40,583 bases of DNA from a virus. The stretch is taken from IMG/VR virus record IMGVR_UViG_3300045453_000096, positions 1 to 40,583 of that record; one strand, written 5' to 3'. Position numbers and translations under genes: made by a program. The notes under the pieces were generated by a model. That model made no database searches and was not told the DNA's origin. It saw only the letters and a program-made list of their open reading frames with translations. Shown in pieces: positions 1 to 40,583 of the stretch (its first letter is position 1; each line of letters begins with the position of its first letter).

Positions 1-402
1 CTACGGGCATCCTTTTCCGTGCAGGTTGTAGGCCTTGGCGACGCCGTCGGTGACGATCCACTCGACGTGGCAGTACTCCGTCGTGCTCACGGGCGCGCGG
101 CCTCCCACGGGCACGATGCTGCCGCCGATGTAGGCGTAGTCGGGCGAGCGGCCGGGCGTGGTGAAGGTGGCGGCCATCTTCCACATCAGCATGCGCGTCG
201 TGGCGTCCTGCTGGTAGTTGGCGTCGGGGATGCGCCGGAAGGCCCGCACGAGGTCGGGCTCGCTCTTGCCGATCTGGCGGTTGAGGAACGCGGTGAAGCG
301 CTGGGCTGTGTCGTCGGCCGGCGGCTCGGCGCAGCTGCAGGCGGCCAGGGCGATCAGGATCAGGGCGGCGGTTCGCATGGCGAGCGAGGCTGCGCGCGCC
401 AT
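1..402 (-). CDS. Small secreted lipoprotein of unknown function
   Basis: A 133-residue protein with a lipoprotein-type signal: Met-Arg, then the hydrophobic run AALILIALAA directly followed by Cys (ALAAC, a lipobox). The mature part is about 110 residues, mostly polar, with two more Cys near the C-terminus (EYCHVEW and GKGCP) that could form a disulfide outside the cytoplasm. The start is uncertain: Met at 402, or Met at 378, which gives a more typical short n-region; neither has a convincing Shine-Dalgarno. It lies 27 bp downstream of the 430-858 gene and is probably cotranscribed with it. I do not recognise a family. It could be a lysogenic-conversion (moron) gene or host DNA beyond the attachment site. 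The stop codon is the first base triplet of the window. Confidence 0.7.
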   Translation of the reverse strand: MARAASLAMRTAALILIALAACSCAEPPADDTAQRFTAFLNRQIGKSEPDLVRAFRRIPDANYQQDATTRMLMWKMAATFTTPGRSPDYAYIGGSIVPVGGRAPVSTTEYCHVEWIVTDGVAKAYNLHGKGCP

Positions 403-429
403 GCGGGTTTCGTCAAGTGGACAGCCGGC

Positions 430-858
430 CTAGGCCGGCGTGTCCGTTTCGACGAAGGCGACCAGCTCGCGAACCTTGGCGATGCGGGCGAGGGCCTGCG
501 GAGGCAGCCATTCGCTGACCAGCTCGGCATCGGAGGCGAGGGCCTGCAGCAACTCGAAGGCCTCCCCGCGCTTCTTGTAGATGCGGTTGGCGCGGCGCTG
601 CTCTGCCCTCTTGGCCTCGGCCTTGCGCTTCTGTCCGTCCTCGATCCCCTCGCCGTGCTGCTGGCGGTAGGCGCGATAGCGCGCGGCCTCGGTGGTCGCC
701 CAGCGCAACGCGCCTTCCTTGGTTCGGGCGACGCCGCTGCTGGTGACGACAACGTCGCCGCGCTTCACTTCGCCCACCCAGCCCTTGATCAGGTCGCAGC
801 TCGGGAAGGCGATGGCCTGCCCAGGGCGGGCGGTGGCGATGTAGGTAAGGTTGCTCAT
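430..858 (-). CDS. Hypothetical protein with a basic, Ala/Arg-rich central helix
   Basis: 142 residues starting MSNLTYIATARPGQ. This start is chosen over an upstream Met at 942 because GAGAGGA sits at SD distance before 858. The N-terminal third looks beta-rich (GWVGEVKRGDVVVTSS). The middle (about residues 55-95) is a strongly basic, probably helical stretch, and the C-terminus resembles a short alpha-helical domain (AFELLQALASDAELVSEWL). No family recognised. It is read away from the integrase and is followed closely by the lipoprotein gene. Nucleic-acid binding through the basic helix is possible but unproven. Confidence 0.6.
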   Translation of the reverse strand: MSNLTYIATARPGQAIAFPSCDLIKGWVGEVKRGDVVVTSSGVARTKEGALRWATTEAARYRAYRQQHGEGIEDGQKRKAEAKRAEQRRANRIYKKRGEAFELLQALASDAELVSEWLPPQALARIAKVRELVAFVETDTPA

Positions 859-1096
859 GTGTCGGTCCTCTCTGGTGGGCACGCTGCTGCGTGGTGCCGC
901 CATTTTACCAAACCGACTTTCTCGAATTTGTCGTCGCGCCAAAAAGCAAACGATCCGATGCCGATGGCATAAGGAACGAACGCACTTGCTGCGATGCGAA
1001 CCAACTCATTTGGTGCAGTGGTGGCGTGCTCGCCTTCGCAACTTCGCATCGGTCGGATGCAGTGGGCGCTGCGTTGCTGCAGCGCACGACAAGTCG
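859..1096. other. Non-coding segment beside integrase; candidate attP region
   Basis: About 240 bp without a convincing gene, between the integrase stop and the 430-858 gene. Bases about 900-1015 are visibly richer in A/T than the flanks. Phage attachment sites commonly lie next to the integrase gene, so this is the best place in the window to look for attP. I see no tRNA gene or tRNA 3-prime fragment and no matching copy near the right end, so the core site cannot be named. Confidence 0.3.
1066..1085 (-). terminator. Hairpin just past the integrase stop
   Basis: Perfect 7-bp stem GCGCTGC/GCAGCGC with a 6-nt loop, beginning 11 nt after the integrase stop codon (1097-1099). There is no U-tract on either side, so it is a weak intrinsic terminator at best and may instead protect the mRNA end. 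Confidence 0.3.
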
Positions 1097-2386
1097 TTAT
1101 GCGCCTTCGCGGTCCAGACGCTTCTGGATGGCGTTGCCGGCCGTGATCTCGTCGCGCACGCCGTAGCGCTCGATGATCTGGTTGACGCTGCTGATCGTGT
1201 GGCCGGTGATGGCGGCGATCTCGGGCACCGTCGCGCCCGCGCGGTAGAGCATGGTGACGACGGTGTGCCGCAGGCGCATGAAGGTGAGCGGCGTGAGGGT
1301 GGCGGCGATCCAGGCGGCGGCCTTGCCCTCGTGGCGGGCCTCCTCCTCGGCGCAGACGCGCACCTCCTGAAAAGCCTTGCGGAAGCTGTCTTCGGTCCAG
1401 ACCAGCCCGTTGCGCTCGTTGACCAGCAGGCGCACGCCCGACAGCTTGCGCTGCCGCTGGTCGGCGCGCAGGTCTTCGATGGCCGTGCTGATCTCAGGCA
1501 CCATGCCGACCGGCAGGTGCACCGTGCCCGCCGTCTTGCTCTGCGCCAGCCGCAGCACGTCGGCCGGGTTGAAGTTGTGGCCGAGCTTGAGGATGTCGCC
1601 CTCGCGCTGGCCCAGCCACCAATTGATGCGGATGGCGGTGGCGATCGACACCCACTCCAGCTTGATCGCGGCGGCGATCATCCGGTCGCGGCCTTCCTTG
1701 GTCCAGAGCACGGGCGTCGCGCTGCGGTGATTGCGCGCGCGCAGGTCCGCCCACGGGTTGTCGGCCTTGCCGACGTAACAGGGGTGCGTGCGCTCGACCA
1801 GGGTGCGCGAGGCGTTGAACAGCAGGCGGCCGACACGTCCGATCAGCATGGCGGTGGCGATCTTGCGCTGGCCCTTGAAGGGACCCTTGGTGTGGCGCTG
1901 CTCCGCGAGGATGCGCAGGCGCTCCAGCACGATGGCCTCGGTGATCTTGCGCACCGGCAGCGGGCCCAGCCATTCCGCGATGTAGTCGAGCGCGCCGTCG
2001 TAGGAGCTTTTCGATTTCTTCGACAGGCCGTTGTAGTCGAAGGTGAACACGCCGCGCTCGCCTTCCCGCTTCTCGGGATCCTCGGCCAGCTTGTCGGCAG
2101 GCGGGTTGCGGTAGAGCTCGATCAGGTGCCAGACAGTGCCGCGCGGGCGGCTGCCGTCGGGGGCGGCGTCGATCTGCGAAGTCGAACGGCGCGGCCGCCC
2201 GGCCACATACCACGCATCGAGTTCGGCGTTGAGCGCCTTGGCCTTCTCGATGGCCAAGCCCTCGTCGGGCGGCAGCGGCACGGTGACGAAACCTGCGGTC
2301 GCCAACTTCTTCGACGGCTGCCAGTAGTAGCGATGGGTGCCGTCGGCGTTGCGCTTCGGGACCAGATACCGGACTTGGACGCGCAT
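1097..2386 (-). CDS. int: Tyrosine recombinase (phage integrase)
   Basis: 429 residues, within the usual range for phage integrases. Site-specific recombinase that would insert the phage at attB and, with an excisionase, remove it. The N-terminal half (about 1-225) holds the arm/core-binding region. The catalytic domain shows box I Arg261 (GQREGDIL), a likely beta-hairpin Lys284 (AQSKTAG), box II Arg373-His374 (RLRHT), His396 (TGHT) and nucleophile Tyr408 (IIERYG). The residue three before Arg373, often His, is Met370; this position varies among integrases. The start at 2386 is supported by GGAGGAG upstream. It is the last member of the leftward early operon that begins at 5008, so it is probably under repressor control through PL; a local promoter is also possible. 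Confidence 0.95.
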   Translation of the reverse strand: MRVQVRYLVPKRNADGTHRYYWQPSKKLATAGFVTVPLPPDEGLAIEKAKALNAELDAWYVAGRPRRSTSQIDAAPDGSRPRGTVWHLIELYRNPPADKLAEDPEKREGERGVFTFDYNGLSKKSKSSYDGALDYIAEWLGPLPVRKITEAIVLERLRILAEQRHTKGPFKGQRKIATAMLIGRVGRLLFNASRTLVERTHPCYVGKADNPWADLRARNHRSATPVLWTKEGRDRMIAAAIKLEWVSIATAIRINWWLGQREGDILKLGHNFNPADVLRLAQSKTAGTVHLPVGMVPEISTAIEDLRADQRQRKLSGVRLLVNERNGLVWTEDSFRKAFQEVRVCAEEEARHEGKAAAWIAATLTPLTFMRLRHTVVTMLYRAGATVPEIAAITGHTISSVNQIIERYGVRDEITAGNAIQKRLDREGA

Positions 2387-2451
2387 CGGTCTGTATCTCC
2401 TCCGGGCCGGATGCTGCGCAGGCTAGGGCAATTCACGCAAGGGGAGAAACG

Positions 2452-2673
2452 CTAGCCCTTGTGATCGAACGTGGCGTAGCAGCCGGGCGTCGCGCGCATG
2501 AACCGAACGTCAGAGCCGCGCGCTTCCAGTACCTTGTTGGCATCGGCAAAGGCCCTGTCGACCGATGCGCGATCATCGCTCGACAATCTGTTGTAATGGG
2601 TGATGCGCCCCAGCAGGGACAGCACGCCGAGATACTTGGCGTAAAGCGATTGATCGAAGGCGTTCTTGCTCAT
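2452..2673 (-). CDS. Small hypothetical protein (73 aa)
   Basis: Starts MSKNAFDQSLYAKYLG, preceded by GGAG at a good distance (tttggagcccgaac-ATG). Mostly helical and soluble, with Cys64 near the C-terminus (TPGCYATFD). No family recognised. It lies between the integrase and the Acb2-like gene in the leftward early operon and is separated from the latter by a 12-bp-stem hairpin. The longer reading frame upstream of the chosen start is low-complexity shadow sequence. Confidence 0.65.
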   Translation of the reverse strand: MSKNAFDQSLYAKYLGVLSLLGRITHYNRLSSDDRASVDRAFADANKVLEARGSDVRFMRATPGCYATFDHKG

Positions 2674-2696
2674 GTTCGGGCTCCAAAGGTGGGAAC

Positions 2697-2737
2697 GCGA
2701 CCGGCGGGTGTGTGTGCTCGGAGGCCCCGCCGGTCGC
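2697..2737 (-). other. Intercistronic 12-bp-stem hairpin
   Basis: GCGACCGGCGGG at 2697-2708 pairs perfectly with CCCGCCGGTCGC at 2726-2737 around a 17-nt loop. It lies between the stop of the Acb2-like gene and the start of the 73-aa gene. It has no U-tract, so it is more likely a processing, stability or attenuation element than a classical terminator. Confidence 0.5.
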
Positions 2738-2747
2738 GCCGACGAGA

Positions 2748-3074
2748 CTACTTGTCCACGGTGGCGGCCTTGACCGCCCACATGCACGCCGTCTCGAAGT
2801 TCGTCCGCGCGATAGCGCTGCAACGCCCGGCCTCGGGGCCGTCGCCCCAGGTGAGCGACAGCAGCCGGGCGGTCAGCGTCTTGATCTCGGTGACGCGCTC
2901 GTCGCCCGACGGGTTGAACGCCAGCCGCACGGCCTTGCGCGCGCTGTCGCTGATGTCGCCTTGCCGGATGGTGGCAACCACCGGATTGGTATCGGCGGGG
3001 GGCGGCGGCGGGGCAGCCGGTGCGGGGTCGGTAGCGCCGCCGGCCGGTGCCGTGTTGGGGTCGAGGGTATCCAT
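2748..3074 (-). CDS. Probable Acb2/Tad1-type cyclic-nucleotide sponge (anti-CBASS/anti-Thoeris)
   Basis: 108 residues from Met at 3074; this start has a strong AAGGAG, unlike Met at 3119. Residues 10-35 are a Pro/Ala-rich linker. Residues about 52-106 form a predicted two-helix hairpin: FNPSGDERVTEIKTLTARLL, then GRCSAIARTNFETACMWAVK ending AAT. This pattern (NPSG..xV.xIK.L.A.L then GR..AIA.TN.E.A.MWAVKAAT) matches my memory of the Acb2/Tad1 hairpin family. Members bind cyclic oligonucleotide or cyclic ADP-ribose-type signals in the infected cell and so block CBASS or Thoeris defence. The position in the PL-controlled accessory block fits a counter-defence role. The assignment rests on recognition of the C-terminal pattern only; substrate is unknown. 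Confidence 0.6.
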   Translation of the reverse strand: MDTLDPNTAPAGGATDPAPAAPPPPPADTNPVVATIRQGDISDSARKAVRLAFNPSGDERVTEIKTLTARLLSLTWGDGPEAGRCSAIARTNFETACMWAVKAATVDK

Positions 3075-3093
3075 TGCCTTCTCCTTGAAGAAA

Positions 3094-3125
3094 CGGCCGG
3101 TGTCGCGTGGGGTCGACACCGGCCG
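3094..3125 (-). other. Intercistronic 12-bp-stem hairpin
   Basis: CGGCCGGTGTCG at 3094-3105 pairs perfectly with CGACACCGGCCG at 3114-3125 around an 8-nt loop. It sits in the leader just upstream of the Acb2-like gene (start 3074) and downstream of the 39-aa membrane ORF. No U-tract is present. Confidence 0.5.
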
Positions 3126-3182
3126 CCGTGTGCGACTGATGGCCGTCGCCGCCTTGCCGCCCAGCTACACGGGCAGCGACAC

Positions 3183-3302
3183 TCAGAGCCTGCCGCGCGC
3201 GGCGAGCGAGGCGAGGGCGATGCAGAAGATACCGAACGCTACCATCAGCGGGCCGGTGTTGTTGCGCAGTCGGATCAGCCTGCGGCGTGTGGTGCTGGTC
3301 AT
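3183..3302 (-). CDS. 39-residue single-pass membrane protein
   Basis: Reading frame from ATG at 3302 to TGA at 3183-3185, preceded by agggggaaagcacc, a good SD. The product has a basic N-terminus (MTSTTRRRLIRLRNN), one hydrophobic segment (PLMVAFGIFCIALASLAA) and a short basic tail (RGRL), so it should insert once in the inner membrane. It overlaps the end of the next upstream gene by 4 bp (ATGA at 3302-3299), the same coupling used by its neighbours, which supports it being real. Function unknown. Confidence 0.55.
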   Translation of the reverse strand: MTSTTRRRLIRLRNNTGPLMVAFGIFCIALASLAARGRL

Positions 3303-3472
3303 GGTGCTTTCCCCCTCTTGTGCTTTGGATCGACTTCGCGGCATTCGACTTCCTGCGAGTGGACGGCCGTTGCCTCCGCCAAGTAGCGGGCTTCACCAGT
3401 GCGGTCCGCGATCAGCGCAAGCTCGTTGGCTCTCGCGCAGCGGCAGGTGTGGTGGGTGCAGCGCGCCATCAT
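3299..3472 (-). CDS. Small His/Cys-rich hypothetical protein (57 aa)
   Basis: Starts MMARCTHHTCRCARANELAL. The N-terminal cluster Cys-x3-Cys-x-Cys with neighbouring His residues could bind zinc. The start overlaps the stop of the upstream gene (ATGA at 3472-3469), with GAAGG upstream. Short proteins beginning with this His/Cys cluster are frequent in alphaproteobacterial phages as far as I recall; function unknown. Confidence 0.55.
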   Translation of the reverse strand: MMARCTHHTCRCARANELALIADRTGEARYLAEATAVHSQEVECREVDPKHKRGKAP

Positions 3473-3690
3473 CGAACCGCCTTCGGTCGCGGCCAGCGCT
3501 TCAAGCGCATGACGTCGCCGTCTGCCGCGCCAGCTTCTGCCTGCACGACGATGGTGCTGTCGCCCGCGCTCCACATCGCGCGGGCTTCTATGGCGTCGCA
3601 GCCCAGCACCGCGCAGAGCATGGACAGGTGATAGGCGCAGCGGTCCTGCAGGGTGGTGCTGTGCACGACCTTGGGTTTGACGGCGGCCAT
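3469..3690 (-). CDS. Small hypothetical protein (73 aa)
   Basis: Starts MAAVKPKVVHSTTLQDRC, with the ATG overlapping the upstream stop as TGATG at 3692-3688, so translation is probably coupled. The N-terminal half looks helical with two Cys (Cys18 and Cys26 region). The C-terminal half is beta-like (STIVVQAEAGAADGDVMRL) with a basic end. No family recognised; member of the leftward accessory operon. Confidence 0.5.
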   Translation of the reverse strand: MAAVKPKVVHSTTLQDRCAYHLSMLCAVLGCDAIEARAMWSAGDSTIVVQAEAGAADGDVMRLKRWPRPKAVR

Positions 3691-3950
3691 CAGTTCAGCC
3701 CGTCCTTGAGAAGCGTCATGCTGATCAGTTGCACGCCCGGCTCGGCCGGGTTCAGCACGTCCGCCGCGCATTGCCGGGCAGCGATGTTGCCGGTGTGGCC
3801 GCCCAGGCAGACTTCGCGTCCGCCTCTCGGATCGCGCCCGCCTACCGCGACGATGAACACGGCGGTGCCCTCGGGTAGCATCGCCTCGAACTCGCGGATC
3901 AGGGCGCAGGCTCGAGGCGAGCGAACGACTTTCGCGATAGGTCCGGCCAT
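3690..3950 (-). CDS. Hypothetical protein (86 aa)
   Basis: Starts MAGPIAKVVRSPRACALIRE; Met at 3950 is chosen because GGGAGA lies just upstream, while Met at 3983 has no SD. Contains a hydrophobic strand (TAVFIVAVGG), a Gly/Arg-rich turn and two further Cys (EVCLGG, ARQCAA). No recognised family. Overlaps the next gene by TGATG. Confidence 0.5.
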   Translation of the reverse strand: MAGPIAKVVRSPRACALIREFEAMLPEGTAVFIVAVGGRDPRGGREVCLGGHTGNIAARQCAADVLNPAEPGVQLISMTLLKDGLN

Positions 3951-3975
3951 GGTTTCTCCCATGCCTATCCGGTTG

Positions 3976-4419
3976 TTACCCATGCGATCTAACAGTAGTC
4001 GGGGTGGAGACGGTCACCGTAGCGAGTGACGCGGGGTCGCGAGAATAGGGCATGATCGAGTTGATGGCCTTGGCGATGCTCTTGGCCTGATGGATGCCGC
4101 CGCGATGGTAGTGGCCCTCAGGTGTGTCCTCCGAGGCGAGGTCCGCGAAGCGCGCGGCAACGTCCTCGGCCAAGGCATATACTTCGCGGGCGAGCGCCCT
4201 CTGGTGTTCCTCAATAGCCTCGACGATCTGGACGGCAAGGAATGCGCAGCCGACAGACGGCTCGTTCTGCAGCCCGTCCTGCAGCCACATCTGCCACTCG
4301 TCTGCGTCGCTGGTGGTCGGGCGAGCGGTCAGCCGGCTTGTGCAACGCGGACAGTCATCCCCGCGCCAGCGCATGTAGCCGCACTGTCCGCACCTGCTGT
4401 CTTCATCGAATATTTTCAC
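3976..4419 (-). CDS. Zinc-ribbon protein, hypothetical (147 aa)
   Basis: GTG start at 4419, chosen because AGGAG lies 8 nt upstream (caggagccaaatc-GTG); the upstream open frame is shadow sequence. Residues 10-30 contain a four-cysteine zinc-ribbon-like pattern, CGQCGYMRWRGDDCPRC (two Cys-x2-Cys knuckles). The remainder is helical (LAVQIVEAIEEHQRALAREV, AEDVAARFADLASED) and ends in a Thr/Ser-rich tail. Likely a metal-stabilised small protein; partner unknown. Second or third gene of the PL operon. Confidence 0.6.
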   Translation of the reverse strand: MKIFDEDSRCGQCGYMRWRGDDCPRCTSRLTARPTTSDADEWQMWLQDGLQNEPSVGCAFLAVQIVEAIEEHQRALAREVYALAEDVAARFADLASEDTPEGHYHRGGIHQAKSIAKAINSIMPYSRDPASLATVTVSTPTTVRSHG

Positions 4420-4463
4420 GATTTGGCTCCTGTGGGCGTTAACCGGATAAGCATGGTTTCTCC

Positions 4464-4769
4464 TCAGGCTGAAAGGTCGGGGCTCTCGCCGCGGTCGAGG
4501 GCAAGCCCCCGGGCGCGCGCGACGGCCGCCCAATCGGTCGTGTCGATGGCGTCGGCGGCTCCGTTGTTGCCGCCCTGCAGGGTGCGCCATGCGTCGAAGG
4601 CGGCGGCGTCCCAGCGCAAGATCGCGCGCGGGCTGTCGGTCGGCAGCGGCAATGGCTTGGGGAAGCCTTTGGCCCGGTGCCATTCCGGCCAGTGACGGCG
4701 CACCGTGTCGGCCGAGACGTGCAGGAGGCCGGCGATGCCGCCGGTCGTATAGGAAGGGGTGGCCTTCAC
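4464..4769 (-). CDS. Excisionase/AlpA-like HTH DNA-binding protein
   Basis: 101 residues from a GTG at 4769 that overlaps the upstream stop (GTGA). Residues 7-55 read as a MerR/AlpA-type winged-helix fold: a helix-turn-helix (GGIAGLLHVSADTVRRHWPE) and then the typical ILRWDAAAFDAWR strand-helix closing motif. Such small proteins bend DNA at att sites as excisionases or act as activators of integrase genes. Its place in the PL operon, upstream of the integrase, fits a directionality-factor role, so that prophage induction would coproduce Xis and Int. Alternative: a transcription regulator of accessory genes. Confidence 0.65.
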   Translation of the reverse strand: MKATPSYTTGGIAGLLHVSADTVRRHWPEWHRAKGFPKPLPLPTDSPRAILRWDAAAFDAWRTLQGGNNGAADAIDTTDWAAVARARGLALDRGESPDLSA

Positions 4770-5008
4770 GGGGACACCACGGGGGCGGGTTCGCCCGTGA
4801 CTTCCCGGGGCAGGCGGGCCAGCGTTTCCGCGAGCGCTGTGCGCCCCCCGCTGTGCACGATCGCCATAACCGGGACCGCGCAATAGAGACAGAGGACGCT
4901 GAACGGGCCGATCTCGCGGCGGTGGCGTACCTGCACCTTGCCGCTGGCGGTCCACTGGATCAGGTCGACCGGGCGGAAGGAACCCGGGTTCAGCTCAGCA
5001 GTGATCAT
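4766..5008 (-). CDS. First gene of the leftward early operon, hypothetical (80 aa)
   Basis: Starts MITAELNPGSFRPVDLIQWT; no SD is visible before the ATG at 5008. A predicted -10 ends 7 nt upstream, so the message may be leaderless. The protein has a short hydrophobic stretch (FSVLCLYCAVPVMAIV) that may be a buried core or a weak membrane segment, and two Cys (CLYC). No family recognised. Its position as the first product of PL suggests an early regulatory or host-takeover function, which is inference only. Confidence 0.55.
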   Translation of the reverse strand: MITAELNPGSFRPVDLIQWTASGKVQVRHRREIGPFSVLCLYCAVPVMAIVHSGGRTALAETLARLPREVTGEPAPVVSP

Positions 5009-5014
5009 GCGGCG

Positions 5015-5045
5015 TATTCACGCCACAAGTGAAACTTTAAGTCAA
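5015..5045 (-). promoter_or_regulatory. Candidate leftward early promoter PL
   Basis: On the minus strand, TTGACT (5045-5040) and TGAATA (5020-5015) with a 19-bp spacer. Predicted start of transcription is close to 5008, the A of the first ATG. Operator 1 overlaps the -10 and operator 2 lies just upstream of the -35, as expected for repression. The long spacer makes the exact boxes uncertain. Confidence 0.5.
5017..5033. promoter_or_regulatory. Operator 1 (left cluster)
   Basis: TTCACGCCACAAGTGAA; matches the five-copy consensus TTCACG-N5-CGTGAA with one mismatch in the right half-site. Overlaps the predicted PL -10. Confidence 0.75.
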
Positions 5046-5051
5046 CTGAAT

Positions 5052-5068
5052 TTCACGCCACACGTGAA
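5052..5068. promoter_or_regulatory. Operator 2 (left cluster)
   Basis: TTCACGCCACACGTGAA, both half-sites perfect. It lies just upstream of the predicted PL -35; centre-to-centre distance to operator 1 is 35 bp. An extra half-site-like GTTTCAC follows at 5069-5076. Confidence 0.8.
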
Positions 5069-5092
5069 GTTTCACCCATGCAGCGAACACTC

Positions 5093-5109
5093 TTCACGTA
5101 CTACGTGAA
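5093..5109. promoter_or_regulatory. Operator 3 (left cluster)
   Basis: TTCACGTACTACGTGAA, a perfect palindrome with 8-bp arms around a central C, 41 bp from operator 2. The best-symmetry copy and so probably the tightest repressor site. Confidence 0.8.
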
Positions 5110-5124
5110 CATGACACACGCCAT

Positions 5125-5529
5125 TTACGCCCCCACGCGCTTCCTCTGCGGTGCAACACTCGTTGGTGCTGCAACTCCCTGTTGTCTCGGCTCGGCAAAC
5201 GCCCGGATCATGTCGAGCAGCCGTTCTTGTTCTGTTGGCGGAAGGTTTTCCAGCATCGCGATCAGCCCGCGCATGGGAGCGGTGATGCGGACGCTGTCGT
5301 TCAACAGCTCCTCCGGCTTGATCTGCAAGGCTTTCGCGTAAAGTTCCATCTGCGCGACCGTCATCTGATTAAGGCCGGTCTCGTGCCGCGCGACGCTCTG
5401 ATGCTTCTGGTTGGTGAGGTCGGCCAGCTTCTCCAGGCTCAAGCCGCGCTCCTGCCGCCAGTGCCGGAGGCGGTTGGGGTAGTGCTTTTGAGGTTCGGCC
5501 GGTCGGCGTCCACGCATGAGCGGGACCAT
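5125..5529 (-). CDS. CI-like XRE-family repressor without protease domain
   Basis: 134 residues from Met at 5529 (a second Met lies at 5517; neither has a strong SD, and an AGGCG is the best candidate). Residues about 17-75 are a classic XRE/lambda-repressor HTH: NRLRHWRQERGLSLEKLADL, then TNQKHQSVARHETG and an ALQIKPEELL closing helix. The C-terminal 55 residues hold one helical segment (GLIAMLENLPPTEQERLLDM) and a disordered tail. There is no LexA-like S24 peptidase domain, so RecA-stimulated self-cleavage is not expected. It lies between two clusters of an identical palindromic operator, which strongly supports its being the lysogeny repressor. Operator 4 overlaps its start codon. Confidence 0.85.
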   Translation of the reverse strand: MVPLMRGRRPAEPQKHYPNRLRHWRQERGLSLEKLADLTNQKHQSVARHETGLNQMTVAQMELYAKALQIKPEELLNDSVRITAPMRGLIAMLENLPPTEQERLLDMIRAFAEPRQQGVAAPTSVAPQRKRVGA

Positions 5530-5544
5530 CACGCCTAGCGTGAA
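5528..5544. promoter_or_regulatory. Operator 4 (right cluster, overlaps repressor start)
   Basis: ATCACGCCTAGCGTGAA; one mismatch to the consensus in the left half-site. It covers two bases of the repressor ATG and its ribosome-binding region, so binding could give negative autoregulation. Confidence 0.7.
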
Positions 5545-5595
5545 GGGGGGCGAGGCCCGATCCGGTGAAATTGCGGGATGCACGTTGCCACGATA

Positions 5596-5612
5596 TTCAC
5601 GCTTGACGTGAA
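5596..5612. promoter_or_regulatory. Operator 5 (right cluster)
   Basis: TTCACGCTTGACGTGAA with perfect half-sites. It overlaps the predicted PR -35, so occupancy would block the rightward early promoter. Confidence 0.8.
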
Positions 5613-5631
5613 ATTCAGCAACCGCTACAGG
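5603..5631 (+). promoter_or_regulatory. Candidate rightward early promoter PR
   Basis: TTGACG (5603-5608), 17-bp spacer, TACAGG (5626-5631). The -35 lies inside operator 5, and the Cro-like gene begins 28 bp downstream of the -10. A repressor promoter in the opposite direction (minus-strand TTGCTG 5622-5617 with weak GAATAT 17 bp on) is possible but poor. Confidence 0.6.
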
Positions 5632-5659
5632 TTGTGTCCCCTCAAGAAACGACCGGCAC

Positions 5660-5935
5660 ATGTTGACGCTGGCAGCCTGGCTAAAGTCCGAAGACGTAAC
5701 GAACGCCGAGTTCGCGCGCCGCATGACGGCCCGGCTGGGCAAGCGGGTCAGCGACCAGAACGTCTGGCGCTGGACCCTGCCCGCCAGCCATCCCGAGTAT
5801 TCGATCCCCGAGCCCGACAACCTCGTCGCGATCTACTTCGAGACGGCCAAGCAGGTGAAGGTCGAGGTCTGGTACGGCCACATGATCAACCAGCGCGCCC
5901 GGCGGGTGAGCCCGGCGCGCAGGCGGGCGGCATGA
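5660..5935 (+). CDS. Cro-like HTH regulator
   Basis: 91 residues. Residues about 3-65 read as a compact lambda-type HTH: LAAWLKSEDVTNAEFARRM, KRVSDQNVWRWTLP, then PEPDNLVAIYFETAKQVKVE. The basic C-terminus (RARRVSPARRR) would help DNA contact. It is the first gene read from PR, divergent from the repressor, which is the classic Cro position; it may bind the same 17-bp operators. The start at 5660 lacks a strong SD. Its stop overlaps the next gene (ATGA at 5932-5935). Confidence 0.75.
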   Translation: MLTLAAWLKSEDVTNAEFARRMTARLGKRVSDQNVWRWTLPASHPEYSIPEPDNLVAIYFETAKQVKVEVWYGHMINQRARRVSPARRRAA

Positions 5936-6192
5936 GCATGGCCGGGGCCAAGCTCTGGACGCCGGCAGAGGAAGCCCGGCTGCAGCTTTGGGCAGTCACC
6001 CGCCGGCGCCGCTGCTGCATCGACTTCGCGCGCGCGACCGGCCGCAGCGAGCGGTCGGTGCGCATGAAGCTGCATCGTCTCGAAACCAATCCCGTAACCC
6101 GGCCGCCCGACTGCGTCGTCGCGGCCAACACCGACGCGGCGGCCCCGCGTGTGCCGACGGCTCGCGGGCCGGGCGACACGTCAGACAGCTAG
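5932..6192 (+). CDS. SANT/Myb-like HTH DNA-binding protein
   Basis: 86 residues starting MSMAGAKLWTPAEEARLQLW. Residues 7-52 fit a SANT/Myb three-helix unit: Trp followed by an acidic helix, a middle helix (CCIDFARATGRS) and a basic recognition helix (ERSVRMKLHRLE). A general resemblance to the N-terminal fold of GcrA-type regulators is visible. The C-terminal 35 residues are low complexity. It is coupled to the Cro-like gene by ATGA and ends just before a strong terminator. Probable delayed-early regulator; an antitermination role is worth testing but is not shown by the sequence. Confidence 0.6.
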   Translation: MSMAGAKLWTPAEEARLQLWAVTRRRRCCIDFARATGRSERSVRMKLHRLETNPVTRPPDCVVAANTDAAAPRVPTARGPGDTSDS

Positions 6193-6240
6193 CCCGGCCC
6201 CGCCGCTGCCTATGGTTAGCGGCGGGCGCCGGGTCTTTTT
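6193..6240 (+). terminator. Strong intrinsic terminator (tR-like)
   Basis: Outer stem CCCGGC (6193-6198) with GCCGGG (6228-6233), inner stem CCGCCGCT (6200-6207) with AGCGGCGG (6218-6225), 10-nt loop, followed by TCTTTTTCTC. It begins right after the stop of the SANT-like gene and separates the two regulators from the replication genes. Confidence 0.85.
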
Positions 6241-6255
6241 CTCGGGGAGTTGAAG

Positions 6256-6558
6256 ATGGATCAGGGTCGTCGCGAAGAACTTTTCCAGCGCTATGCCGCC
6301 GCCTGCCACGCCATGCAGGCGGGCGTCGCCATGATGATGAACCACGACCAGCACGCGACGCAACCAAAGCATCTGCGTGTCGGCGTCAACAGCGCCATGG
6401 TCGAGCATGGCGCGCTCGCCAATCTGCTGATGGCGAAGGGCATCGTGACGGAGGAAGAATACTTCGTCGCGCTCTGCGAGGGCATGGAAGCCGAGGTTGC
6501 GAAGTACGAGGCGGAGTGCAGCCGCGTGCTCGGTGGCGCGGTGGTGAAGCTGGTCTGA
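6256..6558 (+). CDS. Hypothetical helical protein (100 aa)
   Basis: ATG at 6256 preceded by GGGGAG with 6-nt spacing. An all-helical protein (MDQGRREELFQRYAAACHAM, then a Met-rich stretch AGVAMMMNH). The sequence NLLMAKGIVTEEEYFVALCE resembles the helical hairpin seen in many small phage proteins where a G-(I/V)-(I/V)-T-x-E-E-Y turn recurs. No function recognised. First gene downstream of the terminator. Confidence 0.65.
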   Translation: MDQGRREELFQRYAAACHAMQAGVAMMMNHDQHATQPKHLRVGVNSAMVEHGALANLLMAKGIVTEEEYFVALCEGMEAEVAKYEAECSRVLGGAVVKLV

Positions 6559-6929
6559 TGAACGACTGGTCGCCCGACCTGATCGCGCTGGCGCACTCGG
6601 CCCTTGAGGTCGAGACGCTGCCCGATGCCGAGGGCAATGCGCGACCGGCTTCGGAAGACGGGCCCATTGTCGAATGGAACTCCGTCGTCGACATGGCGAC
6701 GTTCGACCAGCTGCCGCCGATGGCGCGCTATGCGCTCAACTACGCCGACCAGTCCTACAGCGCCTCGCAGGTGGTGTTGTTCGCGGTCGCCAAGAACATG
6801 CCGCCGACCGAGTGCGCAGCCCGACTTGTGACGACGATCGCCAAGCCGTCGAAGGAGAAGCCCGACCCGTACCACTGGCGCGACCTGCCTCTGTTGGCGG
6901 CCCGAACCTCAACAAGGGTCGCGGCATGA
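6558..6929 (+). CDS. Hypothetical protein (123 aa)
   Basis: Starts MNDWSPDLIALAHSALEVET, coupled to the upstream gene by TGATG. Helical and acidic at the N-terminus; the middle (FDQLPPMARYALNYADQSY) and the C-terminal half (SASQVVLFAVAKNMPPTECA) look like a folded helical domain. The C-terminal PYHWRDLPLLA precedes the primase start (ATGA overlap). Tight coupling to primase suggests a replication accessory role; family unknown. Confidence 0.6.
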   Translation: MNDWSPDLIALAHSALEVETLPDAEGNARPASEDGPIVEWNSVVDMATFDQLPPMARYALNYADQSYSASQVVLFAVAKNMPPTECAARLVTTIAKPSKEKPDPYHWRDLPLLAARTSTRVAA

Positions 6930-8158
6930 CGGACGCGCGCAAGCTCTCGCGCGATGCGGTCGCCCGCCTGTCGGAGCGGCTGCGCGACGAGTGCGAGCGG
7001 CTGGCGCGCGACCTGCTGCCGGGCGGCGAGGCGGCGCGTGGGCTCTATCGCGCGGCGCGGCGCGAGGCGGGCGGACCGGGCGACAGCCTCACGGTCTATC
7101 TGCGCGGGCCCAAGCAGGGGAAGTGGAAGCACTTCGGCGGCGACATCGGCGGGCAGAACCACGGCGACATGCTCGACCTGATCATGGCGACGCAGCAGCT
7201 AGACAAGGCGGGCGCGCATGCCTGGGCGCTGCGGTGGCTGGGCCTCGCGCCCGGCGCCGTCGAGTTCCGCCGCACGCCCGAGGAAGAAGCGCTGGCCCGC
7301 AAGAACGCAGCCGAGGTGCGGCGCGCGGCGATGGAGAAGCTGGACCGCCGGCGCAAGAGCGACCGCACGATGTGGTTCACCTGCCCGCCGATCAGCCTCG
7401 ACAATCCGGCCGGTCAATACATGGCGGGCAGGATCCCGGGCTTCGCCAAACTCCTCGAGCTGGATTGGGGGCTGCATGCGCTGCGGTTCCATCACGCGCT
7501 GGAGCATCCCTATGCGGAGGGCCGCACCTTCCCGGCGATGCTGGCATGGGTGCAGTTTCCCAACGGCAAGATAGCCACGCTGCACCGCTATTACCTGCGG
7601 CAGGTCGAGGGCGGCTGGGACGTGCTGCGCATGAAGCGCGACGGGCTCGACGGCAAGCTGTCGACCTGCGCCGTCGAGGGTGGGTTCGTGCCCGTGTGGC
7701 GCGGCTGTCGCGTCAACACCGACAAACAGGGCAGGGAGACGGGCGAGATCGTGGCGGGTTGGCCATGGAGCGACGAGCGCGCCGGGCCCGAGGTCGTGGT
7801 GTGCGAGGGCGTCGAGGATGCCGCGAGCCTCGCCGTCGCCAAGCCCGAGCGACGGTTCGCGGCGGCACTCAGCCTGCCGAACTTCATGCAGATCAAGCTG
7901 CCCGATTGGGCGCGGCGCGTCGTGTGGTTTGCCGACGACGACGGCGACAACCAGCAGACGCCGAAGCTGATGGACCGGGCGCTTGAGCGCCTGGAGGAGC
8001 AAGGCCGCGAGGTCGCGATCGCCAGACCCCCGGCCGGATGGAAGGACGCGAACGCGGCGCTTCGCGGTGGCGAAGCGCAGGCGGGCGACAGCGCCAGCAG
8101 CGAAGCGATGGCGCGAGAGCCCGCACCCCCGACCCAAGAAGAAGGAGCCGCGACATGA
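6926..8158 (+). CDS. Toprim-domain DNA primase
   Basis: 410 residues; start ATG overlaps the preceding stop. It would synthesise RNA primers for phage replication. An N-terminal region (about 20-130) contains the GKWKHFGGDIGGQNHGDMLD stretch typical of phage/plasmid primases of the Toprim_3/DUF7146 kind. A middle domain (150-280) and a C-terminal Toprim fold follow: acidic Glu294 in VVVCEGVED, Asp337 and Asp339 in WFADDDGD, and a closing KDANAALRG motif, as in DnaG-like phage enzymes. No N-terminal CHC2 zinc finger is visible. The helicase gene at 11091 would be its partner. The C-terminal 40 residues are disordered. Confidence 0.85.
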   Translation: MTDARKLSRDAVARLSERLRDECERLARDLLPGGEAARGLYRAARREAGGPGDSLTVYLRGPKQGKWKHFGGDIGGQNHGDMLDLIMATQQLDKAGAHAWALRWLGLAPGAVEFRRTPEEEALARKNAAEVRRAAMEKLDRRRKSDRTMWFTCPPISLDNPAGQYMAGRIPGFAKLLELDWGLHALRFHHALEHPYAEGRTFPAMLAWVQFPNGKIATLHRYYLRQVEGGWDVLRMKRDGLDGKLSTCAVEGGFVPVWRGCRVNTDKQGRETGEIVAGWPWSDERAGPEVVVCEGVEDAASLAVAKPERRFAAALSLPNFMQIKLPDWARRVVWFADDDGDNQQTPKLMDRALERLEEQGREVAIARPPAGWKDANAALRGGEAQAGDSASSEAMAREPAPPTQEEGAAT

Positions 8159-8310
8159 AAGTCGATCAGCCGCAGGAACGGGACAAATCCCGCGACGACA
8201 TGGTCGTGACCGTGCTGCATGGCGGCGCGACTGGCGACTTCAAGGAAAGCCGCATGACGGTGCGCGAGCTGCGCCAGCGTCTTGCTGAGCGGGAGAAGGC
8301 GACACGCTGA
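8155..8310 (+). CDS. Small hypothetical protein (51 aa)
   Basis: ATGA overlap with the primase stop; strong AAGGAG upstream. Charged, with a C-terminal helix (MTVRELRQRLAEREKATR). No family recognised. Confidence 0.55.
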   Translation: MKVDQPQERDKSRDDMVVTVLHGGATGDFKESRMTVRELRQRLAEREKATR

Positions 8311-8552
8311 TGGTCCGGTCAGAACAGTCGCCCCGCCTCGCCCGCCTCGACGCGCGGATCGGCTGCCTGCCTGTGTGGGCGCGGCGCTACATCGAAGGGC
8401 TTGAACGCCGCATCGACGGTGGCGGAAAGCTCGACCTGCGGCCCGGCGCTGTGAACACGATCATGCCGACGCGGAAGGAGATGGCCGCGTCGCAGCTCGT
8501 TCTTGAGGGTGAGGTCGCTCGCGATCTCGAACGGATCAGGCGGGCCCTATGA
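8310..8552 (+). CDS. Small hypothetical protein (80 aa)
   Basis: TGATG coupling to the upstream gene. Contains PVWARRYIEGLERRID, a helix motif common in small phage proteins, and a basic N-terminus. Possible nucleic-acid-associated protein; unknown function. Confidence 0.55.
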   Translation: MVRSEQSPRLARLDARIGCLPVWARRYIEGLERRIDGGGKLDLRPGAVNTIMPTRKEMAASQLVLEGEVARDLERIRRAL

Positions 8553-8857
8553 CCGCTCCCGTCTTCTGGCACATCGACGTGCGCATCGCTGGCGAGTGGA
8601 AGCCGACGGCCGGTCACGAGCGCACGCGCGATGACGCCATCGGTCGCGCCGATGCCGTCTATCGCTGGGCCGCGGTGCGGGTGCGCGAGGTGATCAGCGG
8701 CGAGACGTGGCACCGCGAAGCCGGCCGCGGCTGGGTCAAGGGCGAGCCCATGGCCGCCGCGCCGCCGCCCGCCAATCCGCGCTCACCGATGCGCGCGCCC
8801 GAGAACGCGGCCAAACCCGAAGGCGACTACTGGTGGAACAAGGGAGGGATGAAGTGA
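8549..8857 (+). CDS. Hypothetical protein (102 aa)
   Basis: Starts MTAPVFWHIDVRIAGEWKPT; the N-terminal 60 residues look like a small alpha/beta domain (strand, charged helix DDAIGRADAVYRWAAV, strand). The C-terminal third is Pro/Ala rich. Overlaps both neighbours (ATGA and GTGA). No family recognised. Confidence 0.55.
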   Translation: MTAPVFWHIDVRIAGEWKPTAGHERTRDDAIGRADAVYRWAAVRVREVISGETWHREAGRGWVKGEPMAAAPPPANPRSPMRAPENAAKPEGDYWWNKGGMK

Positions 8858-9426
8858 ACGGCTTTGAACCGACGAAGGAACGCATCACGCTGCACGGCCT
8901 CGGCTTCCTGCAGGTGCCGCTGGGGGGCGACGACAACCGCCGCCTGCACGTGTGGCATCCCGACCTGCCGCGCCGCAAATGCTTCGAGCATTCCAGCATC
9001 CATGACCATCGCTTCGGGTTCCTGAGTGCGGTGCTGGTCGGCGTGCAGATCAACACCATCTACCGCCTGTCGCTGCCGACCGACGAGATGCAGCCGACCC
9101 ACGTGCCCTACCTGCACGAGGGCGCGCGCACCAAGTTCGGCAACCGGCCGTGGCTGCCGCAGCCCGGCGTGATCGTGACGGAGCACAGCCGAACGGAGAC
9201 ACCTGCCGGCGGCGTCTATTCGATGGAGGCCTATGTCTTCCACTCGACCACGCCCGGGGGTGACGGCCGCGTCGCCACGCTGATGACCAAGACGCCCGGC
9301 GGTGATCGCGGCGCGCGCTCCATCTGCAGGGTCGGCGTCGAGCCTGATGCCGACTTCGACCGCAAGCAATGGAGCGACGATCAGTTGTGGGCCATCGTCC
9401 GCGACGTGCTGGAGGGTGGACGATGA
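8854..9426 (+). CDS. Cupin-fold protein, putative metal-binding
   Basis: 190 residues from a GTG that overlaps the upstream stop (GTGA), with GGGAGGG before it. A cupin-like pattern: SSIHDHRFGFLSAVLVG (His50 and His52, with Arg53) for the first metal motif, then VYSMEAYVFHST (Glu125, His130) for the second. These could bind a divalent metal in a beta-barrel. Whether it is an enzyme or a small-molecule binder cannot be told. It sits between the primase and a DHH phosphoesterase, so a nucleotide-related substrate is possible (inference). Confidence 0.55.
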   Translation: MNGFEPTKERITLHGLGFLQVPLGGDDNRRLHVWHPDLPRRKCFEHSSIHDHRFGFLSAVLVGVQINTIYRLSLPTDEMQPTHVPYLHEGARTKFGNRPWLPQPGVIVTEHSRTETPAGGVYSMEAYVFHSTTPGGDGRVATLMTKTPGGDRGARSICRVGVEPDADFDRKQWSDDQLWAIVRDVLEGGR

Positions 9427-10376
9427 TTGGGGGTGACGGCGGCATGCCGAAGCCCCCGCGCCCGCTCTGCATCTATCACGCGGGCTGTGTCGACGGCTTC
9501 GCCGCCGCCTGGGTGGTGCGCCGCTTCTTTCGTTCGCGCGGCGAGGTGATCGACTTCGTCGCCGTACAGTACGGCGAGGCCTCGCCCGACGTGGCAGGTC
9601 GTGACGTGATCATGGTGGACTTCTCGTTCAAGCGGCCGGAGATCAACCGGATGATCGGCCGCGACGGCGGCGCGCGCTCGATCCTGATCCTCGACCACCA
9701 CAAGACGGCGGAGCAGGAACTTGCCGGGTTCCGTCGGCCCGAGGACACGTGGGACAATCATCTCGACAGCGTCTTTCGCGACTGCGTCGAGAACATTCCC
9801 GAGCCCAGCGTCTATGCGCTGTTCGACATGGAGCGCAGCGGGGCCGGGCTGGCATGGGACTGGTTCTTTCCGGCGGTCGCACGGCCGCGCCTGATCCAGC
9901 ACGTCGAGGATCGCGACCTGTGGCGCTTCCGGCTATCGGAAACGCGCGACCTGCACGCCTGCCTGTCGAGCCATCCCTACGACTTCGAGGTATGGGACGA
10001 GCTGCACCGCCGCTCGCGTCATCAGGACGGGCTGGCGGCGCTGGCGCGCGAGGGCTCGGCCATCGACCGCAAGCTGCAGAAGGACATCGCCGCCATCCTC
10101 GCCACGCCGCCGCGCCGCATGGTGATCGGTGGCATCAGCGTGCCGGTGGTCAACGCGCCGGGTATCTGGGCCAGCGATCTGGCGGGCCAGCTCGCAGAGA
10201 CCGAGCCGTTCGCCGCTGTCTACTTCGACATGCCGCACGCGCGCGTGTTCTCGCTGCGCAGCCGAGGCGAGGGCGGGGCCGACGTGCAGGAGATTGCCAA
10301 GCGCTATGGCGGCGGCGGCCACCGCAATGCGGCCGGCTTCCAGGCGGCGCTGGGCTGGGAGGGTGACGCGCCATGA
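9423..10376 (+). CDS. DHH-family phosphoesterase (nanoRNase/oligonucleotidase-like)
   Basis: 317 residues; ATGA coupling with GAGGGTGG upstream. Metal-dependent hydrolase of phosphodiesters. DHH motifs in order: YHAGCVDGFAAAW (His19, Asp24), VDFSF (Asp67) and the signature DHHKTA (Asp91-His92-His93). Near the C-terminus the DHHA1-type substrate loop GGGGHRNAAGF is present, which typically holds the terminal phosphate of short oligonucleotides. Likely roles are degrading nanoRNA or cyclic dinucleotides to recycle nucleotides or blunt second-messenger defence; the sequence does not decide between them. Confidence 0.8.
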   Translation: MIGGDGGMPKPPRPLCIYHAGCVDGFAAAWVVRRFFRSRGEVIDFVAVQYGEASPDVAGRDVIMVDFSFKRPEINRMIGRDGGARSILILDHHKTAEQELAGFRRPEDTWDNHLDSVFRDCVENIPEPSVYALFDMERSGAGLAWDWFFPAVARPRLIQHVEDRDLWRFRLSETRDLHACLSSHPYDFEVWDELHRRSRHQDGLAALAREGSAIDRKLQKDIAAILATPPRRMVIGGISVPVVNAPGIWASDLAGQLAETEPFAAVYFDMPHARVFSLRSRGEGGADVQEIAKRYGGGGHRNAAGFQAALGWEGDAP

Positions 10377-10690
10377 CTGTGATCAACATGACGATGCCCG
10401 AGCACAGCCCGCTCGCGTGCTTCGTGAAGGGCAAGAAACTGGTCGTGTCGATTGGCATCGAGACGCTGGTGCAGGCGCTGATCAGGACGCCAGAGTTCGA
10501 GGATGATCAAGGTCCTCGGCTGCAGATCAAGGACCCGCGCGCCTTTGCCGAGCGGCTGGCGACCCGGCTCGAGGACGAGGTTGACGAGACCGGCGAGACG
10601 CACGTCACGACACTGCTGATCAAGGCATGCTCGGAGCTGATCGAAATGGGCGACTGGACCGTCGAGCTCAGAGAGAAGGCGAGCGGCTGA
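10373..10690 (+). CDS. Hypothetical protein (105 aa)
   Basis: Starts MTVINMTMPEHSPLACFVKG; helical C-terminal half (AFAERLATRLEDEVDETGET, then LLIKACSELIEMGD). ATGA coupling upstream and TGATG downstream. No recognised family. Confidence 0.55.
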   Translation: MTVINMTMPEHSPLACFVKGKKLVVSIGIETLVQALIRTPEFEDDQGPRLQIKDPRAFAERLATRLEDEVDETGETHVTTLLIKACSELIEMGDWTVELREKASG

Positions 10691-11091
10691 TGGTCGCCTA
10701 CTCGTTCCAGCAGCAGTTCATCGAGCCGATCCTGTCGGGCCGGAAGAACGGCACGATCCGCGCGAACGGCAAGCGTCGTCACGCCCGGCCGGGCGAGGAG
10801 CTGCAGCTTTACGTCGGCATGCGCACCAAGTCGTGCCGTCTAGTCGCGAACTCGCAGTGCCAGGGCGTCGAGCCGATCCGCATCCTGTTCAGCAAAGACG
10901 GGCATCACGACACGATCAGGATCAGGAAGGCGACCATTCGAGGCTACGCCCTTGATGCCTTCGCAATGACCGATGGCTTCGGAAGCTGGGTTGAAATGCG
11001 TGCTTTCTGGCGCGAGCACCATCCCGGCGTTGATCTCTTCGAGGGTGTGTGGGTGCGCTGGGCGTGCCTGTCGGGGGGCATGCTGATCTGA
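10690..11091 (+). CDS. ASCH-domain-like protein
   Basis: 133 residues; the start at 10690 is chosen for the TGATG overlap. The N-terminal half fits the ASCH (PUA-like) pattern: YSFQQQFIEPILSGRKNGTI, then a basic RKxxTIR-type patch, ARPGEELQLYVGMRTK and a Cys-containing strand. ASCH proteins bind RNA or modified nucleosides, and some hydrolyse them. The basic pocket residues (Lys, Arg and Thr of GRKNGTIR) are present. It sits directly before the helicase gene. Confidence 0.65.
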   Translation: MVAYSFQQQFIEPILSGRKNGTIRANGKRRHARPGEELQLYVGMRTKSCRLVANSQCQGVEPIRILFSKDGHHDTIRIRKATIRGYALDAFAMTDGFGSWVEMRAFWREHHPGVDLFEGVWVRWACLSGGMLI

Positions 11092-13001
11092 TGCCCGACG
11101 GTAGCGTACCTCCGAAGAAGAAGGGCGGGCCGGAAGCGCTAGGCGACGCGCTCGACCAGGCCGAGACGCGGCCGCGTCGTCGCGCGGGCAAGGCGGGCGG
11201 TGACGAACCGCCGAGGGAGCCGCCCCGCGAACCGCCGCGCGAGCCGCCCGACGACGAGGGCGACGACGAGGGGTGGTTCCGCGTTCCGAAGAATTGCCCG
11301 GTGCAGCCGCTCGGCATCGACGGCAAGGAGTTCCTGTTCATCGACGCGAACCGGCAGTTCGTGAAGATGCACCATCGCGACTTCGGCGGGCACGGGTTGT
11401 CGGCGCTGTTCGGTGACTATCAGGAGTATCTGGATGGCGCGTGGCCGCGCACCAATGCGCGCGGCGAGGACAGCGGGCTCGACAAGGATCGGGCGGCGCG
11501 CTCGCTGATCGCGGCGTGCGGCCGCAAGGGCGTGTTCGACAGCGACAACAGGATCCGTGGCGTTGGCGCCTGGACCGATGCCGACGGCCGCCTGATCTGG
11601 CACCTGGGCGACGAGGTGCTGGTCGTTGACACCGACGGGCAGCACACCGTTCATCCCATCGGCACGATTGGCGACCACGTCTACCCGCAGGGCGTGACCC
11701 AGGTGTGGCCCGAGCGCAGCAAGGGCGACCCGGTCAAGGCGGTCGGCGAGTTCTACGAGCTGCTGCAGACATGGGCGTGGAAGCGGGGCGCGCTCGACGC
11801 GCGCCTGCAGTTGGGCTGGATCGGCTGCGCGCTGATCGGCGGTGCCCTCAAGTGGCGGCCGGCGGTGTGGGCGACGGGCGGCCAGGGCACGGGCAAGTCG
11901 ACGTTGCACGATGCCGTGCTGAACCCGGTGCTGGGGGGCACGGCTTCGGTGGTGCAGACCGCCGACGCGACCGGCCCCGGCCTCTATCAGGCACTCAAGA
12001 ACCGCAGCACGCCGGTCGTGTTCGACGAACTCGAGCCCAACCCCGAGGACCGGCATCGGGTCGAGACCACCATCAAGCTCGCCAAGCTGTCGTCGTCGGG
12101 CGCGCGCATCGTGCGCGGCACGTCGGAGGGGCAGAGCCGGGAGTTCGTCGCGCGCGCGGCGTTCCTGTTCTCGTCGATCCTGATCCCGCGGCTGGAGCCC
12201 GAGCTCGCCATGCGCACCTGCGTGCTGGACCTCAACGCGCTGGGCGACCGCAAGGAACCGTCGATCTCGACGCGCGACATGCTCGACACGGGCGCGCTGC
12301 TGCGCTGGGTGCTGGTCGAGCGCTGGAAGTACTGGCCGCTCCGCCTGGAGAAGTGGCGACAGGCGCTGAGGCAGCGCGGCTTCACGGCGCGCGTGGCCGA
12401 CACGTGGGGCAGCCTGCTCGCGATGGCGGATCATCTGCTGAGCCCCGAGGCCTCGGCCGAGGAAACGCCGACCGATACGCTCGACGAGTGGGTCGACCAG
12501 CTCAAGCCGCACCTGATGGCTCTCGTCGAGGCGGCGGGTTCGGACCATGCCCGCCTGCTGCAGAACCTGCTGACGACGACGGTTGATCCCTACCAGAAGG
12601 GCAAGCGCTGGCCGCTGTCGACGATCATGGCCGCCGCCTGCAACCGTCGCCGCAAGTCGGAAGGAGAGGAGGATGGGCTTGAGCCTGATGCAGCGGCGGC
12701 CGGCCTCGAAGCGCTCGGCATCAAGATCGCCAGCTTCAAGCGGCCGAAGTCCGACGATGCGCCCGACGATTATCAGCCGGAGTACATCGACGCCATCGCC
12801 ATCGCGAGCAACCACACCGAACTGAACAAGCTGCTGCGCGAGACGAAGTGGCGCAACGGCGTCTACACGCAGACCCTGCTGCGCATCCCGGGCGCGTGGT
12901 CGGCGCAGCAGCGCATCGCCCGCCACAAAATCCAGTGCGCGATGATCCCGCTCGATCTCGTGCTGCCGCGCGAGCAGGGCGGCAGCGATCTGTTGACTTA
13001 G
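11091..13001 (+). CDS. AAA+ replicative helicase / primase-helicase-like ATPase
   Basis: 636 residues from Met at 11091 (TGATG overlap). Residues 1-60 are basic then contain the tandem PPRE repeat and an acidic stretch, so are disordered. The ATPase core has Walker A GGQGTGKST at 263-271 (Lys269), Walker B VVFDELEP (Asp312, Glu313) and a downstream sensor/arginine segment (LEPELAMRTCVLDL). This resembles the DUF927/D5-like phage and plasmid helicases that work with a Toprim primase. The C-terminal 100 residues may be a winged-helix DNA-binding region. Most likely unwinds phage DNA at the fork; origin melting is possible. Confidence 0.75.
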   Translation: MPDGSVPPKKKGGPEALGDALDQAETRPRRRAGKAGGDEPPREPPREPPREPPDDEGDDEGWFRVPKNCPVQPLGIDGKEFLFIDANRQFVKMHHRDFGGHGLSALFGDYQEYLDGAWPRTNARGEDSGLDKDRAARSLIAACGRKGVFDSDNRIRGVGAWTDADGRLIWHLGDEVLVVDTDGQHTVHPIGTIGDHVYPQGVTQVWPERSKGDPVKAVGEFYELLQTWAWKRGALDARLQLGWIGCALIGGALKWRPAVWATGGQGTGKSTLHDAVLNPVLGGTASVVQTADATGPGLYQALKNRSTPVVFDELEPNPEDRHRVETTIKLAKLSSSGARIVRGTSEGQSREFVARAAFLFSSILIPRLEPELAMRTCVLDLNALGDRKEPSISTRDMLDTGALLRWVLVERWKYWPLRLEKWRQALRQRGFTARVADTWGSLLAMADHLLSPEASAEETPTDTLDEWVDQLKPHLMALVEAAGSDHARLLQNLLTTTVDPYQKGKRWPLSTIMAAACNRRRKSEGEEDGLEPDAAAAGLEALGIKIASFKRPKSDDAPDDYQPEYIDAIAIASNHTELNKLLRETKWRNGVYTQTLLRIPGAWSAQQRIARHKIQCAMIPLDLVLPREQGGSDLLT

Positions 13002-13012
13002 GAGGATGGACG

Positions 13013-13408
13013 ATGGGCAGTCACATCAACAAGGACGGACAGTTTCAGAGCGACAAGTATCCGACGACGCCGGCGGGCAAGGTGCCGCTCAGCGTCAAGG
13101 ACCTCGACGCCCAGGCTTTGCTCTGGCGTTACGCACAGCTTCATCATGGCATCGACCCCGAGTTCTCGAACGACCTTTTCGCCGCTCTGCGCGCGGCGGG
13201 ATACGACCCCGAGGGGGCAAAGCGAGAGTGCGGAGCGTGCCAGAACTACCGCTATGGCCAGTGCGTCGCGCAGCCGCCCGCCGTTGTGGTGGTCGAGGAC
13301 CGAGACGGCCAACTGGTCAAGCGTTCAACGTGGCCCGAGGTCGATGCGGCTGCCCGATGCGGCTGGTTCTTCAGGCGCCCCGCTGAGATCGCGCCAGAAA
13401 TCGAATAG
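13013..13408 (+). CDS. Cys-rich hypothetical protein (131 aa)
   Basis: Start at 13013 chosen because AGGAGG lies 7 nt upstream; an out-of-frame ATG at 13006 is ignored. A helical N-terminal half (DLDAQALLWRYAQLHHGIDP) precedes a cysteine cluster CGACQNYRYGQC and a late CGWF, which look like one small zinc- or Fe-S-type site. Similar Cys patterns occur in small phage proteins near HNH and terminase genes. Function unknown. Confidence 0.65.
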   Translation: MGSHINKDGQFQSDKYPTTPAGKVPLSVKDLDAQALLWRYAQLHHGIDPEFSNDLFAALRAAGYDPEGAKRECGACQNYRYGQCVAQPPAVVVVEDRDGQLVKRSTWPEVDAAARCGWFFRRPAEIAPEIE

Positions 13409-13417
13409 GAGGCGACG

Positions 13418-13612
13418 ATGGCAACGCATTGCATCGCTTGCGACAAGCCGCTCGTCGCGGGCGACAAATACTACCCTGATGCCAGCGGCGGTTTCCTCCA
13501 TGCCGACTGCTGCGGCCCGGAGCGTGAGTGCTACACGCTCGACGACGAGCCGCTGAAAGACGGCGACGCGATCCCCGAACCGTACATCTGGACCGATGAC
13601 GATGACTGCTGA
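13418..13612 (+). CDS. Small zinc-finger-like protein (64 aa)
   Basis: Starts MATHCIACDKPLVAGDKYY; GGAGG lies upstream. Cys-x2-Cys at the N-terminus with His and Cys-Cys (FLHADCCG) about 20 residues later forms a treble-clef-like set. The C-terminal half is very acidic (ending WTDDDDC). Possible nucleic-acid or protein-binding adaptor. Confidence 0.6.
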   Translation: MATHCIACDKPLVAGDKYYPDASGGFLHADCCGPERECYTLDDEPLKDGDAIPEPYIWTDDDDC

Positions 13613-13787
13613 GGTCATCAACTTTCCGCGCAAGCCGCAGTCGCTGCCGCTGCCCGATGAAGGGCCGTGGCAGCTGTTAGTGTTCAAGGGGCGCGTGCTC
13701 GCCTTGTCGCAGACGAGCGGGCTCTACGAGGTCGAGGCGACCAGACTGCGCAAGGTCGAGCTAAAGGGCGGTCCCGATGTCGGCTGA
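13596..13787 (+). CDS. Small hypothetical protein (63 aa)
   Basis: Overlaps the preceding gene by 17 bp; alternative Met at 13602. Begins with VINFPRKP, a motif I have seen in short phage proteins, followed by a beta-rich region (WQLLVFKGRVLALSQTSGLY). Function unknown. Confidence 0.5.
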   Translation: MTMTAEVINFPRKPQSLPLPDEGPWQLLVFKGRVLALSQTSGLYEVEATRLRKVELKGGPDVG

Positions 13788-14001
13788 GATCATCATCTGG
13801 CCGGGCGAAACGTCGCTCGATCTGCCGCTGCAGAGGATCCTCGACGGCGCGGCGGCGGCGGACCTCAAGCCGTGCCTCGTTCTGGGCAAGGATGCCGACG
13901 GGAAGTTCTACATCGCGTCGACCACGTGCGACGCGGGCGCGCTGCTGATCCTGCTGGAGCGTGGCAAGCGGCTGCTGATGCGCCGCATCGAGCAGGGCTA
14001 G
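13777..14001 (+). CDS. Small hypothetical protein (74 aa)
   Basis: Overlaps the preceding gene by 11 bp, with AGGGCGG before the ATG. The N-terminus (MSAEIIIWPGETSLDLPLQR) parallels the style of its upstream neighbour. The middle (DLKPCLVLGKDADGKFYIAS) suggests a small alpha/beta protein that presents a strand-turn-strand. Unknown function. Confidence 0.5.
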   Translation: MSAEIIIWPGETSLDLPLQRILDGAAAADLKPCLVLGKDADGKFYIASTTCDAGALLILLERGKRLLMRRIEQG

Positions 14002-14003
14002 AC

Positions 14004-14417
14004 GTGCCGATCCGGCCGGAGAACCGCGATCGTTACCCGGCCGATTGGCCCTCCATCAGCGCGCGCATCCGCGAGCGGGCGGGCGGCAAGTGCGAGAAGT
14101 GCGGCGCTCCCAACGGCGAGAGCATCTGCCGAGGCGAGGGCCACGATGCCGGGACGTACATGGTCGCCAATGGCGACGTGTTCGACGACGAGACGGGCAA
14201 GCACCTTGGCCGCGCGCGCGGCAGCGAATATGTCGGCCGCTACGTGGTGGTTGTCCTGACGGTGGCGCATCTGGATCACACGCCGGAAAACTGCGCCGAC
14301 GAGAACCTGAAAGCGTGGTGCCAACGTTGCCACAACGCCTATGACGCGCCGATGCGCGCCGCCGGCCGACGTGAGCGGCGGCGGGCGCTGTTCGCGGTCG
14401 CGGACCTATTCGGCTAG
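14004..14417 (+). CDS. HNH endonuclease
   Basis: 137 residues from GTG at 14004 (VPIRPENRDRYPADWPSISA, a start sequence typical of phage HNH proteins). It has a zinc-knuckle HNH core: Cys30-x2-Cys33 and Cys106-x2-Cys109, with the catalytic-type AHLDHTPENC segment (His89, Asp91, His92) and ENLKAWCQRCHNAYD (Asn101, His110). In many phages an HNH nuclease next to terminase is needed for cos cleavage and packaging. Here about 3.7 kb, including a reversed cassette, lies between it and terminase. Its 3-prime end overlaps the convergent XRE gene by 12 bp. Confidence 0.85.
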   Translation: MPIRPENRDRYPADWPSISARIRERAGGKCEKCGAPNGESICRGEGHDAGTYMVANGDVFDDETGKHLGRARGSEYVGRYVVVVLTVAHLDHTPENCADENLKAWCQRCHNAYDAPMRAAGRRERRRALFAVADLFG

Positions 14418-14645
14418 GTCGTCGAGCGAGAAGCCCAGCCGCTTCGATAGCATCAAGGCAGCGTCGAGATCGGGGCAGGCGTCACCTGCCTCGTATCGTG
14501 CGATCGACGGGCGGGAAACCCCGGTGTCCTCGGCCACGGCATGCTGCGACACCTGCGCATCGGTGCGGGCCGCCCGAAGGGCCTTGCCGAAGCGCTGCGC
14601 CACGGTGGCGCGCGGCCGTGCCGGGGTGGCTTTCGTTCTGCTCAT
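14406..14645 (-). CDS. XRE-family HTH regulator of the leftward cassette
   Basis: 79 residues from Met at 14645 (ATGA overlap with the upstream gene). A single HTH domain fills most of the protein: RFGKALRAARTDAQVSQHAV, AEDTGVSRPSIARYEAGDAC and a closing ALMLSKRLGFSLDDL. The Arg/Pro-rich N-terminus is disordered. It is last in its operon. A plausible target is the palindrome TGTATC-N6-GATACA inside the cassette promoter (17674-17691), giving autorepression; this is inference. Converges with the HNH gene with no terminator between them. Confidence 0.75.
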   Translation of the reverse strand: MSRTKATPARPRATVAQRFGKALRAARTDAQVSQHAVAEDTGVSRPSIARYEAGDACPDLDAALMLSKRLGFSLDDLAE

Positions 14646-15064
14646 GACGTCGGCTCCTCGTTCGTGGCGGGTGGCGTGCCGGGTCGGCTGGCATCGCTCC
14701 ACCGTCTTGCGTCCAATATGCGCGCGTCGAGCTCGGCGGCCACGGCGGGCGACAGTCCAGGCGGCGGGCGCTGGTCGGCCCAGCCGCGCAGCAACCATCG
14801 GTCGGCCGCGCGGCGGAGCATGAACTCGGCCACGGCGGGCGGCACGTTCCGCCGCCCGTCGACCAGCCGCCGCAGGTTGTCGCCTCGGAGCGCGCTGTCA
14901 TCGGGCAGCCGGGCATACCATGCCGGGCCGTACAGGAAGGCGGCGAGGGTCGCGAAGTCCTGCGGCGTGAAGTCGGGCGGCGGTGTCATCGGCCGCAGCA
15001 ATAGCCCGCCCGGGCGCGAGGGGAAAGGCGGGACGATCACTCGCCCCGCCTCGCGCGCGGTCAT
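14642..15064 (-). CDS. Hypothetical protein (140 aa)
   Basis: Starts MTAREAGRVIVPPFPSRPGG, coupled to its neighbours by ATGA on both sides. Pro-rich N-terminus, then a helical body (FTPQDFATLAAFLYGPAWYA; NVPPAVAEFMLRRAADRWLL; LSPAVAAELDARILDARRW). The repeated helix pairs and basic Arg patches resemble small replication/partition accessory proteins, but no family is recognised. Confidence 0.55.
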   Translation of the reverse strand: MTAREAGRVIVPPFPSRPGGLLLRPMTPPPDFTPQDFATLAAFLYGPAWYARLPDDSALRGDNLRRLVDGRRNVPPAVAEFMLRRAADRWLLRGWADQRPPPGLSPAVAAELDARILDARRWSDASRPGTPPATNEEPTS

Positions 15065-15630
15065 GCGTACCAACTCCGGTACTGTGGCCTGCCGTCCCAA
15101 AGGCTGGCGCTGCGGTAGCTCTCGAAGCTGATGCCGTTCCCGTAGCGGGTTCGGTGTCGCGTCGGCTCGCCCGTGAAGCTGTCCGGCACGGCCACGACGT
15201 AGTCGGCCATGGAATTGCCGGTGCTCTTGTCGGTCGAGCGCTTGGCGATGGGCCGCACCTCGATGGTGCGCGGCCCGATGATGGCCGTTACCTGATAGAA
15301 GTCGACGTTGGTCTGTTCGTAGCCCCATGACGACACGAGCACGTTGCCCACGGCGTAGGTGTGCGGCTTCGCGGCATCGGCCTTGCGCGCCGCGCGGCTC
15401 GCCGCCGTGCGCCGTCGGCCGTCGATGAACTCGGCAAGGTGCTTCGCGCGCCGCTCCTCGCTCTGGAAGGTGTGATGGAAGGCGGGCTTCTGTGCCTTGC
15501 CAGCAAAGCCGATGCTGGCGGGCTGGCCGCGCGCCGTCGTGTAGAAGAACACGGCGGCGTCGGTGCCGTCGGCATCTTGCGCGGCTGCCTTGTCTGGAAT
15601 GTAGAACTCGCGTCGGTGCTCCATGCGCAT
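15061..15630 (-). CDS. Mobile-element protein with SWGYEQTNVDFYQV motif, unknown function
   Basis: 189 residues starting MRMEHRREFYIPD (Met at 15630; a second in-frame Met at 15624). The N-terminal part has a strand-rich region (AAVFFYTTARGQPASIGFAG) and a basic helix. The core is VGNVLVSSWGYEQTNVDFYQ followed by VTAIIGPRTIEVRPI. From memory, this SWGY-(E/D)-QTN-(V/I)-D-(F/Y)-(Y/F) block recurs in plasmid and phage proteins encoded near ArdC-type genes and has no established function. The C-terminus looks Tyr/Ser-rich. A repeated 13-nt leader lies directly before the start codon, as for two other genes of this cassette. Confidence 0.65.
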   Translation of the reverse strand: MRMEHRREFYIPDKAAAQDADGTDAAVFFYTTARGQPASIGFAGKAQKPAFHHTFQSEERRAKHLAEFIDGRRRTAASRAARKADAAKPHTYAVGNVLVSSWGYEQTNVDFYQVTAIIGPRTIEVRPIAKRSTDKSTGNSMADYVVAVPDSFTGEPTRHRTRYGNGISFESYRSASLWDGRPQYRSWYA

Positions 15631-15643
15631 GGTCGGTACAACC
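15631..15643 (-). promoter_or_regulatory. Leader motif copy A (GGTTGTACCGACC)
   Basis: On the minus strand GGTTGTACCGACC ends directly at the ATG of the 15061-15630 gene. The same 13-mer precedes the ATGs at 17030 and (GGTTGAACCGACC) at 17621. It can fold GGT-N7-ACC and contains the AGG of the ribosome-binding region. The upstream stem copy seen in B and C is not clear here. Confidence 0.6.
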
Positions 15644-15683
15644 TTGTCACGATCAACCGTCGCAGGATCGCGGCGGCCCCTGC

Positions 15684-15737
15684 CCGGGCAGGTGCGAGCC
15701 GCCGCACCGAAGCGCGGCGGCTCTCGATCTGCCCGGA
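15684..15737 (-). other. Nested 3-prime hairpin, copy 1
   Basis: Directly after the stop codon of the ArdC-clamp gene. Outer stem CCGGGCAG (15684-15691) with CTGCCCGG (15729-15736); inner 10-bp stem GAGCCGCCGC (15696-15705) with GCGGCGGCTC (15714-15723); 8-nt loop, which on the minus strand reads GC-TTCG-GT, a UUCG-type tetraloop. Same architecture as the elements at 17091 and 17389. No U-tract. Confidence 0.65.
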
Positions 15738-17030
15738 CTAGAGGAGGCTGCGGAAGAACGCGGCCAGCCGCTCGCGCCACGTGCGGCGCACGATGATGGC
15801 GGGCACGGCGACCGCCTCGGGCTCAGCCTCGACCGGCACGGCTTCGAGCGCGGGCGCTTCCGGCGCGGGCTCGTCGGCCGCCTGCGGCTCTGCCGGGACC
15901 GGCTCGGCTTCCGGCGCTTCCGGCTCGTGCGCGGCGGGAGCGTCGCCAACCGTCGGCATCAGCAGGCCCCAGCGCTGCGCCTTGGCATCGGAGAAGCAGG
16001 CCGGGCTGCAGTGCGGCGTGTCCTTCGCGAACTCGACCACGAGCACGTCGCCCATGCGCGCCATGTCGCGAAGGTACTTCGCGTTGAAGTAGGCATAGGG
16101 CACGGCCGATGCCTGGGGATGGACGCCCGCCGCGTCGAGTGCCACGGACACCGCCGCGCCCCGCTTGCCCTTGGGCTTCGTGCCGTCGGCCGCCATGTCG
16201 GCCGCCTCGAACACGGACCGCGCCGCGAGCGAGAAGGCGGGCAGGCGCTCCAGTGGGATGGTGCGCAGGTAGTCGGGAAACGTGGCGTCGACAGCCGAGG
16301 CCTTGAAGGTCTGGCCGCCGTGCACCTTGATCGTGAGCGCCACCACGCCCTTGACCGTCTTGGCGTTGACAGTCACGTCGCGCGGCTTGCCGCCGATCTC
16401 CTTCACGAGGGCGCGGACGGTGTCGGCCTTCATGATGAAGCCCGGTCCGACTTTGCCGCCGGTCCACTTGGCGGCGATCTCCTGCGCATGCAGGCGGTGC
16501 CCGTCGACGGCGACCAACTGCAGCCGATCCTTGGCGACCGGCGCGAAGTAGACGCCGCAGAGATAGATGCGGGCCGTGTCGGTCGACATGGCGCGGCGCG
16601 TCCACTCCAAGGCTTCGCGCAAGGCGACGGCGGCGACCGTCACAGTCCCTGTGTTAGCGGACACCGCGCCCGGCGCGGTGCTCGGGATAAACGTCTTGCA
16701 GTCCGCCGCGCGCGTGACCGGCGCGGGCTTCGGAGCGACCGGCGCAGCCGGGCGCGAGGCGGCGGGCTTCGCAGCGCGCGGCGCTTCCGCCGTCGTGCTC
16801 TTGCCGGTCTGAGCGACGTTGAACACGCGCCACTTGAAGCCGCTCGCGCCTTCGAGCGCGACGCCTTCCTCGCCGCGACGGACCGGAGCCCCGGTCCCCT
16901 TCCACTGCTGAATGGTCGCCCACACGGGCTGCGTGTAGCGCCGCGACTGCATGGCCTGATCCAGTGCGTCGACGTTCGTCGCCTTGATCGTCTGGCCGGT
17001 GATAGCGTTCGTGTGCGTGTGCTTTGACAT
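15738..17030 (-). CDS. Fusion of ArdC-type N domain with DnaN-like sliding-clamp domains
   Basis: 430 residues; Met at 17030 follows leader motif B. Residues about 8-76 match the N-terminal (ssDNA-binding) domain of ArdC antirestriction proteins: NA-x-TG start, YTQPVWATIQQWKGTGAPVR, RRGEEGVAL, WRVFNVAQT. Residues 77-128 are an Ala/Pro linker. Residues 129-260 resemble domain II of the bacterial beta clamp: ALREALEWTRRAM, TARIYLCGVYF, LQLVAVDGHRLH and the closing ATFPDYLRTIP. Residues 262-362 resemble domain III: PYAYFNAKYLRDM, LVVEFAK, WGLLMPT. Clamp domain I is missing and the ArdC-like domain takes its place. An acidic Pro/Ala/Glu tail (363-412) ends in a basic amphipathic helix (RRTWRERLAAFFRSLL). 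Probable role: processivity or recruitment factor acting on phage DNA with host polymerase, or an inhibitor of the host clamp. Confidence 0.75.
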   Translation of the reverse strand: MSKHTHTNAITGQTIKATNVDALDQAMQSRRYTQPVWATIQQWKGTGAPVRRGEEGVALEGASGFKWRVFNVAQTGKSTTAEAPRAAKPAASRPAAPVAPKPAPVTRAADCKTFIPSTAPGAVSANTGTVTVAAVALREALEWTRRAMSTDTARIYLCGVYFAPVAKDRLQLVAVDGHRLHAQEIAAKWTGGKVGPGFIMKADTVRALVKEIGGKPRDVTVNAKTVKGVVALTIKVHGGQTFKASAVDATFPDYLRTIPLERLPAFSLAARSVFEAADMAADGTKPKGKRGAAVSVALDAAGVHPQASAVPYAYFNAKYLRDMARMGDVLVVEFAKDTPHCSPACFSDAKAQRWGLLMPTVGDAPAAHEPEAPEAEPVPAEPQAADEPAPEAPALEAVPVEAEPEAVAVPAIIVRRTWRERLAAFFRSLL

Positions 17031-17071
17031 GGTCGGTACAACCTTCTGATAGAGCCGGTCGGAACAACCGG
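17031..17071 (-). promoter_or_regulatory. Leader motif copy B (double hairpin)
   Basis: Minus strand: CCGGTTGTTCCGACCGG (17071-17055; stem CCGGT/ACCGG, 7-nt loop), 11-nt spacer, then GGTTGTACCGACC (17043-17031) ending at the ATG of the ArdC-clamp gene. The two units share GGTTGT(T/A)CCGACC. Confidence 0.7.
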
Positions 17072-17090
17072 CGGTGTCCAGTGCCACTAT

Positions 17091-17140
17091 GGCGCTGGCC
17101 TAGGCCGCCTCACGTGAGCGAGGCGGCAAAGGGCAGCGTC
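17091..17140 (-). other. Nested 3-prime hairpin, copy 2
   Basis: Starts inside the stop codon of the 17139-17366 gene. Outer stem GGCGCTG (17091-17097) with CAGCGTC (17134-17140, one G-U); inner stem GCCGCCTC (17104-17111) with GAGGCGGC (17120-17127); 8-nt loop. Single-stranded parts (minus: GCCCTTTGC and CTAGGCCAGCGC) are shared with copy 3, while the inner stem differs by compensating changes. Confidence 0.65.
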
Positions 17141-17366
17141 AATCTGCGTGGATCGCAACGATGGCCGACAAGGGCACGTAGACCTTGTGTGCTGCATCGT
17201 TGTGAGCGGCGGCGACGCGGACGCACTGCGCCGCGCCGATCAGTGTCAGGAGGCCTGCGAAGTAAGTCTCGTTGCCAGCCACGTAGACCCGCTGCCGCTC
17301 AGTCTCGAACGGTGCGCCGTCCTTCTTTGCTGCGTCCATCAGGCAGGCAAACTCTGTGCGTGTCAT
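17139..17366 (-). CDS. Hypothetical protein (75 aa)
   Basis: Starts MTRTEFACLMDAAKKDGAPF with GGAGAG upstream. Strand-rich middle (RQRVYVAGNETYFAGLLTLI) and a C-terminal KVYVPLSAIVAIHAD strand. Possibly a small beta-barrel nucleic-acid binder, but no family recognised. Second gene of the leftward cassette; it lacks the GGTTGTnCCGACC leader but is followed by nested hairpin copy 2. Confidence 0.6.
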   Translation of the reverse strand: MTRTEFACLMDAAKKDGAPFETERQRVYVAGNETYFAGLLTLIGAAQCVRVAAAHNDAAHKVYVPLSAIVAIHAD

Positions 17367-17388
17367 GTCGTCTCTCCGTTCTCCAGCC

Positions 17389-17442
17389 GATGCGCTGGCC
17401 TAGACGCCCTCACCTGTGCGAGGGCGCAAAGGGCAGCGCATC
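17389..17442 (-). other. Nested 3-prime hairpin, copy 3
   Basis: Starts at the stop codon of the 17442-17621 gene. Outer stem GATGCGCTG (17389-17397) with CAGCGCATC (17434-17442); inner stem CGCCCTC (17405-17411) with GAGGGCG (17420-17426); 8-nt loop. Very similar to copy 2 outside the stems. Confidence 0.65.
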
Positions 17443-17621
17443 TAGCGACGGCGGCGGCGCAGGCGGCGACGCATGACGCGGCCGGGCTCGTTGTAGAAGG
17501 CCTGACAGCCGCCGACCACGAGGCACACAGGCCCCGCGATCACGACAAGGCAAAAGAGCACAAAGCCCACGATGGCCTGCGGCGGTGCGTTCTGAAACAG
17601 GTCGGCAAGTAGAGCGATCAT
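17442..17621 (-). CDS. Small single-pass membrane protein with Arg-rich tail (59 aa)
   Basis: Met at 17621 follows leader motif C. A short amphipathic start (MIALLADLFQNAPPQ), one transmembrane segment (AIVGFVLFCLVVIAGPVCLV) and a C-terminal tail with nine basic residues (MRRRLRRRRR). Likely inserted in the inner membrane with the Arg tail in the cytoplasm, where it could touch nucleic acid or acidic lipids. First gene of the leftward cassette. No family recognised. Confidence 0.65.
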   Translation of the reverse strand: MIALLADLFQNAPPQAIVGFVLFCLVVIAGPVCLVVGGCQAFYNEPGRVMRRRLRRRRR

Positions 17622-17662
17622 GGTCGGTTCAACCTTTCGCGTGGGCCGGTCGGAACAACCGG
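17622..17662 (-). promoter_or_regulatory. Leader motif copy C (double hairpin)
   Basis: Minus strand: CCGGTTGTTCCGACCGG (17662-17646), 11-nt spacer, then GGTTGAACCGACC (17634-17622) directly before the ATG. With the promoter below, the predicted mRNA 5-prime end would be the first hairpin itself. Confidence 0.7.
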
Positions 17663-17671
17663 ACGGCTGGA

Positions 17672-17699
17672 AATGTATCATCAGCGATACAACAGTCAA
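17672..17699 (-). promoter_or_regulatory. Promoter of the leftward cassette
   Basis: Minus strand TTGACT (17699-17694), 16-bp spacer, TACATT (17677-17672). Predicted transcription start near 17665, immediately before leader motif C. Confidence 0.6.
17674..17691. promoter_or_regulatory. Palindromic operator in cassette promoter
   Basis: TGTATC-ATCAGC-GATACA, perfect 6-bp arms, filling the promoter spacer and part of the -10. Likely a repressor site; the XRE protein encoded at the end of the same operon is the obvious candidate. Confidence 0.6.
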
Positions 17700-17834
17700 T
17701 CCCCATCCGCACTTTTTTTGCCTCGCTAGATCGTGTGCCCGCGCTCGCCCCCGACCCCAACCCGTTCCCCTCACTCCCTAGACGAGGTTCCGCGCTTGTG
17801 GCATGGTCGCTGCCGCTTGGCGCTGGGCGTCGGA

Positions 17835-17849
17835 AGACAGACCAGACAC
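17835..17849. repeat. 15-bp direct repeat, copy 1
   Basis: AGACAGACCAGACAC; identical copy at 17984. Confidence 0.85.
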
Positions 17850-17983
17850 CCCCGGGACAGGGGGAAGACACCCAAGCCACTGTAATCAAACGACAATTCT
17901 AACTGTCTGGCGTGTCTGGCCGATTTGGTCGCCGCTTACGCATGCGAGCAGCGCGTGCGCGTAAGAGCGGAGCGCAAATGGGC

Positions 17984-17998
17984 AGACAGACCAGACAC
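17984..17998. repeat. 15-bp direct repeat, copy 2
   Basis: AGACAGACCAGACAC, 149 bp from copy 1. Together with GTGTCT-N4-TCTGTC at 18031-18046 it forms an imperfect inverted repeat around the A/T-rich segment. Confidence 0.85.
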
Positions 17999-18120
17999 TT
18001 ACATTATATCTATATAAATCAATGGGTTGAGTGTCTTCCGTCTGTCCCGCGACTGACTGGCGTGTCTTTCCGTGGCTAGAGGCAGCACCGCCCGAAACCC
18101 CGGAAATGGGGGAAAAACCC

Positions 18121-18765
18121 GTGGCTAAGCGCGGTGCGCATCGTGCGGCCTTCGATGCCGCCGCCGCGCTCGACGCGCTCAAGTGGGCGCAGGGCGGGCA
18201 GCAGATCGAACTGCCGGGCATCGGCGCGCGCCGGTTCGTCGGCATCCAGCCGCTGCCCGACGACAATGCGCCGAGGGCGAGCGGGCGGCCGCCTGGAGCG
18301 GTGAACATGGTGCCGCAGGCCTTCCGCGAGTATCTGGTCGCGAAGTACGGCAGCGCCGTCGAAGGCCTCGCGCACTTCGCAGGCCGGCCGGTCGTGTCGA
18401 TCGTTGCCGAGATGGTCGAGGCGCACCGCACGGTGTGCGCGGCGCTGGGCGTGCGGCAGGATCTCACGAAAGCCGAAATCCTCGAGCTCGTGCGCATGGT
18501 GCCCGGGCTGCAGCTGCAGGCCCGGCGGTACGCGGCGCCCTACCAGCACACGGCCGCGCCGCAGCCGGTCGCAGCGCCTCCGCCAGTGCACCGGATCGGC
18601 GTCGCCATGTTCACCAACGGCACGCCGACATCGGCGCAGGCGAAGGCCGCAGGTGGCCTGCTGGCCGCCATGCTGGAAAGCCCGGAAAATCAGCCTTTTG
18701 GCGACGGCCCAACGCTGGAGTTGGACGCGATCAAGTTGGACGGCAGCGAGGGCGACGATGGTTAG
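18121..18765 (+). CDS. Putative terminase small subunit
   Basis: 214 residues from GTG at 18121, which has GGGGGA 7 nt upstream; Met at 18106 would add five residues but lacks an SD. The segment ASGRPPGAVNMVPQAFREYL resembles the GRPxGxxN...(F/Y)L start common in podovirus small terminases and related DNA-binding packaging proteins. A helical region follows (VSIVAEMVEAHRTVCAALGV; TKAEILELVRMVPGLQLQ). The C-terminal 60 residues are Ala/Pro rich and acidic at the end. It would recognise the packaging site, possibly the repeats just upstream, and load DNA onto the large subunit. Assigned mainly from position before the large subunit. Confidence 0.6.
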   Translation: MAKRGAHRAAFDAAAALDALKWAQGGQQIELPGIGARRFVGIQPLPDDNAPRASGRPPGAVNMVPQAFREYLVAKYGSAVEGLAHFAGRPVVSIVAEMVEAHRTVCAALGVRQDLTKAEILELVRMVPGLQLQARRYAAPYQHTAAPQPVAAPPPVHRIGVAMFTNGTPTSAQAKAAGGLLAAMLESPENQPFGDGPTLELDAIKLDGSEGDDG

Positions 18766-19018
18766 AGCGCGATTTCACCGGGCATTTGTGCCCGCCTGCC
18801 GCCCGCCAGCCCGCTCATATGCAGTGAGCGCGGCGCGCGTGTTTCCAATAGGGGGGCCCCAAAGCCCCCCGCCCCCCGAATTTCGGCCCCACCCGCCCGC
18901 AGCGGGGGTCTATGACCGGGCAACCGCGCCCGTTAGCGGAGCCTCGCACCGGCCTCCGAAAACGCGGAAAAATCTGGAAGGCCGCACCCGGGGGACGGGG
19001 GCAGGGGTGGTCGCATGA
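18759..19018 (+). CDS. Possible small basic, Pro-rich protein between terminase genes (86 aa)
   Basis: ATG at 18759 overlaps the small-terminase stop, with GAGGG before it, and the frame runs unbroken to a TGA that overlaps the large-terminase ATG (ATGA at 19015-19018). The product is basic and Pro/Arg rich without recognisable domains and spans a GGGGGGC/GCCCCCC hairpin (about 18852-18871). In such GC-rich DNA an open frame of this size can occur by chance, so the perfect junctions are the main support. Confidence 0.35.
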
Positions 19019-20535
19019 GCGTCGCGCAGGTCTTCGGCAACATGCTGCAGCGGCCCTGGGTGTCGCCTGGGCCCACCATCGACCGGCTCGTCGCCTCGGT
19101 GATCGCGCCGACCGATCCCGTCGAGCGGCACCGCGGGCGAAACAGGATCGGCACCGGCCCGGTCGGCAGCGGCAAGACCACGGGCATCAAGGGCGGCACG
19201 CTGATCAACGCCATGCAGCAACCGATGTGGCCCGACGGCATCGTTCGCTACGAGATTTACCTGATCCGCGACACCTACCGGAACCTCTGGTCGCAGTTCG
19301 TGCCGTTCTGGAACGACTGGTGGCGGCCGAACACGCCGGGTGTCGTGTGGAGCGGCGCGAAGGATGGCCCGGTCGACACGACGCTGCACCTGATCACGCC
19401 CATGGGGCCGGTCGACTACACGATGCACATGCGCGCCATCGGTGAGCTGCGCTCCGACGCCGACATCGAGAATTTCTGGCGAGGCATCGCGCCGACGGAC
19501 ATCTGGCTGGAGGAGGGCGACATGCTGCCCGAGGCCGTGTTCCGCAAAGCCATGACGCGGCTCGGCCGATACCCGCCGCGCAGCGTCGACGGGCACGGCG
19601 CGGTGTCGCCAACGCTCTGGATGGGCAGCAACCAGTTCCTGATCGGCTCGTGGGCCTACGCCGCGAAGATGGCCGGCGAATGGAAACCGGGCGTCGAGCT
19701 GTTCGACCAGCCAGGCGGGCGCTCGCCCGACGCCGAGAACCTGCACAACCTGCGGCCGGGCTACTACGACGATATCATCGCGAAGTCGGACGAGCGCACG
19801 ATCCGCCGCATGGTCGACAATGAGCACGTGTTGCCGCTGGCGGGTACGCCCGTCTTCCCCGAGTTCAGCGACATCACGCACACCCGCGAGTTCCGGCTAG
19901 ACCCGAACCTGCCGCTGCGCATCGGCTTCGACGGCGGCAACCAGACGCTCAACCCGGCGGCGGCGATCGGACAGCGCGGCATGGCGCGACAGCTGCGCTT
20001 CAAGGCGGAAGTGACCGTCGAGCACGGTTGCGGCGTCGAGCGCTTTGCCGAGCTGGTGAACGAGGAGCTGGGAAAGGGCCAGTACGGCGCGTGGCCGCGC
20101 AAGTCGATCATCTGCACCGTCGATCCCAGCGCGCAATGGGGGGCGGACAAGCAGGCGGGGCAGGCCAATTGGATCATGGCGATGGAGCGCCGCACCGGCC
20201 TGCGCATCCGGCCGGCGCGCACCAACGTCATCGCCGCCCGTCGCGAGGCGCTGCGCACGCCGATGACGCGCATGGTCGACGGGCAGCCCGGCCTGCTGGT
20301 CGATCCGGCGGCGCGCGTGCTGCGCGAAGGCCTGGGCGGGCTGTTCCACTTCGCGAGCGTCCGCGCAGGCCTTGCCTCGCGCTCGTCCGACACGCCCGCG
20401 AAGAACCATCACAGCCACGTCTGCGAAGCCGCCGAATACATGGCGCTCGACGACGAGGCCGTCGGTGAGTTCGAGGGCCGCAAGGCGGGGCAGCGACGTC
20501 AGGTCAAGCAGCAGACCGAAGCCATCAGCGACTGA
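19015..20535 (+). CDS. terL: Terminase large subunit
   Basis: 506 residues; GGGGTGG precedes the ATG. ATP-driven DNA packaging motor with a headful or cos-cutting nuclease. N-terminal ATPase with Walker A GPVGSGKT (residues 48-55). C-terminal RNase-H-like nuclease with acidic residues Asp306 (IGFDGGN) and Asp370 (CTVDPSA) and a third position in HHSHVCEAAEYM (His468, Glu471; many terminases have Asp there). Length is within the usual range. The order terL, small gene, small gene, portal is typical of T7-type podoviruses of alphaproteobacteria. Confidence 0.9.
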   Translation: MSVAQVFGNMLQRPWVSPGPTIDRLVASVIAPTDPVERHRGRNRIGTGPVGSGKTTGIKGGTLINAMQQPMWPDGIVRYEIYLIRDTYRNLWSQFVPFWNDWWRPNTPGVVWSGAKDGPVDTTLHLITPMGPVDYTMHMRAIGELRSDADIENFWRGIAPTDIWLEEGDMLPEAVFRKAMTRLGRYPPRSVDGHGAVSPTLWMGSNQFLIGSWAYAAKMAGEWKPGVELFDQPGGRSPDAENLHNLRPGYYDDIIAKSDERTIRRMVDNEHVLPLAGTPVFPEFSDITHTREFRLDPNLPLRIGFDGGNQTLNPAAAIGQRGMARQLRFKAEVTVEHGCGVERFAELVNEELGKGQYGAWPRKSIICTVDPSAQWGADKQAGQANWIMAMERRTGLRIRPARTNVIAARREALRTPMTRMVDGQPGLLVDPAARVLREGLGGLFHFASVRAGLASRSSDTPAKNHHSHVCEAAEYMALDDEAVGEFEGRKAGQRRQVKQQTEAISD

Positions 20536-20546
20536 GCGGGGACACC

Positions 20547-20747
20547 ATGGCCGATCTTCACCGAATGGAAATCGTCATCGACCGTGACGCCGATCTGGCG
20601 CCGCAGGTCATCGTTTATCGCGCCGAGGGTGTGCCCTGGGCGATCCTCGAACGGCTGAGTGGCCGCAAGAAGAACCGGCTCGAGGAGGCCATCGACCGCT
20701 GGCGCAAGCGGCAGGCCGAGCGCAAGGCTGAGCCTGCGATGGTGTGA
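20547..20747 (+). CDS. Small hypothetical protein (66 aa)
   Basis: Starts MADLHRMEIVIDRDADLAPQ after a GGGG-type SD. Strand-rich N-terminus, then a strongly basic helix (RLEEAIDRWRKRQAERKAEP). Unknown; lies between terL and portal. The 100 bp that follow (20748-20846) contain no gene I can support. Confidence 0.5.
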   Translation: MADLHRMEIVIDRDADLAPQVIVYRAEGVPWAILERLSGRKKNRLEEAIDRWRKRQAERKAEPAMV

Positions 20748-20846
20748 GCGCGACCCGGGCAAATATGCCCTCTTGTCGTTGAAACACTTTCGCGCGGAAA
20801 TTCTGCGCCACCTGCAATTTCCCTTCCCCGGAGCGAGGGCGATGTA

Positions 20847-21080
20847 ATGGGTGGCGGCGGAGGCGGCGGCGGTTTTCAGCAGCCGCAAATCATCTACATG
20901 CAGCCCGAGCCTGCGCCCAAGCAGGACGATCCGGCCGTCAAGGAAGCCGAGCGCAAGCAGCGCGTGATCGAGGCCGGCATCGGCGGCCGCGGGGCCACGC
21001 TCATCGCGGGCGGTGCGCAGACCGATCCGTCCCGCCGTGTCGGCGCGTCGCTGTTCGGCAACTTCGAGAAGATGGGCTAG
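20847..21080 (+). CDS. Small Gly-rich protein upstream of portal (77 aa)
   Basis: Begins with Met followed by eight Gly, then a Pro/Gln-rich stretch and a charged helix. The C-terminal part GGRGATLIAGGAQTDPS, followed by ASLFGN, resembles a short family with a GR-(A/S)-T-x-(L/I)-xGG motif repeatedly found beside phage portal or connector genes. GAGGGCG lies before the ATG. Probably a minor structural or head-completion protein; role unproven. Confidence 0.6.
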   Translation: MGGGGGGGGFQQPQIIYMQPEPAPKQDDPAVKEAERKQRVIEAGIGGRGATLIAGGAQTDPSRRVGASLFGNFEKMG

Positions 21081-21086
21081 CGGCCC

Positions 21087-22769
21087 ATGGTCGACCCGCT
21101 CTACGACGACATGCTCGGGGCGCACCATGCGCGCCGCTCGTTCCGTGCGGGTCACGAGCCGACGTGGCAGCGCATCAACGAGATCATCTGGCCGGACGGC
21201 ACGCCGCCCTGGTCGGGTGGGGGCGACGGCGCGGCGACGCGCAACGAGATCTACGACAACAGCGCCGAGGATGCCGCCGACATGGCGAGTTCGGCCCTGC
21301 ACGCCATGACGACGAACCCGGCGACGCGCTGGTTCGAGCTTGGCCTGTTCGACGAGGTATTCGCGCGCGACACCGATGCCGGTGCGTGGCTCTGGCAGCA
21401 CACGACCAAGATGTTGCGGTGCTTCCGGCATCCTTCGACGCGCTTCAACCTTGCGATGGACGAGGACAACAAGCAGCTGATCGCGCTCGGCAACTCGTGC
21501 CTGCACGTCGAGCCGCGCGGCGGCAAGCTGCCGCTCTACCGCGCCTGCGACATGGCGCGGATCACGTGGGCGGAGAATGCCGACGGCGAGATCGACATCG
21601 TCGATCGCGAGTTCGAGTTGACCGCGCGTGCCGCCGTCGAGAAGTGGGGCAACGACGTGCCCGAGGAAGTCTGGAAGATGGCGCAGTCGCCCGGCCAGGC
21701 CTACGACCTCGTCACGTTCCTGCATGTCAGCGAGCCGCGCACCGAGCGCGATCGCTCGAAGCTCGACCGCCGCAACATGGCGTACCGCTCGACGATCCTG
21801 TGCGTCACCTATCCGGCCGTCGTGCGCGAGGGCGGCAGCCACGAGCTCGAGTATGTCTGCTCGCGCTGGTCGCGACGTGCCAACGAAATCTACGGCCGGG
21901 GCTGCGGGCACAAGGGCCTGGGCGACGCCGACATCCTGCAGCGCATGAACAAGACGGCGCTGCTGGCCGGCGAACGCACCGTCGACCCGCCGCTGATGGT
22001 GCCCGACGACGAAGACATGGGCCCGATCTCGCTCAAAGCGCGGGCGATGAACCGTATCCGGCCCGAGTATCTGGCGAACGGCGCGCACCCGCGCGCGATG
22101 ATTACCGACACGAGGGTCGACATCGGGCTCGATCTGATCCAGGACCGCCGCGAGCTGGTGCGCCGCGCCTTCCTCAAGCAGCTGATCGAGCTGTCGCGCG
22201 ATCCGAAGTTCACCGCGACGCAGTTCCTCTCGTTGGAGGCTGAAAGCAAACGCGGCCTGGCCCCGCTGCTCGGCCGCCAGCAGGTCGAACGGCTCGGCCC
22301 CATCGTCGGCCGCACGTTCAACATCCTGTCTCGGATCCCCGGCGTGTTCGACGAGGCGCCGCCGGAGCTGCAGGGAATGCCGCTGCAGCCCAACTTCGAC
22401 AGCCCCGACGCCAAGGCGATGCGGCTGGGTGTGGCGCGTTCGATCTCGCAGAGCTTCGAGCTGCTGGAACCCACCATCAAGGCGACCGGCGACGAGGCGC
22501 TGTGGGACAACTTCGATCTCGACGAGGGTATGCGCGCCCAGGCCGACGGCATCGGCATCCCGAGCGGCATCCTGCGCCCGCTCGACGTGCGCGACCGCAT
22601 GCGCGAACAGCGCCTCGCCGTGCAGCGCGAACAGGCCGAGCTGGAGCGCTTCAAGGACGTGACCACGGGCGTCAAAAACGCCGCGCCGATGGCGGCCGTG
22701 GTTGCCAACCTGATCAAGGATGGCGCGGCGGCCGCGCCGGCGGCGGCTCCGGCTGAGGCGGCGGCATGA
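21087..22769 (+). CDS. Portal / head-tail connector protein
   Basis: 560 residues, near T7 gp8 size (536). Twelve copies would form the DNA gateway at the phage head vertex and dock the tail. Recognised by the podovirus connector pattern: the N-terminal helix with TWQRINEIIWPDG, the DNSAEDAADMASSALHAMTT segment, the FLHVSEPRTE region, the helical RIRPEYLANG and DLIQDRRELVRRAFLKQLIE parts, and an Ala-rich C-terminus. It directly precedes the scaffold and capsid genes. Confidence 0.9.
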   Translation: MVDPLYDDMLGAHHARRSFRAGHEPTWQRINEIIWPDGTPPWSGGGDGAATRNEIYDNSAEDAADMASSALHAMTTNPATRWFELGLFDEVFARDTDAGAWLWQHTTKMLRCFRHPSTRFNLAMDEDNKQLIALGNSCLHVEPRGGKLPLYRACDMARITWAENADGEIDIVDREFELTARAAVEKWGNDVPEEVWKMAQSPGQAYDLVTFLHVSEPRTERDRSKLDRRNMAYRSTILCVTYPAVVREGGSHELEYVCSRWSRRANEIYGRGCGHKGLGDADILQRMNKTALLAGERTVDPPLMVPDDEDMGPISLKARAMNRIRPEYLANGAHPRAMITDTRVDIGLDLIQDRRELVRRAFLKQLIELSRDPKFTATQFLSLEAESKRGLAPLLGRQQVERLGPIVGRTFNILSRIPGVFDEAPPELQGMPLQPNFDSPDAKAMRLGVARSISQSFELLEPTIKATGDEALWDNFDLDEGMRAQADGIGIPSGILRPLDVRDRMREQRLAVQREQAELERFKDVTTGVKNAAPMAAVVANLIKDGAAAAPAAAPAEAAA

Positions 22770-23047
22770 GCAAGCTGCGCGACCTCCTCGGGCATCCGCA
22801 GTACCGGCCGCTGGCCGAGGCGGTCGCGCGCACCGGTGGCCTGCTCGGCAAGGAAGCGCCGATCAACGACGATGCGGGCCGCGTCGACCCGCTGGAGCTG
22901 GTCAGGCAGCGCGCCGCGCGCGACTTCGCCGCCAAGCTTCTCGACGAGATGGGGTGGCGGCTCGAAGTGATGCCGCCGACCTCGACGAAGCCAGCCCCGC
23001 CGCAAAAGCTGGCGGAGAGCGACGGCAGCAGAGAAGGAGAAGGGTAG
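22766..23047 (+). CDS. Hypothetical protein (93 aa)
   Basis: ATGA overlap with portal. Starts MSKLRDLLGHPQYRPLAEAV; helical N-terminal two thirds (DPLELVRQRAARDFAAKLLD) and a polar C-terminus. Possibly an assembly cofactor, from position only. Confidence 0.55.
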   Translation: MSKLRDLLGHPQYRPLAEAVARTGGLLGKEAPINDDAGRVDPLELVRQRAARDFAAKLLDEMGWRLEVMPPTSTKPAPPQKLAESDGSREGEG

Positions 23048-23367
23048 TGGCGAACAACAGTAACCAGAGCCCGCCGGATGGCGAAGGCCTGCTTGCCCTG
23101 CAGGGGCAGGTGGCAGAACTGCGAGAGCAGCTTGCGCAAGCGCAGGCTGCCATCGAGAAACTGACCGATCCGAAGTCGAACCTCGGCGCGCGCGTCGCGG
23201 CAGCGGAGCGCGGCGTGTGCCTCGCCGCCGCCATCGTGGGCGAGCTCTACAGCAGCTCGGTCAAGAGCGACATCGTCGGCCTGGTCGAGGAGCTGAAGCG
23301 TCTCGTCAAGCCGATGAACGAGGCCTTCGAGAAGGCCGCAGCGGAGGAGGTGGCCCATGCGGCATAA
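23047..23367 (+). CDS. Coiled-coil protein (106 aa)
   Basis: GTG at 23047 (overlaps the upstream TAG), with AGAAGG before it. Residues 14-42 (LLALQGQVAELREQLAQAQ and on) have leucine/alanine heptads typical of a coiled coil; the C-terminal helix is LVEELKRLVKPMNEAFEKAA. Lies just before the scaffold gene. May be a structural or assembly accessory protein; not recognised further. Confidence 0.6.
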   Translation: MANNSNQSPPDGEGLLALQGQVAELREQLAQAQAAIEKLTDPKSNLGARVAAAERGVCLAAAIVGELYSSSVKSDIVGLVEELKRLVKPMNEAFEKAAAEEVAHAA

Positions 23368-24376
23368 CCTCTGGCGCGAGCGCATCGTGCGCGCTCCTGA
23401 CGGGGAAGGCGCTGGTGCCGGTGCAGGCGCTGGTGCCGGTGCGGGCGCTGGTGCTGGTGCTGGTGCCGGTGCTGGTGCTGGTGCTGGTGCCGGTGCTGGT
23501 GCTGGTGCTGGTGCTGGTGCTGGTGCTGGTGCTGGTGCTGGTGCCGGTGCGGGCGCTGGTGCCGGTGCTGGTGCGACGTGGCGCGACAGCCTGCCGGAGC
23601 CGCTTCGTGCGCATGCGGGCCTCTCCAAGTTCAAGGATGTCGGCGCGCTGGCCGAAGGCTACGTCAACGCCGAGAAGATGATCGGCGCCGACAAGATCGT
23701 GCTGCCCGGCAAGGACGCCAAGCCCGAGGAATGGGAGGCCGTCTTCAACAAGCTCGGCCGTCCCGAGAAGGCCGACGGCTACACCTTCCCCGAGATCAAG
23801 GACCGGCCCTACACCGATCAGGACAAGGCGCTGCAGGCCAACTTCTCGACGGTCGCGCACAAGCTCGGCCTGACGCAGGCGCAAGTCGCGGGCCTTGCCG
23901 GCTGGCAGAACGAAATGGTCGTGGCAGGCGTCGAGGCAGCCGCGACCGGCCGCGCCAACGCCGAAGCGGCGCTGCGCAAGGAGAAGGGCGACGGCTACGA
24001 CGCCTTCATCGAGCAGGGCCAGGCCGGCCTCAGGGCGATGCTCAACGCGGCCGGCGAGAAGTTCGAGCAGTTCTCGCAGATCAAGCTGATCGACGGCACC
24101 TATGCGTTCGACAATCCCGTGTTCGCCAAGCTGTTCGCGACCTTCGGTGCGGCGATCAGCGAAAGCGGCTTCGAGGGCGGTGGCGGCGGCAAGAACACGG
24201 GCGCGTTCGCCTCGCCCAAGGCGGCGAAGGCCGAACTCGACAACCTCTACGCCAAGGACTTCCTCGACCAGAAACACCCGTACAACGACAAGCGCAATCC
24301 CCAGCACAAGGCCTGGGTGGAGCGCGTCATGCGGCTCAACGAACTCGCCAACACTGCGGCGGGTTCGACGACATAA
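23357..24376 (+). CDS. Capsid assembly scaffolding protein with a (Gly-Ala)28 tract
   Basis: 339 residues (T7 gp9 is 307), with GAGGAGG before the ATG. Directs coat assembly and leaves the head before or during packaging. After a 17-residue basic N-terminus comes a 56-residue Gly-Ala repeat (residues 18-73). The scaffold body follows: ATWRDSLPEPLRAHAGLSKF, DVGALAEGYVNAEKMIGADK, KIVLPGKDAKPEEWEAVFNK, LGRPEKADGYTFPE, a pattern known in podovirus scaffolds where a Pro/Ala-rich linker often occupies this place. The C-terminus contains the helical KAWVERVMRLNELANT that would contact coat. Confidence 0.85.
   Translation: MRHNLWRERIVRAPDGEGAGAGAGAGAGAGAGAGAGAGAGAGAGAGAGAGAGAGAGAGAGAGAGAGAGAGAGATWRDSLPEPLRAHAGLSKFKDVGALAEGYVNAEKMIGADKIVLPGKDAKPEEWEAVFNKLGRPEKADGYTFPEIKDRPYTDQDKALQANFSTVAHKLGLTQAQVAGLAGWQNEMVVAGVEAAATGRANAEAALRKEKGDGYDAFIEQGQAGLRAMLNAAGEKFEQFSQIKLIDGTYAFDNPVFAKLFATFGAAISESGFEGGGGGKNTGAFASPKAAKAELDNLYAKDFLDQKHPYNDKRNPQHKAWVERVMRLNELANTAAGSTT
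23408..23575 (+). repeat. Hexanucleotide tandem repeat (28 units) coding Gly-Ala
   Basis: 168 bp made of the 6-bp unit GGTGCT with synonymous variants GGTGCC, GGCGCT, GGTGCA and GGTGCG. It encodes 28 consecutive Gly-Ala pairs in the scaffold gene. The longest uninterrupted run of identical GGTGCT units is in the centre, so replication slippage would change length by whole dipeptides without a frameshift. Confidence 0.95.
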
Positions 24377-24586
24377 ACCCCGAGCAGGGGCCGGGACACG
24401 CAGGCGGGAACGTCCTGCCCCCGGCCCCACCGGAGGGGCGATCAGCGGATAACCGCAGGACCTGCGGCCCGCCTGTTGGCAACGCACAGCGAGCGTCGCC
24501 GCCCACGCCGGGCGTCTCCGGCGAGGCTACGGATCCTGCGAGGGGCAATCCGGCCGATCGGTGAAAACCTTTCGACGGAGTGATCC
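24377..24586 (+). other. Structured intergenic region before the capsid gene
   Basis: 210 bp without a gene, the largest gap in the virion block. Three stable hairpins: GGGGCCGGG (24387-24395) with CCCGGCCCC (24420-24428), with an inner GCAGG/CCTGC; CCGCAGG-A-CCTGCGG (24453-24467); and CGCCGG (24506-24511) with CCGGCG (24518-24523). There is no U-tract, so these are probably not full terminators. They may set the stability or processing of the capsid message. Confidence 0.5.
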
Positions 24587-25477
24587 ATGCTCACGGATAC
24601 CGACCGCATCAGCTTTCAGGACAAGTTCAAGCGCGACTACACGCTCATCTCGCAGCAGATGAAGGCGCGGCTGGTCGAATACTGCGACCCCGAGCCCGAC
24701 GCCATCGACGCCCGCTACTTCTGGTTCAACTACATCGGCAAGGTTGCGCCGCGCCAGAAGACGAGCTTCGCCGGGCCCACGCCGCACATGAGCCCGCAGC
24801 ACACCCGCAACCGCGGCAACGTCATCCCCTACGAGTGGGGCGATGCGTTCGACGAGGCGCAGCTGCGCGCCCTGGTCGCGGACCCCAAGAACAAGCACAA
24901 GATGGCGGCGGTCGCCGGCTTCTATCGCCAGCAGGACCTGATCATCATCAACGCCGCGCTCGGCACGCGCGTCTCGTGGAACGAGGACGGCACCACGACC
25001 GACAACTCGCTGCCGGGCGCGCAGCTGGTCGCGCATGGCTCGGCCGGCATGACCTTCGACAAGGTCCGCTCGGCCAAGCAGAAGTTCGACGCCGCCGAGG
25101 TCGACGAAGGCGTGCCCAACCCGCGCCGCGTCATGGTGCACTCGGCCAAGCAGCTCTCCGACCTGCTGACGGAAGCCAAGGCGACGTCGTCCGATTACAT
25201 CGGCGACATCACCGCCCTGCGTGACGGCAAGATCACGCACTGGATGGGCTTCGATTGGGTCCGTTCGGAGCAGCTGCCGGTCAACGGCTCCTCGCATCGC
25301 CGCTGCTTCGCGATGGCGACCAACGGCGTCGGCCTGTTCAGCGAGCTCGAGCCGCGCGTGAAGATCGGCCAGGACCCCAGTGCCTCGTTCGTCGAGCGCA
25401 TGATGCTCGACCAGAACATGGGCGCCACCCGCCTCGAAGACGTGCGCGTCGTCGAGGTGCCCTGCGTCGAGAGCTAA
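24587..25477 (+). CDS. Major capsid protein
   Basis: 296 residues with GGAG before the ATG; somewhat shorter than T7 gp10A (345). Recognised by position after the scaffold and by a capsid-type profile: an N-terminal helix (ISFQDKFKRDYTLISQQMKA), a DARYFWFNYIGKV strand region, the long AVAGFYRQQDLIIINAALGT helix, and a C-terminal part with strand-rich THWMGFDWVRSEQLPV. The gene is flanked on both sides by hairpins, unlike most tightly overlapping neighbours, consistent with specially regulated high-level expression. Confidence 0.85.
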   Translation: MLTDTDRISFQDKFKRDYTLISQQMKARLVEYCDPEPDAIDARYFWFNYIGKVAPRQKTSFAGPTPHMSPQHTRNRGNVIPYEWGDAFDEAQLRALVADPKNKHKMAAVAGFYRQQDLIIINAALGTRVSWNEDGTTTDNSLPGAQLVAHGSAGMTFDKVRSAKQKFDAAEVDEGVPNPRRVMVHSAKQLSDLLTEAKATSSDYIGDITALRDGKITHWMGFDWVRSEQLPVNGSSHRRCFAMATNGVGLFSELEPRVKIGQDPSASFVERMMLDQNMGATRLEDVRVVEVPCVES

Positions 25478-25499
25478 GGCCCTCGCCCCGACCGAACCC

Positions 25500-25528
25500 G
25501 GGGAGCTGGGGCCCAACCTCCGCTCCCC
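25500..25528 (+). other. Hairpin after capsid gene
   Basis: GGGGAGC (25500-25506) with GCTCCCC (25522-25528), 15-nt loop, no U-tract, 23 nt after the capsid stop codon. Possible attenuator or mRNA-stability element. Confidence 0.4.
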
Positions 25529-25565
25529 GCCCTCGCCAACTCCAGCCCCATAGGGGGAACGTCAA

Positions 25566-26063
25566 ATGACTGTCCGTAAGTCCACCATGATCACCGAACT
25601 CGAGGCGCAGAAGCTGCAGAGCCGCGAGCGCTTCGGTGGGTCGATCCAGCGCATCGCCGCCAACCATGCCAAGGGCGCGAGCGACAGCACCAACGACATC
25701 TATCCGGTCCTGCGTCTGTGGACTGGCTGGGTGCTCGACAGCCTGATCTTCCAGACCGCCGCCTGGGGTGCTTCGGGCGTGGCCGAGATCGGCTGCTACG
25801 AGACGACCGAGAACGGCGGCGCAGTGATCGACGCCGACTGCTTCGCCTCGGCCGTCGATGTGTCGAGCGCTCTGGCGCGCATCGACCTCCTGATGGAGGC
25901 GGCTGCGCAGGCGCCCGACAGGGTCAACACCAAGCTGCGAGACATTCTCGGGCTGGCTGCGACCGTGGCCGACAAGTGGGTCGACGTGTGCATCACGGCG
26001 ACGCATATCGGCGCGGGCCAGGCGGCGAAGTTCGCCCTCACGGCGCGCTACGTCGAGAACTGA
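25566..26063 (+). CDS. Virion-block hypothetical protein (165 aa)
   Basis: Starts MTVRKSTMITELEAQKLQSR with GGGGG-type SD. Helical N-terminus, then a mixed region with IYPVLRLWTGWVLDSLIFQT and a helical C-terminus (VSSALARIDLLMEAAAQAP; LRDILGLAATVADKWVD). Position between coat and tail tubular A suggests a minor head or decoration protein. Not recognised. Confidence 0.6.
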   Translation: MTVRKSTMITELEAQKLQSRERFGGSIQRIAANHAKGASDSTNDIYPVLRLWTGWVLDSLIFQTAAWGASGVAEIGCYETTENGGAVIDADCFASAVDVSSALARIDLLMEAAAQAPDRVNTKLRDILGLAATVADKWVDVCITATHIGAGQAAKFALTARYVEN

Positions 26064-26091
26064 TCGCGACCGATCGAAGTAGGCGCGCACC

Positions 26092-26688
26092 ATGCCGCAC
26101 ACCAAGGCCAGCATCTGCAACTCCGCGCTGCTGCTCCTCGGCCAGGATCCTCTGGTCGAGGACGCAGACGCGGCCCAGCAGTACAGCGACGCCGATGCGG
26201 TGGTGCGCGCCTATGACGAACGCTTCGGGCGCGTGCTGCGCTCGCACAACTGGAATTTCGCGGAGACGCTGGCGATCATCGACGCCGACGCGACGGCCCC
26301 GGCCTTCGGCTTCGCGCGCAGGTTTCCGCTGCCGACCGTGCCGCCCTGCGCGCGCGTGTGGGCGCTCTCCGAGGATCGCCACGGCAAGGAGCCGAAGTAT
26401 CGCGTTCGCGGCGGCTTCATCGAGACCGACGAGCCCTCGCCGTTGCATGTGATCTACATCGCCCGGATCGAAGACCCGTCGCTGTTCGATGACGAATTCG
26501 CGGAGGCGCTGGCTGCCGAGATCGCGTCCAAGGCCGCGCTCAAGGTGCTGGGCTCGAAGGAAGCCGCGACCGTCTTCCGCAAGGAGGCGAAGGAGGATCA
26601 GACCAACGCCCGCAGCATCGACAGCAAGGAGAACCCGCCGAAGGACATCGACGGCGGCTCGTGGACAGTCGGGCGGAGCACGGGCTGA
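26092..26688 (+). CDS. Tail tubular protein A (gatekeeper-type, T7 gp11-like)
   Basis: 198 residues (T7 gp11 is 196). Rings below the portal and links it to the nozzle. N-terminal signature SICNSALLLLGQDPLVED, then the helix AVVRAYDERFGRVLRSHNWN followed by FAETLAI, and a long C-terminal helix ending in a charged tail, as in the family. Followed by the B protein with TGATG coupling. Confidence 0.85.
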   Translation: MPHTKASICNSALLLLGQDPLVEDADAAQQYSDADAVVRAYDERFGRVLRSHNWNFAETLAIIDADATAPAFGFARRFPLPTVPPCARVWALSEDRHGKEPKYRVRGGFIETDEPSPLHVIYIARIEDPSLFDDEFAEALAAEIASKAALKVLGSKEAATVFRKEAKEDQTNARSIDSKENPPKDIDGGSWTVGRSTG

Positions 26689-28964
26689 TGGCGACGCAGC
26701 CCCTTACCAAGTTCAATTCCGGCGAGCTGTCGCCGCTGCTGCTCGGCCAGACGGAGAACCCGGCCTATGCCTCGGGCCTGCGGCGCGGACGCAACGCCAT
26801 CGTGATCCCGCACGGGCCGGTCTATCGCCGCACCGGCACGCGCCGCGCCGGAGCCGCGCGCACGACGGCGAAGTTCACCGCATCGTTCGTGTTCGGGCCG
26901 GGCGATGCCTACACGCTCGAATTCTCGGACCTTAAGCTGCGCTTCTGGCGCACCAATCGCACTCAGGTGCTCGATGGGTTCGGTGCGATCACCGAACTGA
27001 CGACGCCATGGACGGCAGCCCAGGCGCGCGAGCTGCGCTGGCATCAGTCGGCCGACGTGATGTGGTTCACGCACCCCAGCGTGGCGATGCAGGAGTTGCG
27101 GCGCACCGTGCTGGGGCCGCCCGAAACCTTCACGCTGGCGGCGGCGGCCTTCGTCGACGGTCCCTACTACTCGGAGAACACGAGCGCGACCACGCTTGCG
27201 GCTGCGGCCGCCTCCACGGGGCCTGTGACGGTCAACGCCTCCGCCAACCTGTTCGCCTCGACCGATGTCGGCCGGCTGGTGCGGCTCAAGGCGAGTGCCG
27301 CATGGGCGTGGGGCAAGATCACCGCCTATGCCGGCCCGACGCAGGTCACTGTCAACTTCACGACCGCGCCCGACGGCACGGGCGCGACAGGCGCATGGCG
27401 CCTCGGCCTCTACAGCGACACGACCGGCCACCCCTCCTGCATCTGCATCCATCAGGAGCGCATGACGCTCGGCAGCAACGTGTCGAACTCGTTCCCGCGT
27501 GTCGATCTCTCGAAGTCGGGCGGCTTCCTCAACTTCACGCCGGGCACCGACGACGACAGTGCCATCCAGATCGTCGCGGCCGCCGACGCCGTGCCGGTGA
27601 TCCGCGACGTTCGCTCCGAGCGCGTGCTGATTGTCGTCACGGGCTCCGGCGTGCAGAAGGTCACCACGTCGACCACAAGCACGGCGCTCACGCCGCTCAA
27701 CGTCGACATCTCGAAGGTGCCGACGAGCACGGGCGGCGGCAACGTGCGGGCCATGGCAGCGCAGGGCAGTGTGCTCTATCTCGACCCGCAGCGCCGCACC
27801 CTGGGCGAAATCAGGTCGAGCAGCCAGGTCTATGCCGACGCGCTGACCTATCGCGAGATCAGTATCCGCAACGAGCACCTGCTGCGCGACAGCCCGGCTG
27901 TCTCGATGGCATGGGCCGACAAGCCGTGGGGGCAGGTCTGCATCGCGCGCGAGGACGGCGCCCTGATCATGGGGGCCTACGCGCCAGAGCAGGATGTGAT
28001 CGCCTTCATGCCGCAGCACCTCGCGGGCGGCGGCAAGGTGCTGTCGGTCAACACCGTGCCGACCAGCGAAGGCGACGAGGTCTGGATGCTGGTCGACCGC
28101 GCGGGGGTGCTCACGATGGAAGCGCTCAGCAACCAGCTGCGCAACACCGAGCACGATCGCGAGGCCGTCAATCTTGACCAGGCGGTGACCGTGCGCGATG
28201 CGCGCGTCGCGACGCTCACCAAGATCAGCGAGGACGCGGGCGCCGGCACTCAGCTGTGGCGGGCGTCCGCCAGCGTGTTCGTGGCGGGGGATGCCAGCAA
28301 GGCCATCCGTGTGCTGGAACGCGGCGACAACGACGCTCTCAACATGCCGACGTGGCACGCGCGCACCTTGCGCATCCAGTCGGTCGACAGCGGCACCGAC
28401 ATCACCGTCAAGGTCGAGGGCAACACCGCGCCCACGAGCCCCGTCGCATCGGGCGACTGGCTGGTGTCGCTCACGCAAGTCACGGGCCTGCTGCATCTCG
28501 ACGGACAGAGCGTGCGGGCGCTGCTCGACGGTGCGGACTGCGGTCCCTTCACTGTCTCGGGCGACACACACGCGATCTCTGCCATGGTTGCGGAGATCGA
28601 CGTGTGGGTCGCGACGGTGGGGCTCGCCTATCGTTCGGAAGTGCAGCCGATGCCGCCAAATCCGCCGACCAAAAAGGGCGGTGCGGTCGGCAGGCCGGTA
28701 CGCGACGTGCGCGACCGCATCCGCGTGGTGCGCTCGGGGGGCCTGCGCCAGCGCCGCTGGAACGGCCAGGACAGCGACGTGCGGCCCCTGCGCAAGGGCA
28801 TCCAGCCGATGGACGCCACGCCGCTGCTCTACACCGGCGACATGCACCTGGAGGGCGCCGCCAAGGGCGATACGCCCATAGGGCCCTTCATCGTGGCCGA
28901 CGGGGCGCAACCCTTCTGCATCGCCTTTCTGGGCCCGGAGTACGGCGTGGGGGAGACGGGCTGA
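26688..28964 (+). CDS. Tail tubular protein B (nozzle, T7 gp12-like)
   Basis: 758 residues (T7 gp12 is 794); Met at 26688 chosen for the TGATG overlap. Forms the tail nozzle. N-terminal hallmark KFNSGELSPLLLGQTENPAY, GLRRGRNAIVIPHGPVYRRT and GTRRAG (the F-x-x-GE-x-SP...N-x-x-x-x-P-x-G...R-x-GT pattern). Then a beta-rich body with repeated strand-turn sequences and a C-terminal domain with RDRIRVVRSGGLRQRRWNGQ. Confidence 0.85.
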   Translation: MATQPLTKFNSGELSPLLLGQTENPAYASGLRRGRNAIVIPHGPVYRRTGTRRAGAARTTAKFTASFVFGPGDAYTLEFSDLKLRFWRTNRTQVLDGFGAITELTTPWTAAQARELRWHQSADVMWFTHPSVAMQELRRTVLGPPETFTLAAAAFVDGPYYSENTSATTLAAAAASTGPVTVNASANLFASTDVGRLVRLKASAAWAWGKITAYAGPTQVTVNFTTAPDGTGATGAWRLGLYSDTTGHPSCICIHQERMTLGSNVSNSFPRVDLSKSGGFLNFTPGTDDDSAIQIVAAADAVPVIRDVRSERVLIVVTGSGVQKVTTSTTSTALTPLNVDISKVPTSTGGGNVRAMAAQGSVLYLDPQRRTLGEIRSSSQVYADALTYREISIRNEHLLRDSPAVSMAWADKPWGQVCIAREDGALIMGAYAPEQDVIAFMPQHLAGGGKVLSVNTVPTSEGDEVWMLVDRAGVLTMEALSNQLRNTEHDREAVNLDQAVTVRDARVATLTKISEDAGAGTQLWRASASVFVAGDASKAIRVLERGDNDALNMPTWHARTLRIQSVDSGTDITVKVEGNTAPTSPVASGDWLVSLTQVTGLLHLDGQSVRALLDGADCGPFTVSGDTHAISAMVAEIDVWVATVGLAYRSEVQPMPPNPPTKKGGAVGRPVRDVRDRIRVVRSGGLRQRRWNGQDSDVRPLRKGIQPMDATPLLYTGDMHLEGAAKGDTPIGPFIVADGAQPFCIAFLGPEYGVGETG

Positions 28965-29536
28965 TGGAAGCGACCTTCGTCCCCTTGAAACAGTTTCACG
29001 TGGAACGGCTGGAGCCCCGGGTGCAGGCCTCGCAGCGCCTGTTCAAGCTCTCCCTCACGCCCGAAGCCATCGCGGCCATGGTGGCGGGGCCGGCGCAGGC
29101 CCTGCTGGTCGACGGCGAGCCCGTCGCGGCGGCGGGCCTGATCGACGAAAAGGAGGGGAGGGCGCGTGCCTGGGCGCTGATCGGCGAGCGGGATCTGTCG
29201 CCTGCCTTGTGGGGGCAGATCGTCGCCGCCATGCGCGCAGGTATCGAGCAGGCGTTGCATCCGCAGACCGGCTGGGCCCAGCGCGTCTATGCCGAGACCG
29301 TCTACGACTGGCGCGAAGGTCACCGGCTGCTGCTGCACCTCGGCCTTTCGTTCGAGGGCATGAACCGGGGCGCGTTTCCGGGCGGGCGCCACGGCGTCAC
29401 CTATGCCCGGGTGCGCAGCGACGTGCCTCCGTTGCCGGTACGCTGCAGCGCCACCATGCGCATCGTCGAGAGGTGTCTGTGGGAAGACGCCATGAACGCG
29501 GACGTGCCCTATGCGGCGCGCAGGGAGGCGGCATGA
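28964..29536 (+). CDS. GNAT-fold protein, gp13-position
   Basis: 190 residues, coupled by TGATG. Contains an acetyltransferase-like core: ALLVDGEPVAAAGLIDEKEG, RAWALIGERDLSPALWGQIV and the late YDWREGHRLLLHLGLSFEG typical of GNAT C-terminal strands. It occupies the place of T7 gp13 (an internal virion protein), so it may be structural or an assembly factor that kept the GNAT fold. Catalytic activity is not established. Confidence 0.6.
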   Translation: MEATFVPLKQFHVERLEPRVQASQRLFKLSLTPEAIAAMVAGPAQALLVDGEPVAAAGLIDEKEGRARAWALIGERDLSPALWGQIVAAMRAGIEQALHPQTGWAQRVYAETVYDWREGHRLLLHLGLSFEGMNRGAFPGGRHGVTYARVRSDVPPLPVRCSATMRIVERCLWEDAMNADVPYAARREAA

Positions 29537-30456
29537 TCGTCCGCCCCAGCACCGTGGCCGAAATCGAGACGGCGTCGACCTTCTCCGATCTGATCGCGGA
29601 GTATGCCGCCGAATGCCACATCGCGGGCATGCCGCCGCCGCAGGCGCGCATGGAGCAGTATCGCGATCTCGAGGCCAAGGGCTTCTTGTCCGTCTTCGCC
29701 GCCGTCGTCGAGGGCGAGCTGGTCGGCTTCATCAGCGTGCTTTGTGCGCCGCTGCCGCACTACAGTTTGTCCGGCGCAGTCAGCGAAAGCTTCTTCGTCG
29801 CCAAGGCGCATCGCGGCACCCTGGCGGGGCTCAAGCTGCTGGCCGCCGCCGAGCAGAAGGCTGCCGAATTGGGCTCGCCGGGTCTGCTGGTCAGCGCGCC
29901 ATTCGAGGGCAAGCTGTTCGAGCTGCTGCCCAAGCTGGGCTACGCCGAGACGAACCGCGTGTTTTTCAAGCAGGTGGGGCCGATGATGCAGCGCGACATC
30001 GTCGTGCCGTCGATGACGCCGCGCATCCCGCGCATGAGCATCCCGGGCATCGACAAGGTGCGCCGTCTCGAAAGCGAGCGCGCGGCGCTGCCGCAGGTGC
30101 CGCTGCGCACCCAGCACCTGCTGCACGGCGGCATGTACGCGCGCACGGTCTATGTGCCGGCGGGCACCGTGATCACCGGCACGCTGATCAAGGTCGCCAC
30201 GGTGCTGATCGTCGATGGCGACGCCATGCTCTATGTCGACGCCGACGAGCCGCTCCACTGCACCGGCTACAACGTCATGCCCGCCAGCGCCGGCCGCAAG
30301 CAGGCCTTCTGGATGAAAGGCAACACCGCGCTGACGATGATCTTCCCGACCGCCGCCGCCACCGTCGAGCAGGCCGAGCGGGAGTTCACCGACGAATTCG
30401 ACCTGCTGGCATCGCGGCGCGACGGTCTTAACGAAATCCACGTGACGGGGGAATGA
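29533..30456 (+). CDS. GNAT-cupin fusion protein
   Basis: 307 residues, ATGA coupled. Residues 1-150 are a GNAT domain: strand pair FAAVVEGELVGFISVL, the acetyl-CoA loop region VAKAHRGTLAGLKLLA, and LLPKLGYAETNRVFFKQVG. Residues about 195-285 form a cupin-like barrel: HLLHGGMYARTVYVPAGTVI, KVATVLIVDGDAMLYVDADE and GRKQAFWMKGNTALTMIFP. The C-terminal 25 residues are acidic/helical. Lies in the internal-core-protein block; may modify or stabilise a virion component or act in the infected cell. Function of the pairing is unknown. Confidence 0.65.
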   Translation: MIVRPSTVAEIETASTFSDLIAEYAAECHIAGMPPPQARMEQYRDLEAKGFLSVFAAVVEGELVGFISVLCAPLPHYSLSGAVSESFFVAKAHRGTLAGLKLLAAAEQKAAELGSPGLLVSAPFEGKLFELLPKLGYAETNRVFFKQVGPMMQRDIVVPSMTPRIPRMSIPGIDKVRRLESERAALPQVPLRTQHLLHGGMYARTVYVPAGTVITGTLIKVATVLIVDGDAMLYVDADEPLHCTGYNVMPASAGRKQAFWMKGNTALTMIFPTAAATVEQAEREFTDEFDLLASRRDGLNEIHVTGE

Positions 30457-30457
30457 C

Positions 30458-31006
30458 GTGTCGGGTGTGACCACGGCCACGGTTCTCACGACGGGCGCTG
30501 CCATCGTCGGTGCGGGCGCGTCGATCTACGGCACCATGTCGGCCAACAGCCGCGGGCAGGCCTCGTACGACTACTCGAACCAGGCCAACATGGCGATCGG
30601 CCGCCGGCAGGCCGCCATCGCGCGCGACCGCGCCGTGACGGACGCCGAGGACATCGCCGCCAACACGCGGCGCACGCTGGGGACGGTGCGCGCCAATGCC
30701 GGGGCGAGCGGCCTGTTGGTCGAGGAAGGATCGCCGCTCGAAGTGCTGGTCGCTGGCGCCGGGGCGGGCGAGCTCTCCCGGCAGCGGCGGCTGTGGGAAG
30801 GCGAGATGGAAGCGCAGGACGCGATGGTTGCCGCCGAGGCCTCGCAGCGCAGCTTCTCTCCCAACTATACCGCCTACGGCGCGGCGGGGGCGCAGCTGCT
30901 GACCGGCGTGAGCCGCGTTCGCGACCTGCTGAACAGCGGTGGCGGTAGCAAGCCTAAGTACAACAGCATCGACGAACTGATCGCGACCGAAGGGCTGGGG
31001 GGCTGA
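30458..31006 (+). CDS. Internal virion protein (T7 gp14-like by position)
   Basis: 182 residues (T7 gp14 is 196); GTG start with GGGGGAA upstream. N-terminal hydrophobic, membrane-active-looking segment (TATVLTTGAAIVGAGASIYG) followed by an alpha-helical, Ala-rich body. In T7 the equivalent is ejected and forms the outer-membrane part of the DNA channel. Assignment by size, order and this hydrophobic start. Confidence 0.65.
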   Translation: MSGVTTATVLTTGAAIVGAGASIYGTMSANSRGQASYDYSNQANMAIGRRQAAIARDRAVTDAEDIAANTRRTLGTVRANAGASGLLVEEGSPLEVLVAGAGAGELSRQRRLWEGEMEAQDAMVAAEASQRSFSPNYTAYGAAGAQLLTGVSRVRDLLNSGGGSKPKYNSIDELIATEGLGG

Positions 31007-31007
31007 C

Positions 31008-32591
31008 ATGGCGCTTCCTCTGGTAGTTCCCGGTTCGGTCGGCGGCTCGCGCGGTGCCCCGGCGCGCTTCACGCCGCAAGTCGAGGCCACGACCGATCAA
31101 TCGCGGTCGATGCTGGTTTTCACCGAGAAGCTGGGCGACGTGGCGGATACCGAGCAGCAGCTCAGCCGCATGGCCCGCATCACCGAAAGCCAGTCGGTGT
31201 TCCAGAACGATCTGGATCGAAAGCGTATCGAGCTGCAGAGCGATCCCGACATCGAAGGCCGCGAGAAGAAGTTCCAGACCTATTCGCAGGAGCGTTACGC
31301 GCAGCTCAGCGACGGCATGGACGGCAAGACGCGCGAGTTCTTCAAGCGCACCGTCAACCCGATGGCGGACAGCATGTCGACGACAGTGCGCCATCAGGCG
31401 CGCACCGATCTGGTCGAGAAGCATGTCGTGGGGCTGCGCACCACCAACGATGCGCTTGCCACCAAGGCGGTCGACGCCAAGAGCCCGAACGAGCGGCAGG
31501 CCTACATCGACACGATCAACGCCAACATACAGGAGGCGTTCGACAAGGGGTGGTTGAGCGACGCCGGTTTCGAGAAGGAGCGCAAGGACACCTTGGTCAA
31601 GGTCGATCAGGCGACCGCGCTCAAGGCGATCCGCGAGAACCCGGGGCAGGCGGCCGTGATGCTGGCGAGCGGCAAGCTCGCGAGCCTCGATCCGGTGCAG
31701 CGCGAGAAGCTGATCGACGCCGCCAACACGGAGAGCCGCCAGCGGCTCGCCCAGGCGCTGGCCATTGAGGCGCGCAATGAGCGGGCCGAGGCGAAAATCG
31801 CGGCGGGCGTCACCGATCGTGCCACCAAGGAGATGATGAGCAAGACCAGCGACAACACGCTGACGCGCGAGTGGCTGGAGATGGCGCGGCCGCACCTGAA
31901 ACCCGACGACTACAACGCGGGCCTCAAGGTGTTGAAGGGCGGCGCGGCCGTCGACAGCAAGGACGCCATGGCGGCGCTGCTGCCCAAGCTCGACCGCGAG
32001 GACATCAGCAAGTCGCTGCTCGACTACCTGCAGAAGAACGAGATCACCAAGGACACCTATGTCTCGCTGCTGGAGAAGAACCGGCAGGCCCTGAAGGACG
32101 ATGGCCCACCCAGCCCCTACAAGCAGGGCTATTCCTACGTGAACGACTTCCTCGCGCCAGCGCTCATGTTCGATGCAGCGAGCGCCAAGATCGCCAATGC
32201 CGGCCGCGCGGCGGCGCTGCTGGAATACAACGTCTTCGCGGACGCCAACCGCGACGCGATCAAGGCGAACCCGATCCTCGCCACCCAGCAGGCGCAGGAC
32301 ATCGTGCGCCGCTATCAGCTGATCAACTTCGACCAGATCGGACTGGCCGTCGGTCTGCCCGAAGGCTACGCGGGCACGCGCGACAACATCTCGGCCCAGG
32401 ACATCAAGGCGGCCGGGGTGAGGATCCTGCAGCTGTTCGACAAGGGTGCCGTGACGGAGGCGCAGAAGACCTTCGAGCTGCGCCGCCTCGACCAGTGGGA
32501 CGAGATCATCAAGCGCCGCGACGCGGCCAACGCCGAGAAGCCGGGGCCGCAGGGCAAGCCCTCCGTCGGTAGCGGCGACGGGAGGCGATGA
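31008..32591 (+). CDS. Internal virion protein (T7 gp15-like by position)
   Basis: 527 residues (T7 gp15 is 747). Almost entirely helical with many charged Lys/Glu/Ala stretches (FQTYSQERYAQLSDGMDGKT; LKAIRENPGQAAVMLASGKL). Sits between the gp14- and gp16-like genes, so is likely an ejected core protein. Starts MALPLVVPGSVGGSRGAPAR. Identity by position and composition, not by motif. Confidence 0.65.
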   Translation: MALPLVVPGSVGGSRGAPARFTPQVEATTDQSRSMLVFTEKLGDVADTEQQLSRMARITESQSVFQNDLDRKRIELQSDPDIEGREKKFQTYSQERYAQLSDGMDGKTREFFKRTVNPMADSMSTTVRHQARTDLVEKHVVGLRTTNDALATKAVDAKSPNERQAYIDTINANIQEAFDKGWLSDAGFEKERKDTLVKVDQATALKAIRENPGQAAVMLASGKLASLDPVQREKLIDAANTESRQRLAQALAIEARNERAEAKIAAGVTDRATKEMMSKTSDNTLTREWLEMARPHLKPDDYNAGLKVLKGGAAVDSKDAMAALLPKLDREDISKSLLDYLQKNEITKDTYVSLLEKNRQALKDDGPPSPYKQGYSYVNDFLAPALMFDAASAKIANAGRAAALLEYNVFADANRDAIKANPILATQQAQDIVRRYQLINFDQIGLAVGLPEGYAGTRDNISAQDIKAAGVRILQLFDKGAVTEAQKTFELRRLDQWDEIIKRRDAANAEKPGPQGKPSVGSGDGRR

Positions 32592-33022
32592 TGGCCGATC
32601 CGGTCAACGCCGTGCCCAACATGCGGTTCTGGACGCCGACGCACGAGAGCGAGTTCCAGAAGTTCATGGCGCTCGATCCGTCCGTGCTCGCGTGGCGTCG
32701 CGGCTTCGAGGCCAAGCACGGCGAGAAGCCCAACACCGAGGACGATGCGCAGTTCGACTATCGACGCGCGTTCCTGAACGGCGACCGGCCGTCGGTGGTC
32801 GAAGGCGACAGCGTCATGCACTGGCCGTCGACCGGGAAGGCCGCCGATCACCCGACCGCCTGGATGGAGGGCTTCATGCAGCAGTTCGGCGTCGATCCGG
32901 CCGTGCTGCCGGCCGGTGCCGTCACGCCTGCGATGCAGGAGTTCATGACGCAGGAACTGCTGCGCCAGTACGTCGAGGATCAGATCAAGCGGCCGGGCTT
33001 CACGCCGGCGGAGGGCATCTGA
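32588..33022 (+). CDS. Hypothetical virion-block protein (144 aa)
   Basis: ATGA overlap with the preceding gene; starts MMADPVNAVPNMRFWTPTHE. Contains DAQFDYRRAFLNGDRP and DSVMHWPSTGKAADHPTAWM, a recurring D-(Y/F)-R-x-A-F...HWPxTxKxxxHPT pattern of short phage proteins near tail and internal-core genes. Function not established. Confidence 0.6.
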   Translation: MMADPVNAVPNMRFWTPTHESEFQKFMALDPSVLAWRRGFEAKHGEKPNTEDDAQFDYRRAFLNGDRPSVVEGDSVMHWPSTGKAADHPTAWMEGFMQQFGVDPAVLPAGAVTPAMQEFMTQELLRQYVEDQIKRPGFTPAEGI

Positions 33023-36000
33023 TGGCTGATACGCCGGCCAATTCCGGGCTCGTCATCGACATCAGGAAGTCGAACCGCGACCAGCAGTTCGCGCCCGACA
33101 TCACGCGCGAAGGCCAACTGCCGGGCGGCCAGAAGCGCAGCGACGATGCGGGCGTCGACTACATGGTCGAGCGGCAACGCACCGAAGCGCGCGAGCTGGA
33201 GCAGCGTGCGCGCGAGCGCTACGGCGTCCCCCTTCCGGCCCAAGGCGACGCCCCGCCGGAAGCCACCCCCGCCAAGGCCGCTTCCCCGTCCCCTTCTCCG
33301 GGTGAAGCGCCGGGCGGGGGCGCGGCTCCTGCCGTCGATCCAGCGTCCGGCCTGCCCCTGCAGGGCGAGCTGGGCGCCGATCCCGAGGCGATGAAGCAGT
33401 CGCTGAGCGCGGTCGCGGGTAAGGTCGGCAACGAGATCGTGCGCGCGCCCGGCGCGGTCGGCGCAGGCGTCGGCGCGGCCGGCACCGAACTGTTCAAGGC
33501 CGCCAGCTCGCTCGGCACGTGGCTCAACGACAACGTCGTCGACCTGACGATCGCCATCCCGAAAACGGGCGTGAGCGCGCTCGACGCGCTGCTCGCCAAC
33601 CCGGCCGATGCGCTGGCCCGCACCATCGACGCGATCACGCCGAGCGCGGGCGACAGCAAGTCTGCGCCGATCATCAAGGAGGTCGCGCAGTTCCTGACCG
33701 GCATGGTGATCGGCGGCAAGCTGCTCAAGGGTGCGGGCGCTCTGCCGAAGGGCGCCGCGGGTAAGGGCCTCGCCTCGGGTGCGATGGCCGATGCGCTGAT
33801 GTTCGACCCCAACGAGGAGAACCTTGCCGCCTTCCTGAACAAGGTGCCGGCGCTCGAAAAGGTCGTGCCCGACTTCCTCGCAACCGACCCGAACGACAAC
33901 GAGGCCGTCAATCGGCTCCGGCGGGCCGTGGAAGGCCTCGGGTTGGGTGTGGCGACCGAAGGCCTGATGGCGGCGTTCCGCGCCTACAGGGCTGCGCGGG
34001 CCGCGCAGGCTGGGGAAAAGCCGGTCGACCCGGCCAAGGCGGCACTTGCCGAGGCCGAGGCGAAATACGGCAAGCTCACCGCCGAGGATCTGGCGAAGGT
34101 GCTGGGCGACGCCGGGCCTGACGCGCCGATGGTGGCGCGCGCCAAGGCCAAGGAAGCGGTCGACGAGGCGATCCCCAACCCGGGACTGCTGGCCGATCTC
34201 GCGGATGACGCCGGGCGCCAGGCCAAGGTCAAGGCCGAGCCCAAGCCCGCGCAGGGCGACCTGCCGGGCGGTGGCATTGCGATCAACTGGTCGCGTATCT
34301 CGACCGGCGACGACGTCAAGGTCGCCATGCGCGACCTTGCTGACCTGTTCAAGGACGGCATCACCAAGGCCCGTCGCGGCAAGATCGACCAGCAGGAAAC
34401 CGCCAAGCTGGCCGACGAGCTCGGCATGACGGTCGACGACCTGATGGCCCGCCGCGAGGGCCAGGCGCTCAACGCCGAGCAGACCCTTGCCGCCCGCCGC
34501 CTGCTGACGGCCGCGTCGGAGCGCACGCTGGAGACGGCGCGGCTCGCTGCCGGGCCCAGCGCCGGCCCGCTCGAGCTGTTCGCCTATCGCCGCGCGGTGG
34601 CGACGGAGGCGGCCGTGCTGCAGGAAGTGCTGGCCGCGCGCGCCGAGGCCGGTCGTGCGCTGGCGGCATGGAAAATCCCGGCCTCGGCGTCGGGCGATGT
34701 CGAGAGGAGCCGCGCCATCCTCGAAGCGCTGGAGGCGACCGGCGGCGATGCGTCGGCCCGTGAGATCGCGCGCCGCCACGCCATGCTGTTCGACAGCGGT
34801 GCGCCACCCGCCAAGCTGCACGAAATGGCGCTGGCGTCGGCGCGGGCGACCAAGTGGCAGATGGTCTCCGAAGTGTGGGTCAACGGCCTGCTGAGCTCGC
34901 CCAAGACGCATGTGGTCAACGCCGCGAGCAACACGCTGGTCATGGCGCAGCAGATCATCGAGCGAGGGGTTGCGGAAAAGCTGGCCGCCCTCGGCGGGCC
35001 GGGCGGTGTCGCGCCGGGCGAGGCCGCGGCCATGATGGCGGGCATCATCGCGGCGCAAAAGGATGCGTGGCGCATGATGTGGATCGCGCTGCGCACGGGC
35101 GAGACCGGCGCGAGCATCGGCAAGGTCGACCTGCGGCGCACGGCGGCGGTTTCGGCCGAGAGCTTCGGCCTGCAGGACAACGGCATGGCGCGGCTGGTCG
35201 ACTTCCTCGGCACGACGGAGCGCATGCCCTCGCGCCTGCTGGCCGCCTCGGACGAGTTCTTCAAGACCATCGGCTATCGCATGGAGCTGAACGCCCAGGC
35301 CGTGCGGCAGGCCGCGGCGGAAGGCCTCGAAGGCGTGGCGTTGCGTGAGCGCGTGGCCGATCTGGTCGCCAATCCGCCCGAGAGCATCCGCCTGCAGGCG
35401 GTCGACGCGGCGATGTACCAGACCTTTACGCAGCACGCGGGCGGTGCCGCCGAGGCGTTGGTGCGGCTGCGCGAAAAGTGGCCGGCGACCGTGTTCCTGA
35501 TGCCGTTCGTGCGCACGCCCATCAACATCGTGCGCTACGGCTTCGAGCGGACGCCGCTTGCACCGCTGATCTCGGGCGTGCGCGACGATCTCGCCGCCGG
35601 CGGCGCGCGCCAGCAGCTGGCGATCGCGCGGATGGCGACCGGCACGTCGATCATGCTGATGGCGGCCGACTATGCCGACCGGGGCCTGATCACGGGCAAA
35701 GGGCCCAAGGACCCGGCTCAGCGCGAGGCGCTGATCCGCCAGGGCTGGCAGCAGTACAGCATCCGCGTGGGCGACAAGTGGGTCGCCTACGAGCGCGCCG
35801 ATCCCTACGGCATGCTGATGGGCTTCGCGGCCGACATGGCGGAGATGAACCGCCGCATGGAGGTCGACGGCGACAAGCTCGACGAGTTCTCCGAGCTGTG
35901 GGCGGCGGGCATCGCGGCCGTGTCGTCGACGGTCGTCAACAAGACGTACCTCAAGGGCTTGGCCGACTTCATGTGGATGATGGAAGACCCGGAGCGCCGG

Positions 36001-36753
36001 GCCTTCGGCTATGTCGGTGGGCAGGTCGGCAGCATCGTGCCGTCGGGCGTCAACTTCGCCAAGAGCGTGGGTGACCCCGTGCTGCGCGAGCACATGAAGG
36101 TGTGGGATTTCATCGTGGGCCGCCTGCCCGGCTTCTCCGAGAGCCTGACGCCCGCGCGCGATCTCTGGGGCAAGCCTCGTCAGTTCGAGAGCGGCTACGG
36201 CCCGGAGGCCGACGCGATCAACCCGTGGCGCGTGCAGAAGGACACGCCGTCGCCCATCGACGCTGAAATGCAGCGCCTGCGCATGGGCGTCGAGCGCATC
36301 GACAAGAAGTCGATGGTGGAAGGCGTGCCGATGAACTTCCGCGATTGGCCCGAGGTCTACGACCGCTACGTCGTGCTGGCAGGCAATGCGCTCAAGCATC
36401 CGGCGTGGGGGCTGGGCGCGCGCGACTATCTCGACGCTGTGGTTGAAGGCCGGCACCCGATGTCGGCCATCTACTCCAAGATGAGCGACGGGCCGGATGG
36501 GCAGAAAGCCGATTTCATCACCGCGACCGTGCGCGACTATCGCAAGCTGGCGCAGGCCGCGATCCTCGCGGATCGCAACTTCACCGAGTTCAAGGTCGCG
36601 TGGCGCACTCAACAGGCGGCGCTCGACGACAAGCGCGGCACGTTCGGCGGCGTGCAGCGTCCGGCGCGGCCCGACGTGCCGCGTGTCGCGCCTGCGGGCT
36701 CGTCCCCGGTCACGCCGCCCGCCTCCCTGTCACCCATGAGGGCTCCGCAATGA
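33022..36753 (+). CDS. Large internal core / ejection protein (T7 gp16-like by position)
   Basis: 1243 residues (T7 gp16 is 1318); Met at 33022 chosen for TGATG overlap. Pro/Ala-rich low-complexity region at about 75-110, then a hydrophobic Gly/Ala segment (FLTGMVIGGKLLKGAGALPK), long helical stretches and a C-terminal region with QQYSIRVGDKWVAYERADPY, a motif seen in large phage proteins of this kind. I see no clear lytic transglycosylase motif at the N-terminus, which T7 gp16 has. Ends in a Pro-rich tail that overlaps the fibre gene. Confidence 0.7.
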   Translation: MADTPANSGLVIDIRKSNRDQQFAPDITREGQLPGGQKRSDDAGVDYMVERQRTEARELEQRARERYGVPLPAQGDAPPEATPAKAASPSPSPGEAPGGGAAPAVDPASGLPLQGELGADPEAMKQSLSAVAGKVGNEIVRAPGAVGAGVGAAGTELFKAASSLGTWLNDNVVDLTIAIPKTGVSALDALLANPADALARTIDAITPSAGDSKSAPIIKEVAQFLTGMVIGGKLLKGAGALPKGAAGKGLASGAMADALMFDPNEENLAAFLNKVPALEKVVPDFLATDPNDNEAVNRLRRAVEGLGLGVATEGLMAAFRAYRAARAAQAGEKPVDPAKAALAEAEAKYGKLTAEDLAKVLGDAGPDAPMVARAKAKEAVDEAIPNPGLLADLADDAGRQAKVKAEPKPAQGDLPGGGIAINWSRISTGDDVKVAMRDLADLFKDGITKARRGKIDQQETAKLADELGMTVDDLMARREGQALNAEQTLAARRLLTAASERTLETARLAAGPSAGPLELFAYRRAVATEAAVLQEVLAARAEAGRALAAWKIPASASGDVERSRAILEALEATGGDASAREIARRHAMLFDSGAPPAKLHEMALASARATKWQMVSEVWVNGLLSSPKTHVVNAASNTLVMAQQIIERGVAEKLAALGGPGGVAPGEAAAMMAGIIAAQKDAWRMMWIALRTGETGASIGKVDLRRTAAVSAESFGLQDNGMARLVDFLGTTERMPSRLLAASDEFFKTIGYRMELNAQAVRQAAAEGLEGVALRERVADLVANPPESIRLQAVDAAMYQTFTQHAGGAAEALVRLREKWPATVFLMPFVRTPINIVRYGFERTPLAPLISGVRDDLAAGGARQQLAIARMATGTSIMLMAADYADRGLITGKGPKDPAQREALIRQGWQQYSIRVGDKWVAYERADPYGMLMGFAADMAEMNRRMEVDGDKLDEFSELWAAGIAAVSSTVVNKTYLKGLADFMWMMEDPERRAFGYVGGQVGSIVPSGVNFAKSVGDPVLREHMKVWDFIVGRLPGFSESLTPARDLWGKPRQFESGYGPEADAINPWRVQKDTPSPIDAEMQRLRMGVERIDKKSMVEGVPMNFRDWPEVYDRYVVLAGNALKHPAWGLGARDYLDAVVEGRHPMSAIYSKMSDGPDGQKADFITATVRDYRKLAQAAILADRNFTEFKVAWRTQQAALDDKRGTFGGVQRPARPDVPRVAPAGSSPVTPPASLSPMRAPQ

Positions 36754-38552
36754 CGATCACGTCCGATCCCGGCCGTTGGACCTTCACCGCCTCGGGTGCA
36801 AGCGGCACGTTCAACGTCCCCAAGCCGGTCTACGACGCGGCGGCACTGGCCCTCTATGCCGTCAACCAGTCCACGAGCGCGATCTACACGCCACCCTACA
36901 CGGTCGCGCTGGCGGCAGATCGCAGCGGAGCAACCATCAGCGTGTCGTCGGGCATGACGAGCGGCGACAAGGTCGTCGCCTACCGCGTGCCCTACCGCAC
37001 CCAGGCTCAGCCGCTCACTCCGTCGGGCCCGTGGCCCGCCAAGGTGATCGAACGGCAGCTCGACCGGCATACGGCGGACCTCAGCGCCCTGTTCGAGATG
37101 GTGCGCCGCGCCGCGCGCTTCCCGCTGGCCGACGACACGGTCGCGGCCGAGCTGCCGGTTGCGGCGCTGCGCGCCAACAAGCCGCTGGGGTTCGACGGCA
37201 CGGGCGCACTCTCGGTGCTTGCGGGCTTGCCGTCGGTGCCTATCAGCGTGCCGTGGGAGCCCGTCGTCACGGCCGCCTCGCTCGGCGCCGGCCTGACGGC
37301 GGCGGGCTTCTCCGACTTCATGCAGACGCTGATCGGCTCGGCGTCGGAGGAAGCGCTGCTGGCGGCGGCCGGCCTGATCGCGCCGTTCCGGCCGACGGGC
37401 CGTCTCACATTGGCGTCGGGCGTGCCGGTGATGGGAAGCACCGCATACACGGCCAAGACCGTCGTCTACTGGACGCCCTATGCCGGCCTCGCGCGCGCGC
37501 CGATCTGGAACGGCACCCGCTTTGTGCCCATCGCGCTGTCGGAGATCAGCAACGACATCACCGTGGCCGCCGCCAACGTCGGCCCGGCCGCGGCGCAGCC
37601 TTACTCCTGCTACGACTTCTTCCTGACGGCAACCGGCCATCTGGTGCGCGGCCCGCGCTGGCGGAAGGCGCAGACCTTCACGGTGACGCTCGCCTCGCCG
37701 GGCGTGTTCACCACCGGCGCCGCGCACGGCTTCGACAACGGCACGCCGATCTATCTCGAGACGACGGGCGCCCTGCCGACCGGGCTGGCGGCCGCCACGG
37801 TCTACTTCGTCAACGTCGTGTCCTCGACCACCTTCCGCGTCGCGACCAGCCTCGCCAACCAGGTGGCCGGAACCTACGTCAACACGTCGGGCTCGCAGTC
37901 GGGCACGCATACCGTCGTGACCCACGTGCTGGAGCGCGGCACCGGCGCCGGCACCGCCGAGCTGGAGACGGTGCAGGGCATCGAGGTCAACAAGAACGCC
38001 ATCACCAACGGGCCGGCGGCGCGCTGCGGCACCTATGTCGGCACCGGCCTCACCGATGCCAGCAGCCAGATGAACTGGCATCCTGGCGGTCTCGCCGCTG
38101 GCGGAACTGCGGCGGTGTTTGGCTTGTGGAACCGCTGGAACCGTGTGCGCTGCCCGTTCTTCTTCGGCGACACCACGGCATCGTGGTCGTATGTCACCGC
38201 ATCGTGGCGAGCCGCCAATGGCGCCGCCAACATGCGGTGCAATGTCGTCGCCGGCCTCGATCTGGATGCAATGGAAGCGACGATCAACGGCATGGTGTCC
38301 TATGGCGCCGGCTCCTTTGCGACGTCAATCGCCATTGGCGCCAACACGACGGTCGGCCAGTCCGGCCCCGGTTCCGGCGCCGGCAACATAGGCGAGGTAT
38401 CTGCCGCCAGCGGCAGCTACTCCGGCATGCTCGGCATGGGGGCTCGCTACATCGCGGCGGTCGAGCTTGGCTCCGGCACGACCAGCACCTTCTACGGCGC
38501 GACCTCCGCCGGTGCGCCTCAAACCGGCGTCAGCGGAATATGGATGGCATGA
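36750..38552 (+). CDS. Tail fibre protein
   Basis: 600 residues (T7 gp17 is 553); ATGA overlap. The N-terminal 120 residues have the podovirus fibre head pattern: FTASGASGTFNVPKPVYDAA, a strand with SGDKVVAYRVPYR, and VIERQLDRHTADLSALFEMV (the R-x-x-DRH-x-x-DL fibre helix, common where fibres join the tail). The C-terminal two thirds are Thr/Ser/Ala/Gly rich and beta-helix-like, and would carry receptor binding. The last 250 residues probably define host range. Confidence 0.8.
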   Translation: MTITSDPGRWTFTASGASGTFNVPKPVYDAAALALYAVNQSTSAIYTPPYTVALAADRSGATISVSSGMTSGDKVVAYRVPYRTQAQPLTPSGPWPAKVIERQLDRHTADLSALFEMVRRAARFPLADDTVAAELPVAALRANKPLGFDGTGALSVLAGLPSVPISVPWEPVVTAASLGAGLTAAGFSDFMQTLIGSASEEALLAAAGLIAPFRPTGRLTLASGVPVMGSTAYTAKTVVYWTPYAGLARAPIWNGTRFVPIALSEISNDITVAAANVGPAAAQPYSCYDFFLTATGHLVRGPRWRKAQTFTVTLASPGVFTTGAAHGFDNGTPIYLETTGALPTGLAAATVYFVNVVSSTTFRVATSLANQVAGTYVNTSGSQSGTHTVVTHVLERGTGAGTAELETVQGIEVNKNAITNGPAARCGTYVGTGLTDASSQMNWHPGGLAAGGTAAVFGLWNRWNRVRCPFFFGDTTASWSYVTASWRAANGAANMRCNVVAGLDLDAMEATINGMVSYGAGSFATSIAIGANTTVGQSGPGSGAGNIGEVSAASGSYSGMLGMGARYIAAVELGSGTTSTFYGATSAGAPQTGVSGIWMA

Positions 38553-38565
38553 GGAGAACGCCGCA

Positions 38566-38955
38566 ATGATGTCCGATTTTCACAAGGCCCTGCTGGCACT
38601 TCGCCCAGGCGTCAACTTCTCGAACCTCGACAACACGCTTGCCAATGTCAGATGGGATGCGCCGCTGCCGGAAGGCTTCGCGCCGCCGACGCAGCAGGAG
38701 GTCGACGCCGAGCTGGCGCGGCTAGCGGTTCCCGCCTCGATCACGCGCGATCAGGCGATGGCCGAGCTCGATGGGCTCGGAAAGCTCGATGCGGCCTTCG
38801 CGATGGCGCAGCAGGCGGGCGGCCTGACCTATCAGCGCTGGTTCAACGCGCGATGGGAGTACCGGGATTTCCTCGAGCCTCCCCTGTCCAACATGGCGGC
38901 GGCGCTGGAGATCGACGCCCGTGAGTTCTTCGAGGCGGCGGCGGTGCGGCCATGA
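38566..38955 (+). CDS. Fibre-adjacent small protein, XkdW-like (129 aa)
   Basis: GAGGAG lies upstream of ATGATG. The N-terminal half KALLALRPGVNFSNLDNTLA and PPTQQEVDAELARL recalls XkdW-type proteins found next to tail-fibre genes in other phages. The C-terminal half (GGLTYQRWFNARWEYRDFLE) is helical. Might be a fibre chaperone or minor tail protein. Confidence 0.5.
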   Translation: MMSDFHKALLALRPGVNFSNLDNTLANVRWDAPLPEGFAPPTQQEVDAELARLAVPASITRDQAMAELDGLGKLDAAFAMAQQAGGLTYQRWFNARWEYRDFLEPPLSNMAAALEIDAREFFEAAAVRP

Positions 38956-39227
38956 GCGCGCCCGCCGATCCCACGATGGTCTGCATGCCGCGCGAAGCGC
39001 TGGAAGCGCTGGTCGAGGACGCGGCCGAGCGCGGCGCCAAGAAGGCGCTGTCCAGCGTCGGCCTCGGTGACGAGGACGCGCCCGACCATATCCGCGGCCT
39101 TCGCGACCTGTTCGCGATGTACCGCGTCGTGCGCAACGGCGCGCTGAAGCAGATCGGCCAGGGCATCGCGCTCGTGGTGATCGGCGCCCTCGTGTTCTTC
39201 GTCACCACCAAGCTCCCGCAGAAGTAG
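38952..39227 (+). CDS. Single-pass membrane protein, DUF6127-like
   Basis: 91 residues, ATGA coupled. N-terminal charged helix EALEALVEDAAERGAKKALS, then GLGDEDAPDHIRGLRDL, and a C-terminal transmembrane segment (IGQGIALVVIGALVFFVTT) close to the end. This small phage membrane family sits in lysis or tail-end regions; possible accessory holin or spanin-like function. Confidence 0.6.
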   Translation: MSAPADPTMVCMPREALEALVEDAAERGAKKALSSVGLGDEDAPDHIRGLRDLFAMYRVVRNGALKQIGQGIALVVIGALVFFVTTKLPQK

Positions 39228-39233
39228 GCCCCC

Positions 39234-39878
39234 ATGCTCGACGTCGCCCTGTTGCGCCAGATGATGCCCGCCGCCGGCGCGCGGCTCGATCCGCACCTGC
39301 CGTTCATCATCCCGGCGCTGTCGGCCGCGTCGATCCTGCAGCCCATGCGCTTCGCGGCCTTCATGGCCCAGCTCGCGCACGAGAGCGGCGAGTATCGCTG
39401 GATGGAGGAGATCGCCGACGGCAGCGCCTACGAGGGCCGCGCCGACCTCGGCAACGTGCATCCCGGCGACGGGCGGCGCTTCAAGGGCCACGGGCCGATC
39501 CAGATCACCGGCCGCACCAACCACGAGGCCTGCGGTCGCGCGCTCGGCATCGACCTGCTGGAGCAGCCGACGCTGATCTGCGAGCCGCGCTGGGCCACGG
39601 CCTCGGCCTGCTGGTTCTGGAACAGCAAGCGCCTGTCGCTGCTGGCCGATCGCGACTGGTTCCTCGCCATCACGCGCATCGTCAACGGCGGCTTCAACGG
39701 CCTCGAGGACCGGCTGCGCTACTGGCGCCGCAACCGCGAGCTGCTGGGCCTGCCGCCGGTCGACGTCGACGGCGAGACGGAGGCCATCAAGGAGTTTCAA
39801 GCCGAGCGCGGGCTCGTGGTCGACGGCCGTGTTGGCCGCCGCACGCTCGACGCGCTGCAGGAGAGCGTTGCCGCCTGA
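39234..39878 (+). CDS. Endolysin: GH19 chitinase-like lysozyme with peptidoglycan-binding domain
   Basis: 214 residues. Hydrolyses peptidoglycan for lysis. GH19 core: AFMAQLAHESGEYRWMEEIA with catalytic-type Glu50 (HES), YEGRADLGN, then the signature FKGHGPIQITGRTNH, and the WFWNSKRL region. The C-terminal residues about 180-210 (IKEFQAERGLVVDGRVGRRT, then LDAL) form a short PG_binding_1-like repeat. No signal peptide is visible, so it would need the adjacent holin to reach the cell wall. Confidence 0.9.
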   Translation: MLDVALLRQMMPAAGARLDPHLPFIIPALSAASILQPMRFAAFMAQLAHESGEYRWMEEIADGSAYEGRADLGNVHPGDGRRFKGHGPIQITGRTNHEACGRALGIDLLEQPTLICEPRWATASACWFWNSKRLSLLADRDWFLAITRIVNGGFNGLEDRLRYWRRNRELLGLPPVDVDGETEAIKEFQAERGLVVDGRVGRRTLDALQESVAA

Positions 39879-39900
39879 TCGTCAATCCAAGGAGGAAAGC

Positions 39901-40467
39901 ATGGTTCTACCCCTGATCGCGGCGGGTGCCGCGTCGATGCTCGGCAAACTGTTCGTCGACCAAGCGCCCAACGTGGCGTCGTGGATCTTCGGCGACAAGA
40001 CCGGCAAGGCGGTCGAGAGCATCACGGGCATTGCCCGCGATGTGCTGGGCGTCAACGATCCGGCCGATCTCGAGGCGGCCCTTGCCCGCGACCCGGAGAA
40101 GGCGCTGGAGTTCAAGCGGCTGGTGCTGGAGGCCGAAGGGCAGGCCCGGCAGCAGGCCCTCGACGAACTGACGGCACGCCTGCATGACGTGCAGAGCGCC
40201 CGCGGCCAGACGGTCGAGTTGGCGCGCGCTGGCTCTGCGATCGCATGGGGCGCCCCGATCATCAGCGCCCTGATCACCATCGGCTTCTTCGTCATGCTCT
40301 ATCTGGTCATCCGCAAAGAGATACCGGAAGGCAGCCGCGACCTCGCCAACATCATGCTCGGCAGCCTGGGCACGTCGTTCACCGCCGTTGTGGCCTATTG
40401 GGTCGGCAGCTCGGCGGGCAGCGCGGCCAAGGATGCGGTTCTGCGGGCCGCCGTCGCCACCAAGTGA
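39901..40467 (+). CDS. Holin of the 3TM superfamily
   Basis: 188 residues with AAGGAGG upstream. Forms membrane pores that release endolysin. N-terminal hydrophobic/amphipathic segment (VLPLIAAGAASMLGKLF), a charged central helix (about residues 52-108), and two clear transmembrane segments: residues about 113-137 (AIAWGAPIISALITIGFFVM and on) and about 151-174 (IMLGSLGTSFTAVVAYWVGS). This arrangement is characteristic of the gene-transfer-agent-type 3TM holins of alphaproteobacteria. Followed by an overlapping small membrane gene. Confidence 0.8.
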   Translation: MVLPLIAAGAASMLGKLFVDQAPNVASWIFGDKTGKAVESITGIARDVLGVNDPADLEAALARDPEKALEFKRLVLEAEGQARQQALDELTARLHDVQSARGQTVELARAGSAIAWGAPIISALITIGFFVMLYLVIRKEIPEGSRDLANIMLGSLGTSFTAVVAYWVGSSAGSAAKDAVLRAAVATK

Positions 40468-40583
40468 GCTGGCTGTCGCTCGCGCTGGGCGCCGTCGCCG
40501 GGATCGTGCTGACGGTCGCCGGCCTGCTTCTGGCGCTCGACTGGCCGGGCCTGTGGGGCGTGCTGGGCTGGTCGCTGCTGTGA
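40464..40583 (+). CDS. Small membrane protein in lysis cassette (39 aa)
   Basis: GTG start overlaps the holin stop (GTGA); ends with TGA at the last bases of the window. One clear transmembrane segment (SLALGAVAGIVLTVAGLLLA) and a Trp-rich hydrophobic tail (LDWPGLWGVLGWSLL). Possible holin modulator or pinholin-like protein; an overlap-only call. Confidence 0.55.
   Translation: MSWLSLALGAVAGIVLTVAGLLLALDWPGLWGVLGWSLL

Follow-up and report, generated by a model that had tools for sequence, protein, structure and literature searches.

We analysed a 40.6 kb virus record (IMGVR_UViG_3300045453_000096), referred to here as the window, over its whole length. An open reading frame on the minus strand (15738-17030, with its ATG at 17030) encodes a protein of 430 aa, P0001, in which an ArdC-N domain is fused to domains II and III of a sliding clamp. 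The corresponding fusion protein of a related record, L007, is P0002. The parts of the fusion gene and the neighbouring features are given below.

15738..17030, minus strand: gene for the ArdC-N / clamp II-III fusion, 430 codons and a stop codon (Pfam, PHROG, homologue P0002 in L007)
17031..17069, minus strand: leader of the fusion gene, with two direct copies of GGTTGTWCCGACC abutting the ATG (identity with the relative about 95%)
16806..17018, minus strand: ArdC-N (Rad4 BHD-like) ssDNA-binding-type domain, residues 5-75, with the VFNVAQ squiggle motif (PF08401; 6i89/6sna; PMC7213743)
16647..16805, minus strand: fast-evolving linker rich in Ala and Pro, residues 76-128, free to change (33% identity with the relative)
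16254..16646, minus strand: clamp domain II, residues 129-259, holding the greater part of subsite I in the pocket for clamp-binding motifs
15945..16253, minus strand: clamp domain III, residues 260-362, shortened, with FN..YL and MPT of the pocket kept
16098..16133, minus strand: domain III junction, residues ~300-311, with ~17 residues fewer than in three-domain clamps
15795..15944, minus strand: acidic tail (net charge -13) rich in Pro and Ala, residues 363-412
15741..15794, minus strand: basic C-terminal helix, residues 413-430, with RTWxxRLxAxF common to the relative
15061..15630, minus strand: next gene downstream of the fusion, with the same leader motif (phrog_37844)
15631-15643, 17031-17043, 17057-17069, 17622-17634 and 17648-17660, minus strand: copies of GGTTGTWCCGACC
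6674..8158, plus strand: phage TOPRIM primase
11049..13001, plus strand: phage primase/helicase-type P-loop protein

The clamp half of P0001 is recognised by profile searches and by structure prediction. DNA_pol3_beta_2 (PF02767) matches residues 135-253 above the Pfam cut-off (E 1.8e-7), PHROG 947, a phage processivity factor family, aligns to residues 127-359 (E 5.9e-10), and a phmmer search of the PDB returned beta clamps only, the best at E 5e-12 over residues 131-282. Neither domain I (PF00712) nor domain III (PF02768) gave a Pfam match in P0001 even at E<=10, and the control phage clamps P0006 and P0007 matched all three clamp Pfam domains. Because PF02768 gives no match, the assignment of domain III rests on PHROG 947, AlphaFold2 and Foldseek. 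The AlphaFold2 model, made from an alignment 56 rows deep, has pLDDT values mostly of 80-97 across residues 129-362. Its top Foldseek matches in the PDB are all DnaN (best 6ap4_H, E 1.3e-13), and PCNA folds rank beneath DnaN, among the weaker viral fold matches. The original prediction of clamp domains II and III is borne out by the Pfam domain II match, PHROG 947, the fold of residues 129-362 and the DnaN matches, and every motif that it named (ARIYLCGVYF, VAVDGHRLH, ATFPDYLRTIP, FNAKYLRDM and WGLLMPT) is found in the translation. The acidic tail and the C-terminal helix that it described are likewise present, the helix being placed at residues 418-429. As an FtsA-like membrane anchor this helix made a weak case, with a hydrophobic moment of 0.41/0.34 against 0.62.

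The N-terminal half is an ArdC-N domain. PF08401 (ArdcN) matches residues 5-63 with E 2.4e-9 and 37.9 bits, against a curated cut-off of 22.6. A profile built from two ordinary ArdC proteins and the ArdC-N domains of both fusions matches the solved ArdC structures 6i89 and 6sna at E 2.7e-13, with the VFNxxQ squiggle aligned. These two results confirm the earlier claim that ArdC-N stands where clamp domain I would be. The AlphaFold2 pLDDT for residues 1-75 is low (40-61) because merely two sequences cover the region. ArdC-N is an ssDNA-binding domain in the solved R388 ArdC, whose structure paper also describes the squiggle (PMC7213743), and is a common N-terminal header (PMC5512222). P0001 shares its N-terminal ArdC-N and VFNxxQ motif with ArdC of plasmids pSa and R388 and other PF08401 proteins, but the first helices are absent from it, as is most of the long beta3-beta4 hairpin. 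It also lacks the C-terminal metalloprotease domain of ArdC, the partner being instead a clamp core; Pfam finds no zincin-like metalloprotease or other effector domain in P0001. Brevundimonas jumbo phage proteins annotated as DNA primase give a weak N-terminal match of ArdC-N type (E 0.1-0.8), and there the partner is a primase rather than a clamp.

The relative, L007 (IMGVR_UViG_3300002461_001210, 41.2 kb), is colinear with the window and has a portal protein 90% identical to that of the window. It carries the fusion gene as a single ORF of 442 aa, 58-62% identical to P0001 from end to end, with 77% identity in ArdC-N. A frameshift or assembly error joining two genes is ruled out by this full-length colinear homologue on an independent contig. 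Ka/Ks between P0001 and P0002 is 0.24 for ArdC-N, 0.53 for clamp domain II and 0.40 for clamp domain III; by this measure all of these domains are under purifying selection. Upstream of the ATG, ~90 bases show about 95% identity with L007, against about 74% for the DNA of the gene. Judged by these comparisons, the fusion is a maintained gene and no artefact. P0001 and P0002 are the two known members. Searches of viral contigs with the whole protein, ArdC-N, domain III and a clamp pattern found no further fusion, nor did those of plasmids and a phage collection, and genome contigs held just two ordinary ArdC proteins. The 783 sampled bacterial genomes also gave no fusion, an emptiness that shows little with a two-row profile run without a positive control.

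We compared domain III of the fusions with that of ring-forming clamps. In the E. coli ring, domain I of one chain meets domain III of the next, through I272 and L273 together with the acidic residues E298, E300, E301, E303 and E304 (PMC11139829). None of the acidic ring-interface residues is present in P0001 or P0002, and in a MAFFT L-INS-i alignment the I272/L273 positions are occupied by D/G in both. From the strand after the helix to the FN motif there are 18 residues in both fusions, against 30-39 (median 35) in 54 viral three-domain clamps. The AlphaFold2 model of domain III places a helix at residues 270-282 and strands at 293-299, 302-305 and 311-316, which leaves the part before the FN..YL half with one strand fewer than in full clamps. 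The lost strand may be either of two neighbours, since two alignments put the gap differently; at the level of the alignments, the shortening and the missing acids hold whichever placement is taken. PCNA also has a two-domain chain, but in P0001 the interface strand is missing. The loss of both halves of the standard interface leaves the proposed trimer with no evident surface on which to close.

The pocket for clamp-binding motifs (CBMs) presents a different picture. Scored on the residue list of PMC11139829, with the ambiguous V344 omitted, 12 of 17 pocket residues in P0001 and 15 of 17 in P0002 are identical to E. coli. P0001 carries the substitutions T172V, V247T, M364T and R365V. Both fusions thus retain the CBM-binding pocket, with binding predicted from the conserved residues, and the originally proposed tie to host replication factors is sensible. 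Overall, P0001 shares with DnaN, including the three-domain phage clamps of PHROG 947, the domain II-III fold and the pocket motifs DGHR, FPD, FN..YL and MP. Unlike DnaN, it lacks domain I, one strand of domain III and the ring-interface residues, and has an additional ArdC-N, linker, acidic tail and helix. It is also basic where DnaN is acidic, the net charge of the clamp part being +10 and +8 in the two fusions against a median of -7 in 85 three-domain clamps. The anatomy of the fusion, with the ring-closing parts lost, the pocket kept and ArdC-N added, is well supported.

A second group of phage proteins has a comparable anatomy. The phrog_3007 profile matches P0001 at E 1.5e-7 over residues 153-262 only, and PHROG 3007 groups phage proteins about 170-193 aa long (for example L006:5938-6519, L108:3947-4459 and L109:3944-4480), which we call mini-clamps. 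They consist of domain II and just the second half of domain III. PF02767 matches five of the six mini-clamps tested and PHROG 947 all six, and a model of one (mean pLDDT 94.7) matches E. coli beta. A tblastn search with Bcep781 gp15 returned 245 phage records, 211 of them at >=80% query cover and a few of them full-length clamps. In 45 diverse mini-clamps the ring-interface positions are all absent, and the pocket positions have a mean entropy of 0.75 against 2.13 for the rest, a value as low being reached in none of 20,000 random draws. Their median net charge is +1, and both they and the fusions are more basic than three-domain clamps. Mini-clamps such as Bcep781 gp15, Shigella EP23 gp08 and that of Hafnia yong1 resemble P0001 in that domain I is gone and the CBM pocket is kept; they have lost the ring-interface half of domain III, which is shortened in P0001 too. 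They differ from it in being ~180 aa long, in having no ArdC-N and only the second half of domain III, and in forming a clade of their own. The PHROG name of the family, RusA-like Holliday junction resolvase, is wrong for these clamp fragments, and RefSeq phage records now repeat it; the annotators of Bcep781 labelled gp15 "DNA Pol III b subunit fragment".

In a phylogenetic tree the mini-clamps form one clade with a support of 0.96 (0.92 with domain II only). The fusion pair lies outside it, among three-domain phage clamps and next to L065 (0.79/0.90). Because the pair groups with three-domain clamps, apart from the mini-clamp clade, ring closure seems to have been lost with the pocket kept at least twice, in separate lineages. 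The L065 protein (IMGVR_UViG_3300046011_007875, 5218-6699, plus strand), to which the pair is most closely related in the tree, is a phage clamp with all three domains and an N-terminal extension of ~100 aa. Another clamp, in L050 (IMGVR_UViG_3300048598_000494, ORF around 5750-6726, plus strand; PF02767 at E 1e-28, PF02768 at E 2e-14), has no recognisable domain I and a different ~75-aa N-terminus in that place, and keeps the ring-interface strand of domain III.

The genomic settings of these genes vary. The fusion gene sits in a small minus-strand cassette between the early and late modules, away from the primase and helicase genes, together with short genes that have the GGTTGTWCCGACC leader in common. 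In the lambdoid Hafnia phage yong1 (L109, 3627-6215) the gene order is cII, mini-clamp, O-like, P-like, and in both BcepC6B and Acinetobacter phage 4316 the mini-clamp adjoins phage PolA. The mini-clamps of Bcep781, EP23 and Salmonella W5 are lone genes amid structural genes. The TOPRIM primase and the P-loop primase/helicase-type protein of the window agree with the original prediction that the phage encodes primase and helicase. Its further statement that a polymerase is lacking also held: searches with positive controls found neither a family A, B or C polymerase nor an SSB-family protein in the window or L007, both of which may be incomplete records.

Our preferred reading, which we hold tentatively, is that P0001 acts as a monomeric, ringless dock that is anchored to ssDNA and recruits host proteins bearing CBMs. 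The ArdC-N domain would hold ssDNA, as expected from its family, and the flexible linker would present clamp domains II-III. Going by its conserved residues, the pocket could then bind the CBMs of host proteins such as Pol III alpha, clamp-loader delta or translesion polymerases. Because the ring cannot close, P0001 would neither slide nor require loading but would act as a fixed dock, bringing host polymerase or clamp loader to the phage ssDNA generated by the phage primase and helicase. We infer the binding of ssDNA and of CBMs, the monomeric state and the direction of recruitment. By analogy, the dock is suggested by the mini-clamps, which despite separate descent lost the same parts and have the pocket as their most conserved region, and by the position of some of them in replication cassettes. 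Also in its favour are the monomeric E. coli beta mutant, which still binds delta though it gives no processivity (PMC11139829), the basic charge of the clamp part, the purifying selection on the folded domains and the lack of polymerase A/B/C and SSB matches in the window and L007. Against it, the minus-strand cassette and the isolated mini-clamps would suit a role in host takeover too, and the P0001 pocket itself carries the substitutions listed above. The small membership of two, a lost strand whose identity shifts with the alignment and the low pLDDT of the ArdC-N part of the model also weigh against it. More generally, we consider it somewhat probable that phages have at least twice independently, in the mini-clamps and in the ArdC-N fusion, stripped the sliding clamp to a ringless monomeric CBM-docking module that serves as a dock or a sink and not as a ring.

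The main rival to the dock is a decoy, a ringless pocket protein that sequesters host CBM proteins, chiefly delta and Pol III, so that host replication or repair is stopped or redirected, while ArdC-N merely concentrates P0001 at forks. We regard this as unlikely, though a serious contender. By analogy, the closest experimental model for a ringless pocket protein is the monomeric I272A/L273A clamp of E. coli, which has ~50-fold the affinity of the dimer for delta and is unable to tether Pol III for processive synthesis, as a decoy would have it; Twort Gp168 is moreover a precedent for phage attack on the host clamp (PMC11139829). The separate minus-strand cassette of the fusion gene and the isolated mini-clamps of Bcep781, EP23 and Salmonella W5 also suit a decoy. 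However, a decoy would not need to be anchored to ssDNA, the mini-clamps of yong1, BcepC6B and Acinetobacter phage 4316 lie inside replication cassettes, and a phage that has no polymerase depends on an active host Pol III. It is quite improbable that P0001 is an ssDNA-protecting or anti-restriction protein whose clamp half just positions it at forks via host CBM proteins. ArdC does protect ssDNA and counter restriction (PMC7213743), but P0001 has no metalloprotease or other effector domain, and a phage delivers dsDNA whereas the role of ArdC-N has been argued for conjugative ssDNA (PMC5512222).

The closed six-domain trimeric ring of PCNA type that had been proposed at first is unsupported, and we consider it very improbable. 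Each chain does have two clamp domains, PCNA models occur among the weaker viral fold matches, and E. coli beta* (domains II-III) is reportedly an oligomeric processivity factor. However, domain III of both known members lacks ~17 residues, a strand, the acidic ion-pair residues and the L273-type hydrophobic contact; the top PDB matches are all DnaN; and a 53-residue linker and 75-residue domain occupy the place of the partner face. A functionless, decaying clamp remnant is hardly credible. The several pocket substitutions and the shortened domain III of P0001 would fit decay, but the ORF is kept at full length with 58-62% identity, Ka/Ks is below 1 in every folded domain, and the leader is about 95% identical in the relative.

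These results qualify the view of the fusion as a new class of phage clamp. It is clamp-derived, but is probably no longer a clamp, and clamp derivatives without domain I are already common in phages under a wrong label. The E. coli beta* protein, a domain II-III form, is a precedent. A literature search, largely of open-access papers, turned up no account of an ArdC-clamp fusion or of mini-clamps without a ring, and the survey in which the partner domains of ArdC-N were defined names neither a clamp nor DnaN (PMC5512222). The two jobs of a clamp, encircling DNA and holding partners, are normally inseparable, and in the fusions and mini-clamps the holding job has apparently been kept alone. 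If true, this would show how a phage can take hold of the host replisome, or block it, with no need of a clamp loader, and would provide natural ringless clamps for studies of CBM binding. It would also correct the misleading resolvase label on many phage records, including those of the laboratory phages Bas77-Bas81.

The window contains five copies of GGTTGTWCCGACC where 0.06 are expected, lying immediately in front of the start codons of three minus-strand genes and paired at two of them. L007 also has five copies, and the motif is a possible operator or translational control site. Two 47-nt intergenic repeats (17092-17138 and 17392-17438, minus strand) are 85% identical and consist of a G+C-rich inverted repeat followed by CTAGGCCAGCGC; L007 has one copy at 6302-6323. 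No tRNA was found in the window. Among the other plus-strand genes, a late gene (29209-30456) encodes a GNAT acetyltransferase domain, and another (39234-39878) a GH19 chitinase-type endolysin with a peptidoglycan-binding domain.
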